A stretch of DNA of 64,000 nt from Chryseobacterium oranimense. Lineage in GTDB: Bacteria > Bacteroidota > Bacteroidia > Flavobacteriales > Weeksellaceae. The stretch lies in assembly GCF_900129755.1 (NCBI RefSeq), contig NZ_FQWT01000004.1, positions 62,001 through 126,000 of the forward strand, in the 5' to 3' direction. Shown piece after piece: positions 1-64,000 of the stretch. The position numbers and the translations under genes were made by a program. How positions within the stretch are numbered: position 1 is the first letter of the stretch; every line of letters starts with the position of its first letter. Below the pieces are notes generated by a model. The model was not told the DNA's origin, did no database searches, and was given only the letters and a program-made list of their open reading frames with translations.

Positions 1-764
1 TCTTTTTTCCCTTCTTTGTCTCTTGGATAATCCCTTGTCTGAACTATGCTGCTGTGGAGGTATAAATTATGAGGCATAACGGTAGCGCCCAGAATTCCGA
101 TCGCAATATAAAGCATTGCCGGATTTTGAATGATTTCTTTTTGAGGTACCAGCCCGCCAATAATTTCATTAAAGGCCGGCTGTGAAATGACAATTTCATA
201 GATAAAGCATGCAAGAATGATAAAAATAAGTCCGCCGACAATACTTTCTATCCACCTGAAGCCCTTGGCCTGAAGTAAGAGAATGATCAGAACATCTACA
301 GTCGTTATCACAATTCCCCAGGTTAAAGGAATATGAAAAAGAAGATTCAATGCTATGGCAGAACCAATTACCTCGGCGAGGTCACAGGCTGCAATGGCTA
401 TTTCACAGAATATCCATAAAATAAAATTGGTGGTAGGACTAAAATGGTCACGGCAGGCCTGTGCAAGATCCCTTTCCGCAACAACACCTAACTTTACAGA
501 TAAATGCTGTAAAACCATCGCAAAAATATTTGAAATAAGGATTACCGAAAGGAGGGTATACCCAAACTGTGCTCCACCCGCAATATCCGTTGCCCAGTTT
601 CCCGGATCCATGTATCCAACGGCAATCATCAGCCCCGGCCCTGCAAAGGCTAGGTATTTTCTCCAAAATGGAGCATTTCGGGGAACTTTTATAGAGGAAT
701 ATACCTCAGAGAGGGAATGGGATGTTTTATCTTTACGCCAGGCGTTATTTAATTTTAAATTCAT
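1..764 (-). CDS. mntH: Nramp-family Mn2+/Fe2+ transporter MntH (C-terminus cut by window edge)
   Basis: Reading the minus strand from the ATG at 764 gives about 254 codons that run off the left edge, so the C-terminal part is missing. Two Nramp signatures are visible: DPGNWATD in the first membrane segment (metal-binding Asp/Asn) and MPHNLYLHSS in the sixth, together with GPGLMIAVGYMDPGN and several hydrophobic segments. The family imports Mn2+ or Fe2+ with protons across the inner membrane. The ORFs at 355-783 (+) and 448-666 (-) are shadows of this gene. No metal-responsive operator was recognised upstream. The family call is secure; the metal preference is inference. Confidence 0.93.
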   Translation of the reverse strand, partial: MNLKLNNAWRKDKTSHSLSEVYSSIKVPRNAPFWRKYLAFAGPGLMIAVGYMDPGNWATDIAGGAQFGYTLLSVILISNIFAMVLQHLSVKLGVVAERDLAQACRDHFSPTTNFILWIFCEIAIAACDLAEVIGSAIALNLLFHIPLTWGIVITTVDVLIILLLQAKGFRWIESIVGGLIFIILACFIYEIVISQPAFNEIIGGLVPQKEIIQNPAMLYIAIGILGATVMPHNLYLHSSIVQTRDYPRDKEGKK

Positions 765-830
765 AAATGTTAGAAATGACTAACAAATTTAATTAAATAA
801 ATATAAATATGAAAGTCAGGAAATAAAAAA

Positions 831-854
831 ATCCCGGAAACTAGTTTCCGGGAT
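831..854 (-). terminator. Rho-independent terminator for the DUF937-OmpA gene
   Basis: A perfect 10-bp stem (atcccggaaa / tttccgggat) with a CTAG loop lies 25 bases past the stop of the minus-strand gene. On that strand it is followed by a T run. Confidence 0.85.
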
Positions 855-878
855 CGTATTTTTAAAGATTCTAAAGAT

Positions 879-2189
879 CTATTTTGCAAATCTAACAGAC
901 ATTTTTCTGTCAGCTGCTCTTTCTGCATCAGAAGCTTTAGCATCTACTGTAGCAAATTTACTTCCGTAGCCTTCAGCTCCTAAAACCTGAGCACCAACTC
1001 CTGCTTTTCCTAAAGCATTCTTGATGAAATCAGCTCTTGCCTGAGACAATTTTACGTTGGAAGCTTCGTTTCCTGTTTTATCAGTATAACCTCCGATTTT
1101 GATTTTTGCATCCGGGAAAGCCTTCAAGATAGCTACCAGGTTGTCAAGCTGCCCCTGGGAACCTGCTTCCAGTTCACTAGAACTTCCCATTTTGAAGTTT
1201 ACATGGTCAAAATCATACCACTTATCTTTTAATGCTGCATCATCAGCTGCATTTTTATAATTTCCTGATTTCAGGAAAGTAATCATCTGATCTTCCATAC
1301 CTCCTTTGTAACCTTTCAGCATAACACCGTTAAGATCAATATTTTCATCTGTTCTTGTTACCGGTGCGGCAGCTGTTGTTGAAGCCGTATCTGTAGTTGT
1401 AACAGTAGCAGCTGTATCAGTAGGCGTTGCTGTCGAGTCTGCGGTAGTGGTCGTTGTAGTCGTCTGTTTTTTATCACACTGTTTCCAGATGAAATAAGCA
1501 GCAGCAATTAAAAGTAAAAGCGGAAGCAACCATTTCCAGATTGAACCTCCGCCATCATTATTGTTTCTGTCAGGATTGGTTCCTGCAGATGTAGTACTTC
1601 TTGTAACTTCTACTTTGGGTGCCTCACTGGCTGCTGGTCTGATAGCATCATTATCATTATCAAATTTATAGCCTTTTGCCCAGTCACCTATATTAAGAGA
1701 GGCAAGAGAAAGTCCTGCAGGCAAAAGTGAAGAAATAATTCCTTTTTGCTCACCCAACAGGTTAGAAATACCAGTCTTACCTAAATTATTATCAGCAGCA
1801 TATTTACCGATAGAACCTACCGTAGCTCCTGTTACTAAATTCAGCAGTGAACTGGAAGAGTTATTGCTGATTCCTGCATAGGTAGCAATAGCATTCACAA
1901 TTCCACTGATCTTATCTCCAAAAATAGAGGTCAACAGATTGGAAATTACGGGGTTGCTTGATGAACCTCCTAATAAATTTCCTAAAATTCCGCTTGACGA
2001 GGCATTGGTAATAGCATCCAAAACTCCGGGATTATCAGAGTTGTTTGCTAATCCTCCAACAACGGCAGGCAGTAAGCCTCCAATTGCTTTTGAAATACCG
2101 GACTCACTTTCTCCAAACTGAGAAGCTGCTTGCGAAACTAAAGCGGGACCTAACTGTCCTTTAATTAAATCAATGACATTTAAAGACAT
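879..2189 (-). CDS. DUF937 / OmpA-like peptidoglycan-binding fusion protein
   Basis: 436 residues. Residues 1 to about 165 are Ser/Gly/Asn/Leu-rich with repeated GLLPAVVGGL-type helices, typical of DUF937 (YidB-like). A single hydrophobic segment at roughly 218-238 (WKWLLPLLLLIAAAYFIW) follows, then a Thr/Ala-rich linker, then a C-terminal OmpA domain (about 325-436) with the GGYTDKTGNEASNVKLSQAR signature that binds peptidoglycan. There is no N-terminal signal peptide, so the likely topology is DUF937 in the cytoplasm and OmpA in the periplasm. That would bridge an inner-membrane protein to the cell wall. The function is unknown. The gene is single and ends at a strong hairpin. Confidence 0.85.
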   Translation of the reverse strand: MSLNVIDLIKGQLGPALVSQAASQFGESESGISKAIGGLLPAVVGGLANNSDNPGVLDAITNASSSGILGNLLGGSSSNPVISNLLTSIFGDKISGIVNAIATYAGISNNSSSSLLNLVTGATVGSIGKYAADNNLGKTGISNLLGEQKGIISSLLPAGLSLASLNIGDWAKGYKFDNDNDAIRPAASEAPKVEVTRSTTSAGTNPDRNNNDGGGSIWKWLLPLLLLIAAAYFIWKQCDKKQTTTTTTTADSTATPTDTAATVTTTDTASTTAAAPVTRTDENIDLNGVMLKGYKGGMEDQMITFLKSGNYKNAADDAALKDKWYDFDHVNFKMGSSSELEAGSQGQLDNLVAILKAFPDAKIKIGGYTDKTGNEASNVKLSQARADFIKNALGKAGVGAQVLGAEGYGSKFATVDAKASDAERAADRKMSVRFAK

Positions 2190-2308
2190 AATAAATTATT
2201 TTTTTAGATTAATGTTGCATAAATTTAAACAAAAATCTGTCCAAATGTCATTTTTTTTTGAATATTTATTTAATTTCCCGGCAAACTTTTGGAAATAAGC
2301 AAAAAAAA

Positions 2309-3784
2309 TTAGTAAGCTTTTGCGAATAATACACGTCTTTTAGACGGTTTTCCGGTTACCATGGAAATACCTTCCTCAACGTCGTCATCCAAAGGAATAC
2401 ATCTTATGGTAGCCTTTGTTTCGTCTTTGATCTGCTCTTCTTCTTCTGCCGTTCCGTCCCAGTGAGCATATATGAAGCCTCCTTTTTCTTCAAGAACTTT
2501 TTTGAACTCTTCATAAGTGTCCACTCTGGTAATGTTGTCTTTTCTGAAGTTTAAAGCTTTCTCATAAATGTCCTTCTGGATAGTCTGCAATAGTTCTTCG
2601 ATATAAGAATCCAAACCGTCTATGGAACGAACTTCTTTCGTTAAATTATCTCTTCTTGCAATTTCAACAGATCTGTTTTCAAGATCTCTTGGTCCCATTG
2701 CAATTCTCACAGGAACACCTTTCAATTCGTATTCTGCAAATTTCCAGCCCGGTTTGTTGTGTGTATCGTCATCGAATTTCACTGAAATTCCTTTTGCCTT
2801 TAATTTAGCCTGGATATCAAGAGCCACTTCACTGATCTGTGCCAGCTGCTCGTCTCCTTTGAAAATCGGAACAATAACCACCTGGATTGGCGCAAGGGTA
2901 GGAGGAAGCACGAGTCCGAAATCATCAGAGTGCGTCATGATAAGAGCTCCCATCAAACGGGTAGAAGTTCCCCATGATGTTGCCCATGCATGTTCTATCT
3001 TTCCTTCCTTATTGGTGAATTTTACATCAAAAGCTTTCGCAAAGTTCTGGCCTAAGAAGTGTGATGTTCCTGCCTGAAGCGCTTTCCCATCCTGCATTAA
3101 TGCTTCGATACAGTACGTTTCATCGGCTCCTGCGAATCTTTCAGATGGTGTTTTCAATCCTTTGATAACAGGCATTGCCATGAACCTTTCTGCAAAATCT
3201 GCATATACATCATTCATCTTTTCAGCTTCTTCCACAGCCTCATCTTTGGTTGCATGCGCTGTGTGCCCTTCCTGCCATAGGAATTCTGCTGTTCTAAGGA
3301 ACAGGCGGGTTCTCATTTCCCAACGGACAACATTTGCCCACTGGTTGATTAATATTGGAAGGTCTCTGTAAGACTGGATCCAGTTTTTATAAGTATTCCA
3401 GATAATTGCTTCAGAAGTAGGACGTACGATAAGTTCTTCTTCTAATTTGGCATCCGGGTCTACAATAAGCTTGTGAGGATTGTCCGGATCTGTTTTTAAT
3501 CTATAATGGGTAACTACTGCACATTCTTTAGCAAAACCTTCTGCATTTTTCTCTTCAGCCTCAAACAGGCTTTTGGGCACAAAAAGCGGGAAATAAGCAT
3601 TAACGTGACCTGTTTCTTTGAATCTCTTATCCATTTCATCACGCATTTTTTCCCAGATTGCATAGCCGTATGGTTTAATTACCATGCATCCTCGCACTCC
3701 AGAGTTTTCAGCTAAGTCAGCTTTTACCACCAACTCATTATACCATTTGCTGTAATCTTCGCTTCTTGAGGTTAATTTTGCCAT
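2309..3784 (-). CDS. proS: Prolyl-tRNA synthetase, eukaryote/archaeal-like type
   Basis: 491 residues. It charges tRNA-Pro with proline in the cytoplasm. Class II motifs are visible: [16 protein letters not shown] (motif 2 entry), [25 protein letters not shown] (given here only as the [14 protein letters not shown] core) and a C-terminal anticodon-binding region starting near [11 protein letters not shown]. The short length, and the absence of the INS editing insertion between motifs 2 and 3, place it in the eukaryote/archaeal-like ProRS group common in Bacteroidetes. The start codon is ATG and the gene is divergent from the lipoprotein gene at 3929. No terminator is obvious between it and the next minus-strand gene. 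Confidence 0.97.
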
Positions 3785-3867
3785 TATTTTTTAAAATTTT
3801 TTTAACTTTTGTTCATTATTGTAATCTAAAAATAAAAATCTATTTTTGATAGATTTTTTTACCAGTG

Positions 3868-3888
3868 TTTTGGTACATTTTTGGTACA
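3868..3888. repeat. Tandem 10-bp direct repeat in the proS/lipoprotein divergent region
   Basis: TTTTGGTACA occurs twice, at 3868-3877 and 3879-3888, an 11-base period. Just upstream, TACCA (3860-3864) is the inverted form of the TGGTA core. The spacing of about one helical turn and the location between divergent starts suggest a regulator site, but no regulator is identified. Confidence 0.45.
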
Positions 3889-3928
3889 GATTGCAAATAT
3901 AATTTAAATTAAAAATCTTTACGTTATC

Positions 3929-4984
3929 ATGAAAAGAAATATACATAAAAATTTGCTTGGTATGTTAAAATCCAAAGGGGTCTTAACAATAGCAGGTGGA
4001 TTACTGCTTGTCTCCTGTGGCGCCCAAATGGGTGGATACACAGAGACTGACGGGGTATACTACGACCCCAACAAAGATACACTGCCGGAAGGCGTGATCA
4101 TCAATGATGGCGGTAACAGGGTAGGCGAAAATTATGACTACTACCAGGATTCCAATGTCATCCAGAATGCAGAAGCCAATTCCAGAGAGCAGGAAAACAG
4201 ATATAATGAATGGAGCGGGACTAATGCTAACTGGAATACAAATGCTACGGATTCCGACTGGGGTGCATTTGCCGGATCTCAGACCAACTATTATGACAAT
4301 TCCTGGGGTTATTATCCTTGGGGATGGTATGGTTACAGCCCGTATTGGGGCATGAACCGCGGCTGGGGCTGGGGTATGAATTTATCCTGGGGCTGGGGCG
4401 GATCGTTTGGCTGGGGCTGGGGTGGCTCATTCGGCTGGGGCTGGGGAAGTCCTTACTGGGGTTATTCTCCTTATTGGGGTGGATATTATGACCCTTTCTG
4501 GGGTGGCGGTTACGGATACCCATATTGGGGCGGCGGCTACTGGGGTAACGGGTACAGACCTGTTTACAGAAGAAGCGGTGGCGGAGGATTCAGTAATCCG
4601 GGTTTAACCAATGCAGTTTACAGAACCAATACTTACAGAAACAGTGGAAACGGTTTCAGAAATACATCAAGTAACGGGTACAGAAACGGAAGTACTAACG
4701 GAGGCTTTAGAAATAGCGGTTCCTATAATAACGGAGGATTCAGACAAGGAAACGGTGGTTACAGAACACAGCCACAGTCAGGAGGATTCCGTAATTCAAA
4801 TTCTCAACCGAGACCTAATTACAACTCACAGCCAAACTATAATAATGGAGGTTTCAGATCTAATGATGGAGGTTTCCGCTCAAGTGGAGGTTTTAACAGT
4901 GGCGGTGGTTTTAGAGGCGGCTCTTCAGGAGGCGGCGGTATGAGATCTGGCGGCGGAGGCGGTGGCTTCAGAGGCGGCAGATAA
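3929..4984 (+). CDS. Gly/Trp/Tyr-rich lipoprotein with RGG-like tail
   Basis: 351 residues with a lipoprotein signal ending in LLLVSC (lipidated Cys at about 30). After a soluble acidic stretch (30-125), the middle (125-215) is dominated by GWGWG, SPYWG and GGYWG repeats. The C-terminal third is a low-complexity Gly/Asn/Ser/Arg tract with repeated GGFR and NGGFR units ending in GGGGFRGGR. No enzymatic domain is visible. Such proteins probably sit in the outer membrane or on the surface. It is followed after 29 bases by an OmpP1/FadL-like porin, so the two are probably co-transcribed. The frame is supported by the signal peptide; the other-frame ORFs here are composition shadows. Function unknown. 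Confidence 0.8.
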   Translation: MKRNIHKNLLGMLKSKGVLTIAGGLLLVSCGAQMGGYTETDGVYYDPNKDTLPEGVIINDGGNRVGENYDYYQDSNVIQNAEANSREQENRYNEWSGTNANWNTNATDSDWGAFAGSQTNYYDNSWGYYPWGWYGYSPYWGMNRGWGWGMNLSWGWGGSFGWGWGGSFGWGWGSPYWGYSPYWGGYYDPFWGGGYGYPYWGGGYWGNGYRPVYRRSGGGGFSNPGLTNAVYRTNTYRNSGNGFRNTSSNGYRNGSTNGGFRNSGSYNNGGFRQGNGGYRTQPQSGGFRNSNSQPRPNYNSQPNYNNGGFRSNDGGFRSSGGFNSGGGFRGGSSGGGGMRSGGGGGGFRGGR

Positions 4985-5013
4985 TTTTGAACTTAATAAC
5001 TATTAAAAAAATA

Positions 5014-6417
5014 ATGTTAAAAAAATCTTTAGTATTAATGAGTGTTTCTGCTGCATTTTTTGCACAGGCACAGGATGTTTCCATATTGAGAAATACTGTA
5101 GATGTTTATTCCAGTACTCCTATGGTGGGTTCTTCAAAGTTTAATGCAATGGCAGGAGCTAACGGAGCATTAGGAGGGGATGCCAACTCACTGCTTACCA
5201 ACCCCGCAGGTTTAGGGGTAGCTATTTCCGGAGAAGTTTCGGGAACGCTGTCTATTGCAGGAAATAAAAATAAAAGCACCTGGGCAGGATCAACAATTGA
5301 TTACAGTAAAACCAATACGGATCTTGGAAATGCAGGAGCTGTAATGGCTTTTCCTCTGATGACTGAAACAGGATGGAAGTTTATCAATATCGGGATCAAT
5401 TTTTCCAATCAATCATTGGATAATTATGTAGAATCTCCCGGAAGCAGTAATGTGATCAAAGATTTTACTGATAAAAGCGCATCATTGGCGGGCCATGCCT
5501 ATAACAGATATGGAAACCTTTCCAGAACAAGTTTTGGGGTAGGTGCCAATTATAATCATAATTTATACATCGGTGCAGGATTCAATTTTTTAAGTGCATC
5601 CATAGACCAGTATGATACGGCAGCTTTCCAGTCATTGGATAATGGTTCCATAGAGTATTTTAACAGACAGAATACGCCTATGAGTGAAAGATCTTCAGGT
5701 TTTTCGGCTTCCTTAGGAGTAATAGGAAAGCTTAGTCCTAATTTCAGAATTGGTGGTTCCATAGAAACTCCGACTTTCTGGCGTATCGACAGGGCTTATA
5801 ATTTCTATAATGATCCTGATTATGGAGATGGTACAGGCGGTGAATCCAGAGATCTTACAACACCGCTTAAAGCAACAGTAAGTGCTGCTTTTGTTGCCAG
5901 CAAAAACTTTTCATTGAATGTAGACTATACACTTGGACTTACAAAACCTAAATACAAAGTAGTTACAGGGGTTGAAACTGAAATAAATGATTTCTTCAAA
6001 GACAATTATAAGAATCTGTCTGAAGTAAGAATAGGTGCAGAATACAGAATTAAGCAGTTCAGGCTGAGAGGAGGTTATTCTTATGTATCCAACCCTTTCG
6101 ATGCTTTAACGGTGAGCCAGGTAAATCCGGACGCTTCCACATCTGACCAGTCGTATAGCAATATGATGCTGAATAACAGAAACCTTGCCTCTGTTGGTTT
6201 GGGATATGATTTCAAATCATTTTATATTGATGCGTCATACCAATATGTAACGTCTACATACAGCAATCCTTTCTTGAGAGGTATTGAAACAGGTAATCCT
6301 TCTACTGACACAGCTTATTATTCTGATACAAGAATTATGTCATCAGATTACTTTGCCGTTTCAGAAGTTAAAAATAACAGGAATAACTTCTTTATTACAT
6401 TAGGCTGGAAGTTCTAA
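5014..6417 (+). CDS. OmpP1/FadL-type outer-membrane transport protein
   Basis: 467 residues from the ATG at 5014; a TTG 27 bases upstream in frame is less likely because the signal peptide MLKKSLVLMSVSAAFFAQA starts at this ATG. The mature N-terminus has the FadL-like hatch pattern: STPMVGSSKFNAMAGANGALGGDANSLLTNPAGLG. The rest is alternating beta-strand sequence ending in FFITLGWKF, with a terminal Phe as expected for an outer-membrane barrel. The FadL family passes hydrophobic compounds across the outer membrane; the substrate here is unknown. It probably forms an operon with the upstream lipoprotein gene. Confidence 0.82.
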   Translation: MLKKSLVLMSVSAAFFAQAQDVSILRNTVDVYSSTPMVGSSKFNAMAGANGALGGDANSLLTNPAGLGVAISGEVSGTLSIAGNKNKSTWAGSTIDYSKTNTDLGNAGAVMAFPLMTETGWKFINIGINFSNQSLDNYVESPGSSNVIKDFTDKSASLAGHAYNRYGNLSRTSFGVGANYNHNLYIGAGFNFLSASIDQYDTAAFQSLDNGSIEYFNRQNTPMSERSSGFSASLGVIGKLSPNFRIGGSIETPTFWRIDRAYNFYNDPDYGDGTGGESRDLTTPLKATVSAAFVASKNFSLNVDYTLGLTKPKYKVVTGVETEINDFFKDNYKNLSEVRIGAEYRIKQFRLRGGYSYVSNPFDALTVSQVNPDASTSDQSYSNMMLNNRNLASVGLGYDFKSFYIDASYQYVTSTYSNPFLRGIETGNPSTDTAYYSDTRIMSSDYFAVSEVKNNRNNFFITLGWKF

Positions 6418-6451
6418 TTCCAGATTGTGTAATGAGTGATTAAATTGAAAG

Positions 6452-6478
6452 GCTCCGGATTTAATCCGGGGCTTTTTT
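6452..6478 (+). terminator. Terminator after the FadL-like gene
   Basis: The stem gctccggat / atccggggc (one G-T pair) is followed by six T residues on the plus strand, about 35 bases past the stop. Confidence 0.8.
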
Positions 6479-6503
6479 ATTATTGCTATCGGATAAAAAA
6501 AGA

Positions 6504-7232
6504 TTAATGTGAATGGCCGGCTGCAGGATGATGATGGAACAAATGCATAATCAGGGCTAAAGAAACACCAATAATGACAAGCCCGATCTTTACCCAGTCG
6601 ATATTGTGATTTTTATTGCTTTCGAAAATAATTACCGATGAAATGTGAAGGAAAATCCCCCCTACAATAGCCAGGAAATAAGGCTGCAGATCAGGATTGA
6701 AATAATTTCCAAGCAGCATCCCCATTGGAGAAGCAAGAGCGAATAACGCTACAATCAGCAATGAAGGATAAGGCGAGGTTTTAGATTCGTTTTTGCGGTT
6801 GAACAAAAAAGCTCCGAGTATAAAGGAAATCGGAAGATTATGAAACACAATTCCCAGCAGATACGGGGATAAATGTTCTTTTTCATTAGCCAAAGGAATT
6901 CCCTCTATGAAAGCATGGATAAATAATCCTACCATCAAGGCTACAGGAAGAATATTATGCTCGTTATGATGGTGAAAATGCCCATGTTCAAAACCTTTTG
7001 TAAGAGCTTCCAGGATCATCTGAAGCAAGACACCTGCTATGACAAAAATTCCCAGACTGCTTCCCGCTTCAGAACTATATACCTGCGGGAAAACCTCGTT
7101 CAGGCAGATCGTAATCAGGAAGCCGGCGCTCAGTACCAGCAGATTTTTAGCCAGCTTTTCCTTTTTTCCGAAATGCTTGCCTAGAAAAACGCCTGTAATG
7201 ACGCTTAATATCAGTAAAACGACAGTTATCAT
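6504..7232 (-). CDS. ZIP-family divalent metal transporter
   Basis: 242 residues with about seven to eight hydrophobic segments. The ZIP metal-site helices are readable: HAFIEGIPLA (TM4) and FHNLPISFILG (TM5). A His-rich loop (EHGHFHHHNEHN) and a His-rich C-terminus (HLFHHHPAAGHSH) could bind metal. The family moves Zn2+, Fe2+ or Mn2+ into the cytoplasm. Its ATG overlaps the stop of the upstream methyltransferase gene by four bases (ATGA), so translation is probably coupled. Metal specificity cannot be read from sequence alone. Confidence 0.9.
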   Translation of the reverse strand: MITVVLLILSVITGVFLGKHFGKKEKLAKNLLVLSAGFLITICLNEVFPQVYSSEAGSSLGIFVIAGVLLQMILEALTKGFEHGHFHHHNEHNILPVALMVGLFIHAFIEGIPLANEKEHLSPYLLGIVFHNLPISFILGAFLFNRKNESKTSPYPSLLIVALFALASPMGMLLGNYFNPDLQPYFLAIVGGIFLHISSVIIFESNKNHNIDWVKIGLVIIGVSLALIMHLFHHHPAAGHSH

Positions 7233-7957
7233 GCCTTTTTCTTAAATAAATTGATGCATCGTGGTGAAACTTCACGGTCAAATTCATTCAACTGGTAATC
7301 ACCCCAGATTTTAATTCTTTCGAAACCACAGTCGGCTGCATAAGAATTGATGGCTTCCAGGGTATGAAGCTTTACTTTTTCAAAGAAATGAAAGGGCTTT
7401 CCGTCCGCTTCAAAACGGATATCTTTGATGATATGTCTTCCTTCGATCTTTTTCAGGATCTTAAAATCAATATTACCGCGGGTTATGGTGGTTTCAGGAA
7501 CTAGATTTCTTCTTACGTATTCTTCATTCAGGTAATCAAGAACAAAATAGCCTCCCGGTTTTAAAACATCATAAACCGACTGAAAAACTTTTTTGTCATC
7601 GTTTTCATTGTCGAAATATCCGAAGCTGGTAAACAGGTTGAATACTGCATCCATTGGATCTGCATCAATAGGATTCCGCATATCGTGAACATTGAAAATA
7701 AGAGTCTGTGTTTCAAACTGCTTATCAAATTCAATGCTTTGTCTGGAAAGATCCAGCCCGAGAACATCGTAGCCTAATTTGTTAAGGAAAACAGAATGCC
7801 TGCCCTTTCCGCATGCCAGATCAATAATCTTGGATGATTGCGGTAACTGAAGGTCTTCAGTAAGCTTTGTAATGAAATTTTCTGCTTCCGTATAGTCTCT
7901 GTTGCTATAAAGAAGATGATAATAAGGCGTATCAAACCAAGATTCAAACCATTCCAT
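7229..7957 (-). CDS. Class I SAM-dependent methyltransferase
   Basis: 242 residues. The SAM-binding fold is visible as motif I IIDLACGKGRHSVFL (residues about 43-57), an acidic residue after strand 2 (GLDLS), MDAVFNLFTSFGYF (motif IV) and LKPGGYFVLDYLN (motif VI). This arrangement is typical of small-molecule or unassigned methyltransferases. The substrate is unknown. It is first in a two-gene unit with the ZIP transporter. The ATG at 7957 gives a normal N-terminus with no upstream in-frame alternative. Confidence 0.88.
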   Translation of the reverse strand: MEWFESWFDTPYYHLLYSNRDYTEAENFITKLTEDLQLPQSSKIIDLACGKGRHSVFLNKLGYDVLGLDLSRQSIEFDKQFETQTLIFNVHDMRNPIDADPMDAVFNLFTSFGYFDNENDDKKVFQSVYDVLKPGGYFVLDYLNEEYVRRNLVPETTITRGNIDFKILKKIEGRHIIKDIRFEADGKPFHFFEKVKLHTLEAINSYAADCGFERIKIWGDYQLNEFDREVSPRCINLFKKKA

Positions 7958-8092
7958 AATGCAAAAATAACTAAATTTGTGCGGTTAAAAGCAAAGTATT
8001 TAAATATTGGAAGATCGAAAAATTCAATGTCTAGTAAAATTGAACCCGTAATCTTTTAATTATTAAATCATTAAATCTTTTAATATATATTT

Positions 8093-9256
8093 ATGGACAC
8101 AGAAAATCTAAAGATTCAGATAAAGACATTCTTCGGACTGGAGCAGATTCTTGCTGAAGAAATCAAAAAATTGGGAGGAAAAAATGTAGAAATTAAAAAC
8201 CGGGCGGTTAACTGTGAGGGAGATCTGGGTTTCCTTTATAAAATTAACTATTCTGCAAGAACTGCATTAAAAATTCTGATTCCTGTATTTGAATTTAAGG
8301 CATTTAACCAGCATCAGTTTTACAGTAAGCTTTCTGCGATTGCCTGGGAAGAATATATGGATGTCAATCAGTCTTTCGCCATTGATTCCACCGTAAACTC
8401 CGAAACATTCAAGCATTCCCAGTTTGTTACTCTGAAAATGAAGGATGCTATTGTAGATTATTTTCAGGATAAATTCAATAGACGTCCTGATGTAGAAACA
8501 AAAAGTCCTGACATCAAATTCCACCTGCACATCGACCGGGAACTGGTAACGGTTTCTTTGGATTCTTCAGGAGATCCTTTGTTTAAAAGAGGATATAGAA
8601 AAGAACAGGGAGAAGCTCCTATCAACGAAGTGCTGGCCAGCGGAATGCTGCAGCTGGCAGGCTGGGACGGAAAAGGGAACTTTTTAGACCCGATGTGTGG
8701 TTCAGGTACTCTTCTTATTGAAGCTGCCATGATTGCTATGGATCTTCCTGCACAGATTTTCAGAAGAAGATTTGCCTTCCAGAACTGGAATAATTACGAT
8801 GCGGATCTATTTGCTAAAATTAAAGAAGTAAGAGTTAACAGAGTAAAAGAGTTTACAGGAAAGATCGTAGGTTATGATATTGATGCCAGAATGCTGAATG
8901 CAGCCAGAATCAATATTGAAGCGGCTGAAATGGAAGATGTGATTGAAGTAAGAAAACAGAATTTCTTTGACTCTAAAAAAGAACTTTTCCCATTACTGAT
9001 GGTTTTCAACCCGCCTTACGATGAGAGAATTTCTATTAACGATGATAATTTCTACAAGAAAATAGGAGATACCTTCAAAACAAGCTATCCTAATACTTTA
9101 GCATGGCTGATTTCTTCTGACCTGGAAGCCGTGAAAAAAATAGGGCTCCGTCCTTCAAGGAAGATCAAACTTTTCAACGGAAAACTGGAAACAAGATTCC
9201 TTCAGTACGAAATGTATGAGGGCACAAAGAAACTTCATAAACTTGAAAAAGAGTAA
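8093..9256 (+). CDS. THUMP-domain class I RNA methyltransferase (RlmL/TrmN-like)
   Basis: 387 residues. The N-terminal part (about 1-165) has the ferredoxin-like and THUMP architecture used to bind RNA. A Rossmann methyltransferase follows, with DPMCGSGTLLIEAA (about 199-212) and the N6/N2-guanine-type catalytic motif NPPYDERI (about 306-313). This matches the N-terminal half of RlmL, which makes m2G in 23S rRNA, without the RlmK half. The exact target base is inference. The gene is monocistronic and ends at a clear terminator. Confidence 0.88.
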   Translation: MDTENLKIQIKTFFGLEQILAEEIKKLGGKNVEIKNRAVNCEGDLGFLYKINYSARTALKILIPVFEFKAFNQHQFYSKLSAIAWEEYMDVNQSFAIDSTVNSETFKHSQFVTLKMKDAIVDYFQDKFNRRPDVETKSPDIKFHLHIDRELVTVSLDSSGDPLFKRGYRKEQGEAPINEVLASGMLQLAGWDGKGNFLDPMCGSGTLLIEAAMIAMDLPAQIFRRRFAFQNWNNYDADLFAKIKEVRVNRVKEFTGKIVGYDIDARMLNAARINIEAAEMEDVIEVRKQNFFDSKKELFPLLMVFNPPYDERISINDDNFYKKIGDTFKTSYPNTLAWLISSDLEAVKKIGLRPSRKIKLFNGKLETRFLQYEMYEGTKKLHKLEKE

Positions 9257-9277
9257 TAGACTTTAAAATACAAACCA

Positions 9278-9305
9278 AACCTTCCATGTCGGAAGGTTTT
9301 TTCTG
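9278..9305 (+). terminator. Terminator after the THUMP methyltransferase
   Basis: A perfect 8-bp stem (aaccttcc / ggaaggtt, loop atgtc) is followed by a T-rich run. Confidence 0.85.
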
Positions 9306-9348
9306 TTATATTTAAAAAAGAAATATTTTTACTTAAACTAAAATTAAT

Positions 9349-9750
9349 ATGTGGAATTTTTTTGATGGATTGGGAGATATATTAAACGGGCTGGATTTAC
9401 TCCTTAATAGTTCATCATCTTTAAATACGAATTATAATGAAAAGCCCGCAAAAAAGAAAAAATCAAAGTATTTCACTGAGAAAGTAAGTATATGTCTTAT
9501 AGCATTGGCTGGAGTTTTATTTTTCTTTGTATTTAAAGATTCTTTGCCAGATAAAAATTATACCCAGACTTTAATTGTCGTTTCATTGTTAGGAACTGCG
9601 GTTTCAGGACTTTTGTTTTTTATTCTTTATGTTATGGAACTTTATTATTTTAAAAATCTTTTTAAACTGTTGCTTTTTAGTGGCTCTGTGATTCTGTTTT
9701 TTATTTCACTGGGATTGTTCATATACTTCAGGAGTGGTTTAATTTTATAA
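9349..9750 (+). CDS. Small membrane protein of unknown function
   Basis: 133 residues. A polar N-terminus (Asn/Ser-rich, then a basic AKKKKSKY stretch at about 34-41) is followed by three hydrophobic segments (roughly 47-65, 74-95 and 103-127). I do not recognise a family. It starts at an ATG 93 bases after the methyltransferase stop, beyond its terminator, so it is probably transcribed alone. Its AT-rich sequence and weak conservation cues keep confidence moderate. Confidence 0.55.
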   Translation: MWNFFDGLGDILNGLDLLLNSSSSLNTNYNEKPAKKKKSKYFTEKVSICLIALAGVLFFFVFKDSLPDKNYTQTLIVVSLLGTAVSGLLFFILYVMELYYFKNLFKLLLFSGSVILFFISLGLFIYFRSGLIL

Positions 9751-9783
9751 AAAGTTAACAATTGTATCTACTGCAAATCTTAA

Positions 9784-10276
9784 TCAGTTTAATGCAGAAG
9801 ACAACAGCCCAAGTTTTTTTTAAAGGCATACGAGAAAGGGAGAATTCTCAAAACCAATCTCCAGAAATACATCCGAAGGTCATTTATTCTTGATAATAAG
9901 CCAGCTCAAGTCGTTTTCGGTAAGCCGGCGCTGAGGCGTAATCTGAAAAATCTTTCTAAAATTTCTGTTGAAAGTGGATAAACTTCTGCCCGTCAGGTAT
10001 CAAAACCGCTCCAAAGGCATATTGAACATATAATTTTTTCCATAAATCCGACCAGGTCAATTTCCCCGGTTCTTCAGGATCTGTTAAAACAGCGTCTGTA
10101 TCCGGATCAATTTCCCGTAAAATACTGATGGCTTCAGTGACCTTTAAAGAGGTAATATTTTGCTGAAAAGGCTGTTTACCGGTAAGGTCAGTTCCTTTTA
10201 TGATTTCCTGAGCTGTGGTCTTTTCGTTGAATCCTGACTGGATAGGATGCTGTTGTGTATTGATGTTGTATGTCAT
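9784..10276 (-). pseudogene. Decayed AraC-family transcriptional regulator
   Basis: The minus strand carries AraC-type sequence split over several frames. The open 106-codon frame from 10276 gives residues 1-72 ending VLTDPEEPGK, then loses homology. In a second frame NYMFNMPLERF is followed by a TGA and then YLTGRSLSTFNRNFRKIFQ, an AraC HTH helix pattern. The same frame continues ITPQRRLTENDLSW to a further stop, then PSDVFLEIGFEN. A third frame gives FSYAFKKNLG, which matches the usual end of the second HTH. At least two frameshifts and two in-frame stops make it non-functional, and the N-terminal 40 residues are not convincingly AraC-like. The fragment lies beside an intact glycosyltransferase gene with which it has no evident link. 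Confidence 0.8.
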
Positions 10277-10469
10277 TTTTTTAATTTTAAATTTCTAACA
10301 AAGCTACAGGCTCTTCATTCTAATGATTTTGTTTAAAATCTCAAATAATTGTGTTAAGAATTTCATGGGATGGATGTCCTAAGTTGGCATAAAAGTAAAT
10401 TTCTTCCAATAACCTGTTAAACTGTTTGTAGGTTCCTCGGCGAATAAGTAATTTTGAAAAATTTTCAAT

Positions 10470-11474
10470 TTGAGACCTACCATTTCCATTGTTGTTGCTA
10501 TTTTCAACCGAAAAGACGAACTTTTTGAACTGCTGAATTCTTTGACTTTTCAGACAGATAAAGAGTTTGAAGTAATTATTGTGGATGACGGATCCTTTAT
10601 CGACCTTAAACCAACCATTCACAACTTCGAAGGAATACTGGATATCAAATATTTCAGAAAGGATAATTCCGGTCCCGGTCTTACCCGGAATTATGGGGCG
10701 AAAAGAGCTCAGAATGATTGGCTTCTGTTTGTCGACAGCGACGTGATTGTAGAAAAAGACTATATCGAAAATATTAAAAAAGATATTGAAACTATTCCGT
10801 GTGATGCTTTCGGCGGAGCGGATAAAGCCCATAAAGGATTTAACCTGATGCAGAAAGCTATTTCATACTCGATGACCTCTGTTTTTACGACAGGAGGAAT
10901 CAGGGGAAGTAAAAAAGCGGTTTCCAGATTTCAGCCGAGAAGCTTTAATATGGGGGTAAAGAAAGAAGTCTTTGAAAAAGTAGGCGGTTTTTCCGAAATG
11001 AGGATCGGGGAAGATCCGGATCTGTCGATGACCCTTTGGGAAAACGGTTTTACTACCGCATTTTTTGATGATATTGCCGTGTATCATAAGCGCAGGGTAG
11101 ATTTAGGCAAATTTTCCAAGCAGGTTTACCAGTTTGGATGTGCGAGACCTATTCTTAACCAGAGACATCCCAATTATGTCAAAATTTCATTTGCATTTCC
11201 TACGCTTTTCATGCTGGGCTACATTTTGGGTTTTATAGAATATTTTATTTTAGGCAGGGGAATTATCCTTGCATTTTATGGACTGTATACATTCCTGGTA
11301 CTGTTCCATGCCCTGATCGTAACTAAAAACATTAGCATCGCCGGAATGGCGGTGATTTCCACTTATATCCAGATGTTTTCCTATGGTTATGGTTTTCTGA
11401 AATCATGGGTATTGCTGAATGTTTTCAGAATGAAGCCCGAAGAAGCCTTTCCCAGGCATTTCCACCTTAAATAA
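10470..11474 (+). CDS. Family 2 glycosyltransferase with C-terminal membrane segments
   Basis: 334 residues from a TTG start; the frame has a TGA 15 bases upstream and no ATG, and the first residues RPTISIVVAIFNRKDELFE are the expected GT2 strand 1. Visible motifs are VDDGS (nucleotide binding), FVDSDV (DxD metal site) and GEDPDLSMTLWENG (ED acceptor motif). Two or three hydrophobic segments near residues 240-305 anchor it in the inner membrane. GT2 enzymes with this layout transfer sugars to lipid or polysaccharide acceptors. No glycan cluster surrounds it, so the acceptor is unknown. Confidence 0.88.
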   Translation: MRPTISIVVAIFNRKDELFELLNSLTFQTDKEFEVIIVDDGSFIDLKPTIHNFEGILDIKYFRKDNSGPGLTRNYGAKRAQNDWLLFVDSDVIVEKDYIENIKKDIETIPCDAFGGADKAHKGFNLMQKAISYSMTSVFTTGGIRGSKKAVSRFQPRSFNMGVKKEVFEKVGGFSEMRIGEDPDLSMTLWENGFTTAFFDDIAVYHKRRVDLGKFSKQVYQFGCARPILNQRHPNYVKISFAFPTLFMLGYILGFIEYFILGRGIILAFYGLYTFLVLFHALIVTKNISIAGMAVISTYIQMFSYGYGFLKSWVLLNVFRMKPEEAFPRHFHLK

Positions 11475-11479
11475 AAAAT

Positions 11480-11508
11480 AAAAGCTGCCGGAAATTCCAA
11501 CAGCTTTT
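11480..11508. terminator. Convergent hairpin between the glycosyltransferase and PLP enzyme genes
   Basis: The stem aaaagctg / cagctttt has an inner ggaa/ttcc stem. The minus-strand side is followed by a T-rich run, and the location between two convergent genes suits a shared terminator. Confidence 0.7.
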
Positions 11509-11519
11509 ATAACAATAAA

Positions 11520-12746
11520 TTAGGATATGAATAAAGTTTCATGGTTGAGAACGCCTGTTTTCAGCATGCATTCCCGCATTTTTTCGTAAGTTCTTGCGAT
11601 GTCGTGATCCAGCCCGATCGAGAATCTGATCAATCCGTCCGATATGCCCATTGCTTCACGCTCTTCTTCCGGAATCTCAGATGATGTGGAGCTTCCCGAG
11701 CATGAAAATAAAGTTTTGTAGAATCCTAAGCTTACAGCCAGGTATCCCAGATTTTCCTGCTGCATCATTTCCATCAGTTCATTTGCTTTTTCAGTGGTTC
11801 CCGCATCTACAGTTAGCAGCCCTCCAAATCCGTATTCCCCGTGCATCATGCTTTTCATCAATTCGTGATCCTTGTGGGACTTCAGACCGGGATAAGATAC
11901 TTTCAGACCGTCCTTTTCAAATCTTTCAGCAAGATACATGGCATTGTGGCTGTGCTGTTTCATCCTGATGTGAAGAGTTCGCAGGTTTTTAAGGATACTT
12001 GCAGAGCGGAAGCTGTCCATGGTAGGGCCCAACAGCATGCATGCTCCGTTATTTACGTTTTTGGTATCATTAATGAATTCCTGGCTTCCACAGTAAACAC
12101 CGCCTACCGTATCGCTGCTTCCGTTGATGAACTTCGTTAAACTGTGAATAACGATATCTGCTCCCAGTAACGTTGGTGAAACTGAAAGAGGGGAGAAAGT
12201 ATTGTCTACGATCAGTTTTAAATTATATTTTTTACAGATTTCAGAAAGCTTTCGGAGATCTGCTACTTCCAGAAGCGGATTACTTACACTTTCACAGTAA
12301 ATCACTTTTGTATTGGGAGTTATGGCATTTTCTATAGATTCAAAATTGCTGATATCTACAAAAGTGGTATCAATATGAAAAGGAGGCAGGAAATTTTTAA
12401 GGAAAGCATAGGTTCCTCCATAGATCGTTCTGCTGGAAATAATATGGTCGCCGCTTTTGCATATCTGCATAAGGACAGAGGTAATAGCTCCCATTCCGGA
12501 TGCCGTAACATTAGCAGCTTCCGTATTTTCCATTTTTGCGAGTGCCTGCGCAAGATAAAGATTCATCGGGGATGAGTGTCTTGAATATAAATAACATCCT
12601 TCCGCATTTCCTTCAAAAGTATCAAACATGGTTTTGGCAGAAAGGAATGTATAGGTAGAACTGTCAGAAATTGACGGATTTACCCCTCCGAATTCACCAA
12701 AATACTGCAGATCCTGAATCTCATTAGCCGCATTAAAATTTTCCAT
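11520..12746 (-). CDS. Trans-sulfuration PLP enzyme (methionine gamma-lyase / cystathionine gamma-lyase family)
   Basis: 408 residues. Family residues are visible: YSR at 54-56 (phosphate binding across the dimer), Y109 in SRTIYGGTY, D181 in LIVDNTFSP, and the PLP lysine K205 in HSLTKFINGSSD. Members cleave or replace the gamma or beta substituent of methionine, cystathionine or homocysteine. The active-site Cys typical of Pseudomonas methionine gamma-lyase (YGCT) is Gly here, so a methionine gamma-lyase label is not secure. A cystathionine lyase or related activity is possible. It is divergent from an Lrp/AsnC regulator that probably controls it. Confidence 0.85.
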   Translation of the reverse strand: MENFNAANEIQDLQYFGEFGGVNPSISDSSTYTFLSAKTMFDTFEGNAEGCYLYSRHSSPMNLYLAQALAKMENTEAANVTASGMGAITSVLMQICKSGDHIISSRTIYGGTYAFLKNFLPPFHIDTTFVDISNFESIENAITPNTKVIYCESVSNPLLEVADLRKLSEICKKYNLKLIVDNTFSPLSVSPTLLGADIVIHSLTKFINGSSDTVGGVYCGSQEFINDTKNVNNGACMLLGPTMDSFRSASILKNLRTLHIRMKQHSHNAMYLAERFEKDGLKVSYPGLKSHKDHELMKSMMHGEYGFGGLLTVDAGTTEKANELMEMMQQENLGYLAVSLGFYKTLFSCSGSSTSSEIPEEEREAMGISDGLIRFSIGLDHDIARTYEKMRECMLKTGVLNHETLFIS

Positions 12747-12838
12747 AAGCTTTAGGTTTTATTTATCGGCTTAAATATGCTCTGTTTTAATAATTATTAC
12801 AAGATAAATTTATAATTGTAGAATATAAAACTGTGTTT

Positions 12839-12873
12839 TTTGAATTATCTAGAAAAAATGTTTATTATATTTG
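12839..12873 (+). promoter_or_regulatory. Bacteroidetes-type promoter candidate for the Lrp gene
   Basis: TTTG at 12839-12842 and TATATTTG (TAnnTTTG form) at 12866-12873, about 32 bases before the ATG. The 23-base spacing is at the long end of the usual range. Confidence 0.5.
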
Positions 12874-12904
12874 AATTTATTAAACTTTATCCAAAAAAAC
12901 ATCT

Positions 12905-13363
12905 ATGAATTTTGACGAGACTGATAAAAAACTGCTGCTGTTTCTCCAGGAAGACTGCAAGCAAACAACCAAAGAGCTGGCTTACAAGCTTAATCTATCC
13001 GTAACAGCTGTTTATGAACGTATAAAAAAGCTTGAAAACTTTGGCGTCATTTCAAAATATGTGGCACTATTGGACCGTCATAAAGTAAACCGGGATTTTA
13101 TTGTATTGTGCCACATCAAATTGACACAGCACAAAAAGGAATTTGTCCTGCAGTTTGAAAGAGAAGTGATGGATCTCCAGGAAGTCACGGAATGCTTTCA
13201 TGTGAGTGGAGATTACGATTATATCCTTAAAATAGGCGTCAAGGATATGGTAGATTACCGTAATTTTATGCTCAGCAAATTAACGGCACTTCAGCATATA
13301 GCAAGCACCCACAGCTCTTTTATGATCTCTGAAGTGAAGAATACAACGGCAATTGTACTTTAA
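12905..13363 (+). CDS. Lrp/AsnC-family transcriptional regulator
   Basis: 152 residues. The N-terminal winged helix (about 1-60; FDETDKKLLLFLQEDCKQT, then LAYKLNLSVTAVYERIKKLE) binds DNA. The C-terminal RAM domain carries VTECFHVSGDYDYILKIGVKD, where small molecules, usually amino acids, bind. It is divergent from the trans-sulfuration enzyme with a 158-base AT-rich spacer, so control of that gene in response to an amino acid such as methionine is a reasonable inference. Its stop is two bases from the stop of the convergent bestrophin gene. Confidence 0.92.
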   Translation: MNFDETDKKLLLFLQEDCKQTTKELAYKLNLSVTAVYERIKKLENFGVISKYVALLDRHKVNRDFIVLCHIKLTQHKKEFVLQFEREVMDLQEVTECFHVSGDYDYILKIGVKDMVDYRNFMLSKLTALQHIASTHSSFMISEVKNTTAIVL

Positions 13364-13365
13364 AG

Positions 13366-14397
13366 TTATACCAGAACTCCGTTTTTGGATGAAATGGCTT
13401 CCGGGAGCTCAGTTTCACCTCCCATCTGTAAAAGATCAATTTCTATTGCCCTGCATATAGAGAGCATCGGGATGTCAAACATTAATCCGCCAAAAGGGTT
13501 TTCAGAGTAGTCTCCTACCAGTTCCATGATGATATAGATCCATCCGATGATAATACAGAATGGAATAGAGGTCCAGATCCCCCAATCACCTAATTTGGCA
13601 AATTCATTGACCAAACCTAGGGGCAGCAAAAGGATGAAAAGGATATTAAAAACGAAAGCGGTACTTGCAAACTGCCTTGGTGAAGGGAATTTTTTAATTC
13701 TTTCGGCCTGTCCCTGATAATTGTAAAACTCATTCAAAGAGCTTTGCAGCTGCATCTGGTTGAATTCGGAAATGATTTTTTTGTTCTTTAATTCATTGAT
13801 TTCTTTAGCCTGCTTTGAAATCAGATACGTAGCGAAATTTTTATACTCGGACTGCAGTTCGAATTCTTCTTCAGAAAGATATTTATGCAAAAAGATAGGA
13901 GTTCTGCCGTAATCAGGGAACCCGGCTTTGATCAGTCTGTGACGCTTGAGGTCAATATTTTTAAAACTATCCTCTTCGTTGCTGATGTGCTCCCATTCTG
14001 CAGGAACCAAAAGTTGCTCCCGGAACGTATAAAGCCACGCAATATGGCGGTAAATAATTCTTTTTCTGCGGTCTTCCAGATCAAAAGCGCCGGTTTCTTC
14101 ATTTTCAGTATCAAAAGCATAGACCATAGCAGCAAATGAGCGGCTTGAATTGACAATTCCTCCCCATATTTTCCGGGCTTCCCACAACCTGTCATAGGCC
14201 TGGTTATTTTTAAAACCTACCAGGAAAGCTTCTGCCGTACCAATCAATGCCACCGGTACCCAGGGAATGATCATCCAATGCCAGTTGAAAAAATAAAACA
14301 GTGCTGTAATCAGGGTGCACCAGACAGAAATCCAGATCAGATGGATGCCGGAAAGGTTTAAAACCTGTTTGTAATTGACGTATTTTGTGGTGATCAT
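13366..14397 (-). CDS. Bestrophin-family anion channel
   Basis: 343 residues. The bestrophin pattern is readable: paired N-terminal membrane helices (LIWISVWCTLITALFYFF; WMIIPWVPVALIGTAEAFL), then FLVGFKNNQAYDRLWEARKIWGGIVNSSR, of which FKNNQAYDRLWEAR is the family signature. A second pair of helices (about 245-295) and GDYSENPFGG, matching the conserved DP/NPFG segment, follow. Bacterial bestrophins form pentameric ion channels. The gene is single; its 3' end nearly abuts the Lrp gene. Confidence 0.9.
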   Translation of the reverse strand: MITTKYVNYKQVLNLSGIHLIWISVWCTLITALFYFFNWHWMIIPWVPVALIGTAEAFLVGFKNNQAYDRLWEARKIWGGIVNSSRSFAAMVYAFDTENEETGAFDLEDRRKRIIYRHIAWLYTFREQLLVPAEWEHISNEEDSFKNIDLKRHRLIKAGFPDYGRTPIFLHKYLSEEEFELQSEYKNFATYLISKQAKEINELKNKKIISEFNQMQLQSSLNEFYNYQGQAERIKKFPSPRQFASTAFVFNILFILLLPLGLVNEFAKLGDWGIWTSIPFCIIIGWIYIIMELVGDYSENPFGGLMFDIPMLSICRAIEIDLLQMGGETELPEAISSKNGVLV

Positions 14398-14480
14398 AAT
14401 GCTGTACGAAATTTGGTGTGCATATAAACAAAAGAAATACCAAACAGGGTTTTCTAATGCTTATTAAATGTAATAAAAAA

Positions 14481-14502
14481 AACCTCTAAAAAATTAGAGG
14501 TT
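14481..14502 (-). terminator. Terminator for the fused E1 gene
   Basis: A perfect 9-bp stem (aacctctaa / ttagaggtt, loop aaaa) is followed on the minus strand by eight T residues, 22 bases beyond the E1 stop. Confidence 0.88.
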
Positions 14503-14523
14503 CTGTATAATTTATAAAGCTGA

Positions 14524-16596
14524 CTAATATCGCAGCATTTCTTCAATCTTTTTGCTCAGCTTTTCAGCATTGGGAAGCATTTCTTTTTCCAGTACCAGAT
14601 TAATCGGAACTGCCGGAACATCCAGTGATCCCATAGTTTCTACAGGGGCATCAAGATATTTGAAACAGTTTTTCGAAATACGGTGTGCAAATGCTTCAGC
14701 AAATGAATTGTTAAGCTGCTCTTCGGTAAGTACAATACATTTTCCATGGGTTTTTACTCTTTCGAAAACAAGCTCTTCATCAAGAGGAATGATTGTTCTC
14801 AGGTCAATTACTTCAACTCTTCCGCCAAAGTTCTTCACCGCTTCTTTAGCCCAGTAAACCCCCATTCCGTAAGTTACAACCAGTAAAGTTCTGCCTTTTT
14901 CAGTTTCATTCTGATCCGCTTCAATGATCACTTTACCTTTTCCGAAAGGAAGGATATAATCTTCTGCCGGTTCAATGGTTTTGGCATCTTCAGTTCCCGG
15001 AACCTTGCTCCAGTACAAACCTTTATGCTCCAGCATAATAACAGGGTTTGGATCGTAGTAAGCGGCTTTTAACAAACCTTTAAAATCGGCTGCATTGCTT
15101 GGATAGGCTATTTTAATTCCTTTGATATTGGCTAAAATACTTTCAACGCTTCCGCTGTGATAAGGTCCGCCACCACCGTATGCACCAATTGGTACACGGA
15201 TAATATTGCTTACAGGAAATTTCCCCTGGCTTAAATAACTTGATTTTGAGATTTCGGTAATCAGCTGATTGATACCCGGATAAATATAATCCGCAAACTG
15301 AACTTCCACGATAGGTTTTAATCCCACAGCACTCATTCCAGCCGTTGATCCGATGATGTATGCTTCCTGGATAGCCGTATTGAAGACTCTTTTGCTTCCG
15401 AATTTTTTCCCCAAAGTTACAGTCTCTCTGAAAACCCCTCCGATTCTTTCTCCTACATCCTGTCCGTAAAGCAAAGCTTCAGGATGCTTCCACATTAATT
15501 CCTGAACCGCATGGATAGCGGCATCCACCATAACGATTTTTTCACCGCCTGCAGGTTCACGGGTTCCTGTTTCTTCCGTGATGGGAGTAGGGGCAAAAAC
15601 GTGTTGCATCACAGTTTCAGGTTTAGGATCTTCTGCATTTTTTGCTCTTTCAAAAGCTTCTTCTGCCTCAAGACGGGCTTTTTTGGTGATCTGCTTTAAA
15701 AGATCTTCATCCACTCCTGATTCAAGAAGCTGTTTTCTGAGGATTTCTCCCGGATCTTTAGCTCTATGTTTTGTTAAATCTTCTTCATCTCTGTAAAATT
15801 CTCTTCTTACACCGGAAGTATGGTGACCGATAAGAACGGTTTTGGCACAGACAACTAAAGGCTTTCTTTCATTTCTTACAAAATCTACAGCCTTTTTCAT
15901 CGCTTCAAAACTTTCCACGAAATCTGTTCCGTCCACACGCATTCTGCTAAGTCCTGTAAAACCGGCTACAAAATCGTAGGCATCAGAGGTTCTTGCTTCT
16001 TCTTTAGTTACAGAAATTCCCCATTCATTATCCTGTACAAGGAATATAATAGGGAGCTGGTGAAGGGCTGCAAACTGCAAAGCTTCACTTACTTCACCTT
16101 CCGTTACGGAATTGTCTCCAAGGCTGCAAACCACAACCGGATTATTATCGAATTGCTGTAAGTTAAAATCCTGGATATATTTTATTCCCTGTGCCACACC
16201 AGTTGTAGGAATAGTCTGCATTCCTGTGGCAGAACTCTGGTGAATGATTTTGGGTTTGTTTTCGTCTCTGCTGGAAGGATGGGAATAATAAGATCTTCCC
16301 CCTGAAAACGGATCTTCCGCTTTTGCTAACAGTTGCAGCATGAGCTGATAGGGTTCAAAACCAATTCCTAAAAGAATACTTTCATCACGGTAATAAGGCG
16401 ATACCCAGTCTTCTTTTTTTAACTGATAAGCAGTAGCCAGCTGAATGGCTTCATGACCTCTTGAAGTACTATGAACATATTTACAGATATTTCTGTTTTC
16501 CTCATAGATATCCGCCATTGCCTTAGCCAGCATCATATGATTATACGCTTTAAGCAAAATATCCTGAGAAACCTTTTCGTGAAGTGTATTTTCCAT
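14524..16596 (-). CDS. 2-oxoacid (branched-chain) dehydrogenase E1, alpha-beta fusion
   Basis: 690 residues from the ATG at 16596; an in-frame TTG three codons upstream is less likely. Residues about 10-330 are the E1 alpha part with the ThDP motif GDNSVTEGEVSEALQFAA and LVQDN. Residues about 350-690 are E1 beta (ALLYGQDVGERIGGVF, EVQFADYIYPGINQL). The enzyme decarboxylates 2-oxoisovalerate-type acids and passes the acyl group to a lipoyl E2, feeding branched-chain CoA synthesis. The fused form is common in Bacteroidetes. E2 and E3 are not adjacent. Specificity between branched-chain and other 2-oxoacids is inferred from family resemblance. A perfect palindrome lies 26-51 bases upstream. Confidence 0.9.
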   Translation of the reverse strand: MENTLHEKVSQDILLKAYNHMMLAKAMADIYEENRNICKYVHSTSRGHEAIQLATAYQLKKEDWVSPYYRDESILLGIGFEPYQLMLQLLAKAEDPFSGGRSYYSHPSSRDENKPKIIHQSSATGMQTIPTTGVAQGIKYIQDFNLQQFDNNPVVVCSLGDNSVTEGEVSEALQFAALHQLPIIFLVQDNEWGISVTKEEARTSDAYDFVAGFTGLSRMRVDGTDFVESFEAMKKAVDFVRNERKPLVVCAKTVLIGHHTSGVRREFYRDEEDLTKHRAKDPGEILRKQLLESGVDEDLLKQITKKARLEAEEAFERAKNAEDPKPETVMQHVFAPTPITEETGTREPAGGEKIVMVDAAIHAVQELMWKHPEALLYGQDVGERIGGVFRETVTLGKKFGSKRVFNTAIQEAYIIGSTAGMSAVGLKPIVEVQFADYIYPGINQLITEISKSSYLSQGKFPVSNIIRVPIGAYGGGGPYHSGSVESILANIKGIKIAYPSNAADFKGLLKAAYYDPNPVIMLEHKGLYWSKVPGTEDAKTIEPAEDYILPFGKGKVIIEADQNETEKGRTLLVVTYGMGVYWAKEAVKNFGGRVEVIDLRTIIPLDEELVFERVKTHGKCIVLTEEQLNNSFAEAFAHRISKNCFKYLDAPVETMGSLDVPAVPINLVLEKEMLPNAEKLSKKIEEMLRY

Positions 16597-16621
16597 AGAA
16601 AGCAAATATACACAAAAAAAT

Positions 16622-16647
16622 AAAATACTAACAAGCGTTAGTATTTT
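16622..16647. promoter_or_regulatory. Perfect 11-bp inverted repeat, TetR-type operator candidate
   Basis: AAAATACTAAC and GTTAGTATTTT are perfect inverted copies separated by AAGC, directly upstream of the E1 start. The ACTAAC...GTTAGT core resembles operators of TetR-family regulators. A terminator role is unlikely because no gene ends into it. The regulator is not in the window. Confidence 0.55.
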
Positions 16648-16813
16648 GTGGAAATTTTGTTTCTGCCAAGATCATTTCTTTGCCGATTTTATCGAAACTG
16701 TCCTTTTCTTGCAGAAGATCAATAACGATGTTGACTTATAACTTTATAAGACAGAAATCTGGAAAAAATGAAGTAACTTTACATTCTCTTTTTTAAAAAA
16801 GTTAGAAACTTAT

Positions 16814-19800
16814 ATGTATTTAATTTTTGACACAGAAACAACCGGATTACCTAAAAATTTCAATGCTCCGCTTTCGGATTCCGACAACTGGCCAAGAATG
16901 GTCCAGATTGCATGGCAGGTGCATGATGATAATGGGAACTTAATTGAAAATCAGGATTATATAATAAAACCTGAAGGGTATGATATTCCCTTCAATGCCG
17001 CAAGGATTCACGGGATTACCACCAAAATTGCCAACGAAGAAGGAAGGGACCTGCAGGAGGTCCTGGAAGAGTTTTCTAAGGTTCTGGACAGGGTAAGAGT
17101 AGTGTCCGGGCACAATGTAGAATTCGATTACAATATTGTAGGAGCTGAATTCTACAGGAAAAGTATAAAAGACAACCTTCAGGATAAGCCTAAAGCCGAT
17201 ACCATGGTTTTGGGGACAGATTACTGTAAGCTTGGCGGTGGAAAAGGAGGGAGATACAAATCTCCTAAACTGGAAGAGCTGTATGAAAAGCTGTACGGTC
17301 ACAAATTTGACGAAGCCCACAATGCGGCTGCCGACGTAAATGCAACAGCCCGGGTATTCTTTGAAATGATGAGGATTGGAGTGATTCCTGCTGAAGTGTT
17401 GAAAATTTCAGAAGACCAGCTGAGCTACTTTAAAACGCTTTATCCGGATCCGATACAACCGTTTAATATTGTTATCAGAAGGCAGGTTGCTGATTTTAAC
17501 AATAAGAAAAAGCAACAGGATTTTGGAAGTATTGATGAGGTCGATATCGGTAAATATTTCAATTTTAACAGTCACAGTGTTTTTTCTACGCTGATGGCCA
17601 CTTCAAGCATTAATGACCTGATCAAAAAGGCCTCCGATGACAACTTCCCGGCAGTAGGAATAGTTGACATCGGGAATATGATGGGAGCTTTTAAGTTTGT
17701 TTCAGCCGTTGAAGCAGCCAATGGAGACCGCGCGAAGAAGCATAAAGAATACCTTGCAAAAAAGCAGGAAGCAGAAGAAAACGGGACAGAATTTACGGAA
17801 CAGGAACCAGTTTCAGAACCGCTTATTCCAGTTGTGGGCTGTGAATTTTATATTTCAGACAGGTATGAGCAAAAGCAGTTTACCAAAGATGACCCGGACA
17901 GGAGAACCCAGGTTGTTCTTTTGGCAAAAGATTTCAATGGCTACAAAAATCTGGCAAAACTTTCAAGTATAGGATTTTTAAAAGGTTTTTATTTTGGGGT
18001 GCCAAGGATCAGCAGGGAATTGATTGCTGAATATAAGGAGGGTCTTATAGCATTAACCTCCGGAATTTTGGGAGATATCCCGGATGCTATCCTTAACACC
18101 GGGGAACAGAAAGGAGAAGAGCTTTTTAAATGGTGGAAAGATACTTTTGGAGATGATTTTTATGTACAGCTTCAGAATCACCAGCTGCCGGAAGAAGAAC
18201 ATTTAAATGAAGTTTTGCTATATCTGGCAGATAAATATAATACGAAGATTCTTGCTCAGAACGAAACTTTCTACACCAACAAAGAGGATGCAAACATCCA
18301 GGATATCGTAAGCTGCATCAAAGATGGTGAAAAACTAACAACACCGGTAGGGAAAGGCTTCGGAAAACGAAGAGGATTAACTACAGGAGAGTACTATATT
18401 AAAAACAGTGACGAGATCAAAGAAGCGTTTCTGGCTTATCCGGACGCTTTTGAAGCATATGATGAATTCCTCGCAAAATTCACTCCGTATACCTTAAAAA
18501 GAGATGTACTTCTTCCCAAATTCGATATTCCGCAGGAATTTATTCATGCTGAAGATGAAGTAGATGGAGGAAAAAGAGGAGAGATGGCCTATCTTACTCA
18601 CTTAACTTATGAAGGAGCAAGAAAAAGGTATGCTGAAACTGGTATTACAGATGAAATCAAGGAACGTCTTGATTTCGAACTTGACGTAATTGCCAATACA
18701 GGTTATCCGGGGTACTTCCTTATTGTGCAGGATTTCTGTAATGAAGCCCGTAATATGGGCGTTTGGGTAGGTCCGGGAAGGGGTTCTGCAGCAGGTTCTG
18801 CAGTAGCTTATTGTATCGGAATTACCAATGTTGACCCTATTAAGTACGATCTCCTTTTTGAGAGATTCCTGAATCCGGAAAGGGTTTCCATGCCCGATAT
18901 TGATATCGATTTTGATGATGAAGGGCGTGACAGGATCATCAAATGGGTGATTGAGAAATATGGTCAGAGCCAGGTGGCGCAGATCATTACCTACTCAGTT
19001 CTGGGTGGAAAATCTGCTATTAAAGATGCCGGAAGGGTTCTGGATCTTCCTATTCCTGATACCAATAATATTGCAAAGCTCATCCCTCCAAGCCCGGGAA
19101 TGAATATTGCCAAAGCTTTGGCTAAATATGATAAGCTGAAACCTGAGGAACAGATGCTGGTGGATGAAATGAGAATGGTCCTGGATAATCCCGAGGATCC
19201 CCGTTTCGATGTCCTTGCCAGTGCTAAAAAAATGGAAGGGTGCATCAGGAATACAGGAATCCATGCCTGCGGGGTAATTATCACCCCGGAAGATGTAAGC
19301 AACCTTGTTCCGATTACCATTGCGGCAAAAGATGCCGATATCCTGGTTTCCCAGTTTGATAACTCAGTTGCTGAAAGTGCCGGACTCCTGAAAATGGACT
19401 TCCTTGGTCTGCGTACCCTGACGATCATTAAGGATGCCATGAAACTGGTTAAACAGAGACATAATATAGATCTTGATCCGGACCAAATTCCGCTTGATGA
19501 TGCAAAAACATATCAGCTTTTTAAAGAAGGAAGAACCGTTGGGATTTTCCAGTACGAAAGTCCGGGGATGCAGAAGTATATGAGAGAGCTTAAACCTACT
19601 GTTTTTGCCGATCTTATTGCCATGAATGCGCTTTACCGTCCGGGTCCTATCAAATATATCCCGAACTTTATCAACAGAAAGCATGGAATCGAGGAGATTG
19701 TTTATGACCTACCGGAAACTGAAGAATATTTAAAAGAAACTTACGGAATTACCGTTTATCAGGAGCAGGTAATGCTTTTATCCCAGAAGCTGGCCAATTT

Positions 19801-21484
19801 TACCAAAGGTGAAGCTGATACGCTGAGAAAAGCTATGGGTAAAAAACAGATTGATGTCCTGAATAAAATGTACCCGAAATTCATTGAAGGTGGCAAGAAA
19901 AACAACCTTGATGAAGACCGCTTAAATAAAATCTGGAACGACTGGAAGGCTTTCGCGGAATATGCCTTCAACAAATCCCACTCGACCTGCTACGCATTAA
20001 TTGCTTATCATACCGCTTACCTGAAAGCCAATTATCCGGCTGAATATATGGCAAGTGTAATGAGTAATAACATCAACAATACAGATTCTATTACCATGTT
20101 CATGGAAGACTGTAAGAGTATTGGAGTGGATGTTTTAGGACCGGATGTCAATGAATCCCAGTACAAATTCTCAGTAAACGAAAAAGGGCAGATTCGTTTT
20201 GGTCTTGGAGCGATTAAAGGAATCGGAGAAGGGCCAAGTGAAGCTATAACGAGGGAAAGAGCCAACGGCAGATTTAAAAATATCTATGACTTCTTTGAGA
20301 GAATCCTGCCTTCCCAGATGAATAAAAGAGTGGCGGAAAGCTTAGTGCTGGCCGGAGCTTTCGACGAATTGGGCTCTTATCACCGGGGTCAGTATTTTGA
20401 CGTTGATATGTCAGGGAAAACAAACCTGGAGAGACTCATCAGATACGGGCAGAGTTTCCAGGAAAGTAAAAACGAAATGGAACACTCTCTTTTTGCAGAT
20501 TTTGCCGATGAGGTACAGATTGAGCAGCCTAAACTGCTTCCGTGCCCGGAATGGCCTAATATGCACAAGCTTAATAAAGAGAAAGAAATTATCGGATTCT
20601 ATCTGTCTGCACACCCGTTGGATGAATTCAAATACCAGTTCCAGTTTATGCAGGGCAGGCTTTCTAAAAAAAGTGTGCTGGAAAAAGATGAAGAAAAACC
20701 AGTAACGGATGAAGTCCCAATTCTAGAAAAAGATTCTCAGGATGAAACAGTAGATCTTATTGAGATTGTTTCTGACGATATGTCAGTAGGGGAAGGGGAT
20801 GAGGAAATCATAGAAGAGGTCATTAAAAAGGCCGAGCCTAAAGGGAATTTTCTGTTTTTGAACCTGGATGAGGTGGATGCTTATAAAGAGCAGGCTTTTT
20901 CCAATAAACAGGAGGAGCTTTTTGAAGAAAAGAAGAAAGACTGGAAAACTGTCCAGAAAGAGAGAGAGAATGGAGGTAGTGGAAAAGAGTATACGGTAGC
21001 CGGATTAATTACAGAGTATCGCGTGCAGGACGGTTTCAGAAGTGGTGAAAAAGTAGCTTTTGTAACCTTGGAAGATTATTCCGGGTCTTATTCCTTCAGA
21101 TTGGGTGACAGGGATTATATGCGCCTGAAAGAGAAGCTGGAAGTCCAGAGATTTGTCATTTTTAAAATAAAATTTGCTCAGGTGAAGGACGGAAGGGTTT
21201 TTGTGAATGTAGTTGATGTTATAGAGCTTCAGGAAGCATTTGAACGGTTTGCAAAAAGTATTTCCCTGGTAATGGACGTGATGGATGTCCGTCCGGAAGA
21301 CCTTGATTTTTTCAGGACGGTTCTTGAAAGAAATAAAGGGAATCAGAAGCTTAAGTTCTTTATTAAAAATATTGAGGATGATTCACAGATTGAAGTTCAG
21401 TCCATGAAACATTCCGTAGATCTGAACGGAGATTTAATTAAGGAAATTCAGCTTCTCAATAAGTATGAATTTTATCTGAATTAA
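16814..21484 (+). CDS. dnaE: DNA polymerase III alpha subunit with N-terminal DnaQ-type exonuclease
   Basis: 1556 residues. Residues 1-190 form a DEDDh 3'-5' exonuclease (D6 and E8 in FDTETTGL, D105 in HNVEFDYN, H169 and D174 in HNAAADV), fused to DnaE. The PHP domain that follows has lost ligands: NSHSVFS replaces the usual HxHSEYS, and VDIGN replaces TDHGN. So proofreading most likely rests on the N-terminal domain. Palm aspartates are D695 and D697 in PDIDIDFDDEGRD; FNKSHSTCYALIAYHTAYLK marks the fingers region. An acidic insert (about 1290-1380) precedes a C-terminal OB domain (AGLITEYRVQDGFRSG). The replicative polymerase is essential. The fusion is expected in flavobacteria. Confidence 0.95.
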   Translation: MYLIFDTETTGLPKNFNAPLSDSDNWPRMVQIAWQVHDDNGNLIENQDYIIKPEGYDIPFNAARIHGITTKIANEEGRDLQEVLEEFSKVLDRVRVVSGHNVEFDYNIVGAEFYRKSIKDNLQDKPKADTMVLGTDYCKLGGGKGGRYKSPKLEELYEKLYGHKFDEAHNAAADVNATARVFFEMMRIGVIPAEVLKISEDQLSYFKTLYPDPIQPFNIVIRRQVADFNNKKKQQDFGSIDEVDIGKYFNFNSHSVFSTLMATSSINDLIKKASDDNFPAVGIVDIGNMMGAFKFVSAVEAANGDRAKKHKEYLAKKQEAEENGTEFTEQEPVSEPLIPVVGCEFYISDRYEQKQFTKDDPDRRTQVVLLAKDFNGYKNLAKLSSIGFLKGFYFGVPRISRELIAEYKEGLIALTSGILGDIPDAILNTGEQKGEELFKWWKDTFGDDFYVQLQNHQLPEEEHLNEVLLYLADKYNTKILAQNETFYTNKEDANIQDIVSCIKDGEKLTTPVGKGFGKRRGLTTGEYYIKNSDEIKEAFLAYPDAFEAYDEFLAKFTPYTLKRDVLLPKFDIPQEFIHAEDEVDGGKRGEMAYLTHLTYEGARKRYAETGITDEIKERLDFELDVIANTGYPGYFLIVQDFCNEARNMGVWVGPGRGSAAGSAVAYCIGITNVDPIKYDLLFERFLNPERVSMPDIDIDFDDEGRDRIIKWVIEKYGQSQVAQIITYSVLGGKSAIKDAGRVLDLPIPDTNNIAKLIPPSPGMNIAKALAKYDKLKPEEQMLVDEMRMVLDNPEDPRFDVLASAKKMEGCIRNTGIHACGVIITPEDVSNLVPITIAAKDADILVSQFDNSVAESAGLLKMDFLGLRTLTIIKDAMKLVKQRHNIDLDPDQIPLDDAKTYQLFKEGRTVGIFQYESPGMQKYMRELKPTVFADLIAMNALYRPGPIKYIPNFINRKHGIEEIVYDLPETEEYLKETYGITVYQEQVMLLSQKLANFTKGEADTLRKAMGKKQIDVLNKMYPKFIEGGKKNNLDEDRLNKIWNDWKAFAEYAFNKSHSTCYALIAYHTAYLKANYPAEYMASVMSNNINNTDSITMFMEDCKSIGVDVLGPDVNESQYKFSVNEKGQIRFGLGAIKGIGEGPSEAITRERANGRFKNIYDFFERILPSQMNKRVAESLVLAGAFDELGSYHRGQYFDVDMSGKTNLERLIRYGQSFQESKNEMEHSLFADFADEVQIEQPKLLPCPEWPNMHKLNKEKEIIGFYLSAHPLDEFKYQFQFMQGRLSKKSVLEKDEEKPVTDEVPILEKDSQDETVDLIEIVSDDMSVGEGDEEIIEEVIKKAEPKGNFLFLNLDEVDAYKEQAFSNKQEELFEEKKKDWKTVQKERENGGSGKEYTVAGLITEYRVQDGFRSGEKVAFVTLEDYSGSYSFRLGDRDYMRLKEKLEVQRFVIFKIKFAQVKDGRVFVNVVDVIELQEAFERFAKSISLVMDVMDVRPEDLDFFRTVLERNKGNQKLKFFIKNIEDDSQIEVQSMKHSVDLNGDLIKEIQLLNKYEFYLN

Positions 21485-21706
21485 TAATTGGTAAAAATTA
21501 GAGTTATTAAGCGGCATTTTGCCGCTTTTTTAGTTTAATGATAAAAATAAAGTGTAATTGTTGATAAAAATTTACCAAAAAATATTTTATGTTAAATTGG
21601 AATTTGTCTAATATTTGTGACTTTTTATTTTGATATAATTTATTGTATATCAGTAAGTTAATCCAATGTCTAGTATTAGTGATTTAACAGTAAAATTAAA
21701 CGTTTA
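21485..21706. other. AT-rich spacer before the first T9SS gene
   Basis: Apart from the dnaE terminator at 21509, nothing is recognised before the promoter candidate at 21707. No RNA structure or ORF stands out. Confidence 0.5.
21509..21531 (+). terminator. dnaE terminator
   Basis: The stem aagcggc / gccgctt, with an A/T loop, is followed by a T run 24 bases after the dnaE stop. Confidence 0.85.
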
Positions 21707-21736
21707 TTTGATTTGTGGTATTATTTTCTATATTTC
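21707..21736 (+). promoter_or_regulatory. Promoter candidate for the 1082-residue T9SS protein
   Basis: TTTG (21707-21710), 18 bases, then TATATTTC (21729-21736; one mismatch from TAnnTTTG). The implied start site leaves a leader of about 80 bases before the ATG at 21826. Confidence 0.45.
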
Positions 21737-21825
21737 GTGATATTGTGTTTAATGTTTTAAGATAATTTTTGATTTTTTATGAAATATTTGTTTACTTTTA
21801 CCCTCTAATTTTTATTTTACTACAT

Positions 21826-24800
21826 ATGAAAAAACTTTTACTAATGTGCTTGCTCTTCCTCACCATGGGAATAGCAGCGCAAACTACTGTCACCATAGGC
21901 GCGGGAGCTAGTACAGCTACTGCTGGTACTAATGGTGATCCTATTTACCGTTCGAGTGGTACCAGCACGTATCATTATTCGAAATCTGTACAACTGCTTA
22001 CTGCTGCTGATTTAGCAGGTGCATCTGTTATTTCAGGATCATCAATCAATAGCATTGGATACTATAAGACAACAGCCTTTAATGTATCTGGTTCTAATGC
22101 ATGGACTTTAAATGTTTATCTTAAAAATAGTTCTGCCACTGCCTTAGCCAGTGGTACGGCTTGGGATACAATGACTGGTGGGGCTACCTTGTTTTACAGT
22201 GCTACGATTAATAGTACTAACAACTTCCCTGCAGCTGCAGGTTGGGTAACCTTTACAAATAATACGGCAAACACTTTCAGTTATACAGGAGGTGCTATTG
22301 AAGTATACATTGACTGGGTTCCTTCAGGAACTCTTGCAAGCCCTTATACCGGAGGAGCTTTCCAATGGAAATATGATACTACTACATCTGTTCAGGCTAT
22401 AGGTACAAGTAATTCGTCAGCTATTGCTGGAACAAATACTTCTTATACTACTCAGACCAGAAGATATCAAACTCAACTGACTTATACTGCAACAGCATGT
22501 TCCGGTGCTCCTAATCCTGGAAATACTCTTGCAACAGCCACAAGTACAACTTGTGCTGCTCCTTACTCAACTACATTAAGCTTACAAAACTTTACGGTAG
22601 GAACAGGGGTTTCTTATCAATGGTATAATAATGCAGGGGCAATTGCTGGAGCAACAAGCTCAACATATACTGCAACAGTAAGCGCTGCTGATTCTTTCTA
22701 TTGTGCTGTTACATGTTCAGGTTCAGGTATAACAACCAATTCAGCTCCTGTTTCAGTATCAGGTCCTGCTGCTGCAATATCAACGCTTCCTTGGACTGAA
22801 AACTTTGACAGTATGTCTAATATCGGTTCAGGAATTGTGCCTTCTTGCTGGACCAATGTTACAGGTACAAAAGCGTGGGCTTCTATGAATGCGGCTTCGG
22901 TTTCCTATAATGTGCCGAAATCAACGCCGAACTATATGACAATAGCATATAGCAATACTACTGCAAGCCAGCTTTGGACACCTGCTTTCCAGTTAACTGC
23001 AGGAACTTCATATGACCTTTCTTTCTATTATAATACAGGAGGAACGAGCTCCTCTTATGTAGGGTATACAGGAAATGTTTTAGTAAATAATTCTATTTCT
23101 ACTACTGGTGCAACCGATTTAGGAACTTTCATAACAGCAACTCAGGGTACAACAGCCGGAGCGGCAGGATATGTAAAGGTTACTAAAACATTTGTGCCTG
23201 CTACTTCAGGCGTATATATGTTTGCTTTAAATGTATCTTCTACAGGTGCTCCTTGGTATTTGGGGGTTGATGACTTTACATTAGAAACTACACCGTCTTG
23301 TGTAGCACCTACTGCTTTAACTTCAGCTTCTGTTACTGCTTCTGGAGCAACAGTTTCATGGACTGCACCTGCTACTGCACCTGCTAATGGATATGATATC
23401 TATTACAGCACAAGTAATACTGCTCCTACTGCCGGTACAATACCAAATGCAACAAGTACTACGACTTCAGCACCACTAACTAATTTGACAGCCACAACAA
23501 CCTACTACGTTTGGGTGCGTTCTAACTGTGGTGCAGGATCTACAAGCTCTTGGTCAGGACCAACAAGTTTTACAACAGCTTGTTCTGTTATCACACCTAA
23601 TTATACTAATGATTTTGCAACATTTCCTGGAACATGTTGGTCACTGGCCAACGGAGGAACACCAGCTACAGGGCCTGGTACAGGTACTACAAACTATTGG
23701 GTTGCTGATGGTTTCTTAAACGCAGGATCTACAGGTGCTGCCAGAATGAATCTTTATTCAACCGGAAGACAAGGATGGTTAAAATCTCCTGCATTTAATC
23801 TATCTGCAGGTGGATATAGAGTTAAGTTTGATTATGGTGTTACTGGTTATAATGTTACAACAGCCAGTGCTATGGGTTCTGATGATGTAGTACAGTTCCT
23901 TGTTTCTACTGATGGTGGAACTACATGGACAATACTGAAAACTTGGGATACATCCAATACACCGACTAATACTTCTAATACATACATTTTTGATTTAGCT
24001 AATTATATAGGAACTAATACTGTATTTGCTGTGTATGGAAATGATGGGACAGTTGATGATACTCAAGATTATGACTTCTTTGTAGATAATTTTGTAGTAG
24101 AATCTATTCCTGCTTGTGATATTCCTACAGCTTTAACCAGTTCATTAATTACTGACACTTCTGCCACCATTTCCTGGACGGCTCCAGGTACTGCTCCGGC
24201 AAATGGATACCAGTATTATTACTCAACAACTAATACGGCTCCTACATCCGGAACTGCTACTACAGCTGTTTCTCAGAACCTTACTTCCCTATTGCCACAA
24301 ACTACTTACTATTATTGGGTAAGATCTATGTGTGCAGGAACACAAAGTGCTTGGGTATCTGGAACTTTCACAACGTTGGCTACTCCACCTGCAAATGATA
24401 ATTGTTCTTCTGCAGTAAGTTTAACAGTTGGAGGAGCGTTCGCTCAGCATGTAGTAACAGGAACGACTGTTGGATCTACAAATACAACAGCTTTATCAGC
24501 CAGCTGTCTTTCAACACCAACAAATGTTGCTGGAAATGTTTGGTATAAAGTAGTGGTACCTGCTTCAGGTAGTGTTACTGTTGAAACAGATGCAACTACA
24601 GGTACAGCATTAACAGATACTGTAATCTCAGTTTTTGCAGATTGTACTAGTACTACTTCTATTGCATGTGATGATGATAGTGGTAATGCGAACTTCTCTA
24701 AAGTTTCTTTAACAGGTCAAACACCAGGTGCCACATTATATGTAAGTGTATGGAGATTTTCCAATGCAGGAGGAGGAACAGACGGTACATTCCAGGTTTC

Positions 24801-25074
24801 TGCTTACGATGCATCATTACTGGCAACATCTGAAGTTTCACAAGCTAAGAATGATCTTAAAGCATACCCGAATCCTTTTGCAGATGTTCTGAATATTTCA
24901 GATATCTCTAAAGTGAAATCAGTATCAATTGTTGATGTTGCGGGAAGAGTTGTAAAAACTATTGAAAACCCTTCTTCAGCTCTTCAGTTGGGAGATTTAA
25001 AACAAGGATTATATCTTGTAACTCTTAATATGAAAGACGGATCAAAACAAACGATCAAAGCGATTAAGAAATAA
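21826..25074 (+). CDS. Modular secreted T9SS type A protein (FN3, MAM-like and pre-peptidase-like modules)
   Basis: 1082 residues from the ATG at 21826, where the signal peptide MKKLLLMCLLFLTMGIAAQ begins; the longer TTG-started frame adds no signal logic. Modules in order: a beta-rich N-terminal domain, an Ig-like stretch (VSYQWYNNAGAIAGATSS), a jelly-roll domain (LPWTENFDSM), FN3 (about 500-590), a second jelly roll (GGYRVKFDYGVTGYNVTT), another FN3, a PPC-like domain (VWYKVVVPASGSVTVET), and a C-terminal sorting domain with AYPNPFADVLNI and LKQGLYLVTLN. It is exported and probably anchored on the cell surface or released. The ligand is unknown. Its modules recur in the next gene. Confidence 0.85.
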   Translation: MKKLLLMCLLFLTMGIAAQTTVTIGAGASTATAGTNGDPIYRSSGTSTYHYSKSVQLLTAADLAGASVISGSSINSIGYYKTTAFNVSGSNAWTLNVYLKNSSATALASGTAWDTMTGGATLFYSATINSTNNFPAAAGWVTFTNNTANTFSYTGGAIEVYIDWVPSGTLASPYTGGAFQWKYDTTTSVQAIGTSNSSAIAGTNTSYTTQTRRYQTQLTYTATACSGAPNPGNTLATATSTTCAAPYSTTLSLQNFTVGTGVSYQWYNNAGAIAGATSSTYTATVSAADSFYCAVTCSGSGITTNSAPVSVSGPAAAISTLPWTENFDSMSNIGSGIVPSCWTNVTGTKAWASMNAASVSYNVPKSTPNYMTIAYSNTTASQLWTPAFQLTAGTSYDLSFYYNTGGTSSSYVGYTGNVLVNNSISTTGATDLGTFITATQGTTAGAAGYVKVTKTFVPATSGVYMFALNVSSTGAPWYLGVDDFTLETTPSCVAPTALTSASVTASGATVSWTAPATAPANGYDIYYSTSNTAPTAGTIPNATSTTTSAPLTNLTATTTYYVWVRSNCGAGSTSSWSGPTSFTTACSVITPNYTNDFATFPGTCWSLANGGTPATGPGTGTTNYWVADGFLNAGSTGAARMNLYSTGRQGWLKSPAFNLSAGGYRVKFDYGVTGYNVTTASAMGSDDVVQFLVSTDGGTTWTILKTWDTSNTPTNTSNTYIFDLANYIGTNTVFAVYGNDGTVDDTQDYDFFVDNFVVESIPACDIPTALTSSLITDTSATISWTAPGTAPANGYQYYYSTTNTAPTSGTATTAVSQNLTSLLPQTTYYYWVRSMCAGTQSAWVSGTFTTLATPPANDNCSSAVSLTVGGAFAQHVVTGTTVGSTNTTALSASCLSTPTNVAGNVWYKVVVPASGSVTVETDATTGTALTDTVISVFADCTSTTSIACDDDSGNANFSKVSLTGQTPGATLYVSVWRFSNAGGGTDGTFQVSAYDASLLATSEVSQAKNDLKAYPNPFADVLNISDISKVKSVSIVDVAGRVVKTIENPSSALQLGDLKQGLYLVTLNMKDGSKQTIKAIKK

Positions 25075-25096
25075 TTTTATTGATCATAATTAACTC

Positions 25097-25127
25097 AATA
25101 GCAGCCAAAAATGGCTGCTATTTTTTA
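25097..25127 (+). terminator. Terminator after the first T9SS type A gene
   Basis: A perfect 11-bp stem (aatagcagcca / tggctgctatt, loop aaaa) is followed by T residues. Confidence 0.88.
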
Positions 25128-25256
25128 TGATTTTTATCTCCTGTTGTGGCTGTAAATATTGAAAATATATTTTAAGTCTTCATTTATGGAATTTTAAGTT
25201 AAAATATTAATAAAAAGACAGTAAAAACTGTGTTTTTTCTGTTCTAAATCAAAGGA

Positions 25257-25282
25257 TTGTTGTATTTTTTTTATTAAATTTG
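25257..25282 (+). promoter_or_regulatory. Promoter candidate for the second T9SS type A gene
   Basis: TAAATTTG (25275-25282) is an exact TAnnTTTG element, 23 bases before the ATG at 25306. TTG at 25257 or 25260 could serve as the upstream element, though the spacing is short. Confidence 0.5.
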
Positions 25283-25305
25283 TTTAAACCATAAAATAAT
25301 TGTAT

Positions 25306-26889
25306 ATGAAAAAGATTTTACTTGTGAATTTAATAACGATCAGCACGTGTGCCTTTGCGCAGACCTATTGCACGCCGGAATTTTCCAGTGGGTGCAATGG
25401 CGGAGATATGATAGACAGTTTTACCATTCCTTCAGCAGGGTTTAGCCATCTTGATACAGGATGCTCCCAGGCAGCATATGCAGATTATACATCGCAGACC
25501 ATCAATTTGAATGCTGGCGTTAATTATGCCTTCAACATTACTCATGACTATGAGGATCAGAATGTGCGGGTCTGGATCGATTTTGATAATAACGGAACCT
25601 TTGATGATGCTGCACCTGAGCTGGTAGCTGAAGCGTCCAGTGGAACTGACCTATTTACCAACGGAGTTATAGCGATTCCTTCCACAGTTACACCCGGAAC
25701 TTACAGAATGAGAGTGGGAGACCGGTACTCAAGCCAGCCTGAGCCTTGTAATACAGCCGGTTATGGAGAAGCCCATGACTATACGGTCATAATAGGAGCT
25801 GCTCCAAGCTGCCTGTCACCGAGTAACTTATCTTCCGGCAGTGTTACCTCAAATTCAGCTTCTATTTCCTGGACAGCCCCAACAAGTACTGTCGGAGTAG
25901 GATACGAATATTATTATTCTACCACCAACACCGCTCCGGTAAGTACTACTGCTGCAACAGGAAGTGTAGGAGCCTCAACTTTGTCCACTCCTTTAAATTC
26001 GTTAACTCCTGCAACCACTTATTATGTATGGGTAAGATCCGTATGCAGTGCTGCTGACAGAAGTGGATGGTCCTTAGGAACAACATTTACCACCGATTGT
26101 GCTGTTATAGTGCCTACAACGGCATACACCAATGATTTCTCTACATTCCCGGGAAGTTGCTGGGAACAGGCTTCGGGCGGAGATGCAACCACAGGACCTA
26201 ATGATACGGAAGAATTATGGTATGACGGAGATTTCCTTAATGCCGGAGACGGTAACAACTCCGCTAAAATAAACCTTTACTTTACCGGAACTGCAGCCTG
26301 GCTGAAAACCGTACCTTTCAATTTGTCAGCGGGAGGCTATAGAGTTAAATTTGATTATGGAGTTACAGAATTTTTCGAGACTACACCTTCTGCCATGGGA
26401 TCTGATGATGTGGTTCAGTTTTTAGTATCCGGTGACGGAGGAACTACATGGACGGTTCTGCAGACATGGGATGCAGCTAATACACCATCCAATGCCTCTA
26501 CTACTTATTCTTATAATTTAACATCTTACACGGGAGCCAATACAGTTTTTGCATTTTATGCTTCCGACGGAACTGTGAATGATACTGAAGATTACGAATT
26601 CTTTATCGATAACTTTAAAGTAGAATCTGCAACACTGGCAACATCTGAAGTTACCAAAGACAAAGAAGATATTAAAGCCTATCCGAATCCGTTTACTGAT
26701 GTGTTGAATATTTCAAAAGCAGCTCTGGTAAAATCAGTATCCGTTTCCGATGTTTCCGGACGACTGGTGAAAACCATTGAAAACCCATCTTCTGCTCTTC
26801 ACTTAGGAGATCTGAAGCAAGGATTGTATTTTGTTACTTTAAATATGAAAGACGGATCCAAACAGATGATCAAAGCAATCAAAAAATAA
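25306..26889 (+). CDS. Secreted T9SS type A protein with GEVED and FN3 domains
   Basis: 527 residues from the ATG at 25306 (signal peptide MKKILLVNLITISTCAFAQ). Residues about 25-165 form a GEVED domain (VRVWIDFDNNGTFDD, then YGEAHDYTVIIG). An FN3 domain follows (about 170-265), then a jelly-roll module (about 270-440) that closely resembles one in the preceding gene (NLSAGGYRVKFDYGVTEFF; MGSDDVVQFLVS). The end is a type A sorting domain (AYPNPFTDVLNI, LKQGLYFVTLN) nearly identical to that of its neighbour. It is probably a surface or secreted binding protein. Shared modules indicate duplication and reassortment with the gene at 21826. Confidence 0.87.
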   Translation: MKKILLVNLITISTCAFAQTYCTPEFSSGCNGGDMIDSFTIPSAGFSHLDTGCSQAAYADYTSQTINLNAGVNYAFNITHDYEDQNVRVWIDFDNNGTFDDAAPELVAEASSGTDLFTNGVIAIPSTVTPGTYRMRVGDRYSSQPEPCNTAGYGEAHDYTVIIGAAPSCLSPSNLSSGSVTSNSASISWTAPTSTVGVGYEYYYSTTNTAPVSTTAATGSVGASTLSTPLNSLTPATTYYVWVRSVCSAADRSGWSLGTTFTTDCAVIVPTTAYTNDFSTFPGSCWEQASGGDATTGPNDTEELWYDGDFLNAGDGNNSAKINLYFTGTAAWLKTVPFNLSAGGYRVKFDYGVTEFFETTPSAMGSDDVVQFLVSGDGGTTWTVLQTWDAANTPSNASTTYSYNLTSYTGANTVFAFYASDGTVNDTEDYEFFIDNFKVESATLATSEVTKDKEDIKAYPNPFTDVLNISKAALVKSVSVSDVSGRLVKTIENPSSALHLGDLKQGLYFVTLNMKDGSKQMIKAIKK

Positions 26890-26918
26890 TCAGAATAAAT
26901 AATATAATATTTAATAAA

Positions 26919-26945
26919 AAAGACGGCACCAGCCGTCTTTTTATA
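26919..26945 (+). terminator. Terminator after the GEVED protein gene
   Basis: A perfect 9-bp stem (aaagacggc / gccgtcttt, loop acca) ends in a T run. Confidence 0.88.
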
Positions 26946-26966
26946 TTACTCATTGCTTATCGCTCA

Positions 26967-27125
26967 TCACTTATCAGGTACCGGTTGTATATCACCTGTG
27001 GTCATATGCTCAAAAACAGTTGGGAAAAACATTACGAGTATAAAATAAATAATGATCATTAGTACAATTAAAGAGAAAAGGATAATGACCAGGCTGTTAG
27101 GCTTATTTTTCTTTTTTGGTTCCAT
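26967..27125 (-). CDS. 52-residue single-pass membrane protein
   Basis: This short frame begins with ATG at 27125 and reads MEPKKKNKPNSLVIILFSL..., a basic N-terminus followed by one long hydrophobic segment (about residues 12-34) and a short polar tail ending PVPDK. It lies 45 bases downstream of the ion-channel gene on the same strand, so it could be co-transcribed. The basic-then-hydrophobic order suggests the N-terminus stays in the cytoplasm. No family recognised; a random ORF remains possible. Confidence 0.5.
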   Translation of the reverse strand: MEPKKKNKPNSLVIILFSLIVLMIIIYFILVMFFPTVFEHMTTGDIQPVPDK

Positions 27126-27170
27126 GATTTTTGTGGTATTTGGTTAATAGATTAATATTGATATCAAATA

Positions 27171-27998
27171 CTAAGCTAATTTCTTGCCACACTGTTTGCA
27201 GTATCTTGCATCATCATCTATATCTTCATTACCGCATTGCTCGCACACCTTCTCCAGATTTTGTCTTTTGTTGCGCATTTCTGCGGTTACAATTCCTGTA
27301 GGAACAGCAATAATAGAGTAACCGGCTAGCATTAAAATAACGGCAAAAAATTTACCCATCGGGGTGATGGGAGATACATCTCCGTAACCTACTGTAGTTA
27401 CTGTTACCACGGCCCAGTAAATAGACTGCGGAATTGTTTCAAAACCTGGTCTTCCGCCTTCCACCATAAACATCAGTGAGCCTACGATTACCGAAAAAAT
27501 AATGAGGAACAGAAGGAAAATATAGATTTTTCTGGAACTGTTCTTTAAAGCCCGCACAATCAGGTAACCGTCATTCATAAAATCCAGAAGATTGAAAATC
27601 CTGAAAATTCTTAGCATTCTTAGCATTCTGAAGATCAGGAAATATTTCGTCACAGGAAAAAAGAAACTCAGGTAGAAAGGAACAAGTGCCAGAAAATCGA
27701 TGATTCCGAAAAAGCTGAAAATATAATGCTTCTTATTTTTAAGTACACTGATACGCATCCAGTATTCAATTGTGAAAAAAATCGAGATTATCCATTCCAG
27801 GACCAGAAATGTGTAATGAAATCTTTTGTCCAGTTTGGGAACACTTTCCATCATGATAATGGCAGTGCTTATCAGGATAAGAGATAATAAGGTAATGTCG
27901 AATAACTTTCCAAGCCTCGTATCGGCACGGTAAATAACCCTGTAAAGAAATCTTTTCCAAAGCTTGTCTTCAGGAACAAGATTATGCTCTCTTTCCAT
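27171..27998 (-). CDS. Voltage-gated-type potassium channel with C-terminal zinc ribbon
   Basis: 275 residues with six membrane segments. The S4 helix has arginines at every third position (R124, R127, R130, R133). The pore helix and selectivity filter are TTVGYGD at 201-207, the K+ channel signature. After S6 the tail ends in a small zinc ribbon with C252, C255, C267 and C270 (CEQCG...CKQCG). Together these indicate a tetrameric K+ channel of the ion transport family in the inner membrane. The zinc ribbon may hold the cytoplasmic tail or sense metal or redox state; that is inference. Confidence 0.9.
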   Translation of the reverse strand: MEREHNLVPEDKLWKRFLYRVIYRADTRLGKLFDITLLSLILISTAIIMMESVPKLDKRFHYTFLVLEWIISIFFTIEYWMRISVLKNKKHYIFSFFGIIDFLALVPFYLSFFFPVTKYFLIFRMLRMLRIFRIFNLLDFMNDGYLIVRALKNSSRKIYIFLLFLIIFSVIVGSLMFMVEGGRPGFETIPQSIYWAVVTVTTVGYGDVSPITPMGKFFAVILMLAGYSIIAVPTGIVTAEMRNKRQNLEKVCEQCGNEDIDDDARYCKQCGKKLA

Positions 27999-28059
27999 TT
28001 TTAATGTTTTTTAAAATTAACAAATTATCGTTATTTTCGTAGCAAACATACAGAATAAA

Positions 28060-29157
28060 ATGACAATAAGCGAAGTAATTTCAAAAATAGAAACGCGTAT
28101 TCCCCTGCATCAGGCAGAAGATTTTGACAATGTAGGATTGCTGTGCGGAGTTCCGGCCCGGAATGTCAGCGGAATACTTGTATGCCACGATGCCCTGGAA
28201 AATGTTGTGGATGAGGCTATTCAGAGAAACTGTAATCTGATTGTATGTTTTCATCCCATTATTTTCTCCGGTTTAAAATCTCTTACCGGAAAAAATTATG
28301 TGGAAAGGGCAGTACTGAAGGCTATTGAAAACAAAATCGCTATTTATGCCATCCATACGGCATTGGATAATGACTTTTTTGGGGTGAATCATGAAATCTG
28401 CCGCCAGTTGGGATTAGAAAACCTGAAAATTCTTCAGCCTAAAAAGAATAGCTTGAAACAGTTAACCGTTTTTGTTCCGAAAGATCACTCTGAAAATGTA
28501 AAAGAAGCACTTTTTGCAGCAGGAGCCGGAAACATAGGCTTTTATGATGAGTGCAGTTTTACGTTGAACGGGAAAGGAACATTCAGGCCGGTTGAAGGTT
28601 CAAATCCTTTCTCAGGACAGCAGGATATTCGTGAAAATGCGGACGAAGATATGATCTCCGTTATTTTTGAAGACTATAAAAAAGGAAAAATTGTTTCTGC
28701 CATGAAGGCTGCACACCCGTATGAAGAAGTGGCTTATCAGATTTACCAGCTGGATAACGAAAACCAGTATTCCGGCCTGGGAATGTACGGGGAACTTGAG
28801 GCGGAAATGGATGAAGAGGATTTTTTAAGAATGGTAAAAGAAAAGTTTGGTCTTGAGATCATTAAGCACTCCAATTTTATTCATAAAAAAATAAAGAGAG
28901 TAGGAGTTCTGGGCGGATCGGGAGCCAGTGGTATCAAAGCCGCTTTATCTCAAAAATGCGATGCCTACCTGACAGGAGATATTAAATACCACGACTATTT
29001 TCAGGCAGAATCCAAAATGTTGATCTGTGACATAGGTCATTATGAATCAGAACAATTTGTAACTCAACAATTATTTGAAATTTTGTCACAAAAATTTAGT
29101 ACATTTGCAATTTCAAAATCTATTGAAAAAACAAACCCAGTAAATTATTTCATTTAA
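28060..29157 (+). CDS. Nif3-family dinuclear-metal protein
   Basis: 365 residues. Metal-site segments are visible: CFHPIIFSGLKSL, AIHTALDNDFFGVN and the C-terminal DIGHYESEQF. A central insertion (about 130-245; KQLTVFVPKDHSENVKEALFAAGAG) is the PII-like domain found in longer members. The family forms hexamers with two metal ions; its substrate is unresolved, and the annotation as GTP cyclohydrolase I type 2 is not well supported. It is followed after two bases by the coiled-coil gene at 29160, a frequent pairing that suggests a shared function. Confidence 0.92.
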   Translation: MTISEVISKIETRIPLHQAEDFDNVGLLCGVPARNVSGILVCHDALENVVDEAIQRNCNLIVCFHPIIFSGLKSLTGKNYVERAVLKAIENKIAIYAIHTALDNDFFGVNHEICRQLGLENLKILQPKKNSLKQLTVFVPKDHSENVKEALFAAGAGNIGFYDECSFTLNGKGTFRPVEGSNPFSGQQDIRENADEDMISVIFEDYKKGKIVSAMKAAHPYEEVAYQIYQLDNENQYSGLGMYGELEAEMDEEDFLRMVKEKFGLEIIKHSNFIHKKIKRVGVLGGSGASGIKAALSQKCDAYLTGDIKYHDYFQAESKMLICDIGHYESEQFVTQQLFEILSQKFSTFAISKSIEKTNPVNYFI

Positions 29158-29159
29158 AT

Positions 29160-29936
29160 ATGGCAAAAACCAACGATATTTCAGTTGAAGAAAAATTAAG
29201 AGCTTTATACGATTTGCAGATCATTGATTCAAGATTGGATGAAATCCGAAATACCAGAGGAGAATTGCCAATTGAAGTTGAAGATCTTGAAATCGAGATT
29301 GAAGGACTTGAGAAGAGAGCTGAAAAATTTCATGCAGACATTAAAGATCAGGAAGATCAGATCAAAACAAAGCATGAAGTGATTAACCATGCAAAAACTT
29401 TAATTGAAAAATACAAATCTCAGCAGGATAATGTAAGAAACAATAAAGAGTTTGAAGCATTAGGAAAAGAAATAGAATTCCAGGATCTGGAAATTCAGCT
29501 TGCTGAAAAAAGAATTAAAGAATTCGGGGCTAAAATTGCTCACAAAAATGAAACATTAAGCGAGCTTAATGAAAAAATCGGTAATCTGAAAAACCATTTA
29601 AAATTCAAAAAAGAAGAATTGGATGGTCTGATCTCTGAAACGCAGAAAGAAGAAGAATACTTAATAGAGCAGTCTAAAGAGTTTGCCGGTAAAATTGATG
29701 AAAGATTGCTTTCTTCATACAACAGAATCAGAAAAAGCTCTATCAACGGTTTAGCTGTTGTAGGGCTGGAAAGAGGTGCGCCGAAAGGATCATTCTTCAC
29801 CATTCCTCCTCAAAAGCAGATGGAGATCGCTCAAAGAAAGAAAATCATTATTGATGAGCACTCAGGAAAAATCCTTGTTGATGATGAGCTGGTAATGGAA
29901 GAAAACGAAAAAATGAAATCTGTAATTAAATTCTAA
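29160..29936 (+). CDS. CT398-like coiled-coil protein with a cysteine-free zinc-ribbon remnant
   Basis: 258 residues. Residues about 10-190 are a long charged coiled coil. The C-terminal part aligns with the C4-type zinc ribbon of this family but lacks its cysteines: RGAPKGSFFTIPPQ stands where CGGC...PPQ is usual, and DEHSGKIL where CEHCGRIL is usual. So the fold may persist without zinc. It is translationally adjacent to the Nif3-family gene and almost certainly co-transcribed. The role is unknown; related proteins are thought to link RNA or cell-envelope processes, without a settled assignment. Confidence 0.85.
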   Translation: MAKTNDISVEEKLRALYDLQIIDSRLDEIRNTRGELPIEVEDLEIEIEGLEKRAEKFHADIKDQEDQIKTKHEVINHAKTLIEKYKSQQDNVRNNKEFEALGKEIEFQDLEIQLAEKRIKEFGAKIAHKNETLSELNEKIGNLKNHLKFKKEELDGLISETQKEEEYLIEQSKEFAGKIDERLLSSYNRIRKSSINGLAVVGLERGAPKGSFFTIPPQKQMEIAQRKKIIIDEHSGKILVDDELVMEENEKMKSVIKF

Positions 29937-29957
29937 TTTCAGACTTAATTAAAATAT

Positions 29958-29989
29958 AAAGACCGGAAGAAACTCTTCCGGTCTTTTTT
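29958..29989 (+). terminator. Terminator after the Nif3/coiled-coil operon
   Basis: A perfect 13-bp stem (aaagaccggaaga / tcttccggtcttt, loop aac) is followed by T residues. Confidence 0.9.
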
Positions 29990-30671
29990 ATGAAGGGTTA
30001 TTATCAATACTATTCTTGATTATTCTCTCTCCGTAATGAAATTTTATCTTTTTACACAGATCGATGATGGCAGACTTTCCTGAAGGGGTAAATCCGGTAT
30101 AGGAATACTCATTATCTCTACCCTTATTAAATACTTTATGCGTTCTTGCAGGAATATCAATCTCTGTAATAGAAGAATTACAGCTTAAACAGATGCTGAT
30201 CTGATTTATTTTTCTGTTACCTTTAAAAAATACCAATCCAAGATGAGGTTGGAAGCAGGCAGCAGAGCTTTCCCCATAGCTTGAATTTTTTGATAGAGCA
30301 GATAAAATGTCATCAGCCTGCTTTTGGGTAAGAAACTGTTGCTCCAAGATAACAGGAACGAATTTTCCTTTTTTATCAATGACGCTAGGATACATTTCCT
30401 CATCGCCTACAAAATTGTAAGCAATAATTTTATCATAATCAAGCTGGCTAAAAGGAATTCCGTTTCTGATGTTAGATTTTATGATATCTGCAGTTTTAAT
30501 GTAATCCAATAGTGCTTTTTCTTTTAAAGCATTAGGAATAGTATTATATAAAGGTGTTGATATTTCTGTTTTTTCCTCTGAGGAATCCATCTTTTTCTGG
30601 CAGGAAAACATAAAAAATACCAACCCAGCAAGAGTGGATTGGTAAATTAATGTATAGTTAAATAATTTCAT
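29988..30671 (-). CDS. Lipoprotein of unknown function
   Basis: 227 residues. The signal ends in FFMFSC (lipidated Cys at about 24), followed by an acidic Ser/Glu-rich linker. The body contains IPFSQLDYDKIIAYNF and an unusual pair of cysteines in ISICLSCNSS. I do not recognise a domain. The stop lies within the tail of the plus-strand terminator of the preceding convergent operon. The acyl-CoA ligase gene starts upstream on the same strand, eight bases away, so the two are likely co-transcribed. Confidence 0.75.
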   Translation of the reverse strand: MKLFNYTLIYQSTLAGLVFFMFSCQKKMDSSEEKTEISTPLYNTIPNALKEKALLDYIKTADIIKSNIRNGIPFSQLDYDKIIAYNFVGDEEMYPSVIDKKGKFVPVILEQQFLTQKQADDILSALSKNSSYGESSAACFQPHLGLVFFKGNRKINQISICLSCNSSITEIDIPARTHKVFNKGRDNEYSYTGFTPSGKSAIIDLCKKIKFHYGERIIKNSIDNNPS

Positions 30672-30679
30672 ATAATAAT

Positions 30680-32458
30680 TTAATCCTGATGATCATACAT
30701 CTTATTATACAAAGCAATGAACTTCTCTTTTATCGCTTTTCTCTTAAGCTTTAAAGTTGGAGTAAGAAGTCCAGTATCAATTGCCCATACTTCAGGAGTA
30801 AGCTCAATTTTTTTGATCTTTTCCCAGTTTCCGAGATGTTCATTAATACCTTCGATCTCTTTTTCTATTCTTTCCTTTAGTTCAGGGCTTTTTGCAATTT
30901 CTGCAGGGGTGGAACCTATATTCAGGTTGTTTCTCATGGCCCAGTTTTTAGCAAATTCAAAATCGGGCTGTACCAATGCGCACGGCATTTTTTCGCCGTC
31001 ACCTACCACCATGATCTGCTCAATGAATTTTGAAGCTTTTGCCTGATTTTCTATGGTCTGAGGAGCAATGTATTTTCCACCTGAGGTTTTAAACATTTCT
31101 TTTTTACGGTCGGTGATCTGAAGGAATCCTTCACTGTCCACATGTCCGATGTCTCCCGTTTTGAAAAAGCCATCCTCGGTAAAAGCCTCTTTGGTCATTT
31201 CTTCATTTTTGAAATAACCCTTGAAGACAGACGGTCCTTTTACTGTGATTTCGCCATCTTCCTGGATCTTTACCTGTAGATTATCCAGCGGTCTGCCCAC
31301 TGTACCGATCTTCATTTTTTCAAAGCTGTTGACGGAAATAACCGGAGAGGTTTCGGTTAAGCCATAACCTTCTAAAATAGGAATACCGGCATTCTGAAAC
31401 ATCAGATTTAATCTTGTGGACAGTGCAGCAGAACCGGAAACCAAAGTGATGATTTCCCCTCCCAGACCTTCTCTCCATTTAGAAAACACCAGTTTATCTG
31501 CAATAATTCCCTGTAGCCCGGAAGGCTTGGAAATTTCTTTTTTCTTGCTGATTAAATTTAAAGCCCAAAAGAATATCTTTGATTTAAGTCCGCCAGCTGA
31601 AGAACCTGTGTTGTAAATTTTATCATATACCTTTTCCACCAGTCTGGGTACAACACTCATATAATGCGGCTTTACTTCTTTCACATTTTCACCCATTTTA
31701 TCAATGCTTTCAGCAAAATAAACCGAAAAGCCATTGTATTGGAAAAGATAGAAAAGCATCCTTTCAAAAATATGACATATAGGAAGGAAGCTCAGAACCC
31801 TTGTATCCTTGTAATCCAGGCTTTTTTTCTTAGGAATTCTCGGAACAGAACCTAACACGTTGGAAACAATATTATGATGGGTCAGCATTACTCCTTTCGG
31901 TCTTCCTGTGGTGCCTGAAGTATAAATAATGGTAGCCAGATCCTCAGAATTGATGGCATTAGAAAGGTCTTCCACCTCAATCTGGGTAGAATCATCTTCG
32001 CCAAGATCAAGGATCTCCTTCCAGTTAGCAGCTCCGCTTATATTGTCAAAAGTAAAAATTCCCTGAAGCGAAGGGATATTATGCTTTACTTTCATCACTT
32101 TGGCAAGAAGCTCCTTATCGGATACGAAGCAATACTGTATTTCAGCATTATTAAATATAAATTCATAATCTTCAGCAGAAATACTCGGATATACAGGAAC
32201 TGAAACTACACCGATCTGGGATAGCCCGAAATCCATAACCGCCCATTCCGTACGGGAATTGGTAGTGATAAGAGCAATCTTGTCGCCGGGTTTTATACCC
32301 AGTTTCAATAACCCTCTGGATATTTTATTTCCCTGGTTGATAAATTCCAGTGTTGAGGTTTTCTTCCATTCACCCTGGTATTTAGTTACAAACATATCCG
32401 CTTTAGGAAATTTTTCTAAAGCGTAGTTTGGAATATCGAATAATCTTTTGATTGTCAT
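30680..32458 (-). CDS. Long-chain acyl-CoA synthetase (AMP-forming)
   Basis: 592 residues. The AMP-binding P-loop IIYTSGTTGRPKGVMLTHHN lies at about 177-196, followed by GYGLTETSPVIS and the adenylate-site segment FFKTGDIGHVDSEGFLQITD. The C-terminal DRKKEMFKTSGGKYIAPQ contains the hinge and catalytic Lys region. It activates fatty acids to acyl-CoA at the membrane for beta-oxidation or lipid synthesis. It is divergent from an acyl-CoA dehydrogenase gene at 32724, a sensible functional neighbour. Chain-length preference cannot be read. Confidence 0.94.
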   Translation of the reverse strand: MTIKRLFDIPNYALEKFPKADMFVTKYQGEWKKTSTLEFINQGNKISRGLLKLGIKPGDKIALITTNSRTEWAVMDFGLSQIGVVSVPVYPSISAEDYEFIFNNAEIQYCFVSDKELLAKVMKVKHNIPSLQGIFTFDNISGAANWKEILDLGEDDSTQIEVEDLSNAINSEDLATIIYTSGTTGRPKGVMLTHHNIVSNVLGSVPRIPKKKSLDYKDTRVLSFLPICHIFERMLFYLFQYNGFSVYFAESIDKMGENVKEVKPHYMSVVPRLVEKVYDKIYNTGSSAGGLKSKIFFWALNLISKKKEISKPSGLQGIIADKLVFSKWREGLGGEIITLVSGSAALSTRLNLMFQNAGIPILEGYGLTETSPVISVNSFEKMKIGTVGRPLDNLQVKIQEDGEITVKGPSVFKGYFKNEEMTKEAFTEDGFFKTGDIGHVDSEGFLQITDRKKEMFKTSGGKYIAPQTIENQAKASKFIEQIMVVGDGEKMPCALVQPDFEFAKNWAMRNNLNIGSTPAEIAKSPELKERIEKEIEGINEHLGNWEKIKKIELTPEVWAIDTGLLTPTLKLKRKAIKEKFIALYNKMYDHQD

Positions 32459-32723
32459 GATTTTTTAAGCAATTTTTAAAGAATTTTAAATATAAGCATT
32501 TTTTTTAATTGTAGATATCAGAAATCATCAATTGGGAATTAATTGAATGCCTGCCATAATAAACGAAGAATTCATGATCATTATTTCAAAAATATCAAGA
32601 TAAGCATATCATTTGATTTTACTCTGAATTTTAGTCTGTATCACCTTCTGGCCCTAATTTCCAATTCTATTTTCAGGTTTCGTTAAAAAGTGTAAATTTA
32701 CGGCTATCTAATTATTATTTTTT

Positions 32724-33863
32724 ATGGACTTTAATTTATCGGAAGAACAGCTGATGATTCAGCAGGCTGCAAGAGATTTTGCACAAAATGAACTATTACC
32801 TGAAGTTATTGAAAGAGATCGTGATCAGAAATTCCCTACGGAACAAGTAAAGAAAATGGGTGAAATGGGACTTCTGGGAATGATGGTAGATCCTAAATAT
32901 GGAGGAGCAGGAATGGACAGTGTTTCTTACGTTCTGGCAATGGAGGAGATCGCAAAAGTAGATGCTTCCGCTGCGGTTGTAATGTCCGTAAATAACTCTC
33001 TGGTTTGTGCTGGTCTTGAAAAATTTGCTTCCGAAGAACAAAAAGTAAAATACCTTACCCCTCTTGCTAGCGGGAAAGTAATAGGCGCTTTTGCATTATC
33101 TGAGCCTGAAGCAGGTTCTGATGCTACTTCCCAAAAAACAACGGCAGAAGATAAAGGAGACTATTACCTTCTGAACGGGATTAAAAACTGGATTACCAAT
33201 GGAGGTACTGCTACTTACTATATTGTAATCGCACAGACGGATCCTGAGAAAAAGCATAAAGGAATCAATGCCTTCATCGTTGAAAGAGGATGGGAAGGTT
33301 TTGAAGTAGGGGTGAAAGAAGACAAACTGGGAATCAGAGGAAGTGATACACACTCTTTGATCTTCAACAACGTAAAAGTACCGAAAGAAAACAGAATCGG
33401 GGAAGACGGTTTCGGATTCAACTTTGCCATGGCAGTATTGAATGGAGGAAGAATCGGTATCGCTTCTCAGGCATTGGGTATTGCTTCAGGTGCTTATGAA
33501 CTGGCTCTGAAATATGCTAAGACAAGAAAAGCATTCAAAACAGAGATCATTAACCACCAGGCAATTGCCTTTAAATTAGCGGATATGGCTACTCAGATCA
33601 CGGCTGCAAGAATGTTGTGTTTCAAAGCTGCATGTGAGAAAGATGCCGGTAAAGACATCTCTGAAAGCGGTGCAATGGCTAAATTATATGCTTCTCAGGT
33701 GGCTATGGATACTACTATTGAAGCCGTACAGATCCATGGCGGGTATGGATATGTTAAAGAGTATCACGTAGAAAGAATGATGAGAGATGCGAAAATCACG
33801 CAAATCTATGAAGGTACTTCTGAGATTCAGAAAATTGTGATCTCCAGAAGCATTGCTAAATAA
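32724..33863 (+). CDS. Acyl-CoA dehydrogenase (short-chain/butyryl type)
   Basis: 379 residues of the usual family length. Signatures: FALSEPEAGSDATSQKT (flavin and substrate), LNGIKNWITNGG, QAIAFKLADMATQI, QIHGGYGYVKEYHVERMMRD and IYEGTSEIQKIVISR, whose Glu near residue 362 is the catalytic base in the short-chain/butyryl group. It oxidises acyl-CoA to trans-2-enoyl-CoA with FAD, passing electrons to ETF. It is followed 21 bases later by a small anchored protein gene that may be co-transcribed. Confidence 0.95.
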   Translation: MDFNLSEEQLMIQQAARDFAQNELLPEVIERDRDQKFPTEQVKKMGEMGLLGMMVDPKYGGAGMDSVSYVLAMEEIAKVDASAAVVMSVNNSLVCAGLEKFASEEQKVKYLTPLASGKVIGAFALSEPEAGSDATSQKTTAEDKGDYYLLNGIKNWITNGGTATYYIVIAQTDPEKKHKGINAFIVERGWEGFEVGVKEDKLGIRGSDTHSLIFNNVKVPKENRIGEDGFGFNFAMAVLNGGRIGIASQALGIASGAYELALKYAKTRKAFKTEIINHQAIAFKLADMATQITAARMLCFKAACEKDAGKDISESGAMAKLYASQVAMDTTIEAVQIHGGYGYVKEYHVERMMRDAKITQIYEGTSEIQKIVISRSIAK

Positions 33864-33884
33864 TAACATCAAAAAACACTGCTT

Positions 33885-34250
33885 ATGAAAAAAACTTTGT
33901 GGATCAGCCTCGGTGTAATTCTTCTTCTGATAGGAGTAACGGTATGGTATAAATACTATTTCGTCTTTGGGGAAGGAGTAAAATCCGGCTATCTGAATTA
34001 TGCCATGAAAAAAGGCTATGTTTTCAAAACCTATGAAGGAAAATTAATCCAGGAAGGTTTTGGAAAGGGAAAAACCGGAACCATTACAAGCTATGAATTT
34101 GAATTTTCTGTAGAAGATCCTGAAATTTTTAAGCAGCTGGAAACCAACAGCGGCAAAACTTTCGATCTTCATTACAAGGAATACAATGGTGCGCTTCCGT
34201 GGAGAGGAAATACAAAGTTTATTGTAGACAAAGTAGTGAACATGAAATAA
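33885..34250 (+). CDS. Small membrane-anchored protein of unknown function
   Basis: 121 residues. One N-terminal membrane segment (about 5-22), then a soluble region with FKTYEGKLIQEGFGKG, YEFEFSVEDPEIF and FDLHYKEYNGALPWRG, probably a small beta-rich domain outside the inner membrane. I do not know its function. It starts 21 bases after the dehydrogenase and ends in a hairpin, so the pair looks like one transcript. Confidence 0.75.
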   Translation: MKKTLWISLGVILLLIGVTVWYKYYFVFGEGVKSGYLNYAMKKGYVFKTYEGKLIQEGFGKGKTGTITSYEFEFSVEDPEIFKQLETNSGKTFDLHYKEYNGALPWRGNTKFIVDKVVNMK

Positions 34251-34251
34251 T

Positions 34252-34276
34252 GAAAGGCTCCCATCGGGAGCCTTTC
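34252..34276 (+). terminator. Hairpin after the small anchored protein gene
   Basis: A perfect 11-bp stem (gaaaggctccc / gggagcctttc, loop atc). The following T run is weak. Confidence 0.7.
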
Positions 34277-34459
34277 CATTTACAAACCACTTTTATAATA
34301 TACATTTAACCAAGTTCAATACTGATGATTAAATTACATACTTATCTTAAATCAAATATTCTGAAAGGCCGTCATATAGCCTCAATTGTGAATACTTAAA
34401 GATACAAAGAAACCATTCTACATGGATTTGATTTTTATTAAAATAATATTAAAATCCAA

Positions 34460-35410
34460 TTATTCAGGAGAGTTCCCGGGCAATTTTTTATTTCTCTTCT
34501 TGAAAAAGTAATATCCTGTTCCACCGATCAGAAATAAAGGCCATAGCGGAAGAATGAAAAGAAATATAGAGGTGATCACCTCCCAGCCGGAGGAAACTGC
34601 TGCCAGGGATTTTTCCCCGAAAGTTTCAGGAGCTTTTTCATGCTGTGATCGATCTGTAAGGGTCAGGGTTATGGTACATAGCATATTTCCTGTATAATTG
34701 TCTCCGGAAGTCTGTACGCTTTTAGTCTCAATATCACCGATATCACTCAGGTCATTCATTAAGCTGTCAAAATTCTGCATCGGAACTTTGATATCCATAT
34801 AGTATACCTTTTGGGAGTTTCCGGAATAAGAAGAATTGCTGTTGGCCGGTTCTGCTGCAATGTAGGAAAGTTCCTCGCTTTTTATAAAACCGTTATTTTT
34901 TACCGTTTCTTCCTTTACATGCTCTTTTACGGTTTCCGCATTGTCAGCTTTCATGGAAAGAATACCTGTTTTCACCATCTTATTTTTAAGCTCGTAAGCA
35001 TCATTCTTAGGTTTTTCTCTGTAGACAATTTTGGTTTCTTTAATAACCTTTGGAGCCGGAACATTCACTACAATTTTTTCGGCTTTTTTCTGCGCAGAAT
35101 CTTTTTTCTCAATCTTTGACTCCAGTTTTATTGAAGAAATTTTATCCGATAAGGAATCAACCATTTTAGAGGTGTTTTCTATTTTCTGCTGAATTTCGTC
35201 TTTGGTATCATCAAAGTCTTTTATTCTGATATTTGCCGAATCTAAAACTTTATCAGCAGTATTGCTTATGGAATTGATAGCCTCATTCACTACAACAGCT
35301 GTACTGTCTGCCGCATGAATGGTATCTTCTATCTGGGATTTGGCAGCATCCGCTTTTTTACACATAATGAAAGTGCTGGATACAGCCACCAGTAATAGGT
35401 ACTTTTTCAT
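34460..35410 (-). CDS. DUF4349-type lipoprotein
   Basis: 316 residues. The lipobox ends in FIMCKK (Cys at about 17). An Asp/Ser/Lys-rich, coiled-coil-prone region (20-130) precedes a DUF4349-like domain (about 140-270; KMVKTGILSMKADNAETVKEHV, VYYMDIKVPMQNFDSLM). One membrane helix near the C-terminus (SIFLFILPLWPLFLIGGTGY) and a basic tail follow. The combination of lipid anchor and C-terminal helix would tie it to the envelope at both ends. Function unknown. Confidence 0.78.
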   Translation of the reverse strand: MKKYLLLVAVSSTFIMCKKADAAKSQIEDTIHAADSTAVVVNEAINSISNTADKVLDSANIRIKDFDDTKDEIQQKIENTSKMVDSLSDKISSIKLESKIEKKDSAQKKAEKIVVNVPAPKVIKETKIVYREKPKNDAYELKNKMVKTGILSMKADNAETVKEHVKEETVKNNGFIKSEELSYIAAEPANSNSSYSGNSQKVYYMDIKVPMQNFDSLMNDLSDIGDIETKSVQTSGDNYTGNMLCTITLTLTDRSQHEKAPETFGEKSLAAVSSGWEVITSIFLFILPLWPLFLIGGTGYYFFKKRNKKLPGNSPE

Positions 35411-35943
35411 AACATTAATTTTTGATGAAGTAAAATTAGTGTTGGAACGGAAGCATACTTTTGTAAATAGAAAGTATTGTTCTGGTAAAATTTTAAGGAG
35501 TTGAAAATCATTTGATTGAACTTATTTTACAAAAGATTTACAAAAACAGAATAGATGAAAGTTATTTTCAACAATAAATTAAATGATTAAATTTTTATCA
35601 TCATCAGGTTGAAAAAATAAATCTTTATAGAAAATAAGTAGAATAATGTTCTGTTTTTTTTATTATTAATTAGTGTTTTTCCTAATGGATAGTGGTAACG
35701 GTTTATTATGTTTTGGGATTGTTTTATAATAAATTAACATTTTTTTTGAAAAATAACATTCAAATGCTGATTATGAATATTATAATATTTACTTTTGCTT
35801 TTTAAGATTTTATAATGAAAGACGTGCATTTTGTTCTCGTTTTTAATAGTGCAATCATCCACATTTGTTGATGATGGAATTATATTATTTAATATTAAAA
35901 AGGTCAGCACACTAATAATTAAGTTTAAAAAAGAAAAAACTAT
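35411..35943. other. AT-rich intergenic region between divergent genes
   Basis: 533 bases without a credible gene. The only structure noted is a 14-bp all-AT perfect palindrome, AATATTATAATATT, at 35776-35789. The 73-codon minus-strand ORF here is compositional noise. Long leaders before secreted-protein genes recur in this window. Confidence 0.6.
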
Positions 35944-38247
35944 ATGAAAAAACAAATACTTTTGATGGGGATATTTCTTATTTCCAATGTTTTTTTAGCA
36001 CAAACAAACCGACTTTGGAAGGAAGTGACTCAAAAAAATACTTCTGAAATCTTTGAAAATAAGACCAGTATTCTTCACCCCAAAATTTATAATCTTGATT
36101 TTGATAATTTGAAGAATGTTTTAGCGAAGGCACCCAAAAGATTTGCTGCTAAAGGAAAGTCTGATATTATTATTTCTTTCCCAAATTCTAATGGGCAGTT
36201 TGAAAGTTTCAAAGTAAGAGAAAACTCAAATTTCGATCCTGAATTGGCAGCAAAATATCCGGACATTAAATCTTATGTTGGGGTAGGTGAAGATGACCCG
36301 AGTTCTACTGTTTATTTCAGTATTTCACCATTGGGATTATCTTCAATGGAGATTTATGGAAACAAATCAGCGGTTTTTATCGAGCCCTATACTAAAGACC
36401 TTTCAACCTATGTCGTTTATAAAAAATCAGACAAAAAAGAGAGTTTAGATAAGTTTGAATGTACTGTGCTTGATGTTGCTCAAAAAGGTCTAGATAATTC
36501 TGATCTTACCGCAAGACCCAATGCTGATGATGGAAAATTAAGAACTTTCAGATTAGCCTTATCCTGTACAGGTGAATATACCACCTATTTCGGAGGAACG
36601 GTAGCGGGTGCACTGGCAGCGATGAACAATACAATGACTCGTGTAAACGGGGTTTTTGAAAAAGACTTCTCTGCAAGAATGGTCATTATTGCGAACAATA
36701 ATGCTGTAATTTATACGAATGCAGCTACAGATCCTTATTCTCCTGCAGCCCAAATGAATAACTGGAATGCTGAGTTACAGAGTAATTTAACGGCAACGAT
36801 TGGAGAAGCAAACTACGATATCGGCCATTTATTCGGAGCAACCGGTGGTGGTGGAAATGCTGGTTGTATTGGTTGCGTTTGTACCAATGGTTCAAAAGGA
36901 AGTGGATATACTTCGCCGGCCGATGCTATTCCCTCTGGTGATAATTTTGATATTGATTATGTTGCCCATGAAATGGGACATCAGTTTGGAGGAAATCATA
37001 CTTTTTCTCACAATATTGAATCAGCAGGGGTAAATATGGAGCCCGGTTCAGGATCTACAATCATGGGATATGCAGGGATTACCAACCAGGATGTACAACA
37101 ACATTCAGATCCGTTTTTCCATGCTATAAGTATTCAGCAGATTACCAATAATATTAAAACAAAAACCTGCCCTGTAGTTACCAATACCGGAAATGCTATT
37201 CCTACAGCTGATGCAGGATCAGATTATACCATTCCGAAAGGTACTCCATTTGTTCTTACAGGAACGGGTACTGACGCAAATGGAGATGCTTTAACCTATA
37301 TCTGGGAGCAAATGGATAAAGCTGTTTCCGGGCAAACCGGAGCAAATTCTGCGGCAACTGCATCAAAAGCTTCAGGTCCTACTTTCAGATCCTGGACCCC
37401 GCAAACTACTCCTGTCAGATATTTTCCAACAATGAGCTCAGTATTAGCAGGAAGTACGACCACTCAAGGTTCAGAAATTGCTGTAGAAGCTTTATCGAAT
37501 GTTGCGAGAACCTATAACTTCAGGTTTACCACTCGTGACAATAGAGCAGGAGGTTCTGGAAACAATTCTGATGATATGGTCGTTACAGTGAATGCAGCTG
37601 CAGGTCCGTTTACCGTAACTTCACAAAATACTACGGGAGTTGTTTGGACTCAAGGCCAGTCATATCCAATTACATGGGATGTAGCCAATACTACAGCGGC
37701 ACCGATAAGCGCACCTAATGTAACCATCCTGTTGTCAAAAGACGGCGGTCTCACGTTCTCAACTGTTTTGATGGCAAGCACTCCTAATACAGGTTCTTAT
37801 AACTATACTGTTCCGGGCGGTCTTGGTACCATTACCAATAATGCCAGAATTATGGTGAAAGCTGCTAATAATATATTCTTTAACGTCAATTTAAAGAACT
37901 TTACAATTAATTCATCAGCGGTAGTAGATCCGGGACCAGATCCAAGAAATCCGGTAATACCTACAAGAGTATACCAGGGGCTGATGATATATCCAGTGCC
38001 TTCCAATGACGGGTATGTTTATATCAAAGCAGATTTCCCAAGACAAGTTCCCCTTCGTCCTTATGTTATCACTTATGAATTATTCTCAATGGATGGAAAG
38101 CTGATTGTTCCTAAAAAGACCAAATATATATTTGATGAACTTCTGGAACAGATTAACTTAAAACATTTGCCTAGCGAATCCTATATGATTCATGTTACCG
38201 TGGATGGAGAAAAGATTGTTAAGAAACTGATGATGATACCTAAATAA
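35944..38247 (+). CDS. Secreted reprolysin-like (M12) zinc metalloprotease, T9SS client
   Basis: 767 residues. Signal peptide MKKQILLMGIFLISNVFLAQ, a propeptide region to about 190, then the catalytic domain with the zinc motif HEMGHQFGGNH (starting near residue 342) followed by the Met-turn-like GSGSTIMGYAGI. A PKD/Ig-like region (about 420-540) and a beta-rich domain (550-660) come next. The last 90 residues (LMIYPVPSNDGYVYIK...) resemble a T9SS type A sorting domain. The enzyme probably degrades extracellular protein. It is monocistronic and followed by a shared terminator. Confidence 0.9.
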   Translation: MKKQILLMGIFLISNVFLAQTNRLWKEVTQKNTSEIFENKTSILHPKIYNLDFDNLKNVLAKAPKRFAAKGKSDIIISFPNSNGQFESFKVRENSNFDPELAAKYPDIKSYVGVGEDDPSSTVYFSISPLGLSSMEIYGNKSAVFIEPYTKDLSTYVVYKKSDKKESLDKFECTVLDVAQKGLDNSDLTARPNADDGKLRTFRLALSCTGEYTTYFGGTVAGALAAMNNTMTRVNGVFEKDFSARMVIIANNNAVIYTNAATDPYSPAAQMNNWNAELQSNLTATIGEANYDIGHLFGATGGGGNAGCIGCVCTNGSKGSGYTSPADAIPSGDNFDIDYVAHEMGHQFGGNHTFSHNIESAGVNMEPGSGSTIMGYAGITNQDVQQHSDPFFHAISIQQITNNIKTKTCPVVTNTGNAIPTADAGSDYTIPKGTPFVLTGTGTDANGDALTYIWEQMDKAVSGQTGANSAATASKASGPTFRSWTPQTTPVRYFPTMSSVLAGSTTTQGSEIAVEALSNVARTYNFRFTTRDNRAGGSGNNSDDMVVTVNAAAGPFTVTSQNTTGVVWTQGQSYPITWDVANTTAAPISAPNVTILLSKDGGLTFSTVLMASTPNTGSYNYTVPGGLGTITNNARIMVKAANNIFFNVNLKNFTINSSAVVDPGPDPRNPVIPTRVYQGLMIYPVPSNDGYVYIKADFPRQVPLRPYVITYELFSMDGKLIVPKKTKYIFDELLEQINLKHLPSESYMIHVTVDGEKIVKKLMMIPK

Positions 38248-38270
38248 CAGATCATCAAAATAAATAAAAA

Positions 38271-38296
38271 AACCGTTCGGAAGAACGGTTTTTTTA
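38271..38296. terminator. Bidirectional terminator between the metalloprotease gene and prfC
   Basis: A perfect stem (aaccgttc / gaacggtt, loop ggaa), with an A run on one side and a T run on the other, serves both convergent genes. Confidence 0.9.
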
Positions 38297-38307
38297 TTTA
38301 TTACAAT

Positions 38308-39903
38308 TTAGCTTTGTTGAAATTCACTTATAAAATGCAGCTTCACATTCGGGAACTTTTCCTGGGTCATATGAATAGTGAACGAAGAATCTGCCAGGAA
38401 TACAAGCTGGTTATACTTATCTCTTGCAAGGAAACGCTGCTTTAATCTTGCAAATTCCTTAAATTCTTCAGACTTTTCATCAGCCTCCACCCAGCATGCT
38501 TTATGCATAGAAAGAGGTTCGTATGTACATTTGGCGCCATACTCATGCTCCAGACGGTATTGGATAACCTCATACTGAAGCGCACCAACCGTTCCGATGA
38601 TTTTTCTGTTGTTCATTTCCAGGGTAAACAATTGGGCAACCCCTTCATCCATAAGCTGATCAATACCTTTTGCCAGCTGCTTGGCTTTAAGAGGATCATT
38701 GTTGTTGATATAACGGAAATGTTCAGGTGAGAAACTTGGAACCCCTTTGAAGCTCAGTTTTTCCCCTCCTGTCAATGTATCACCAATCCTGAAGCTTCCT
38801 GTATCATGAAGTCCTACGATGTCTCCCGGAAAACTTTCATCTACTACCTCTTTTTTGTCGGCAAAGAAAGCATTGGGAGAAGAGAATTTCATTTTTTTAC
38901 CTTCTCTTACCAGCAGATAGTTTTCATTTCTTTTGAATGTTCCGGAAACGATTTTTACGAAGGCAAGTCGGTCTCTGTGTTTCGGATCCATATTCGCGTG
39001 AATTTTGAAAACGAATCCGGTAAAACTGCTTTCTTCAGGTTTTACAATACGCACATCACTTTCTTTTGGCTGAGGCATCGGAGCAATTTCAATGAATGCA
39101 TCCAAGAGCTCACGGACTCCAAAATTATTTAAAGCTGAACCAAAGAAAACCGGCTGCAGATCTCCATTCATATAATCCTCACGGCTGAATTCAGGATATA
39201 CAGACTGGACAAGCTCAAGTTCGTCTCTCAGATTCTGCGCAGCTTTTTCGCCGATTACCTCATCTATTGAAGGATCATTGATATCATTAAATTTAATAGA
39301 TTCACCTACTTTTTGTTTCTTTTCCTCCAAAAACAGCTGGATATTGTTCTCCCAGATATTGTAAATTCCCTGGAAATCACTTCCCATACCGATTGGGATA
39401 GATAACGGAACTACTCTTAATCCTAATTTCTGCTCAACCTCATCCAGGAGATCAAACGCGTCTTTACCTTCACGGTCAAGCTTATTGATGAATACAAGCA
39501 TCGGGATGTTTCTCATCCTGCACACCTTCACCAGTTTTTCGGTCTGTTCCTCAACCCCTTTTGCAACGTCAATCACAACGATTACGGAATCTACAGCCGT
39601 TAAGGTTCTGTAAGTATCTTCTGCAAAATCTTTGTGACCCGGGGTATCCAGGATATTGATCTTGTGGTCTTTATATTCAAAAGCCAATACGGAAGTCGCC
39701 ACCGAGATTCCTCTCTGTCTTTCGATTTCCATAAAGTCGGAAGTAGCTCCTTTTTTTATTTTATTGGACTTTACTGCACCGGCTTCCTGGATGGCACCCC
39801 CGAAAAGCAGCAGCTTTTCCGTAAGGGTTGTTTTTCCGGCATCCGGGTGGGAAATAATCCCGAAAGTCTTTCTTCTTTGTATTTCTTTGATTAAGTCTGA
39901 CAT
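38308..39903 (-). CDS. prfC: Peptide chain release factor 3
   Basis: 531 residues, the usual RF3 length. GTPase motifs: P-loop HPDAGKTTLTEKLL (19-32), DTPGHKDFAEDTYR (G3) and FINKLDREGKDAFD (G4). The switch I segment GATSDFMEIERQRGISVATS is typical of RF3. It removes RF1 or RF2 from the ribosome after termination. The start ATG is divergent from the CPBP protease gene across a region with an unusual heptamer inverted repeat. Confidence 0.96.
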   Translation of the reverse strand: MSDLIKEIQRRKTFGIISHPDAGKTTLTEKLLLFGGAIQEAGAVKSNKIKKGATSDFMEIERQRGISVATSVLAFEYKDHKINILDTPGHKDFAEDTYRTLTAVDSVIVVIDVAKGVEEQTEKLVKVCRMRNIPMLVFINKLDREGKDAFDLLDEVEQKLGLRVVPLSIPIGMGSDFQGIYNIWENNIQLFLEEKKQKVGESIKFNDINDPSIDEVIGEKAAQNLRDELELVQSVYPEFSREDYMNGDLQPVFFGSALNNFGVRELLDAFIEIAPMPQPKESDVRIVKPEESSFTGFVFKIHANMDPKHRDRLAFVKIVSGTFKRNENYLLVREGKKMKFSSPNAFFADKKEVVDESFPGDIVGLHDTGSFRIGDTLTGGEKLSFKGVPSFSPEHFRYINNNDPLKAKQLAKGIDQLMDEGVAQLFTLEMNNRKIIGTVGALQYEVIQYRLEHEYGAKCTYEPLSMHKACWVEADEKSEEFKEFARLKQRFLARDKYNQLVFLADSSFTIHMTQEKFPNVKLHFISEFQQS

Positions 39904-39970
39904 AGTGTATTTTGAAGTTGCAAAAATCGGGATTTTTTACGAGGTTTCAAATAATTTGGCAGAATAAGTT

Positions 39971-40235
39971 GTGGATTCGGGTTACGGGTTGCGAGTTGCG
40001 GGTTTCGAGTTTTGGGGTGTGGGTAATTTGTTACGGGTTCGTTTATGTGTTATGGGTTGCGGGATTTTATACGAAATTATGAGACAACAATATATAATGA
40101 TGACTTTAATATATTATTCTAAATAAATATTCAAACCCAAAAACTCAAACCTTTAAAACTTATAACAGTAAAACCCAAACACCAAAACTCGAAACTCGAA
40201 ACTCGAAACCCGCAACCCGCACCTCGTACCCCGTA
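39971..40235. repeat. Degenerate heptamer repeats in inverted orientation around an AT-rich centre
   Basis: The left arm (39971-40063) is built from units of the form RGTTNCG (ggttacg, ggttgcg, agttgcg, ggtttcg). The right arm (about 40131-40235) holds the same units on the other strand (cgaaact, cgaaacc, cgcaacc). Arms share GTTGCGGGTTTCGAGTTTTGG-like runs, so a long imperfect hairpin is possible; the middle 67 bases are AT-rich. No ORF spans it. It fills the divergent region of prfC and the CPBP gene. Confidence 0.8.
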
Positions 40236-40252
40236 AGAATTTCCCTTTTTAG

Positions 40253-40283
40253 TTGTTTAAGCCTTTCAAAAAAATTACCTTTG
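40253..40283 (+). promoter_or_regulatory. Promoter for the CPBP protease gene
   Basis: TTG (40253-40255), 20 bases, TACCTTTG (40276-40283): a good match to the Bacteroidetes consensus, 29 bases before the ATG at 40313. It argues against translation starting at the TTG at 40253. Confidence 0.65.
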
Positions 40284-40312
40284 TTTTTATAAACTTTTTA
40301 CAGAGAAAAAGT

Positions 40313-41143
40313 ATGGAAAATAGCAGGTATCCGAAGTTTACCTTCACATGGATCGGCGGTCTTGTTTTATTGGCAGGGTTATTTATAGGAACAATGGCTG
40401 TTTCTTTTTTCGGCAGTTTCTGGAAAATAGCATTCAGGGAAAACCTCGAACTGAAAGACTGGTTTCTGATGGTGACTAATGCAGCCGGATTTCTGACTGC
40501 TATTGCTTTTTTCGATTTTTTTATCGTAAGGCCTTCCACCGGGAAAAAGCTGAACTTCAATTTTTCCCCAACCAATTTTTATACTTATCTCCTGATATTT
40601 CCTATGATGATCGGGATGATGTTTATTTCAGAATTTATCACCTCTCTCATACCAACTACAGGCCCGTTCTGGGGAAAATATTATGAATTTTTCTCACAGC
40701 TGATGGAACAGCTGACTTTTGAGCCGGTGATCATGATTATCATGACTGTGATTATGGCGCCTATTTTTGAAGAAATTATCTTTAGGGGAATTATTCAGAA
40801 AGGATTAATAAATAAAGGGGTAAATCCCCGGAGAGCTATTGTATATGCCTCCATTATTTTTGGGCTGGTTCATGCCAATCCATGGCAGTTTGTAGGGGCG
40901 GTATTGCTTGGATGTGTATTGGGACTGGTATATTATAAAACAAAATCCCTGCTGCTTCCGATGCTGCTTCATGGATTCAATAACCTTTGTTCTTCACTGC
41001 TGGTCACTTATACCAAAAGTGAAAGCTTTGCAGATGCTTTTAAAATTTCCGAATGGGTAGTTTTGGCGATCGGAATTGTACTTTTTTCTTTATTTTTCTA
41101 TCTTTTTACGGTAAGGAATAAAGTACACTATACTGAAATGTAA
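40313..41143 (+). CDS. CPBP-family intramembrane metalloprotease
   Basis: 276 residues from the ATG at 40313, chosen because the longer TTG frame would begin inside the promoter. About seven to eight membrane segments. The CPBP (Rce1-like) signature is visible: FEEIIFRGIIQKGL (EExxxR), FGLVHANPWQF and LLHGFNNLC. Such proteases process lipoproteins or prenylated or peptide substrates within the membrane, but the bacterial substrate is usually unknown. It starts a same-strand run of six genes with short gaps. Confidence 0.9.
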   Translation: MENSRYPKFTFTWIGGLVLLAGLFIGTMAVSFFGSFWKIAFRENLELKDWFLMVTNAAGFLTAIAFFDFFIVRPSTGKKLNFNFSPTNFYTYLLIFPMMIGMMFISEFITSLIPTTGPFWGKYYEFFSQLMEQLTFEPVIMIIMTVIMAPIFEEIIFRGIIQKGLINKGVNPRRAIVYASIIFGLVHANPWQFVGAVLLGCVLGLVYYKTKSLLLPMLLHGFNNLCSSLLVTYTKSESFADAFKISEWVVLAIGIVLFSLFFYLFTVRNKVHYTEM

Positions 41144-41149
41144 CTTTTC

Positions 41150-41764
41150 ATGACAAAGCAGATCGGTAACTTTTCAATTGAAGAAAATGAAGAAACAGTT
41201 TCATTGCATTATTCTCTCTCGAAAAAAGACTGGATTGATTTTGCTGTTAAACTTACCATAGCCATACTACCTCTATCAATAGGTTCCCTTTTTCTATATG
41301 GGGCTGTTTATAAAAATACAATATTGGAACTGGTTGTCGGTTCAGGATTTCTTATTGCAGGATGCATTTTTTTTATTGATGCTGTTTCTATGATTATCAG
41401 AGTCAGAAGAAATATTGTCAGGATTTTAAAAAAAGAGAGTAAACTTGTTCACAGAAAAACATTACTTACATCGGATACCTATGAACTTCAGGATATTAAA
41501 GAATTCATCATATCCGGCAAAGATGAACAGGCTTATATTAGAAGAAAATCGATACGGAGGATGTATGGAACCATCGAAATAAAATTGAGGAATAATATAA
41601 TAAAACCGATTTTGATTATCAATCCAACAAGGGTTTTCCGAACCTTTAATGATAGTTCAGATAAGGCGGATCTGCAAAAAGAAGCTAAAGATATAATTAA
41701 GGAATTAAACAGATATATTAAAGCAGAGTATAAGATAAAAAACTTCAAAATAGAAAATTTTTAG
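41150..41764 (+). CDS. Hypothetical membrane protein
   Basis: 204 residues. Two adjacent membrane segments (about 37-55 and 63-82) are followed by a charged cytoplasmic-type region rich in Lys, Arg and Ile. The layout resembles small PH-like membrane proteins of unknown role, but I recognise no named family. It sits six bases after the protease gene and five before rdgB, so it is in the same transcript. Confidence 0.75.
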   Translation: MTKQIGNFSIEENEETVSLHYSLSKKDWIDFAVKLTIAILPLSIGSLFLYGAVYKNTILELVVGSGFLIAGCIFFIDAVSMIIRVRRNIVRILKKESKLVHRKTLLTSDTYELQDIKEFIISGKDEQAYIRRKSIRRMYGTIEIKLRNNIIKPILIINPTRVFRTFNDSSDKADLQKEAKDIIKELNRYIKAEYKIKNFKIENF

Positions 41765-41769
41765 AAATA

Positions 41770-42345
41770 ATGGAATTATTAGTTGCCACGCATAACGAAC
41801 ACAAGAAAGAAGAAATACAACAGATTTTAGGGAATAATTTTACGGTTAAAAGCCTTACAGATTATGACATTCATGAGGAGATTGTAGAAGACGGCGATTC
41901 TTTCAATGCCAATGCCCTGATCAAAGCTAAATATTGTTTCGAAAAAACCGGAATTCCCAGTTTAGGAGACGATAGCGGCCTTGTTGTAGAAGCTCTGGAT
42001 GGCAGACCGGGAATTTTCTCTGCCCGTTATGCAGGAGACCATGATTTCGCAAAAAATATAGAAAAAGTTTTAAGCGAGCTGGAAGGTAAGGAGAATAGAA
42101 AAGCTTATTTCATTACTGTTCTTTGTTATTATGACGAAAATGGTGCCCGTTACTTTGAAGGAAGGGTTCACGGAAATTTACTCACAGAAAATAAAGGACA
42201 CAAAGGGTTCGGCTACGACCCTATTTTCGTTCCTGAAGGTTACGAAAGAACTTTTGCGGAAATGAATCCCGAAGACAAAAATAAGATCAGCCACCGCAAA
42301 CAGGCATTAGACCTCTTTCTGGATTTCTTAAAAGTAAAAGAATAA
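41770..42345 (+). CDS. rdgB: Non-canonical purine NTP pyrophosphatase (RdgB/HAM1)
   Basis: 191 residues. Conserved segments: ATHNEHKKEEIQQIL (nucleotide phosphate binding), SLGDDSGLVVEALDGRPG (Mg2+ and catalytic Asp), GFGYDPIFVPEG and SHRKQAL. It hydrolyses ITP, dITP and XTP to monophosphates, keeping damaged purines out of nucleic acids. The gene lies between a membrane protein gene and the RNase Z gene. It is a standard single-copy housekeeping enzyme. Confidence 0.96.
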   Translation: MELLVATHNEHKKEEIQQILGNNFTVKSLTDYDIHEEIVEDGDSFNANALIKAKYCFEKTGIPSLGDDSGLVVEALDGRPGIFSARYAGDHDFAKNIEKVLSELEGKENRKAYFITVLCYYDENGARYFEGRVHGNLLTENKGHKGFGYDPIFVPEGYERTFAEMNPEDKNKISHRKQALDLFLDFLKVKE

Positions 42346-42405
42346 TATTCTATGCTTTTCAGCATTTAAACCTGAATCTGAAATTTATGTTTAGATTTTC
42401 TGTCG

Positions 42406-42413
42406 TACATTTG
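42406..42413 (+). promoter_or_regulatory. TAnnTTTG element before rnz
   Basis: TACATTTG, 18 bases before the TTG start, is an exact -7 type element. No clear upstream TTG was found. Confidence 0.4.
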
Positions 42414-42431
42414 TTACAATAAACTATTGAT

Positions 42432-43346
42432 TTGAGTACTTATTTAACGATATTAGGCTTTAATTCAGCGATTCCGACCATTAATTCTTCACCTACGGCA
42501 CAGCTGCTGGAAATGGAAGAAAGGCACTTCCTGATCGATTGTGGGGAAGGAACCCAGGTACAGCTGAGAAAAGCGAAAGCGAGATTTTCAAAGATCAATC
42601 ATATCTTTATATCACATCTTCACGGGGATCACTGCTTTGGTCTTCCCGGTCTTATTGCTTCTTTCCGTTTGCTGGGAAGAGATAATCCCCTGCATGTTTA
42701 TGGTCCGAAAGGAATTAAGAAAATGCTGGAAACCATCTTTACCATTACAGAGACGCACCGTGGCTTTGAAGTGATTTATCACGAGCTTGATAAGGATTAT
42801 TCTGAAAAGATCTATGAAGACAGCAGGGTAGAGGTATATACCATTCCATTGGATCACAGGATATATTGCAACGGGTATCTTTTTAAAGAAAAGCCCAAAG
42901 ACAGGCACCTGAATATGAAGGAAATTGCCAAATACAGCGAAATAGAAACCTGCGATTATCACAATATAAAAGCAGGAAAAGATTTTGTTTTGAGTGACGG
43001 ATATGTCCTTAAAAATGAAGTCTTGACCCTGGATCCTGTGCCTCCTGTTTCCTATGCCTTCTGCAGCGATACCCGGTATCTTGAAACAGTGATCCCGATC
43101 ATTAAAAACGTAACCGCCCTTTACCATGAATCCACTTTCCTTCATGATCTGAAAGAAATGGCAGACTATACCGGGCATTCTACTGCTTTGGAAGCAGCAA
43201 TGATCGCTCAGAAAGCTGAAGTGGGAAAACTGATCCTGGGACATTTTTCGAACCGGTATGCAGACCTGACGGTATTTACCGATGAGGCCAGAAATGTTTT
43301 TCCCAATACCTTTTTGCCGAAAGCATTGGAAAGCGTAAAAATTTAA
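42432..43346 (+). CDS. rnz: Ribonuclease Z
   Basis: 304 residues from a TTG start (no in-frame ATG gives the conserved STYLTILGFNSAIPT N-terminus). The metallo-beta-lactamase zinc motif is HLHGDH at 62-67, followed by CFGLPGL; later ligands are in AFCSDTRY and YTGHSTA, and LGHFSNRY ends the metal site. It cuts tRNA precursors at the 3' end. It is followed eight bases later by the TIGR02757 gene. Confidence 0.95.
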   Translation: MSTYLTILGFNSAIPTINSSPTAQLLEMEERHFLIDCGEGTQVQLRKAKARFSKINHIFISHLHGDHCFGLPGLIASFRLLGRDNPLHVYGPKGIKKMLETIFTITETHRGFEVIYHELDKDYSEKIYEDSRVEVYTIPLDHRIYCNGYLFKEKPKDRHLNMKEIAKYSEIETCDYHNIKAGKDFVLSDGYVLKNEVLTLDPVPPVSYAFCSDTRYLETVIPIIKNVTALYHESTFLHDLKEMADYTGHSTALEAAMIAQKAEVGKLILGHFSNRYADLTVFTDEARNVFPNTFLPKALESVKI

Positions 43347-43353
43347 GAACGGT

Positions 43354-44124
43354 ATGCTCAGTTTTGAAGAATTAAAAAGCTTTTTGAATGAAAAGGCAGA
43401 TCAGTACAACAGTCCTGATTTTATTGAGGATGATCCTATACAGATTCCGCACCGTTTCAGTGTAAAACAGGATATTGAGATTGCAGGCTTTCTGGCAGCC
43501 ACTATTTCATGGGGGAACCGGAAATCCATCATCCGGTCAGCAGATAAGATGCTTGATATCATGGGGAATTCACCGTATGATTTCGTGTTGAACCATTCTG
43601 AAAAAGACCTGGAAATCCTTCGGGAAAAAAGTATTCACAGGACGTTTAACGGCGAAGATTTTGCTTACTTCATCAGGCAGTTCAATAAGATCTATAAAGA
43701 AAATGAAAGCCTGGAAAATTTGTTCCTCGTAAAAGATCAGGAAACGAATTTTCAGCATGCTATTGAAAGATTCAGAAGCAGTTTTCTGGAAACAGAGAAA
43801 CACAGGAGCCATAAACATATCAGCTCACCTTATAAGAACTCTTCCTCCAAAAGAATCATTATGTTTCTGCGATGGATGGTTAGAAAGGACAAACGTGGCG
43901 TGGATTTTGGTATCTGGGAGAATATAAATCAGAAACATCTTTCGATTCCGTTAGATGTACATACCGGAAATATTTCCAGAAAGCTCGGGCTGGTTTTCAG
44001 AACCCAGAACGACTGGAAAACCGTGGAAGAACTTGATGCCGCCATCAGGAAATTTGATGAAAACGATCCTGCCAAATATGATTTTGCCCTGTTTGGCCTT
44101 GGGGTGACCAAAGAACTTTTATAA
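43354..44124 (+). CDS. TIGR02757-family protein (DUF2400)
   Basis: 256 residues. Typical features: FSVKQDIEIAGFLAATISWGNRKSI near the N-terminus (only FLAATISWGNRKSI is the core), MFLRWMVRKDKRGVDFGIW and PLDVHTGNISRKLGL, ending FALFGLGVTK. The family is related in fold to HhH DNA glycosylases, but no activity is established and the usual catalytic Lys/Asp pair is not evident. It is co-directional with rnz. Confidence 0.88.
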   Translation: MLSFEELKSFLNEKADQYNSPDFIEDDPIQIPHRFSVKQDIEIAGFLAATISWGNRKSIIRSADKMLDIMGNSPYDFVLNHSEKDLEILREKSIHRTFNGEDFAYFIRQFNKIYKENESLENLFLVKDQETNFQHAIERFRSSFLETEKHRSHKHISSPYKNSSSKRIIMFLRWMVRKDKRGVDFGIWENINQKHLSIPLDVHTGNISRKLGLVFRTQNDWKTVEELDAAIRKFDENDPAKYDFALFGLGVTKELL

Positions 44125-44134
44125 CACAGAAAAG

Positions 44135-44692
44135 ATGAAAAAGGAAAAAGAAAAAACAGAAGCTTTAGAGAAAATAGCGAATGGTATTACGTGGTGGGTA
44201 GGGTCTATCCCTTCACTTATTGTTCATACCTTATTTTTTATCATATCATTTCTTCTGCCCATGCTCAATATTGTTGAGTTTGACAAAATGCTTCTGATCC
44301 TTACAACAGTAGTCTCTTTGGAAGCGATTTACCTTGCTATTTTCATTCAGATGTCTGTCAACAAGAGTCATGAGAAGATTGAAGATATCCAGGAAGATAT
44401 TGAGGAGATCAGCGAAGATATTGAAGACATTCAGGAAGATATCGAAGAAATCAGCGAAGACATTGAAGAGATCAGTGAAGATATCGAGGAGATCAACGAG
44501 GATATTGAAGACATCCAGGAAGACATTGAGGAAATTAATGAAGACGAAGATGATGAAGACCATAATGAAAGAGCCAAAAACGTAATGCTGAAGAGTAATG
44601 TGAGTTCCAACAAAAATGAAATCAAGGCTTTAAAAGATATTATCAGCCAGCTTCAGACAGAGATAGAGCAGCTGAAAAAAGACAATGAATAA
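44135..44692 (+). CDS. DUF1003-like membrane protein with acidic heptad coiled coil
   Basis: 185 residues. Two membrane segments (about 27-45 and 52-73; LIVHTLFFIISFLLPML and the DUF1003-like stretch ending AIFIQMSVN) are followed by eight consecutive seven-residue repeats (residues 82-137) of the form I-E-D/E-I-x-E-D. Ile occupies both a and d positions and almost all other positions are acidic. An Asp/Glu/His patch and a second, ordinary coiled coil (about 155-183) follow. The tail is probably cytoplasmic. No function is known. Confidence 0.82.
   Translation: MKKEKEKTEALEKIANGITWWVGSIPSLIVHTLFFIISFLLPMLNIVEFDKMLLILTTVVSLEAIYLAIFIQMSVNKSHEKIEDIQEDIEEISEDIEDIQEDIEEISEDIEEISEDIEEINEDIEDIQEDIEEINEDEDDEDHNERAKNVMLKSNVSSNKNEIKALKDIISQLQTEIEQLKKDNE
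44378..44545 (+). repeat. Eight tandem 21-bp coding repeats (acidic isoleucine heptads)
   Basis: Eight in-frame 21-base units encode IEDIQED or IEEI(S/N)ED. Third bases vary between units, so the repeats are not a young microsatellite. Confidence 0.88.
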
Positions 44693-44714
44693 AAAAGAAA
44701 TAGCTTTCTTAAAA

Positions 44715-44756
44715 CAAAAGCAGACCGGATATATCAACGGTCTGCTTTTGTTTTTA
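44715..44756 (+). terminator. Terminator after the DUF1003-like gene
   Basis: A 13-bp stem (caaaagcagaccg / cggtctgcttttg) is followed by five T residues. Confidence 0.9.
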
Positions 44757-44880
44757 AGATGAAAAAATAAATCCTACTAATTTTGTGGAATATATAATTA
44801 TAAAATAAATTTATTGTGAATGCATGTGGTGAATTGTTTGTATCTTGTGTTAAAAAGATGTTTTTTACTGATATTTTTGC

Positions 44881-44888
44881 TACATTTG
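44881..44888 (+). promoter_or_regulatory. TAnnTTTG element before the first adhesin gene
   Basis: TACATTTG lies 16 bases before the ATG at 44905. The upstream TTG element is not clear. Confidence 0.4.
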
Positions 44889-44904
44889 AACAAACAATTA
44901 TAAA

Positions 44905-47268
44905 ATGTTAGGTTATAGATTAAACAAATACTTTTTATTTCTGGTATTACTGTTTACTTCTGCAGCAGTATTTTCCCAGAATGTCAGAAGGAAATCTCCT
45001 CCCAAAAAAGCCACAGAGGCTACCATGAAAGCTGGTGCATTCATAGATGTGAATGTTCCGACTTACCCCCAGTCTGCTTATACCATTGAACAGCTTGTAA
45101 AAAACGTACTGATATCCGGAGGATCTGTATGTGCTGCTCCCAATGTGACCAACGTTACTGTATCTCCCAATCAGCTTTCGACGGATACAGAAAGAGCTTG
45201 GGGATATTTTAATAAAGGTACTACCAATTTTCCTTTCAATGATGGTATAGTGTTAGTCGCCGGTAAAGCGAGAAGAGCCGGAAACGGTTACGAAGGAACC
45301 AATCCGCTTTCAGACGAAGTTCCGGGTTCCGGGATTAATGATCCTGATCTGGTAGCTGCCGTTAATCCGCCGGTTACCCTGAAGGATGTAGTAGCCGTTG
45401 AATTTGATTTCGTTCCGAATAGCAACCAGGTGAAATTCAATTATTTATTCGCATCAGAAGAATATACAAGCGGATTCCCATGTGGTGATTTTGCCGACAG
45501 TTTTGCCCTTCTTCTAAAAAAAGTAGGCGATCCTAATTACACCAATCTTGCGATACTTCCCGGAGGCGCAGGCCCTGTAAGTGTTACGAATATTATACCG
45601 CATGGAGTAGGATGTGATGGAGAGACTATTAATGAACAGTACTTCGCCGGACTGAATACCACCAATATTGAAACCAATTTTATAGGAAGAACAGTTCCCC
45701 TTACAGCAGTGGCAACGGTTATTCCGGGCCAGACATACCATTTTAAGCTTGTTCTTGCAGATGCTTTGGACCAGCGTTATGACTCTGCCGTATTTCTGCA
45801 GGGAGGATCTTTTGATATCGGAATGACCATTGTTGACGGTAACGGAAATCCTCTGGGAGACACCATCAACATGTGTGATAATACACCCCAGATATTAAAA
45901 GCGCAGGTATCTACCGTTCCGGGAATGACCTACAAATGGTACAAAAACGGAGTAGTGATTCCTAATGCAACCAGTGCCACATACATAGCGACCTCCCCGG
46001 GCGTATATCAGGTGAAGACCTTCGTAGGTGGAACAGAATGCCAGCAGGCAAGCATTACCATTATAGGAGGAACCTCTCCGACGGCTCAGAATGCAACACT
46101 GAAGCTTTGTGCCACTCCAGCCCTCAGTACTTTCAATTTGGAAGATGCAAAACCGCAGATCAGTACAACGGCAGGTGCAGTATTTCGTTTTTATGCCAAT
46201 CAGGCAGATGCACAGGCTCAAAACAATAACTTTATTACAAACCTTACCAACTATAACGGTACCGATGGACAGGTACTCTATGTAGTTGTTTCCAACGGTG
46301 CATTCTGCAGCAAACTTGTGACCCTGACTTTAAGGAGAGAAGAAACACCTGTTGCTCAGCTTAATGCCCCAAGACTAAGAATCTGTGAAGGAGAATCTCT
46401 GGTACTGACTGCTTCCGGCGGTGTCACCTATCAATGGGGAGATAGTTCCGCAACCGGAGGCGTAAGAACGGTAAGCCCGACTCAGACTACTACTTATACC
46501 GTGTATGCTATCGGTGCACAGGGATGTAAATCTTTACAGCCTGCCACTATTACTATTGATGTAGTTCCTGCCATTGTTTCCTCACTGAAAGGAGGCCAGA
46601 TCTGTGAAGGAGATATGATCCTTTTGGATGCCGGATCCGGACCGGGATATACCTATGAATGGAATACCGGAGAAACCACTCAGGGTATTACAGTAGGAGT
46701 ACCGGGTGAATATACCGTAACGATCAGCAACGGAGTATGTTCCAAAGAATTTAAAACCCTGGTAATACAGGCTGGGATTCCGGAAATTATAAAAGTTGAT
46801 TATAATGACAACGGAACAATGGTGCTTACAACCACTAATCCTAGCAACGGAATCTTAGAATATTCTGTAGACAACGGTTTTACCTGGCAATCTTCCAATG
46901 TATTTTCCAATGTACCTAAAAATACAGTCATATCCATCCGTGTTAAAGTGAAGGATACCAGCTGTGTAGGCTTTTTGGAGTACTTTACATTCGTCATGAA
47001 AAATGTGATTACCCCTAACGGAGATAATGTGAATGATATTATTGATTTCAGCGGAGTAAGCAGCTACAAAGACTTTAAAGGACTGGTTTTCGACCGGTAC
47101 GGAAAAGAAGTGTTCAGGGCCGGAAAAACCAGACCTTACTGGGATGGTTATTTCCAGGGGAAACGCCTGCCTACCGCATCTTACTGGTATCAGGTAACCT
47201 ATCAGGATCCTGCCAGTAAACAGATGGCAGTGAAAACTGGATGGATTCTTCTTAAAAACTTGGAATAA
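44905..47268 (+). CDS. Choice-of-anchor-L T9SS type B surface protein, copy 1
   Basis: 787 residues. Signal sequence ending VFSQ; a conserved leader motif MKAGAFIDVNVPTYPQSAYT; the choice-of-anchor-L domain (about 75-305; FNYLFASEEYTSGFPC, NLAILPGGAGPVSVTNI); an Ig-like part (MTYKWYKNGVVIPNATSATY); one B module (TLKLCATPALSTFNLEDAKP); one A module (ICEGESLVLTASGGVTYQWG); then a gliding-associated type B sorting domain (NVITPNGDNVNDIIDF, VFDRYGKEVFR). It is exported by T9SS and probably surface-bound. The ligand is unknown. First of three tandem paralogues. Confidence 0.88.
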   Translation: MLGYRLNKYFLFLVLLFTSAAVFSQNVRRKSPPKKATEATMKAGAFIDVNVPTYPQSAYTIEQLVKNVLISGGSVCAAPNVTNVTVSPNQLSTDTERAWGYFNKGTTNFPFNDGIVLVAGKARRAGNGYEGTNPLSDEVPGSGINDPDLVAAVNPPVTLKDVVAVEFDFVPNSNQVKFNYLFASEEYTSGFPCGDFADSFALLLKKVGDPNYTNLAILPGGAGPVSVTNIIPHGVGCDGETINEQYFAGLNTTNIETNFIGRTVPLTAVATVIPGQTYHFKLVLADALDQRYDSAVFLQGGSFDIGMTIVDGNGNPLGDTINMCDNTPQILKAQVSTVPGMTYKWYKNGVVIPNATSATYIATSPGVYQVKTFVGGTECQQASITIIGGTSPTAQNATLKLCATPALSTFNLEDAKPQISTTAGAVFRFYANQADAQAQNNNFITNLTNYNGTDGQVLYVVVSNGAFCSKLVTLTLRREETPVAQLNAPRLRICEGESLVLTASGGVTYQWGDSSATGGVRTVSPTQTTTYTVYAIGAQGCKSLQPATITIDVVPAIVSSLKGGQICEGDMILLDAGSGPGYTYEWNTGETTQGITVGVPGEYTVTISNGVCSKEFKTLVIQAGIPEIIKVDYNDNGTMVLTTTNPSNGILEYSVDNGFTWQSSNVFSNVPKNTVISIRVKVKDTSCVGFLEYFTFVMKNVITPNGDNVNDIIDFSGVSSYKDFKGLVFDRYGKEVFRAGKTRPYWDGYFQGKRLPTASYWYQVTYQDPASKQMAVKTGWILLKNLE

Positions 47269-47286
47269 TCATTTATATAATTTATA

Positions 47287-47318
47287 GAAAGGCTGGCATT
47301 TTTGTCAGCCTTTCTTAT
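47287..47318 (+). terminator. Terminator after adhesin copy 1
   Basis: A 9-bp stem (gaaaggctg / cagcctttc) with T residues after it. Confidence 0.82.
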
Positions 47319-47440
47319 TATTTTTCAAATAAAGCAAATTTATATTGCAGAATAAGTAAGCTTGTATTAATGATAATGTAAATTGTGTTAAATTAACTTT
47401 CAATCAAAAAAAATAGTATTTTTGTTTAAAATACTATAAA

Positions 47441-50400
47441 ATGTTAAACAGGAGGATTGGAAATTTATTTTTGGCGTTATTTTTTGCATTAATCGGAAAC
47501 TTTGTTTTTGCTCAGAACATAGACAGAGCAACGATCCCTGCAAAAAAAGCCAATGCAACCTCTATGAAAGCCGGTGCTTTTATAGATGTAAATACACCCA
47601 ATTACACAGAGTCCGGATACAGCATTACACAGCTGGTAAAAGAAGTGCTGATCTCCGGAGGAGCCTGTTCTACGTCCAATGTGAGCAACGTAAGTGTTTC
47701 TCCCAATTTAACAGTGAGCGATCCTGGCCGTAGTTGGGGATTCTTTAATAAAGGTACTACAGCTTTTCCATTTGCGAAAGGTATCGTTCTTTCTACAGGA
47801 TATGCTGCAAAAGCAGGAAATACTTATCAGGGTATTTTGAATGATGGTATAAATACTCTTGGAGATACAGATCTGGCTTCAGCTCTGGGAATCAATAATG
47901 CTGAACTGAGAGATGCTACCTACATTGAATTCGACTTTGTACCGGCTTCTACAGAAATTTCATTCAGATACTTGTTTGCCTCCAAAGAATATGCGCCCGG
48001 GTTCCAGTTCGCATGTACCAAATCAGATGGATTTGCTTTATTGCTGAAAAAGGCAACAGATCCTACCTATACCAATCTGGCCGTACTTCCCGGAGGTGCC
48101 GGACCTGTAAGTGTTACCAATATCCACCCGGCAATTCCCGGAGGTTGTGGCGCCGTTAACGCTTCCTATTTTGCCGGAATAAATAATCCGGTTGTTGAAA
48201 CCAATTTTGACGGGCGTACAATACCTTTAACCGCAAAAGCTACGGTAACTCCAGGTGTAACTTATCACTTTAAAATGGTTTTGGCAGATTTCAGCGACAG
48301 AAATTACGATTCAGCAGTATTTCTGGAAGCAGGATCATTCGATATCGGGGTAAAAATTTTAGACCCTGCCGGAGTTCAGCTTCCTGATACGGTTTATATG
48401 TGCGATAATACTCCCCAGACATTTACAGCCTCTGTACAGGCTCCTAATGTTACCTATCAGTGGTTTTTAAATAATAATCCTATTGCTGGCCAGACAGGTC
48501 CGAGCTATACCGCTACACAGCCTGGAGTATACAGTGTTCAGGTATTCATCCAGGGAAATACCTGTCCCGGAACGGGAACCATTACAGTAGTGGGAGGAAC
48601 TTCCCCCACCGTACAGAATGCTACCCTGACAGCCTGTTATGCCGCCGGAAATGCAACTTTTAATCTGCCTTCCGCAAATGCTTCGATCAGTACGACGCCC
48701 GGTGCAACGTTTTCATACTACGTAAACCAGGCAGATGCCAATGCCGGAAATACAAATACTATTCCCAGCCCTGCCACTTATTCGAGTCCGGGTGGGCAAA
48801 CAGTCTATGTTCTTGTTAAAAACGGTTTCTGCTCCAAAGTAGCTGAGCTGCAGCTGGTAAAAGCTCCTCAGATGACGGCATCAATTCTGCCGCCGGCGGT
48901 ATTGACCTGTGCCAGCTCACAGACAACTTTAGATGCTTCAGCTTCTGTTTATCCTGCAGGATCTACTTTTAACTGGACAACCACAGGAGGAAATATAGTT
49001 TCAGGAGGAACGACTTTAACCCCGGTTATCAATGCTCCCGGAACCTATACTTTAACCATATCCAAAACTTATCAGCCAGGAGGGGTGATCTGTACCGCTA
49101 CTGCTAGTGTTACAGTTACCGGAGACAGTGCTCCACCGGTTACAGGACTTACAGCAAGTAAAATACAGATATGCAGCGGTGAATCCGTAACCTTAACGGC
49201 ATCAGGAGGTACTACCTATAACTGGACAGGCCTTCCGGGAACAGGAAATACCCAGACCGTATCACCTACCGCAACTACAACTTATACAGTAACTGCAGTA
49301 GGAGCCAATGGATGCGTTTCTCAAAATCCTGCAACAATCACGATTGAAGTTTCACAGCCTATTACTGTGCAGAATGCCGTATTGCATAAATGCTATGCTC
49401 CGGGACTTACCTATGACCTGACAACTGCTCAGAGCCAGATTACTTCAGCAGGAGCTGGGGTTACTTTTACTTACTATATCAACCAGGCTGATGCTCTTGC
49501 AGGCAATACTAATTTTATTACAACGCCTACAACTTATTCTCCTCCGGGAAATCAGACCATATACGTATTGGTAAAGAATGGAGGATGTCAGTATGTGGTT
49601 TCCCTTCAGTTACTAAGAACAGCTGAAACAACACTTACCATAGCAGCACCGCAGGAAATAACCTGTACTACACCTCAGACTACATTAAATGCTTCGGCAT
49701 CTGTAGTGCCTGCAGGATCTACCATTGCATGGACAGCAGCAGGAGGAGGAAATATTGTATCAGGTGCAAATACCCTTACCCCTGTAGTTAACGCAGGAGG
49801 AACCTATACACTTACGGTTACCAATGTATCACAGCCTGGAAATCTAAGCTGTACTTATACGGCAACCGTAACCGTAACTCAAAATACAACATTACCAACA
49901 GCTACTGTAGTGTCTTCACAACCCCGAATATGTCTGGGAGAATCTGTAACCCTGACAGCTTCCGGTGGAGTTACCTATAACTGGGTAGGACTTCCAGGAA
50001 ACGGAAATACACAGGTAGTTTCTCCGACTTTAACTACAGTATATACGGTATATGCAGTATCTGCTAATGGCTGTGTTTCAGCAACCCCGGCAACGGTTAC
50101 TGTTACCGTAGGACCACCAACAGCAGGTTTATCGGCATCTAAAATAAAAATCTGTGCCGGAGAATCTGTAACACTTACCGCTACAGGTGGAGTTACCTAT
50201 AATTGGGTAGGGCTTCCGGGTAACGGAAATACACAGGTAGTTACCCCGACAATTACTACGGAATACTCAGTGTATGCACTTGGAGGTAATGGCTGTAGCT
50301 CAATAAATCCAGCGAAAGTAACGATTGAAGTAGTTCCTGCTATTGTATCAACCTTGGAAGATGTATATGTATGTGAAGGAGATACAGGAGTTTTAGACGC

Positions 50401-51034
50401 CGGCCCAGGTACGAATTATACCTATTTATGGAATACCGGAGCAACCACTCAAACCATATCTACCAATGTTCCCGGAACTTATACTGTTACCATCAGTAAC
50501 GGAACGTGTTCCAAAACATTTACTGGGAAACTGTTAAATCCGGATCTGCCTAAATTTACGAATATCGTATACGATAACCATGTGCTTACCCTTACGGCAA
50601 GTAATCCTACAGGAGGTGCTTTAGAATACTCCATAGACGGAGGAGTAGTATGGCAGTCATCCAATATATTCTATAATGTATTGAACAATACCAACTACCA
50701 TCTGATGGTAAGGGTAGTAGATGCAAAATGTGGTACAACGTTGGATTACTTCACCTTTGTAATCAGCAACGCTATTACACCTAATATGGATGGAGTGAAT
50801 GATACGATTGATTTCTCCGGAATCAGTGGCTATAATAATTTTGCAGCATCAATTTTTGACCGCTATGGTGCAGAACTCTTCAGGGCTACTAAAACCGATG
50901 CAGTCTGGAGAGGCTCTTTAAAAGGTCTGAACCTTGCTACAGGCACTTACTGGTATAAGGTACAATGGGAAAATCCGGCAAGTAAAAAGCTCGAACTCCG
51001 CTCAGGCTGGATATTGCTAAAAAATAGAAACTAA
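47441..51034 (+). CDS. Choice-of-anchor-L T9SS type B surface protein, copy 2 (expanded)
   Basis: 1197 residues. It has the same start and end as its neighbours (leader motif MKAGAFIDVNTPNYTESGYS; anchor-L domain with LPGGAGPVSVTNI; sorting domain NAITPNMDGVNDTIDFSG). About 400 extra residues in the middle come from repeated modules. The order B-C-A (48610-49352) is repeated at 49367-50112, and a further A module lies at 50137-50334. The A modules share ESVTLTA(S/T)GG and YNW(T/V)GLPG(T/N)GNTQ. The long adhesin-like stalk points to surface presentation. A possible -7 element TATTTTTG lies at 47417-47424. Confidence 0.88.
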   Translation: MLNRRIGNLFLALFFALIGNFVFAQNIDRATIPAKKANATSMKAGAFIDVNTPNYTESGYSITQLVKEVLISGGACSTSNVSNVSVSPNLTVSDPGRSWGFFNKGTTAFPFAKGIVLSTGYAAKAGNTYQGILNDGINTLGDTDLASALGINNAELRDATYIEFDFVPASTEISFRYLFASKEYAPGFQFACTKSDGFALLLKKATDPTYTNLAVLPGGAGPVSVTNIHPAIPGGCGAVNASYFAGINNPVVETNFDGRTIPLTAKATVTPGVTYHFKMVLADFSDRNYDSAVFLEAGSFDIGVKILDPAGVQLPDTVYMCDNTPQTFTASVQAPNVTYQWFLNNNPIAGQTGPSYTATQPGVYSVQVFIQGNTCPGTGTITVVGGTSPTVQNATLTACYAAGNATFNLPSANASISTTPGATFSYYVNQADANAGNTNTIPSPATYSSPGGQTVYVLVKNGFCSKVAELQLVKAPQMTASILPPAVLTCASSQTTLDASASVYPAGSTFNWTTTGGNIVSGGTTLTPVINAPGTYTLTISKTYQPGGVICTATASVTVTGDSAPPVTGLTASKIQICSGESVTLTASGGTTYNWTGLPGTGNTQTVSPTATTTYTVTAVGANGCVSQNPATITIEVSQPITVQNAVLHKCYAPGLTYDLTTAQSQITSAGAGVTFTYYINQADALAGNTNFITTPTTYSPPGNQTIYVLVKNGGCQYVVSLQLLRTAETTLTIAAPQEITCTTPQTTLNASASVVPAGSTIAWTAAGGGNIVSGANTLTPVVNAGGTYTLTVTNVSQPGNLSCTYTATVTVTQNTTLPTATVVSSQPRICLGESVTLTASGGVTYNWVGLPGNGNTQVVSPTLTTVYTVYAVSANGCVSATPATVTVTVGPPTAGLSASKIKICAGESVTLTATGGVTYNWVGLPGNGNTQVVTPTITTEYSVYALGGNGCSSINPAKVTIEVVPAIVSTLEDVYVCEGDTGVLDAGPGTNYTYLWNTGATTQTISTNVPGTYTVTISNGTCSKTFTGKLLNPDLPKFTNIVYDNHVLTLTASNPTGGALEYSIDGGVVWQSSNIFYNVLNNTNYHLMVRVVDAKCGTTLDYFTFVISNAITPNMDGVNDTIDFSGISGYNNFAASIFDRYGAELFRATKTDAVWRGSLKGLNLATGTYWYKVQWENPASKKLELRSGWILLKNRN
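48610..50334 (+). repeat. Duplicated B-C-A module block inside adhesin copy 2
   Basis: Two blocks of about 745 bases (48610-49352 and 49367-50112) encode the same three modules, followed by a third A module (50137-50334). The second and third A modules share long nearly identical DNA runs around 49970-50040 and 50198-50265. Confidence 0.82.
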
Positions 51035-51039
51035 CATGC

Positions 51040-51070
51040 AAACCTTCCATATTTGGAAGGTTTGTTTTTT
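51040..51070 (+). terminator. Terminator after adhesin copy 2
   Basis: The stem aaaccttcca / tggaaggttt is followed by a T run. Confidence 0.85.
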
Positions 51071-51142
51071 TTATATTAAAAAATAGATAAAAAATATAGG
51101 ATATATTTAGAAATAAATTAAATTTGTTGAAACAAAAGTATT

Positions 51143-53521
51143 ATGCGAAGAAATCTACTATTCCTTTTATTTTTCTTGGTCGTATCGACATTTTTATATT
51201 CTCAAACAGACGGGCCCCGCAAGCCTCCCAAAAATCAACCTTCAGGATCAGCTACTCAGAAAGCGGGCACTTTTATTGATGTGAATGCTCCGGGATATAC
51301 GGAATCCAGCTATTCCATTACACAACTGGTAAAAGATGTCCTGATCTCTTCAGGTACAAATACCTGCGTAACACCTGCGGTATCCAATGTGAAAATTACT
51401 CCGAACCATGCCGTATCTGATGCTGACAGATCATGGGGATATTTCCACAAAGGAACAACCAATTTTCCTTTTAAGGATGGGATTGTACTTTCTACAGGGA
51501 AAGCCAGAAGAGCCGGTAACGGACCGGAAGGAAACCTGAGTGACAATAACGGGGGAGGAACGGATTCCGATCTTGCACAGGCCATTGGATCTACCGGGAC
51601 ACTGACGGATGCTGTTCTTCTGGAATTTGACTTTGTTCCTACTACTTCACAGATTAAATTTAATTATATCCTGGCATCCGAAGAGTACTCCGGTTCATTT
51701 CCATGTCAGTACGCAGATGCCTTTGCTATTTTGCTTAGACCTACATCGGGTGGGCCTTACCAGAATATGGCAATACTTCCCGGTGGTGCCGGTCCTGTAA
51801 GCATTACCAATATTCACCCGTTAATTACTGGTGGCGGGGGATGCCCTGCTGTTAACGAACAGTTTTTTGGAGGTTATAATACCGGTAATGTTGAAACAAA
51901 TTTTGAAGGAAGAACAATTCCTCTTACTGCAACTGCGACTGTAATGGCAGGGCAGCAATATCACTTTAAAATGGTCGTTGCAGATTATTCACCGGGAAGT
52001 TATGAAGATCATGGCTGGGATTCTGCCGTATTTTTAGAAGGAGGATCATTTAATATTGGTGTTGAGCTTTTAGACCCTAGCGGTGCCACTTTACCTTCTG
52101 ATATTAATGTTTGTGATAACGAACCTCAGTTAATTACTGCTTCGGTAAGCGACCCTAACCTATTATACCAGTGGTATCTGAATGGGGCCCCTATAACTGG
52201 TGCAACGACTAATACCATTACGGCTGTTCAACCGGGAACTTATACTATTGAGGTAAGTGTTCCGGGGAATCCTTGTCCGGGTAAAGCGACTATACAGATT
52301 CATGGAGGAACTACTCCGCAGGCACAGGATGCTACGCTTCTGCTATGTTCCACACCGGATATTACCACTTTTGACCTGACTGAGGCTATGCCTTCAATAA
52401 GCCCGACTCCGGGAGCAGTATTCAAGTTTTATGTTGATCAGGCTGATGCTTTGGCTCAGAATGGTAATTATATTCAGAATATTTTAAACTATAACGGGAC
52501 GGACGGACAGATCCTGTATGTTGTAGTGTCCAACGGAGGTTTCTGCAGCAAAATGATAGAACTGACCCTGCAAAAAGAAACCACACCAAAGGCGGGTATT
52601 AAATCTTCCCGTATCAAGATATGTCCGGGAGAAACAGTAACACTGACTGCTGATGGTGGAGTAACCTACCAGTGGGGTAATTTCCCTGGTACCGGCAATA
52701 CCCAAACGGTAACTTTATACCAGACTACAACATTTACAGTGTATGCAGTCGGGACAAAAGGATGCCGTTCATTAAACCCGGCTTCCATTACAGTGGAGGT
52801 TACTCCTGAAATTACCTCACCTTTAAAAGATGTAGAAATGTGTCTGGGTGACCGTATTACTTTAGACGCAGGTGCCGGGCCGAACTACAAATATTTATGG
52901 AGCACGGGAGCAACTACTCAGACTATTACTGCAGACAGCTGGGGTATTTACACTGTAGAAGTTGATAACGGATTCTGTAAAAAGATTTTCACGGCGAAAG
53001 TGGGAGGTGCGGCCACTCCTTTCGTAACAGCCGTTCAGTATGAAAGTGCCAAAAAAACAGTGACGATTATTGCTGAAAATCCTATGATGAACAATACTCC
53101 AAGCACTTTGGAATATTCCCTGGATAATGGAATTACATGGCAGCAGTCCAATATTTTCACTAATCTTCTAGACAATACCAACTATACCATATTGATCAGA
53201 AGAGTAGGAACTCACTGTGTCGGAACTTTTGATTTCTATACCCTTCAGATCAATAATATCATTACACCGAATAATGATGGTGTGAATGATGTACTGGATC
53301 TTACAGCATTGGGTGAATTCAAAAATTTCACAGGATCTATCTTTGACAGATATGGAGTGGAAATGTTCAGGTTCTCTAAAGAAAAACCGGTCTGGGATGG
53401 AACGGTAGGAGGAAAGAAACTTCCTACAGCGACTTATTGGTATAAATTTAATTTTGAGTACCCTAAGTCAAAAGCTCAGATGAACTGGTCCGGATGGATC
53501 ATGCTTAAGAACCGCGAATAA
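51143..53521 (+). CDS. Choice-of-anchor-L T9SS type B surface protein, copy 3
   Basis: 792 residues. Signal ending LYSQ, leader motif QKAGTFIDVNAPGYTESSYS, anchor-L domain (about 85-320; FNYILASEEYSGSFPC, AILPGGAGPVSITNI), Ig-like part (LLYQWYLNGAPITGATTNT), one B and one A module (ICPGETVTLTADGGVTYQWG), and the type B sorting domain (NIITPNNDGVNDVLDL, IFDRYGVEMFRF). Its architecture matches copy 1. An exact -7 type element TAAATTTG lies at 51119-51126, so it probably has its own promoter. Confidence 0.88.
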   Translation: MRRNLLFLLFFLVVSTFLYSQTDGPRKPPKNQPSGSATQKAGTFIDVNAPGYTESSYSITQLVKDVLISSGTNTCVTPAVSNVKITPNHAVSDADRSWGYFHKGTTNFPFKDGIVLSTGKARRAGNGPEGNLSDNNGGGTDSDLAQAIGSTGTLTDAVLLEFDFVPTTSQIKFNYILASEEYSGSFPCQYADAFAILLRPTSGGPYQNMAILPGGAGPVSITNIHPLITGGGGCPAVNEQFFGGYNTGNVETNFEGRTIPLTATATVMAGQQYHFKMVVADYSPGSYEDHGWDSAVFLEGGSFNIGVELLDPSGATLPSDINVCDNEPQLITASVSDPNLLYQWYLNGAPITGATTNTITAVQPGTYTIEVSVPGNPCPGKATIQIHGGTTPQAQDATLLLCSTPDITTFDLTEAMPSISPTPGAVFKFYVDQADALAQNGNYIQNILNYNGTDGQILYVVVSNGGFCSKMIELTLQKETTPKAGIKSSRIKICPGETVTLTADGGVTYQWGNFPGTGNTQTVTLYQTTTFTVYAVGTKGCRSLNPASITVEVTPEITSPLKDVEMCLGDRITLDAGAGPNYKYLWSTGATTQTITADSWGIYTVEVDNGFCKKIFTAKVGGAATPFVTAVQYESAKKTVTIIAENPMMNNTPSTLEYSLDNGITWQQSNIFTNLLDNTNYTILIRRVGTHCVGTFDFYTLQINNIITPNNDGVNDVLDLTALGEFKNFTGSIFDRYGVEMFRFSKEKPVWDGTVGGKKLPTATYWYKFNFEYPKSKAQMNWSGWIMLKNRE

Positions 53522-53537
53522 AAGATAAAGCATACAG

Positions 53538-53572
53538 AAAAGCCTTTCAAGAAAACTTGAAAGGCTTTTTTA
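53538..53572. terminator. Bidirectional terminator between adhesin copy 3 and rsmA
   Basis: A perfect 14-bp stem (aaaagcctttcaag / cttgaaaggctttt, loop aaaa) is placed between convergent genes. Confidence 0.9.
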
Positions 53573-53587
53573 TTTTTGAACTGATCC

Positions 53588-54358
53588 TTATTGATTCTGT
53601 TTCCAGAGATTGGCAAAACCGATAAAATCTGTAACACTGAGTTCTTCCGCTCTTTTATCTAAAAATTCATGAGTTTTTAAAGCTTCAGGAATATTTAATA
53701 TTTTCAGGGAATTCGAAAGTTTTTTTCTTCTCTGGTTAAATCCGGCTTTTACGATCTGTTTAAACAGAACTTCATTTCCCGCCAGGCCTTCTTTTGGATT
53801 TCTCGTCAGCCTGATCACACCCGATTTTACTTTAGGAGGTGGATTAAATACATTTTCATGAACTGTGAACAGGTAAGATACATCGTAATATGCCTGGATC
53901 AGGACAGAAAGAATCCCGTAATCTTTAGTTCTGGGTACAGCTGCCGTTCTCTCAGCCACTTCTTTTTGGAACATTCCTACCATTTCAGGGATCTGCTGGT
54001 AATAATCAACGATCTTGAAAAGAATCTGGGATGAAATGTTGTAAGGGAAATTACCAATGATGGCAATCTGTTGTCCATCGATAAAATGGAAGTCCTGCTT
54101 CAGGAAATCTCCTACAAAAGTGTTTTCCGTAATCTTCGGATAATTGTTTTTCAGGTATTCTATAGATTCGGTATCAATCTCTGCCAGGTAGACTGTCTGA
54201 TCTTTTTCTAGCAGGTATTTGGTAAGAACGCCCATTCCCGGACCAACTTCCATGACGTTTTTATAGTCTTCAAAACTAAGACCTTCCACGATTTTTCTCG
54301 CGATATTTTCATCTGTCAGAAAGTGCTGTCCAAGATGTTTTTTTGCTTTTACACTCAA
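53588..54358 (-). CDS. rsmA: 16S rRNA dimethyladenosine transferase
   Basis: 256 residues from a TTG start; a stop lies in frame just upstream and no ATG is available. The family opening KKHLGQHFLTDENIARKIV is intact. SAM motif I is VMEVGPGMGVLTKYLL, the catalytic motif is IGNFPYNISSQIL (NxPY), and the C-terminal RNA-binding part has NQRRKKLSNSLK. It methylates two adjacent adenines in the 3' end loop of 16S rRNA during small-subunit assembly. It is divergent from ftsX. Confidence 0.96.
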   Translation of the reverse strand: MSVKAKKHLGQHFLTDENIARKIVEGLSFEDYKNVMEVGPGMGVLTKYLLEKDQTVYLAEIDTESIEYLKNNYPKITENTFVGDFLKQDFHFIDGQQIAIIGNFPYNISSQILFKIVDYYQQIPEMVGMFQKEVAERTAAVPRTKDYGILSVLIQAYYDVSYLFTVHENVFNPPPKVKSGVIRLTRNPKEGLAGNEVLFKQIVKAGFNQRRKKLSNSLKILNIPEALKTHEFLDKRAEELSVTDFIGFANLWKQNQ

Positions 54359-54449
54359 AGTTTTTTATGATTTTATTAACAATGATTTTCTTTATTTCGT
54401 CCCAAATTTCGGAAGATTTTTTCTATTTTAGCCAAAAATTTTAATATTA

Positions 54450-55349
54450 ATGGCTAAATCTGTAGATGAGTTTAATAAGAAAAGGCTTCGGTCAAGCAAT
54501 ATTACAGTAGTAATAAGTATCGCATTAGTGTTATTTTTGTTAGGATTAATGGGGCTTATCTTAATCAATGCCCAGAAGTATTCTGACTATATAAAAGAAC
54601 AGTTGGTGGTAAATGCTTATTTTGATGAAAATTTTGATGTAAAAGATTCTGTAAAAATTGCAAAACTGGAAGAAGAAACTTTTAAAAAGGTACAGACATT
54701 AGCTCCTGTAAAAAAAGCGACCTATATTTCAAGGGATATGGCGGCTAAAGAAGCCAAAAAAACAATGGGGATAGACAGTGATGCGCTTTTTGAAGAAAAC
54801 ATTTTCCCTTCGTCTATCGAGGTGGCATTAAAGCCTGAATATGTGGATCCGGCAAAAATTGATGAAGCAATTAAAGTCATTAAAGCCGTTCCGGGAATTG
54901 TAGATGTTAAAAATGACAGTACTTTGATGGTGGATGTTTACAATAACCTGAGCAGAATCCTGAAATGGATCTTAGGTTTTTCCGTTTTATTCCTGATCCT
55001 GGCTGTTGTTTTAATTAACAATTCGATCCGTCTGAAAATATTCTCCAAGAGATTTATTATTAAAACCATGCAGCTGGTAGGGGCAAAAAGAAGGTTCATC
55101 CTTAAGCCGTTTATCATTGAAGCAGTTATTCTGGGTGCTATAGGATCTGTAATCGGACTTCTGGCACTGGGTGGGGTATGGTATTACTTTACAAGCCAGA
55201 TCGGTTCAGCCTTCGTGCAGGATACCAACCAATATTTCTGGCTGGTTATCTTAGTGCTTGGAGTAGGAATTTTTATATCTGTTTTAAGTACTATCTTCGC
55301 TACATGGAGATTCTTAAAATCAAACGTTGACGACTTATATTACTCTTAA
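54450..55349 (+). CDS. ftsX: Cell-division ABC permease FtsX
   Basis: 299 residues with four membrane segments (about 20-43, 170-192, 225-250, 268-290). A periplasmic loop between the first two contains FDVKDSVKIAKLEEETFKKV, the site through which FtsX activates cell-wall hydrolases. LVGAKRRFILKPFIIEAVILG is the coupling segment (core VGAKRRFI). It works with FtsE, which is not next to it here. It heads a same-strand group with DUF3098, uppP, a lipoprotein and truB. Confidence 0.92.
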   Translation: MAKSVDEFNKKRLRSSNITVVISIALVLFLLGLMGLILINAQKYSDYIKEQLVVNAYFDENFDVKDSVKIAKLEEETFKKVQTLAPVKKATYISRDMAAKEAKKTMGIDSDALFEENIFPSSIEVALKPEYVDPAKIDEAIKVIKAVPGIVDVKNDSTLMVDVYNNLSRILKWILGFSVLFLILAVVLINNSIRLKIFSKRFIIKTMQLVGAKRRFILKPFIIEAVILGAIGSVIGLLALGGVWYYFTSQIGSAFVQDTNQYFWLVILVLGVGIFISVLSTIFATWRFLKSNVDDLYYS

Positions 55350-55351
55350 TA

Positions 55352-55648
55352 ATGAGCAAAAAAACAAATAAACTGGCCGCTTCAGAGTTTGGCAGAGAAA
55401 CCGAAGCACCACAGGAAAATGCCTTTTATTTCGGGCAGCAGAACTTCAAGTGGATGCTGATAGGGCTGGCCTTTATCGTAGTAGGTTTTCTACTGATGAT
55501 GGGACCGGATGCTAACACAGTAGACGGTAAATTTGATCCCAATGCATGGAATGACGGTATTTTTTCCGTCCGCAGGATCAGAATTGCGCCGCTGTTTGTA
55601 GTGATAGGCTTTGTAATAGAAGTTTACGCTATTTTAAAAAGAAAATAA
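55352..55648 (+). CDS. DUF3098 membrane protein
   Basis: 98 residues with two membrane segments (about 33-51 and 76-94) joined by a polar loop, MMGPDANTVDGKFDPNAWND. It starts two bases after ftsX. The protein is common in Bacteroidetes in the same gene order, which suggests a link to the cell envelope. No activity is known. Confidence 0.88.
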   Translation: MSKKTNKLAASEFGRETEAPQENAFYFGQQNFKWMLIGLAFIVVGFLLMMGPDANTVDGKFDPNAWNDGIFSVRRIRIAPLFVVIGFVIEVYAILKRK

Positions 55649-55747
55649 ATTATACATTCTTTATTTGGAGATTAAAAGGTGAACGGATTTGGATAAACTT
55701 CTAAATTCAGAATCTTTTAATCTTTAAATTTTTTATATACACAAAAT

Positions 55748-56566
55748 ATGGATTTAATTAAAGCAATCATTATTGCTATTATTGAAGGGCTTACAGAGTA
55801 TCTACCAATTTCTTCTACGGCGCACATGGGATTTGCAGCCAACATTATGGGACTGCAGGAAGACGAGTTCCTGAAAATGTTTCAGGTGTCTATTCAGTTT
55901 GGGGCTATATTATCCGTTGTAGTAGCGTACTGGAAAAAGTTTTTTGATCTGAAGAATCTTCAGTTTTATTATAAGCTTGCTTTTGCCGTAGTTCCGGCAT
56001 TGGTTCTCGGTTATTTATTTGATGATAAAATTGAAGCCGTTCTGGGAAACCAGATCGCTATTTCTTCAGTTTTGGTACTGGGAGGGGTGGTTCTGCTTTT
56101 TGCAGACAAATGGTTCAAAAATCCTGTAATTGATGATGAAAAAGGAATTACCGTCAGAAAAGCAATTACCATTGGTTTTTGGCAGTGTCTGGCCATGATG
56201 CCGGGAACCAGCCGCAGTGCTGCTTCTATCATCGGAGGAATGTCACAAGGACTGACGAGAAAAGCTGCGGCGGAATTTTCATTTTTCCTGGCAGTTCCAA
56301 CCATGCTGGCAGTAACCGTATATTCCGTTTTCCTGAAAACCTGGGGTAAAGAAACCGGAAATCCTCAAAAGGGATATGAAATGATCATGGCGTCTCAGGA
56401 TCATATTATGGTTTTTGTGATAGGAAATATTGTTGCATTTATTGTAGCATTAATTGCTATTAAGGCGTTTATCGGGGTATTGAACAAATATGGTTTCAGA
56501 CCTTGGGGCTGGTACCGTATCTTTGTGGGAATTGCCCTGCTAATCTATTTCTATTTCTTTAAATAA
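55748..56566 (+). CDS. uppP: Undecaprenyl-diphosphate phosphatase
   Basis: 272 residues with about eight membrane segments. Both signature motifs are visible: IEGLTEYLPISSTAHM near the N-terminus and MPGTSRSAASIIGGM near residue 160. It dephosphorylates undecaprenyl diphosphate to recycle the lipid carrier for peptidoglycan and other glycans, and confers bacitracin tolerance in other bacteria. It is co-directional with ftsX and truB, with a 99-base gap to the gene upstream. Confidence 0.95.
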   Translation: MDLIKAIIIAIIEGLTEYLPISSTAHMGFAANIMGLQEDEFLKMFQVSIQFGAILSVVVAYWKKFFDLKNLQFYYKLAFAVVPALVLGYLFDDKIEAVLGNQIAISSVLVLGGVVLLFADKWFKNPVIDDEKGITVRKAITIGFWQCLAMMPGTSRSAASIIGGMSQGLTRKAAAEFSFFLAVPTMLAVTVYSVFLKTWGKETGNPQKGYEMIMASQDHIMVFVIGNIVAFIVALIAIKAFIGVLNKYGFRPWGWYRIFVGIALLIYFYFFK

Positions 56567-56570
56567 ATCC

Positions 56571-57023
56571 ATGAAGATTAGTAATATTGTCAAGCTATTG
56601 GCATTTTCCGGTTTAATTGTTTCCTGTACGCCTGCCCACACGCTGTTCGTAAAGAATAATACCGGAGAAAGAATAGAATTCTTTGTTGAGCTTAAAGAAA
56701 AAAGCACAGATGAAGATTTATTGATCTGCAAAGAGCTTGTACCTGATGAAAAGCTGGACCACAAACCTTTTATGGAATACAGCAAAGAGGGAAAATGTTA
56801 CCGTCAGAAAATTACATCCGTCAGTAAAACCAGTTATAAATTCAATTTACCTGAACATTATACAGTGAATATTACACCCAATAATTCTGTGTATCCTTTT
56901 AAGAATATATATTACTTCATTGGCGATAAAAAATGTTTTGTCAATGTAGAAAACGGCCCTGAATGCAGGCAGAAAGTTAATAAGCTGCCAAGTTTAGTAA
57001 GTATCACCGAAATTTTAGAATAA
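56571..57023 (+). CDS. Small lipoprotein of unknown function
   Basis: 150 residues. The lipobox ends GLIVSC (Cys 19). The soluble part has several lysines and cysteines (ICKELVPDEKLDHKPF, KKCFVNVENGPECRQK) and a beta-rich pattern. Its stop codon overlaps the truB ATG (TAATG), so translation is probably coupled. No domain is recognised. Confidence 0.78.
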   Translation: MKISNIVKLLAFSGLIVSCTPAHTLFVKNNTGERIEFFVELKEKSTDEDLLICKELVPDEKLDHKPFMEYSKEGKCYRQKITSVSKTSYKFNLPEHYTVNITPNNSVYPFKNIYYFIGDKKCFVNVENGPECRQKVNKLPSLVSITEILE

Positions 57024-57721
57024 TGACCGCCGAAGAACTGCAATCAGGATATGTTTTTTTATTGGACAAACCTTTGGACTGGACTTCTTTCCAGGCTGTC
57101 AATAAAATGAAATACAAACTCAAAAGAGAGTTTAATCTTCCCAAGAAATTCAAAATAGGCCACGCCGGAACTTTAGATCCGAGAGCAACTGGTCTGCTTA
57201 TTGTCTGCTGCGGGAAATTCACAAAGAAAATTCCTGAAATTCAGGATGCCCCTAAAGAATACTGGACCGAAATTAAAATAGGTGTCCAGACAGAATCTTA
57301 TGATACGGAAAAGCCTGAAATACTTCACCAGGATTTTGCCCATATTACAGAAGAACAGATAAAGGAGGTTCTTGAAAAGTTTGTGGGAGAAATAGAACAG
57401 AAACCGCCGGTATATTCAGCAATAAAAGTAGACGGACAAAGAGCCTATAACCTGGCCAGAGCAGGAGAGGAAGTAAAGATGAAATCCAGGAAAACAACTA
57501 TTTTTTACATTAACGATATTAAAATTGATCTTCCTTTGCTCAGCTTTACAGTTGGCTGTTCAAAAGGGACCTATATCAGAAGCTTGGCTCATGATATCGG
57601 GCAGGAATTGGGAGTTGGCGCTTACCTTACACAACTCAGACGTACAAAAATAGGGGATTACACCATCGAAAATGCCACAGCAGATTTCTTGGAGAACGAA
57701 TACAGATTTGAAAATTTATAA
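57023..57721 (+). CDS. truB: tRNA pseudouridine-55 synthase
   Basis: 232 residues, shorter than many because the C-terminal PUA domain is absent. The catalytic Asp is D52 in [35 protein letters not shown] and [15 protein letters not shown] are the other family motifs. It makes pseudouridine 55 in the T loop of tRNAs. It overlaps the upstream lipoprotein gene by one base and precedes an S4-domain pseudouridine synthase. Confidence 0.96.
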
Positions 57722-57783
57722 TTAAAAGTTGTATTTTTACTTATACCCGGAAATTAAAATTATACAGGTTACGGAGAAGACTA

Positions 57784-58506
57784 ATGGAAAAAACACGTAT
57801 CAATAAATATTTATCAGAAGTTGGTTATTGTTCAAGAAGAGCCGCAGATAAGCTCTTGGAGGAAGGCAGGATAACAATTAACGGGAAAGTTCCGGAAATG
57901 GGGACCAAAGTTTCGGATGAAGATCTTGTAGAAGTAGATGGGAAACCGATCCGTGAACCTCAGGATAAACATGTATATATTGCTTTTAATAAACCTGTGG
58001 GCATCGTCTGCACTACAGACACGAAACGGGAGAAGAATAATATCGTAGATTATATTAACCACCCGAAAAGGATTTTCCCGATCGGAAGGCTGGATAAACC
58101 CAGTGAAGGTCTTATCCTGCTTACCAGCGACGGAGATATAGTTAATAAAATCCTGAGGGCAAGAAACAACCATGAGAAAGAATATATTGTTCGTGTAGAC
58201 AAGCCCATTTCGCCTAAGTTTCTTGAAAAGATGAGAAACGGAGTCCCGATTCTTGATACGGTCACTAAAAAATGTGAAGTAGAGAAGATTGATGATATGA
58301 CCTTCCGGATTATCCTTACCCAGGGACTGAACAGACAGATTAGAAGAATGTGCGAATTCCTAGGTTATGAAGTAAAAAAGCTGAAACGTATCCGGATTAT
58401 GAATATCAAGCTGGATCTTCCGGTGGGAAAATGGCGTGACCTTACAGAAGAAGAATTTAATACGCTCAGCAACCTCCTTTCTGATTCTGTCAAAACAATC
58501 GATTAG
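57784..58506 (+). CDS. rluF: S4-domain pseudouridine synthase (RluF/RsuA family)
   Basis: 240 residues. An N-terminal S4 RNA-binding domain (about 1-55; [20 protein letters not shown]) is followed by the catalytic domain with D104 in [37 protein letters not shown] and [12 protein letters not shown] match the RluF subgroup, which acts on 23S rRNA. RsuA or RluB specificity cannot be excluded. It lies 62 bases after truB, with a terminator after it. Confidence 0.8.
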
Positions 58507-58527
58507 GATTATAACATTAATAATAAA

Positions 58528-58563
58528 AAATAAGCAGGAAATATTTTTCCTGCTTATTTTTTT
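58528..58563 (+). terminator. Terminator after the pseudouridine synthase gene
   Basis: A 13-bp stem (aaataagcaggaa / ttcctgcttattt) is followed by a T run. Confidence 0.9.
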
Positions 58564-58656
58564 CCTGTCATAGTTTTTAAGCAATTTAGCATGTCTATTT
58601 TCAAAAAATCTGTTTGAAGAAAATCAAAAAAAAATATTTAAAATGTATCTGTTTTA

Positions 58657-58681
58657 TAATATTCACACATTGGTGTAATAT
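58657..58681. promoter_or_regulatory. Imperfect inverted repeat upstream of the propeller lipoprotein
   Basis: ATATTCACAC and GTGTAATAT face each other across ATTG, with one extra base on the left arm. It lies 61-85 bases before the ATG and could be an operator. A weak promoter-like pair (TTTG 58688, TATATTTA 58707) follows it. Confidence 0.35.
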
Positions 58682-58741
58682 TTTTAGTTTGTAAGTGAAA
58701 TTATGTTATATTTATAAAAGTAACTATTAAAGCTAAAAACC

Positions 58742-59962
58742 ATGAAATTAAAATTTAACCTACTTTCCCTTATTATTTTATTGACATTTTCTAATTGTCA
58801 AAATGACAACCATAATCAGGATCTTCCGCACGATACTTCTTTTTATATTGATTATAGAAGTCTGAAAGGTTTGCCAGATGGAATAGCGGTAATTGAGCTC
58901 GATCCTGAAGCCCCAAATTTTGGACATATCAGCAGCAAACTTGAATTGGGCGTTGGTGTTCTGCCTCATCATCTTTACTATAACCAGGGTGCAAATAAAT
59001 TGTATACCACTGCTTTAGGAGGTAATTATCTTTACCAGATAAAAACGGAAAAAGACAAAACCGGACAGCCCAAATTAGTTGATGCCACCCCTATTGATAC
59101 AGGTGAGAATACAGTAGGGGAAAATTTGTTCTTTACCAATGATGGAAGATATTTTATGACTTTTATGGGAGGGGCAGGAGGACCAAGAGATGGAAGCATA
59201 GGTGTTTTTAATGCAAACAATAACCAGCTTATCAAAACTATTAAGGCGCCAATTCAAACCAACCCCAATCAATTTATTATGTATCCGCATGGTATTTCTG
59301 TAAATGAGGAAAAAGGAATAATGATGGTGACCTCAACCATTCACCCCGATCTTACTACCGGAATGGGAAATACCTGTACTTTACTGGATATGAATACCTA
59401 TGAATTAAAAGAAACCTATCTGGTAGCAGACTCACAAACGGATATGTCCAGTCCTGTGGAAGTTCTGTTACTGCGAGGGAAATTTCCGCAGTATGCCCTT
59501 GCAACGACAATGCTGGGCGGCGATATCTGGATTGCTCCATACAATGCTACAACCAAGAAGTATGATGCTTTCAGTAAAATATTTGACGGAAGTACACAGG
59601 GATTAGGCTGGACACTCGAAATGTACATCGATGATAACAGCAGGCTCTATGTAAGTTTTGCAGATCCCGGCAAAGTTTTGGTATTTGATATCAGTAATCT
59701 TCCTCAGCTAAAGCTTTTAAAGACTCTTACCGCAGATAAAGGAGCACATCATATGGTTTTCTTTAAAACCAAAAAAGGAAAAGAAGTTGTTGCGGTGCAA
59801 AATAACCTGCTGGATATTCCTAACTTAAATTCCGGTACCATTAGTGTCATTGAAATCGAGACCGGGAAAACATTGGGCACTGTCGATTTAAGAGCCAAAT
59901 ATGGAATACTGCCTGAGTCAATTGAAGGAACCAATGGTCCCAGCAGCTACATGCACCATTAA
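58742..59962 (+). CDS. Beta-propeller lipoprotein
   Basis: 406 residues. The lipobox ends FSNC (Cys 19). The mature protein is made of repeated four-strand blades (YLYQIKTEKD, GSIGVFNANNNQLIKTI, KVLVFDISNLPQLK, GTISVIEIETGKTLGTVDL), as in YncE and SMP-30-like propellers. Regularly placed histidines (LPHHLYYN, YPHGISV, GAHHMVFF, and the C-terminal MHH) recall the metal-site histidines of selenium-binding protein/methanethiol oxidase, but overall similarity is not clear by eye. It is probably an outer-membrane-anchored periplasmic or surface protein. Single gene, function unknown. Confidence 0.7.
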   Translation: MKLKFNLLSLIILLTFSNCQNDNHNQDLPHDTSFYIDYRSLKGLPDGIAVIELDPEAPNFGHISSKLELGVGVLPHHLYYNQGANKLYTTALGGNYLYQIKTEKDKTGQPKLVDATPIDTGENTVGENLFFTNDGRYFMTFMGGAGGPRDGSIGVFNANNNQLIKTIKAPIQTNPNQFIMYPHGISVNEEKGIMMVTSTIHPDLTTGMGNTCTLLDMNTYELKETYLVADSQTDMSSPVEVLLLRGKFPQYALATTMLGGDIWIAPYNATTKKYDAFSKIFDGSTQGLGWTLEMYIDDNSRLYVSFADPGKVLVFDISNLPQLKLLKTLTADKGAHHMVFFKTKKGKEVVAVQNNLLDIPNLNSGTISVIEIETGKTLGTVDLRAKYGILPESIEGTNGPSSYMHH

Positions 59963-59987
59963 CATTTAAAATAATACACCAGATCAG

Positions 59988-60028
59988 AAACTACCCGGAA
60001 TAACAGATGTTCTTATGGGTAGTTTTTA
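59988..60028 (+). terminator. Hairpin between the propeller gene and the HhH-repeat gene
   Basis: The stem aaactaccc / gggtagttt with a 20-base loop lies between convergent genes and is followed by T residues on the plus strand. Confidence 0.55.
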
Positions 60029-60042
60029 GTATATAGTTTCAG

Positions 60043-61311
60043 TTATTTTAAATATAATTTCATTCTTTCTTCATATTCAGGTTTTAATTTTAAAAGCTTC
60101 AGAATTTTCTTGTCATCCTTGTATGTAGTCCGGTAGAATATGATCTTATCAGCAGAATATTTGAAGTAGGGATGGTCTTTCAGCCATTCTTCCGGAGCTT
60201 CTGTTAAAGTATATTTAGGAACATTTGAAACATCCAGCGGAGCAATGGAAATTAATTTTTGAACCAAATTTTTATCAATATTATAGGTGTCTAAAATTTG
60301 TTGTTTACTGACAAAACCTCTCAGTTTTTTTCTAAAGCCAATCATCGATCCGGCATTTTTTTCATCCAAACCAAATTCCAGCAATTGCTTGAATGTGATC
60401 ATATTTAAATCAACCTTTGAAAAATCAGTTTCCTGCTTTTTTTCCACGGCAGGGCTGAGTTTAATATATGGCTTTAATTCCTGGAATTTCTGAGCAGAGA
60501 TCACAAAGCACTTCTGAATATCTTCCAGTGTTTTAAAACTTCCCCTGAGATTTCTGTCCCGGTAATTAACGATAGCATTGGCCTGTTTTTCTGAAAAACC
60601 CAAAGCTTTCCATTCCTCCGGATTCAAAATATTAGGATCAAAAGGATGATACGAAATGTTGGACTTTACAGCATAATTTTGACCTGAATTTTTAAAATCA
60701 GTGGGAGTCTTGGCAGGAAGCATTAAATAGGGCTCAAGCTTGCTGTAGTTTTCGGAAGAAATGATAAAGCATTCTTTGAATTTCTGCTTACTTACAAAAC
60801 TTCCGCCCAAATAATTTTTGTATTTTAAAATAGCTTCAGCCTGTTTTTCACTGAAACCTATTTTCATCCATTCGGAAGAAGAAAGTTTATCAGGATTGAA
60901 TTTTCTGGAAACAATAATCTCTTTCTTGTCATCATTTCTAAATTTCTCAAAACGTTCGCCTTTTGCAGTTTCAGGAAGAAGGATGAAAGACTCCAGTTCG
61001 GTGAATTTTTCGGCAGAAATTGCATAGCATTTTTTCAGCTGTTCTTTTGATGTGAATTCACCGCCTACAATTTTTTTGTAATTAAGAATAGTGGAAGCCT
61101 GCTTTTCGGAAAATCCTAAATGCTCCCATTGCTTTTCATCCAGATCATTAGGATTGAAATCTGTAAGGTTGGGAGAAACAGAATGTTCCGTAATAAATTT
61201 GATCTCCGGGAAATTTTCTTTTTCCCTGCTGGTATACTTTTGAAAAGCCAGCAGCACGATCAGCAGTATCGCCATGAATGCCAGTTTGTGGTAATAGTTT
61301 TTTCTCATCAT
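60043..61311 (-). CDS. Membrane-anchored protein with repeated ComEA-like HhH units
   Basis: 422 residues. One N-terminal membrane segment (about 10-24) leaves the rest outside the cytoplasm. Three units of about 80 residues (near 55, 135 and 225) repeat the pattern FxPNxLxxxEWxxxGFSEKQAxxIxxY, then GGxFxSKxxxKxCxxIS. A shorter fourth unit (DLNMITFKQLLEFGL) and a degenerate fifth follow. Each resembles the helix-hairpin-helix of ComEA, a periplasmic DNA receptor. Whether it binds DNA, helps uptake or only supports protein contact is unknown. Monocistronic. Confidence 0.8.
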   Translation of the reverse strand: MMRKNYYHKLAFMAILLIVLLAFQKYTSREKENFPEIKFITEHSVSPNLTDFNPNDLDEKQWEHLGFSEKQASTILNYKKIVGGEFTSKEQLKKCYAISAEKFTELESFILLPETAKGERFEKFRNDDKKEIIVSRKFNPDKLSSSEWMKIGFSEKQAEAILKYKNYLGGSFVSKQKFKECFIISSENYSKLEPYLMLPAKTPTDFKNSGQNYAVKSNISYHPFDPNILNPEEWKALGFSEKQANAIVNYRDRNLRGSFKTLEDIQKCFVISAQKFQELKPYIKLSPAVEKKQETDFSKVDLNMITFKQLLEFGLDEKNAGSMIGFRKKLRGFVSKQQILDTYNIDKNLVQKLISIAPLDVSNVPKYTLTEAPEEWLKDHPYFKYSADKIIFYRTTYKDDKKILKLLKLKPEYEERMKLYLK

Positions 61312-61732
61312 AAAGTAAACTTATCAATAAAAATAAGTTGAAGCAATGAGGAGATACAAAAAGGATGTTTTTGTACAATAAATTCATTTAAATGATTTTT
61401 AAATTACACCTCTGTACATATTGTATAGAATTATTTGAAGAAATAAGAGTGTAAATATTCCATGAATATCTTTAAAATGATTTGAAATAAGCCATTGATC
61501 TATACAAATTTATACTCATTAAGATGAAAAACTTAATTAAGAATGATTAGTACAATAAAGGTAGAATGATTTTAATAGGGAAGTATAGGTAGAATTTTAA
61601 TCACATATTTGTATAAGTGGACGACCCATAAATATTAACAATTTGTATAAATTCTAACAAAAGAATTCGTGCAAATCTGTGAAATTAGTGGCAAATAAAA
61701 TATTCCTTTATAGAAAAAATGACAGCATGAAA
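61312..61732. other. AT-rich intergenic region
   Basis: About 420 bases without a credible gene. The one patterned element is at 61664. The 79-codon minus-strand ORF overlapping the left part is compositional. Confidence 0.55.
61664..61695. repeat. Short TNNGTG-spaced motif, possible dispersed intergenic element
   Basis: CGTG, TGTG and AGTG recur at about ten-base steps within aattcgtgcaaatctgtgaa and the following attagtggc. Similar strings are often met between genes in Bacteroidetes; this is recollection, not a search. Confidence 0.35.
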
Positions 61733-62077
61733 TTATTCCGAATCTCTCTCTGCTAGTGAAGCTTTCAGTTTTTGGAGCTCAGCTTTTATAAATTCAAGAC
61801 GGTCAATGATGGTTACCGTTTCAGAAATTTTACTGTTGGTGGTTAAGGCAATCCTTGCCCCATCCAGTGTGTACCCTTTTTCTTTTACCAGATGGTAGAT
61901 CATCTGCAGGTTCTTAATGTCTTCAGGAGTAAAGTAGCGGTTACCTTTTTTATTCTTTTTAGGTTTAATGATGGGAAATTCCTGCTCCCAATACCGTATC
62001 AGCGAAGTGTTTACATCAAAAGCTTTGGCCACTTCTCCTATGGAATAGTACAGTTTGTCAGGTAAATTTATTTTCAT
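61733..62077 (-). CDS. MerR-family transcriptional regulator
   Basis: 114 residues from the ATG at 62077; an upstream in-frame TTG is less likely. The N-terminal winged helix has KLYYSIGEVAKAFDVNTSLI and RYWEQEFPIIKPKKNKKGNR, followed by YFTPEDIKNLQMIYHLVKEK. A short C-terminal helix (about 80-110) replaces a full effector domain, so it probably acts as a dimer without a large ligand pocket. Its target is not visible. It is divergent from the AraC gene at 62259. Confidence 0.88.
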   Translation of the reverse strand: MKINLPDKLYYSIGEVAKAFDVNTSLIRYWEQEFPIIKPKKNKKGNRYFTPEDIKNLQMIYHLVKEKGYTLDGARIALTTNSKISETVTIIDRLEFIKAELQKLKASLAERDSE

Positions 62078-62258
62078 TTTACAAATCCTAAAAGCCAAAG
62101 ATAAAAATTTTTTAAACTCGGATGCAAATATGCACCGGTATTATCTCTGTAAATGTTCTGTATTGGGATATTCTTTTTCATTGGCTATTCTTTTTCAGTT
62201 GTGTTTTGTGTCTTTTTACTGTAATTTTACCATCAATCTACCATCGTTTATAAACAGC

Positions 62259-63140
62259 ATGAATCCCATCTCCGTTCTTCATATTGAACTTTTCCAGTCC
62301 GGCAGGAATACCTCGGATTTTTATTTCAATACCATGAAGGAGCATCTGGTGGTGGGACACCGGCACATTGAAAAGCCGCACCGGCATGATTTCTATGCCG
62401 CTGTTCTTTTTACCAAAGGAAAAGGCATTCATGAGATTGATTTTCAGAGGTATGATGTTTCAGAAGGAAGTCTGTTTTTCCTTTCTCCGGGACAAATCCA
62501 CAGCTGGGAGCTTTCGGAAGATATCGACGGGTATATTTTCTTTTGTTCACAGGAATTTTATGAAATGCATTATGTGAACCAGAAGCTGAGAAATTTTCCG
62601 TTTTTTGGTTCCGTATCATTCCCCAGGAAATTACAGCTGGAGATTGATGAATTGGAAAAAATAAACCGCCTGTTTCAGGAATTGGGTGAAGAGTTTCATT
62701 CTCCAAATTTTATGAAGGAAGGCTTTATCCTTTCCCTGATGTCTCAGATTTTCATCAATGCAGCAAGGCTGTTTTCAAAAGACCATGATATACATGCTTC
62801 TTCTGCCAGTCTTTCTTATTTTAAACATTACCAGGACTTTGAAAGCCTGATAGAACAGTATTTTACCGGGCAAAAATCAATTTCCTACTATGCATCCTTG
62901 CTGGGAATTACTCCGAAACACCTTAACCGGATTACCCAATCCGTTGTTCAGAAAACAGCCACCGACATCATTACCGAAAGGGTAGTGCTGGAAGCCAAAA
63001 GAATGCTGATGTACCTCGATGAAAGCCTTGTGGAAATTGCTTTCAGGCTTGGCTATGAAGAATATTCCTACTTTGTAAGAGTATTCCGGAAAAGCTCCGG
63101 AATGACTCCTACGCAGTTTATGAGGAAATATAAGGTTTGA
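62259..63140 (+). CDS. AraC-family transcriptional regulator
   Basis: 293 residues from the ATG at 62259. The longer open frame from 62055 lacks coding character and overlaps the MerR gene, so I reject it. The N-terminal cupin-like sensor has HIEKPHRHDFYAAVLFTKGKG and LFFLSPGQIHSW. The C-terminal double HTH contains ISYYASLLGITPKHLNRITQ (first) and VEIAFRLGYEEYSYFVRVFR (second), ending SGMTPTQFMRKY. It probably responds to a small organic signal. No clear target lies next to it. Confidence 0.92.
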   Translation: MNPISVLHIELFQSGRNTSDFYFNTMKEHLVVGHRHIEKPHRHDFYAAVLFTKGKGIHEIDFQRYDVSEGSLFFLSPGQIHSWELSEDIDGYIFFCSQEFYEMHYVNQKLRNFPFFGSVSFPRKLQLEIDELEKINRLFQELGEEFHSPNFMKEGFILSLMSQIFINAARLFSKDHDIHASSASLSYFKHYQDFESLIEQYFTGQKSISYYASLLGITPKHLNRITQSVVQKTATDIITERVVLEAKRMLMYLDESLVEIAFRLGYEEYSYFVRVFRKSSGMTPTQFMRKYKV

Positions 63141-63226
63141 AAGTTTAAAGAAAACTCAATGATTTAGACAAGAAAAAATGTAATCCAATTATTTTTTTTA
63201 GTTTTGAAAAAAATACAAATACCCGA

Positions 63227-64000
63227 ATGTTTCAAAAAGTTATATCCCTCGAAAAAAATAAAAAAGAATTCTATTTTTTACTTTTATATAAAGCGCTTTT
63301 ATTGCTGATTTTATTTTATAGCGTTTACAAGTTGTATCTAAAATCCAAACTTTCACTACAAGAATGGACGGTTTCTGATTGGCTTATCAATTATGAAGAT
63401 GGTGGTTTTAAAAGAAGAGGAATTGGTGGGCAGTTATTGTTTTTTTTACAGGATATAACTCATTTCTCTCTGCCCTTCATTGTTTTTTTGTTACAAGCCC
63501 TTTTTTATGGATTCATCTATTATTTTTTCATTAAATTAATTAGCCAGAAGAAAATAGATTGGAATATTTTATTAATTTTATTATCACCACTTTGTCTCAG
63601 TTATATTTGTATAAATGTAGGATACTCGGGTAGGAAAGAGATTATTTTGTATGCATTAATGGGTTATTTGGCAACAGGCGGTGTTTCAAGATTAAAATTC
63701 ATCTTTGTCATTGCAGGGTATTGTATAGGATTGTTTTTTCACGAAATGTTTATCTTTTATCTGCCGTTGGTTATATCGATATTCTATTTGAAAACCAAGA
63801 AAATTAATTCTTTAGAAGTTTATACTCTTATTATACTCTCCTTTATTATTATTGCTGTTATTTATTATTTCGGAGGAGAAGTTAATCAAGGTAAAAGTAT
63901 TGAAATTCTTAAAAATAGAGGGGTTGAGTTTGCCTATTTTAATATTTTTAATTATGATAAAATAGAAGATCCTACTTTTATAGGGAGAGTATATATATCT
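63227..64000 (+). CDS. Polytopic membrane protein (C-terminus beyond window)
   Basis: At least 258 codons from the ATG at 63227 to the right edge with no stop. About six long hydrophobic segments rich in Phe, Ile and Leu. A conserved-looking loop after the first segment reads EWTVSDWLINYEDGGFKRRG, a pattern I associate with putative surface-polysaccharide or EpsG-like membrane proteins, but the family is not certain. The DNA is noticeably more AT-rich than the neighbouring AraC gene. It may open an accessory glycan locus beyond the window. Confidence 0.7.
   Translation, partial: MFQKVISLEKNKKEFYFLLLYKALLLLILFYSVYKLYLKSKLSLQEWTVSDWLINYEDGGFKRRGIGGQLLFFLQDITHFSLPFIVFLLQALFYGFIYYFFIKLISQKKIDWNILLILLSPLCLSYICINVGYSGRKEIILYALMGYLATGGVSRLKFIFVIAGYCIGLFFHEMFIFYLPLVISIFYLKTKKINSLEVYTLIILSFIIIAVIYYFGGEVNQGKSIEILKNRGVEFAYFNIFNYDKIEDPTFIGRVYIS

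Follow-up and report, generated by a model that had tools for sequence, protein, structure and literature searches.

The 409-bp gap between the divergent genes prfC and CPBP, in the 64-kb window (the whole stretch of Chryseobacterium oranimense DNA that was analysed), holds a quasi-palindromic array of RGTTNCG heptads. With moderate confidence, we interpret this array as a non-mobile heptad minisatellite in spacer DNA, the letters of which would be renewed through slippage and through template switching at the hairpin, and it probably has no product. Similar heptads recur elsewhere in the genome and point inward within the genus, related species carry different letters in the same gap, and the arms fit their own partner best.

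Overall architecture of the array

The array is flanked on the left by prfC, encoding peptide chain release factor 3 (38308-39903, minus strand), and on the right by the gene of an Rce1-like/CPBP intramembrane protease (40313-41143, plus strand), which is the divergent setting described in an earlier sequence-only reading. The left arm (39973-40067, plus strand) is composed of tandem heptads that become degenerate toward the centre, and includes the units GGATTCG, GGTTACG, GGTTGCG, AGTTGCG, GGTTTCG and AGTTTTG. It is followed by an AT-rich centre (40068-40169), defined by sequence and composition and assigned to no strand, and by the right arm of inverted tandem heptads (40170-40236, minus strand), which is complementary to the left arm. 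A degenerate heptad scan gave scores of 58 (plus strand, 39973-40040), 19 (plus strand, 40043-40067) and 60 (minus strand, 40170-40236), in addition to a weak heptad stretch inside the centre (minus strand, 40133-40156); the earlier estimate of a dozen or more degenerate heptads is thus a fair one. Nine exact RGTTNCG units (five on the plus and four on the minus strand) are found in 39971-40235, compared to 0.18 expected per 265 bp from the remaining window, and the array is accordingly real. Over the whole window there are 53 such units against 32.9 expected, a number reached in none of 100 shuffles. The G+C content is 0.50 and 0.51 in the two arms and 0.21 in the centre, compared to 0.385 in the window, which agrees with the AT-rich centre and partly GC-rich array noted before. 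The array had also been called outward-symmetric, which is wrong: both arms read inward, with the G/T-rich arm lying 5' on either strand.

Distances of 69 and 76 bp separate the edges of the array from the two divergent start codons. The prfC side is occupied by an upstream block (39904-39959, minus strand), and the CPBP side by another (40237-40312, plus strand) that contains TACCTTTG at 40276-40283, which we take to be a fit to the Bacteroidota promoter element TAnnTTTG. Elsewhere in the window, positions 44374-44544 hold a tandem repeat with periods of 21, 42, 63 and 84 bases.

The main inverted pair of the array comprises 47 nt with 87% complementarity and a separation of 148 nt. Shifted registers (I2-I4) pair nearly as well as the in-register arms, because the heptad units resemble each other; the in-register match is nevertheless rare upon permutation of the heptads of the left arm, being equalled in 35 of 2000 trials. 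The fold of 39971-40235 has a z of -6.6 (DNA, plus strand) and -7.7 (RNA, minus strand) against 200 dinucleotide shuffles, none of which was as stable, and the long stem looked for on both strands is indeed present. The array is an imperfect inverted repeat whose arms are alike beyond expectation, as in a quasi-palindrome. A scan for terminator-like sites (a GC-rich hairpin followed by a T run, with loops of up to 8 nt) found none at the array. A terminator was therefore dropped as a reading, the gene orientation being unfit as well, with 2 of 20 array sites between convergent genes. A conserved RNA was also dropped, since Rfam gave six matches up to an E-value of 1, all to miRNA hairpin models and far under the gathering cut-off (38.2 bits at best, compared to 144).

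Recurrence of heptad arrays in the genome, genus and phylum

The genome-wide count of arrays that had been proposed as a check revealed 57 matches of the relaxed heptad pair in 27 clusters of the 4.6-Mb genome, compared to 7 matches of the reversed control. The strict triple heptad has 11 matches at three places, and its reversed control has none. Twenty intergenic sites lie above the array threshold, none of them within an ORF as called by a simple rule; five are located between divergent genes. Among the genomes of the genus, the strict triple occurs in 23 of 98, own genome counted, with no control matches. The relaxed pair gave 1445 matches over 96 genomes compared to 1012 for the control, with clear enrichment in 15 of the 96, and the array load is therefore uneven across the genus. 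In the phylum, 23 of 395 genomes, from 17 of 170 genera, have the strict triple, again counting the own genome; as the control has 11 matches in 9 of the 395 genomes, single phylum matches carry little meaning. The sequence-only reading had held against itself the case of an array unique to this spot and varying randomly: the array is not unique, but it does vary very fast.

For orientation, 25 of the 27 relaxed-pair clusters of the own genome were examined, and the 20 sites above threshold comprise 12 inward pairs, one outward pair and seven one-armed arrays. The 28 loci of congeners add seven inward and no outward pairs, giving 19 to 1 in the genus (binomial p 4e-5). Beyond the genus, the phylum-wide search found four inward pairs and one outward pair in 18 loci, whereas 115 stretches from named genomes of many phyla, in which some contigs were counted several times, have 30 inward and 17 outward pairs; the inward rule is therefore not general. 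With regard to genes, array edges are nearer to stop codons than to start codons (p 0.003). Of the edges facing a stop codon, 12 of 17 lie within 12 bp of it, with a median of 5 bp, compared to a median of 64 bp for the 23 edges facing a start codon as assigned by a simple ATG rule, three of which lie within 5 bp.

A letter-blind period scan of 800 kb of intergenic DNA from five genomes, in stretches not picked for arrays, yielded 17 period-7 segments, a further 12 of period 14 and 12 of period 8, and none or one for every other period from 4 to 13; one genome, G007, has no period-7 segment. Judged by eye, most of the 17 period-7 segments are not RGTTNCG and use other letters, such as TTAGAAA, ATCTAAC, GTGAATA and TCAATCG, which suggests, as far as the letters go, that RGTTNCG is one dialect of a wider heptad habit. 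The lag-7 bias of all intergenic DNA is weak in the own genome (z 3.7, with 3.6 at lag 8), reaches 5.7 in G022 and is not seen in G007 or G100. Some gaps of the first and second sites (L139, L142 and L146) contain pure runs of other heptamers, namely (AAAAGAT)n and (CATAAGC)n. In addition, seven perfect CGGGTTT units at L083 (8999-9047), with no inverted partner, could form a predicted G-quadruplex.

The same gap in related species

In one set of 30 loci, 14 allowed both prfC and the CPBP gene to be read, and in another set 9 of 14 did. The 56 bp adjoining prfC, which correspond to its upstream block, are 96-98% identical between the own genome and G022, G012, G017 and G004, and the core next to them is rewritten in all four. 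G022 and G017 carry strong arrays in both arms of the gap, in letters that differ from those of the own genome. In G012, G004, G049 and G064, the gap has G/T-rich stretches with one weak heptad match each (scores 14.5-21.5), near the chance level of the heptad scan, and G075 also has one weak match. G061 and G047 have weak matches beside a long gene-like insert, as does G070 by eye; a long gene-like stretch ahead of the CPBP start was observed in these three (L336-L338) and also at L108, L109 and L095. No heptad match was found in the gap of G009, G010, G025, G028, G035, G041 and G082. The motif-free period-7 scan of the gap was passed only by G000 and G022.

The best gapless match of the core to the own array scores 29 in G022, 14 in G012, 21 in G017 and 12 in G004, compared to 15-29 for nine other loci of the own genome and 10 for shuffled sequence. 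The cores of these four species thus resemble the own core no more than unrelated loci do. The palindromic fold is nevertheless found in several of these gaps, with plus-strand z of -5.8 in the own genome, -5.4 in G022, -3.1 in G012, -4.5 in G017 and -2.3 in G004, compared to values near 0 for G010 and G009, whose gaps are short. The Watson-Crick match between the arms was reached by 0 of 100 shuffles in G000, G022 and G049, 1 in G004 and G064, 4 in G017 and 19 in G012; in gaps with no arrays, the same test gave 3 for G041, 5 for G028 and 87-97 for the others. Two further array sites, compared in up to 28 loci, show by eye a similar picture among the loci listed.

The two arms change together

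In the 12 inward loci of the own genome, the arms fit their own partner over the others (p 0.0077). The same holds between species. At the prfC/CPBP gap of seven species, the match to the own partner is 17.3 compared to 12.1 with the partner of another species (p 0.0013), and it stays significant when G000 is left out (p 0.010), or both G000 and G022 (p 0.0085). At the second site, where 27 of 28 loci, each from a different species and with a gap of 170-400 bp, were used, the corresponding values are 10.4 and 8.1, with a p of 5e-5 that is the floor of the test, and 0.00035 with the three top scorers removed; in two small subsets of this site the arm match is not significant (p 0.14 and 0.08). 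Ordinary terminators in some second-site gaps could add to the matching of the arms.

In three aligned groups of the second site, two-sided pair changes number 2, 7 and 12, while 11, 3 and 8 pairs are broken, respectively. The groups with 7 and 12 changes exceed all column shuffles (0 of 60 each), whereas the group with 2 is ordinary, its count being reached in 40 of 60; this control is lenient, because shuffling columns also breaks neighbouring pairs. From the partner matches and the two-sided pair changes, we conclude that the arms change together, and both block copying and selection fit this behaviour.

Lack of mobility

A search of the whole own genome with the gap sequence recovered the gap and 11 further matches, all of them 26-57 bp long and in heptad arms, but no other copy of the complete unit. 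Among the 20 array regions and 864 kb of this genome, 163 of 183 cross-locus matches fall in heptad arrays at both loci, and no centre is common to the 20 loci; eight of the other 20 matches belong to a dispersed repeat that adjoins the L082 array. This repeat, CCCCTCCTCTGGAGGGG... (L082, 9315-9380), occurs at eight further places in the 864 kb, over 55-77 bp with 71-96% identity. Thus, dispersed copies that share sequence beyond the unit, as in MITE- or REP-like elements, were not found by the whole-genome search. The number of Y1 transposases does not correlate with that of arrays in 96 genomes (rho -0.03, p 0.76), and no link to REP-type transposases was found. Altogether, the mobile small repeat suggested by the sequence-only reading is disfavoured.

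A second repeat, GGTGGCTTCGA, which occurs in 10 of 344 loci, lies in or near heptad arrays of related species, with sites at L091 2517-2610, L094 2516, L149 2969-3070 and L336 702-805. The arrays look as if they were landing sites for other repeats.

Possible origin of the array

In the mechanism we propose, runs of heptads would grow and shrink within each arm by slippage among like units, and one arm would be copied onto the opposite arm through the hairpin by template switching, so that the arms stay alike; the G/T-rich strand would be the one that folds back. Slippage and template switching, as the agents of rewriting, would together yield growth, drift, arm likeness and lost orthology. 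The array may fill spacer needed by neither the prfC nor the CPBP promoter. Since it lies between the conserved upstream blocks of the two genes, its sequence would be free to change there, and presumably selection does not maintain it. In the close pair G047 and G070, 169 intergenic indels include six of 7 nt, two of 14 and one of 28, compared to eight each of 5 and 6 nt; there is no clear 7-nt peak, only a hint of 7-nt steps. At one site of this pair, one heptad was gained and one lost by eye. However, slippage explains neither the unit length of seven nor the inward pairing, and the 12 segments of period 8, together with the arms of G012 being no better than shuffles, speak against this reading. 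An unlikely extension is a dedicated strand-polar process in these bacteria, be it enzymatic or a habit of replication and repair, by which the G/T-rich strand would be written in steps of seven bases and then folded back. If true, it would produce inward heptad palindromes that keep the period and change the letters, a bacterial analogue in form of telomere-like repeat synthesis.

The two-sided pair changes would also arise under selection, which leads to a tentative alternative, a structure selected free of sequence constraint. A two-way hairpin that insulates the divergent promoters, or that stabilises or ends transcripts, would keep its shape while the letters drift. Such a hairpin is consistent with arms that beat shuffles in six of seven arrays of the prfC/CPBP gap, but not with the unmatched arms of G012, and the plus-strand fold excess in five genomes (z -5.8 to -2.3) has to be set against the seven genomes whose gap has no heptad match (G009, G010, G025, G028, G035, G041 and G082). 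Of the three groups, two have more pair changes (7 and 12) than the column-shuffle control, whereas the remaining one, with 2 changes, a count that 40 of 60 shuffles reach, has no excess and 11 of its 32 pairs broken. Arm matching within species and the location of arrays close behind stop codons also agree with selection; the missing terminator-like site, and merely 2 of 20 sites between convergent and 5 between divergent genes, do not. The structured RNA considered earlier is a weak candidate: its stem is real, but it has no Rfam match near gathering and no terminator, and the excess of pair changes is limited to the same two groups.

The other explanations fit less of the data. Regular spacing, a position between two gene starts and a unit that recurs across the phylum (23 of 395 genomes, 17 of 170 genera) would suit a candidate binding-site array for a protein reading RGTTNCG; a protein-binding array had been suggested before, but it is unlikely, given that units differ between close species, with G004, G012, G049 and G064 carrying other units in the same gap. 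Very unlikely is a short palindrome of MITE or REP type that moves about the genome, with the heptad arrays as its terminal inverted repeats. Its whole unit has no second copy in the genome, the 20 loci in 864 kb share no centre, seven sites are one-armed and Y1 transposase numbers are uncorrelated, against which stand the inward ends within the genus, prfC/CPBP gaps both with and without arrays, and a scattered presence over genome and phylum. Palindromic repeats may be misassembled, yet an assembly artefact or chance is extremely improbable, as arrays occupy the same gap in other assemblies of the genus and the reversed control has no strict match in 98 genomes.

As a quasi-palindromic minisatellite, the array would represent a spacer that stays in place and tends to remain palindromic while its letters turn over between species, despite a neighbouring 56 bp that are 96-98% identical. 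It may thereby allow the part of slippage and of template switching at hairpins in shaping bacterial spacers to be tested in nature, together with the reason why heptamers recur in unrelated phyla. It also cautions against taking such hairpins for conserved RNAs or regulatory sites.

Comparison with known heptamer repeats and quasi-palindromes

Inverted heptad arrays of Chryseobacterium-like bacteria were the subject of no paper listed in a literature search, with most subscription journals outside its scope. In cyanobacteria, the short tandemly repeated repetitive sequences (STRR) are degenerate heptanucleotide tandem repeats in spacers. The array shares this form, whereas STRR belong to another lineage and have another unit. 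In common with both STRR and TAACTGA-type heptamer repeats, the array consists of tandem seven-base units, is intergenic and is one of many sets per genome.

In MacGregor 2015 (PMC4679880), TAACTGA direct repeats are described in Beggiatoaceae, Cyanobacteria and five Bacteroidota; Elizabethkingia is reported to have mixed heptamers, shorter gaps with no TAACTGA repeats are noted for relatives of Aequorivita and Gramella, and two Cyanothece strains differ by 7-nt indels. The main genome of that paper has 169 direct sets and one indirect, mostly a few nucleotides upstream of start codons. Our array resembles the TAACTGA repeats in its seven-base unit and in being tandem, intergenic and patchy in Bacteroidota, but differs in the RGTTNCG unit, the mostly inward pairs and the distance from start codons. 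The TAACTGA unit is absent from both strands of 39971-40235, as read from the sequence, and where the TAACTGA repeats are direct and next to start codons, the array is an inverted pair at 69 and 76 bp.

Similar to template-switched quasi-palindromes (PMC7202029, PMC8604942), the array is an imperfect inverted repeat with arms becoming alike. Compared to these quasi-palindromes, its arms are themselves tandem heptads, and its change is deduced from species comparison. Altogether, the array belongs to a known kind of heptamer repeat, of which it is hence a variant, differing from the TAACTGA repeats in unit, inverted pairing and start-codon distance.
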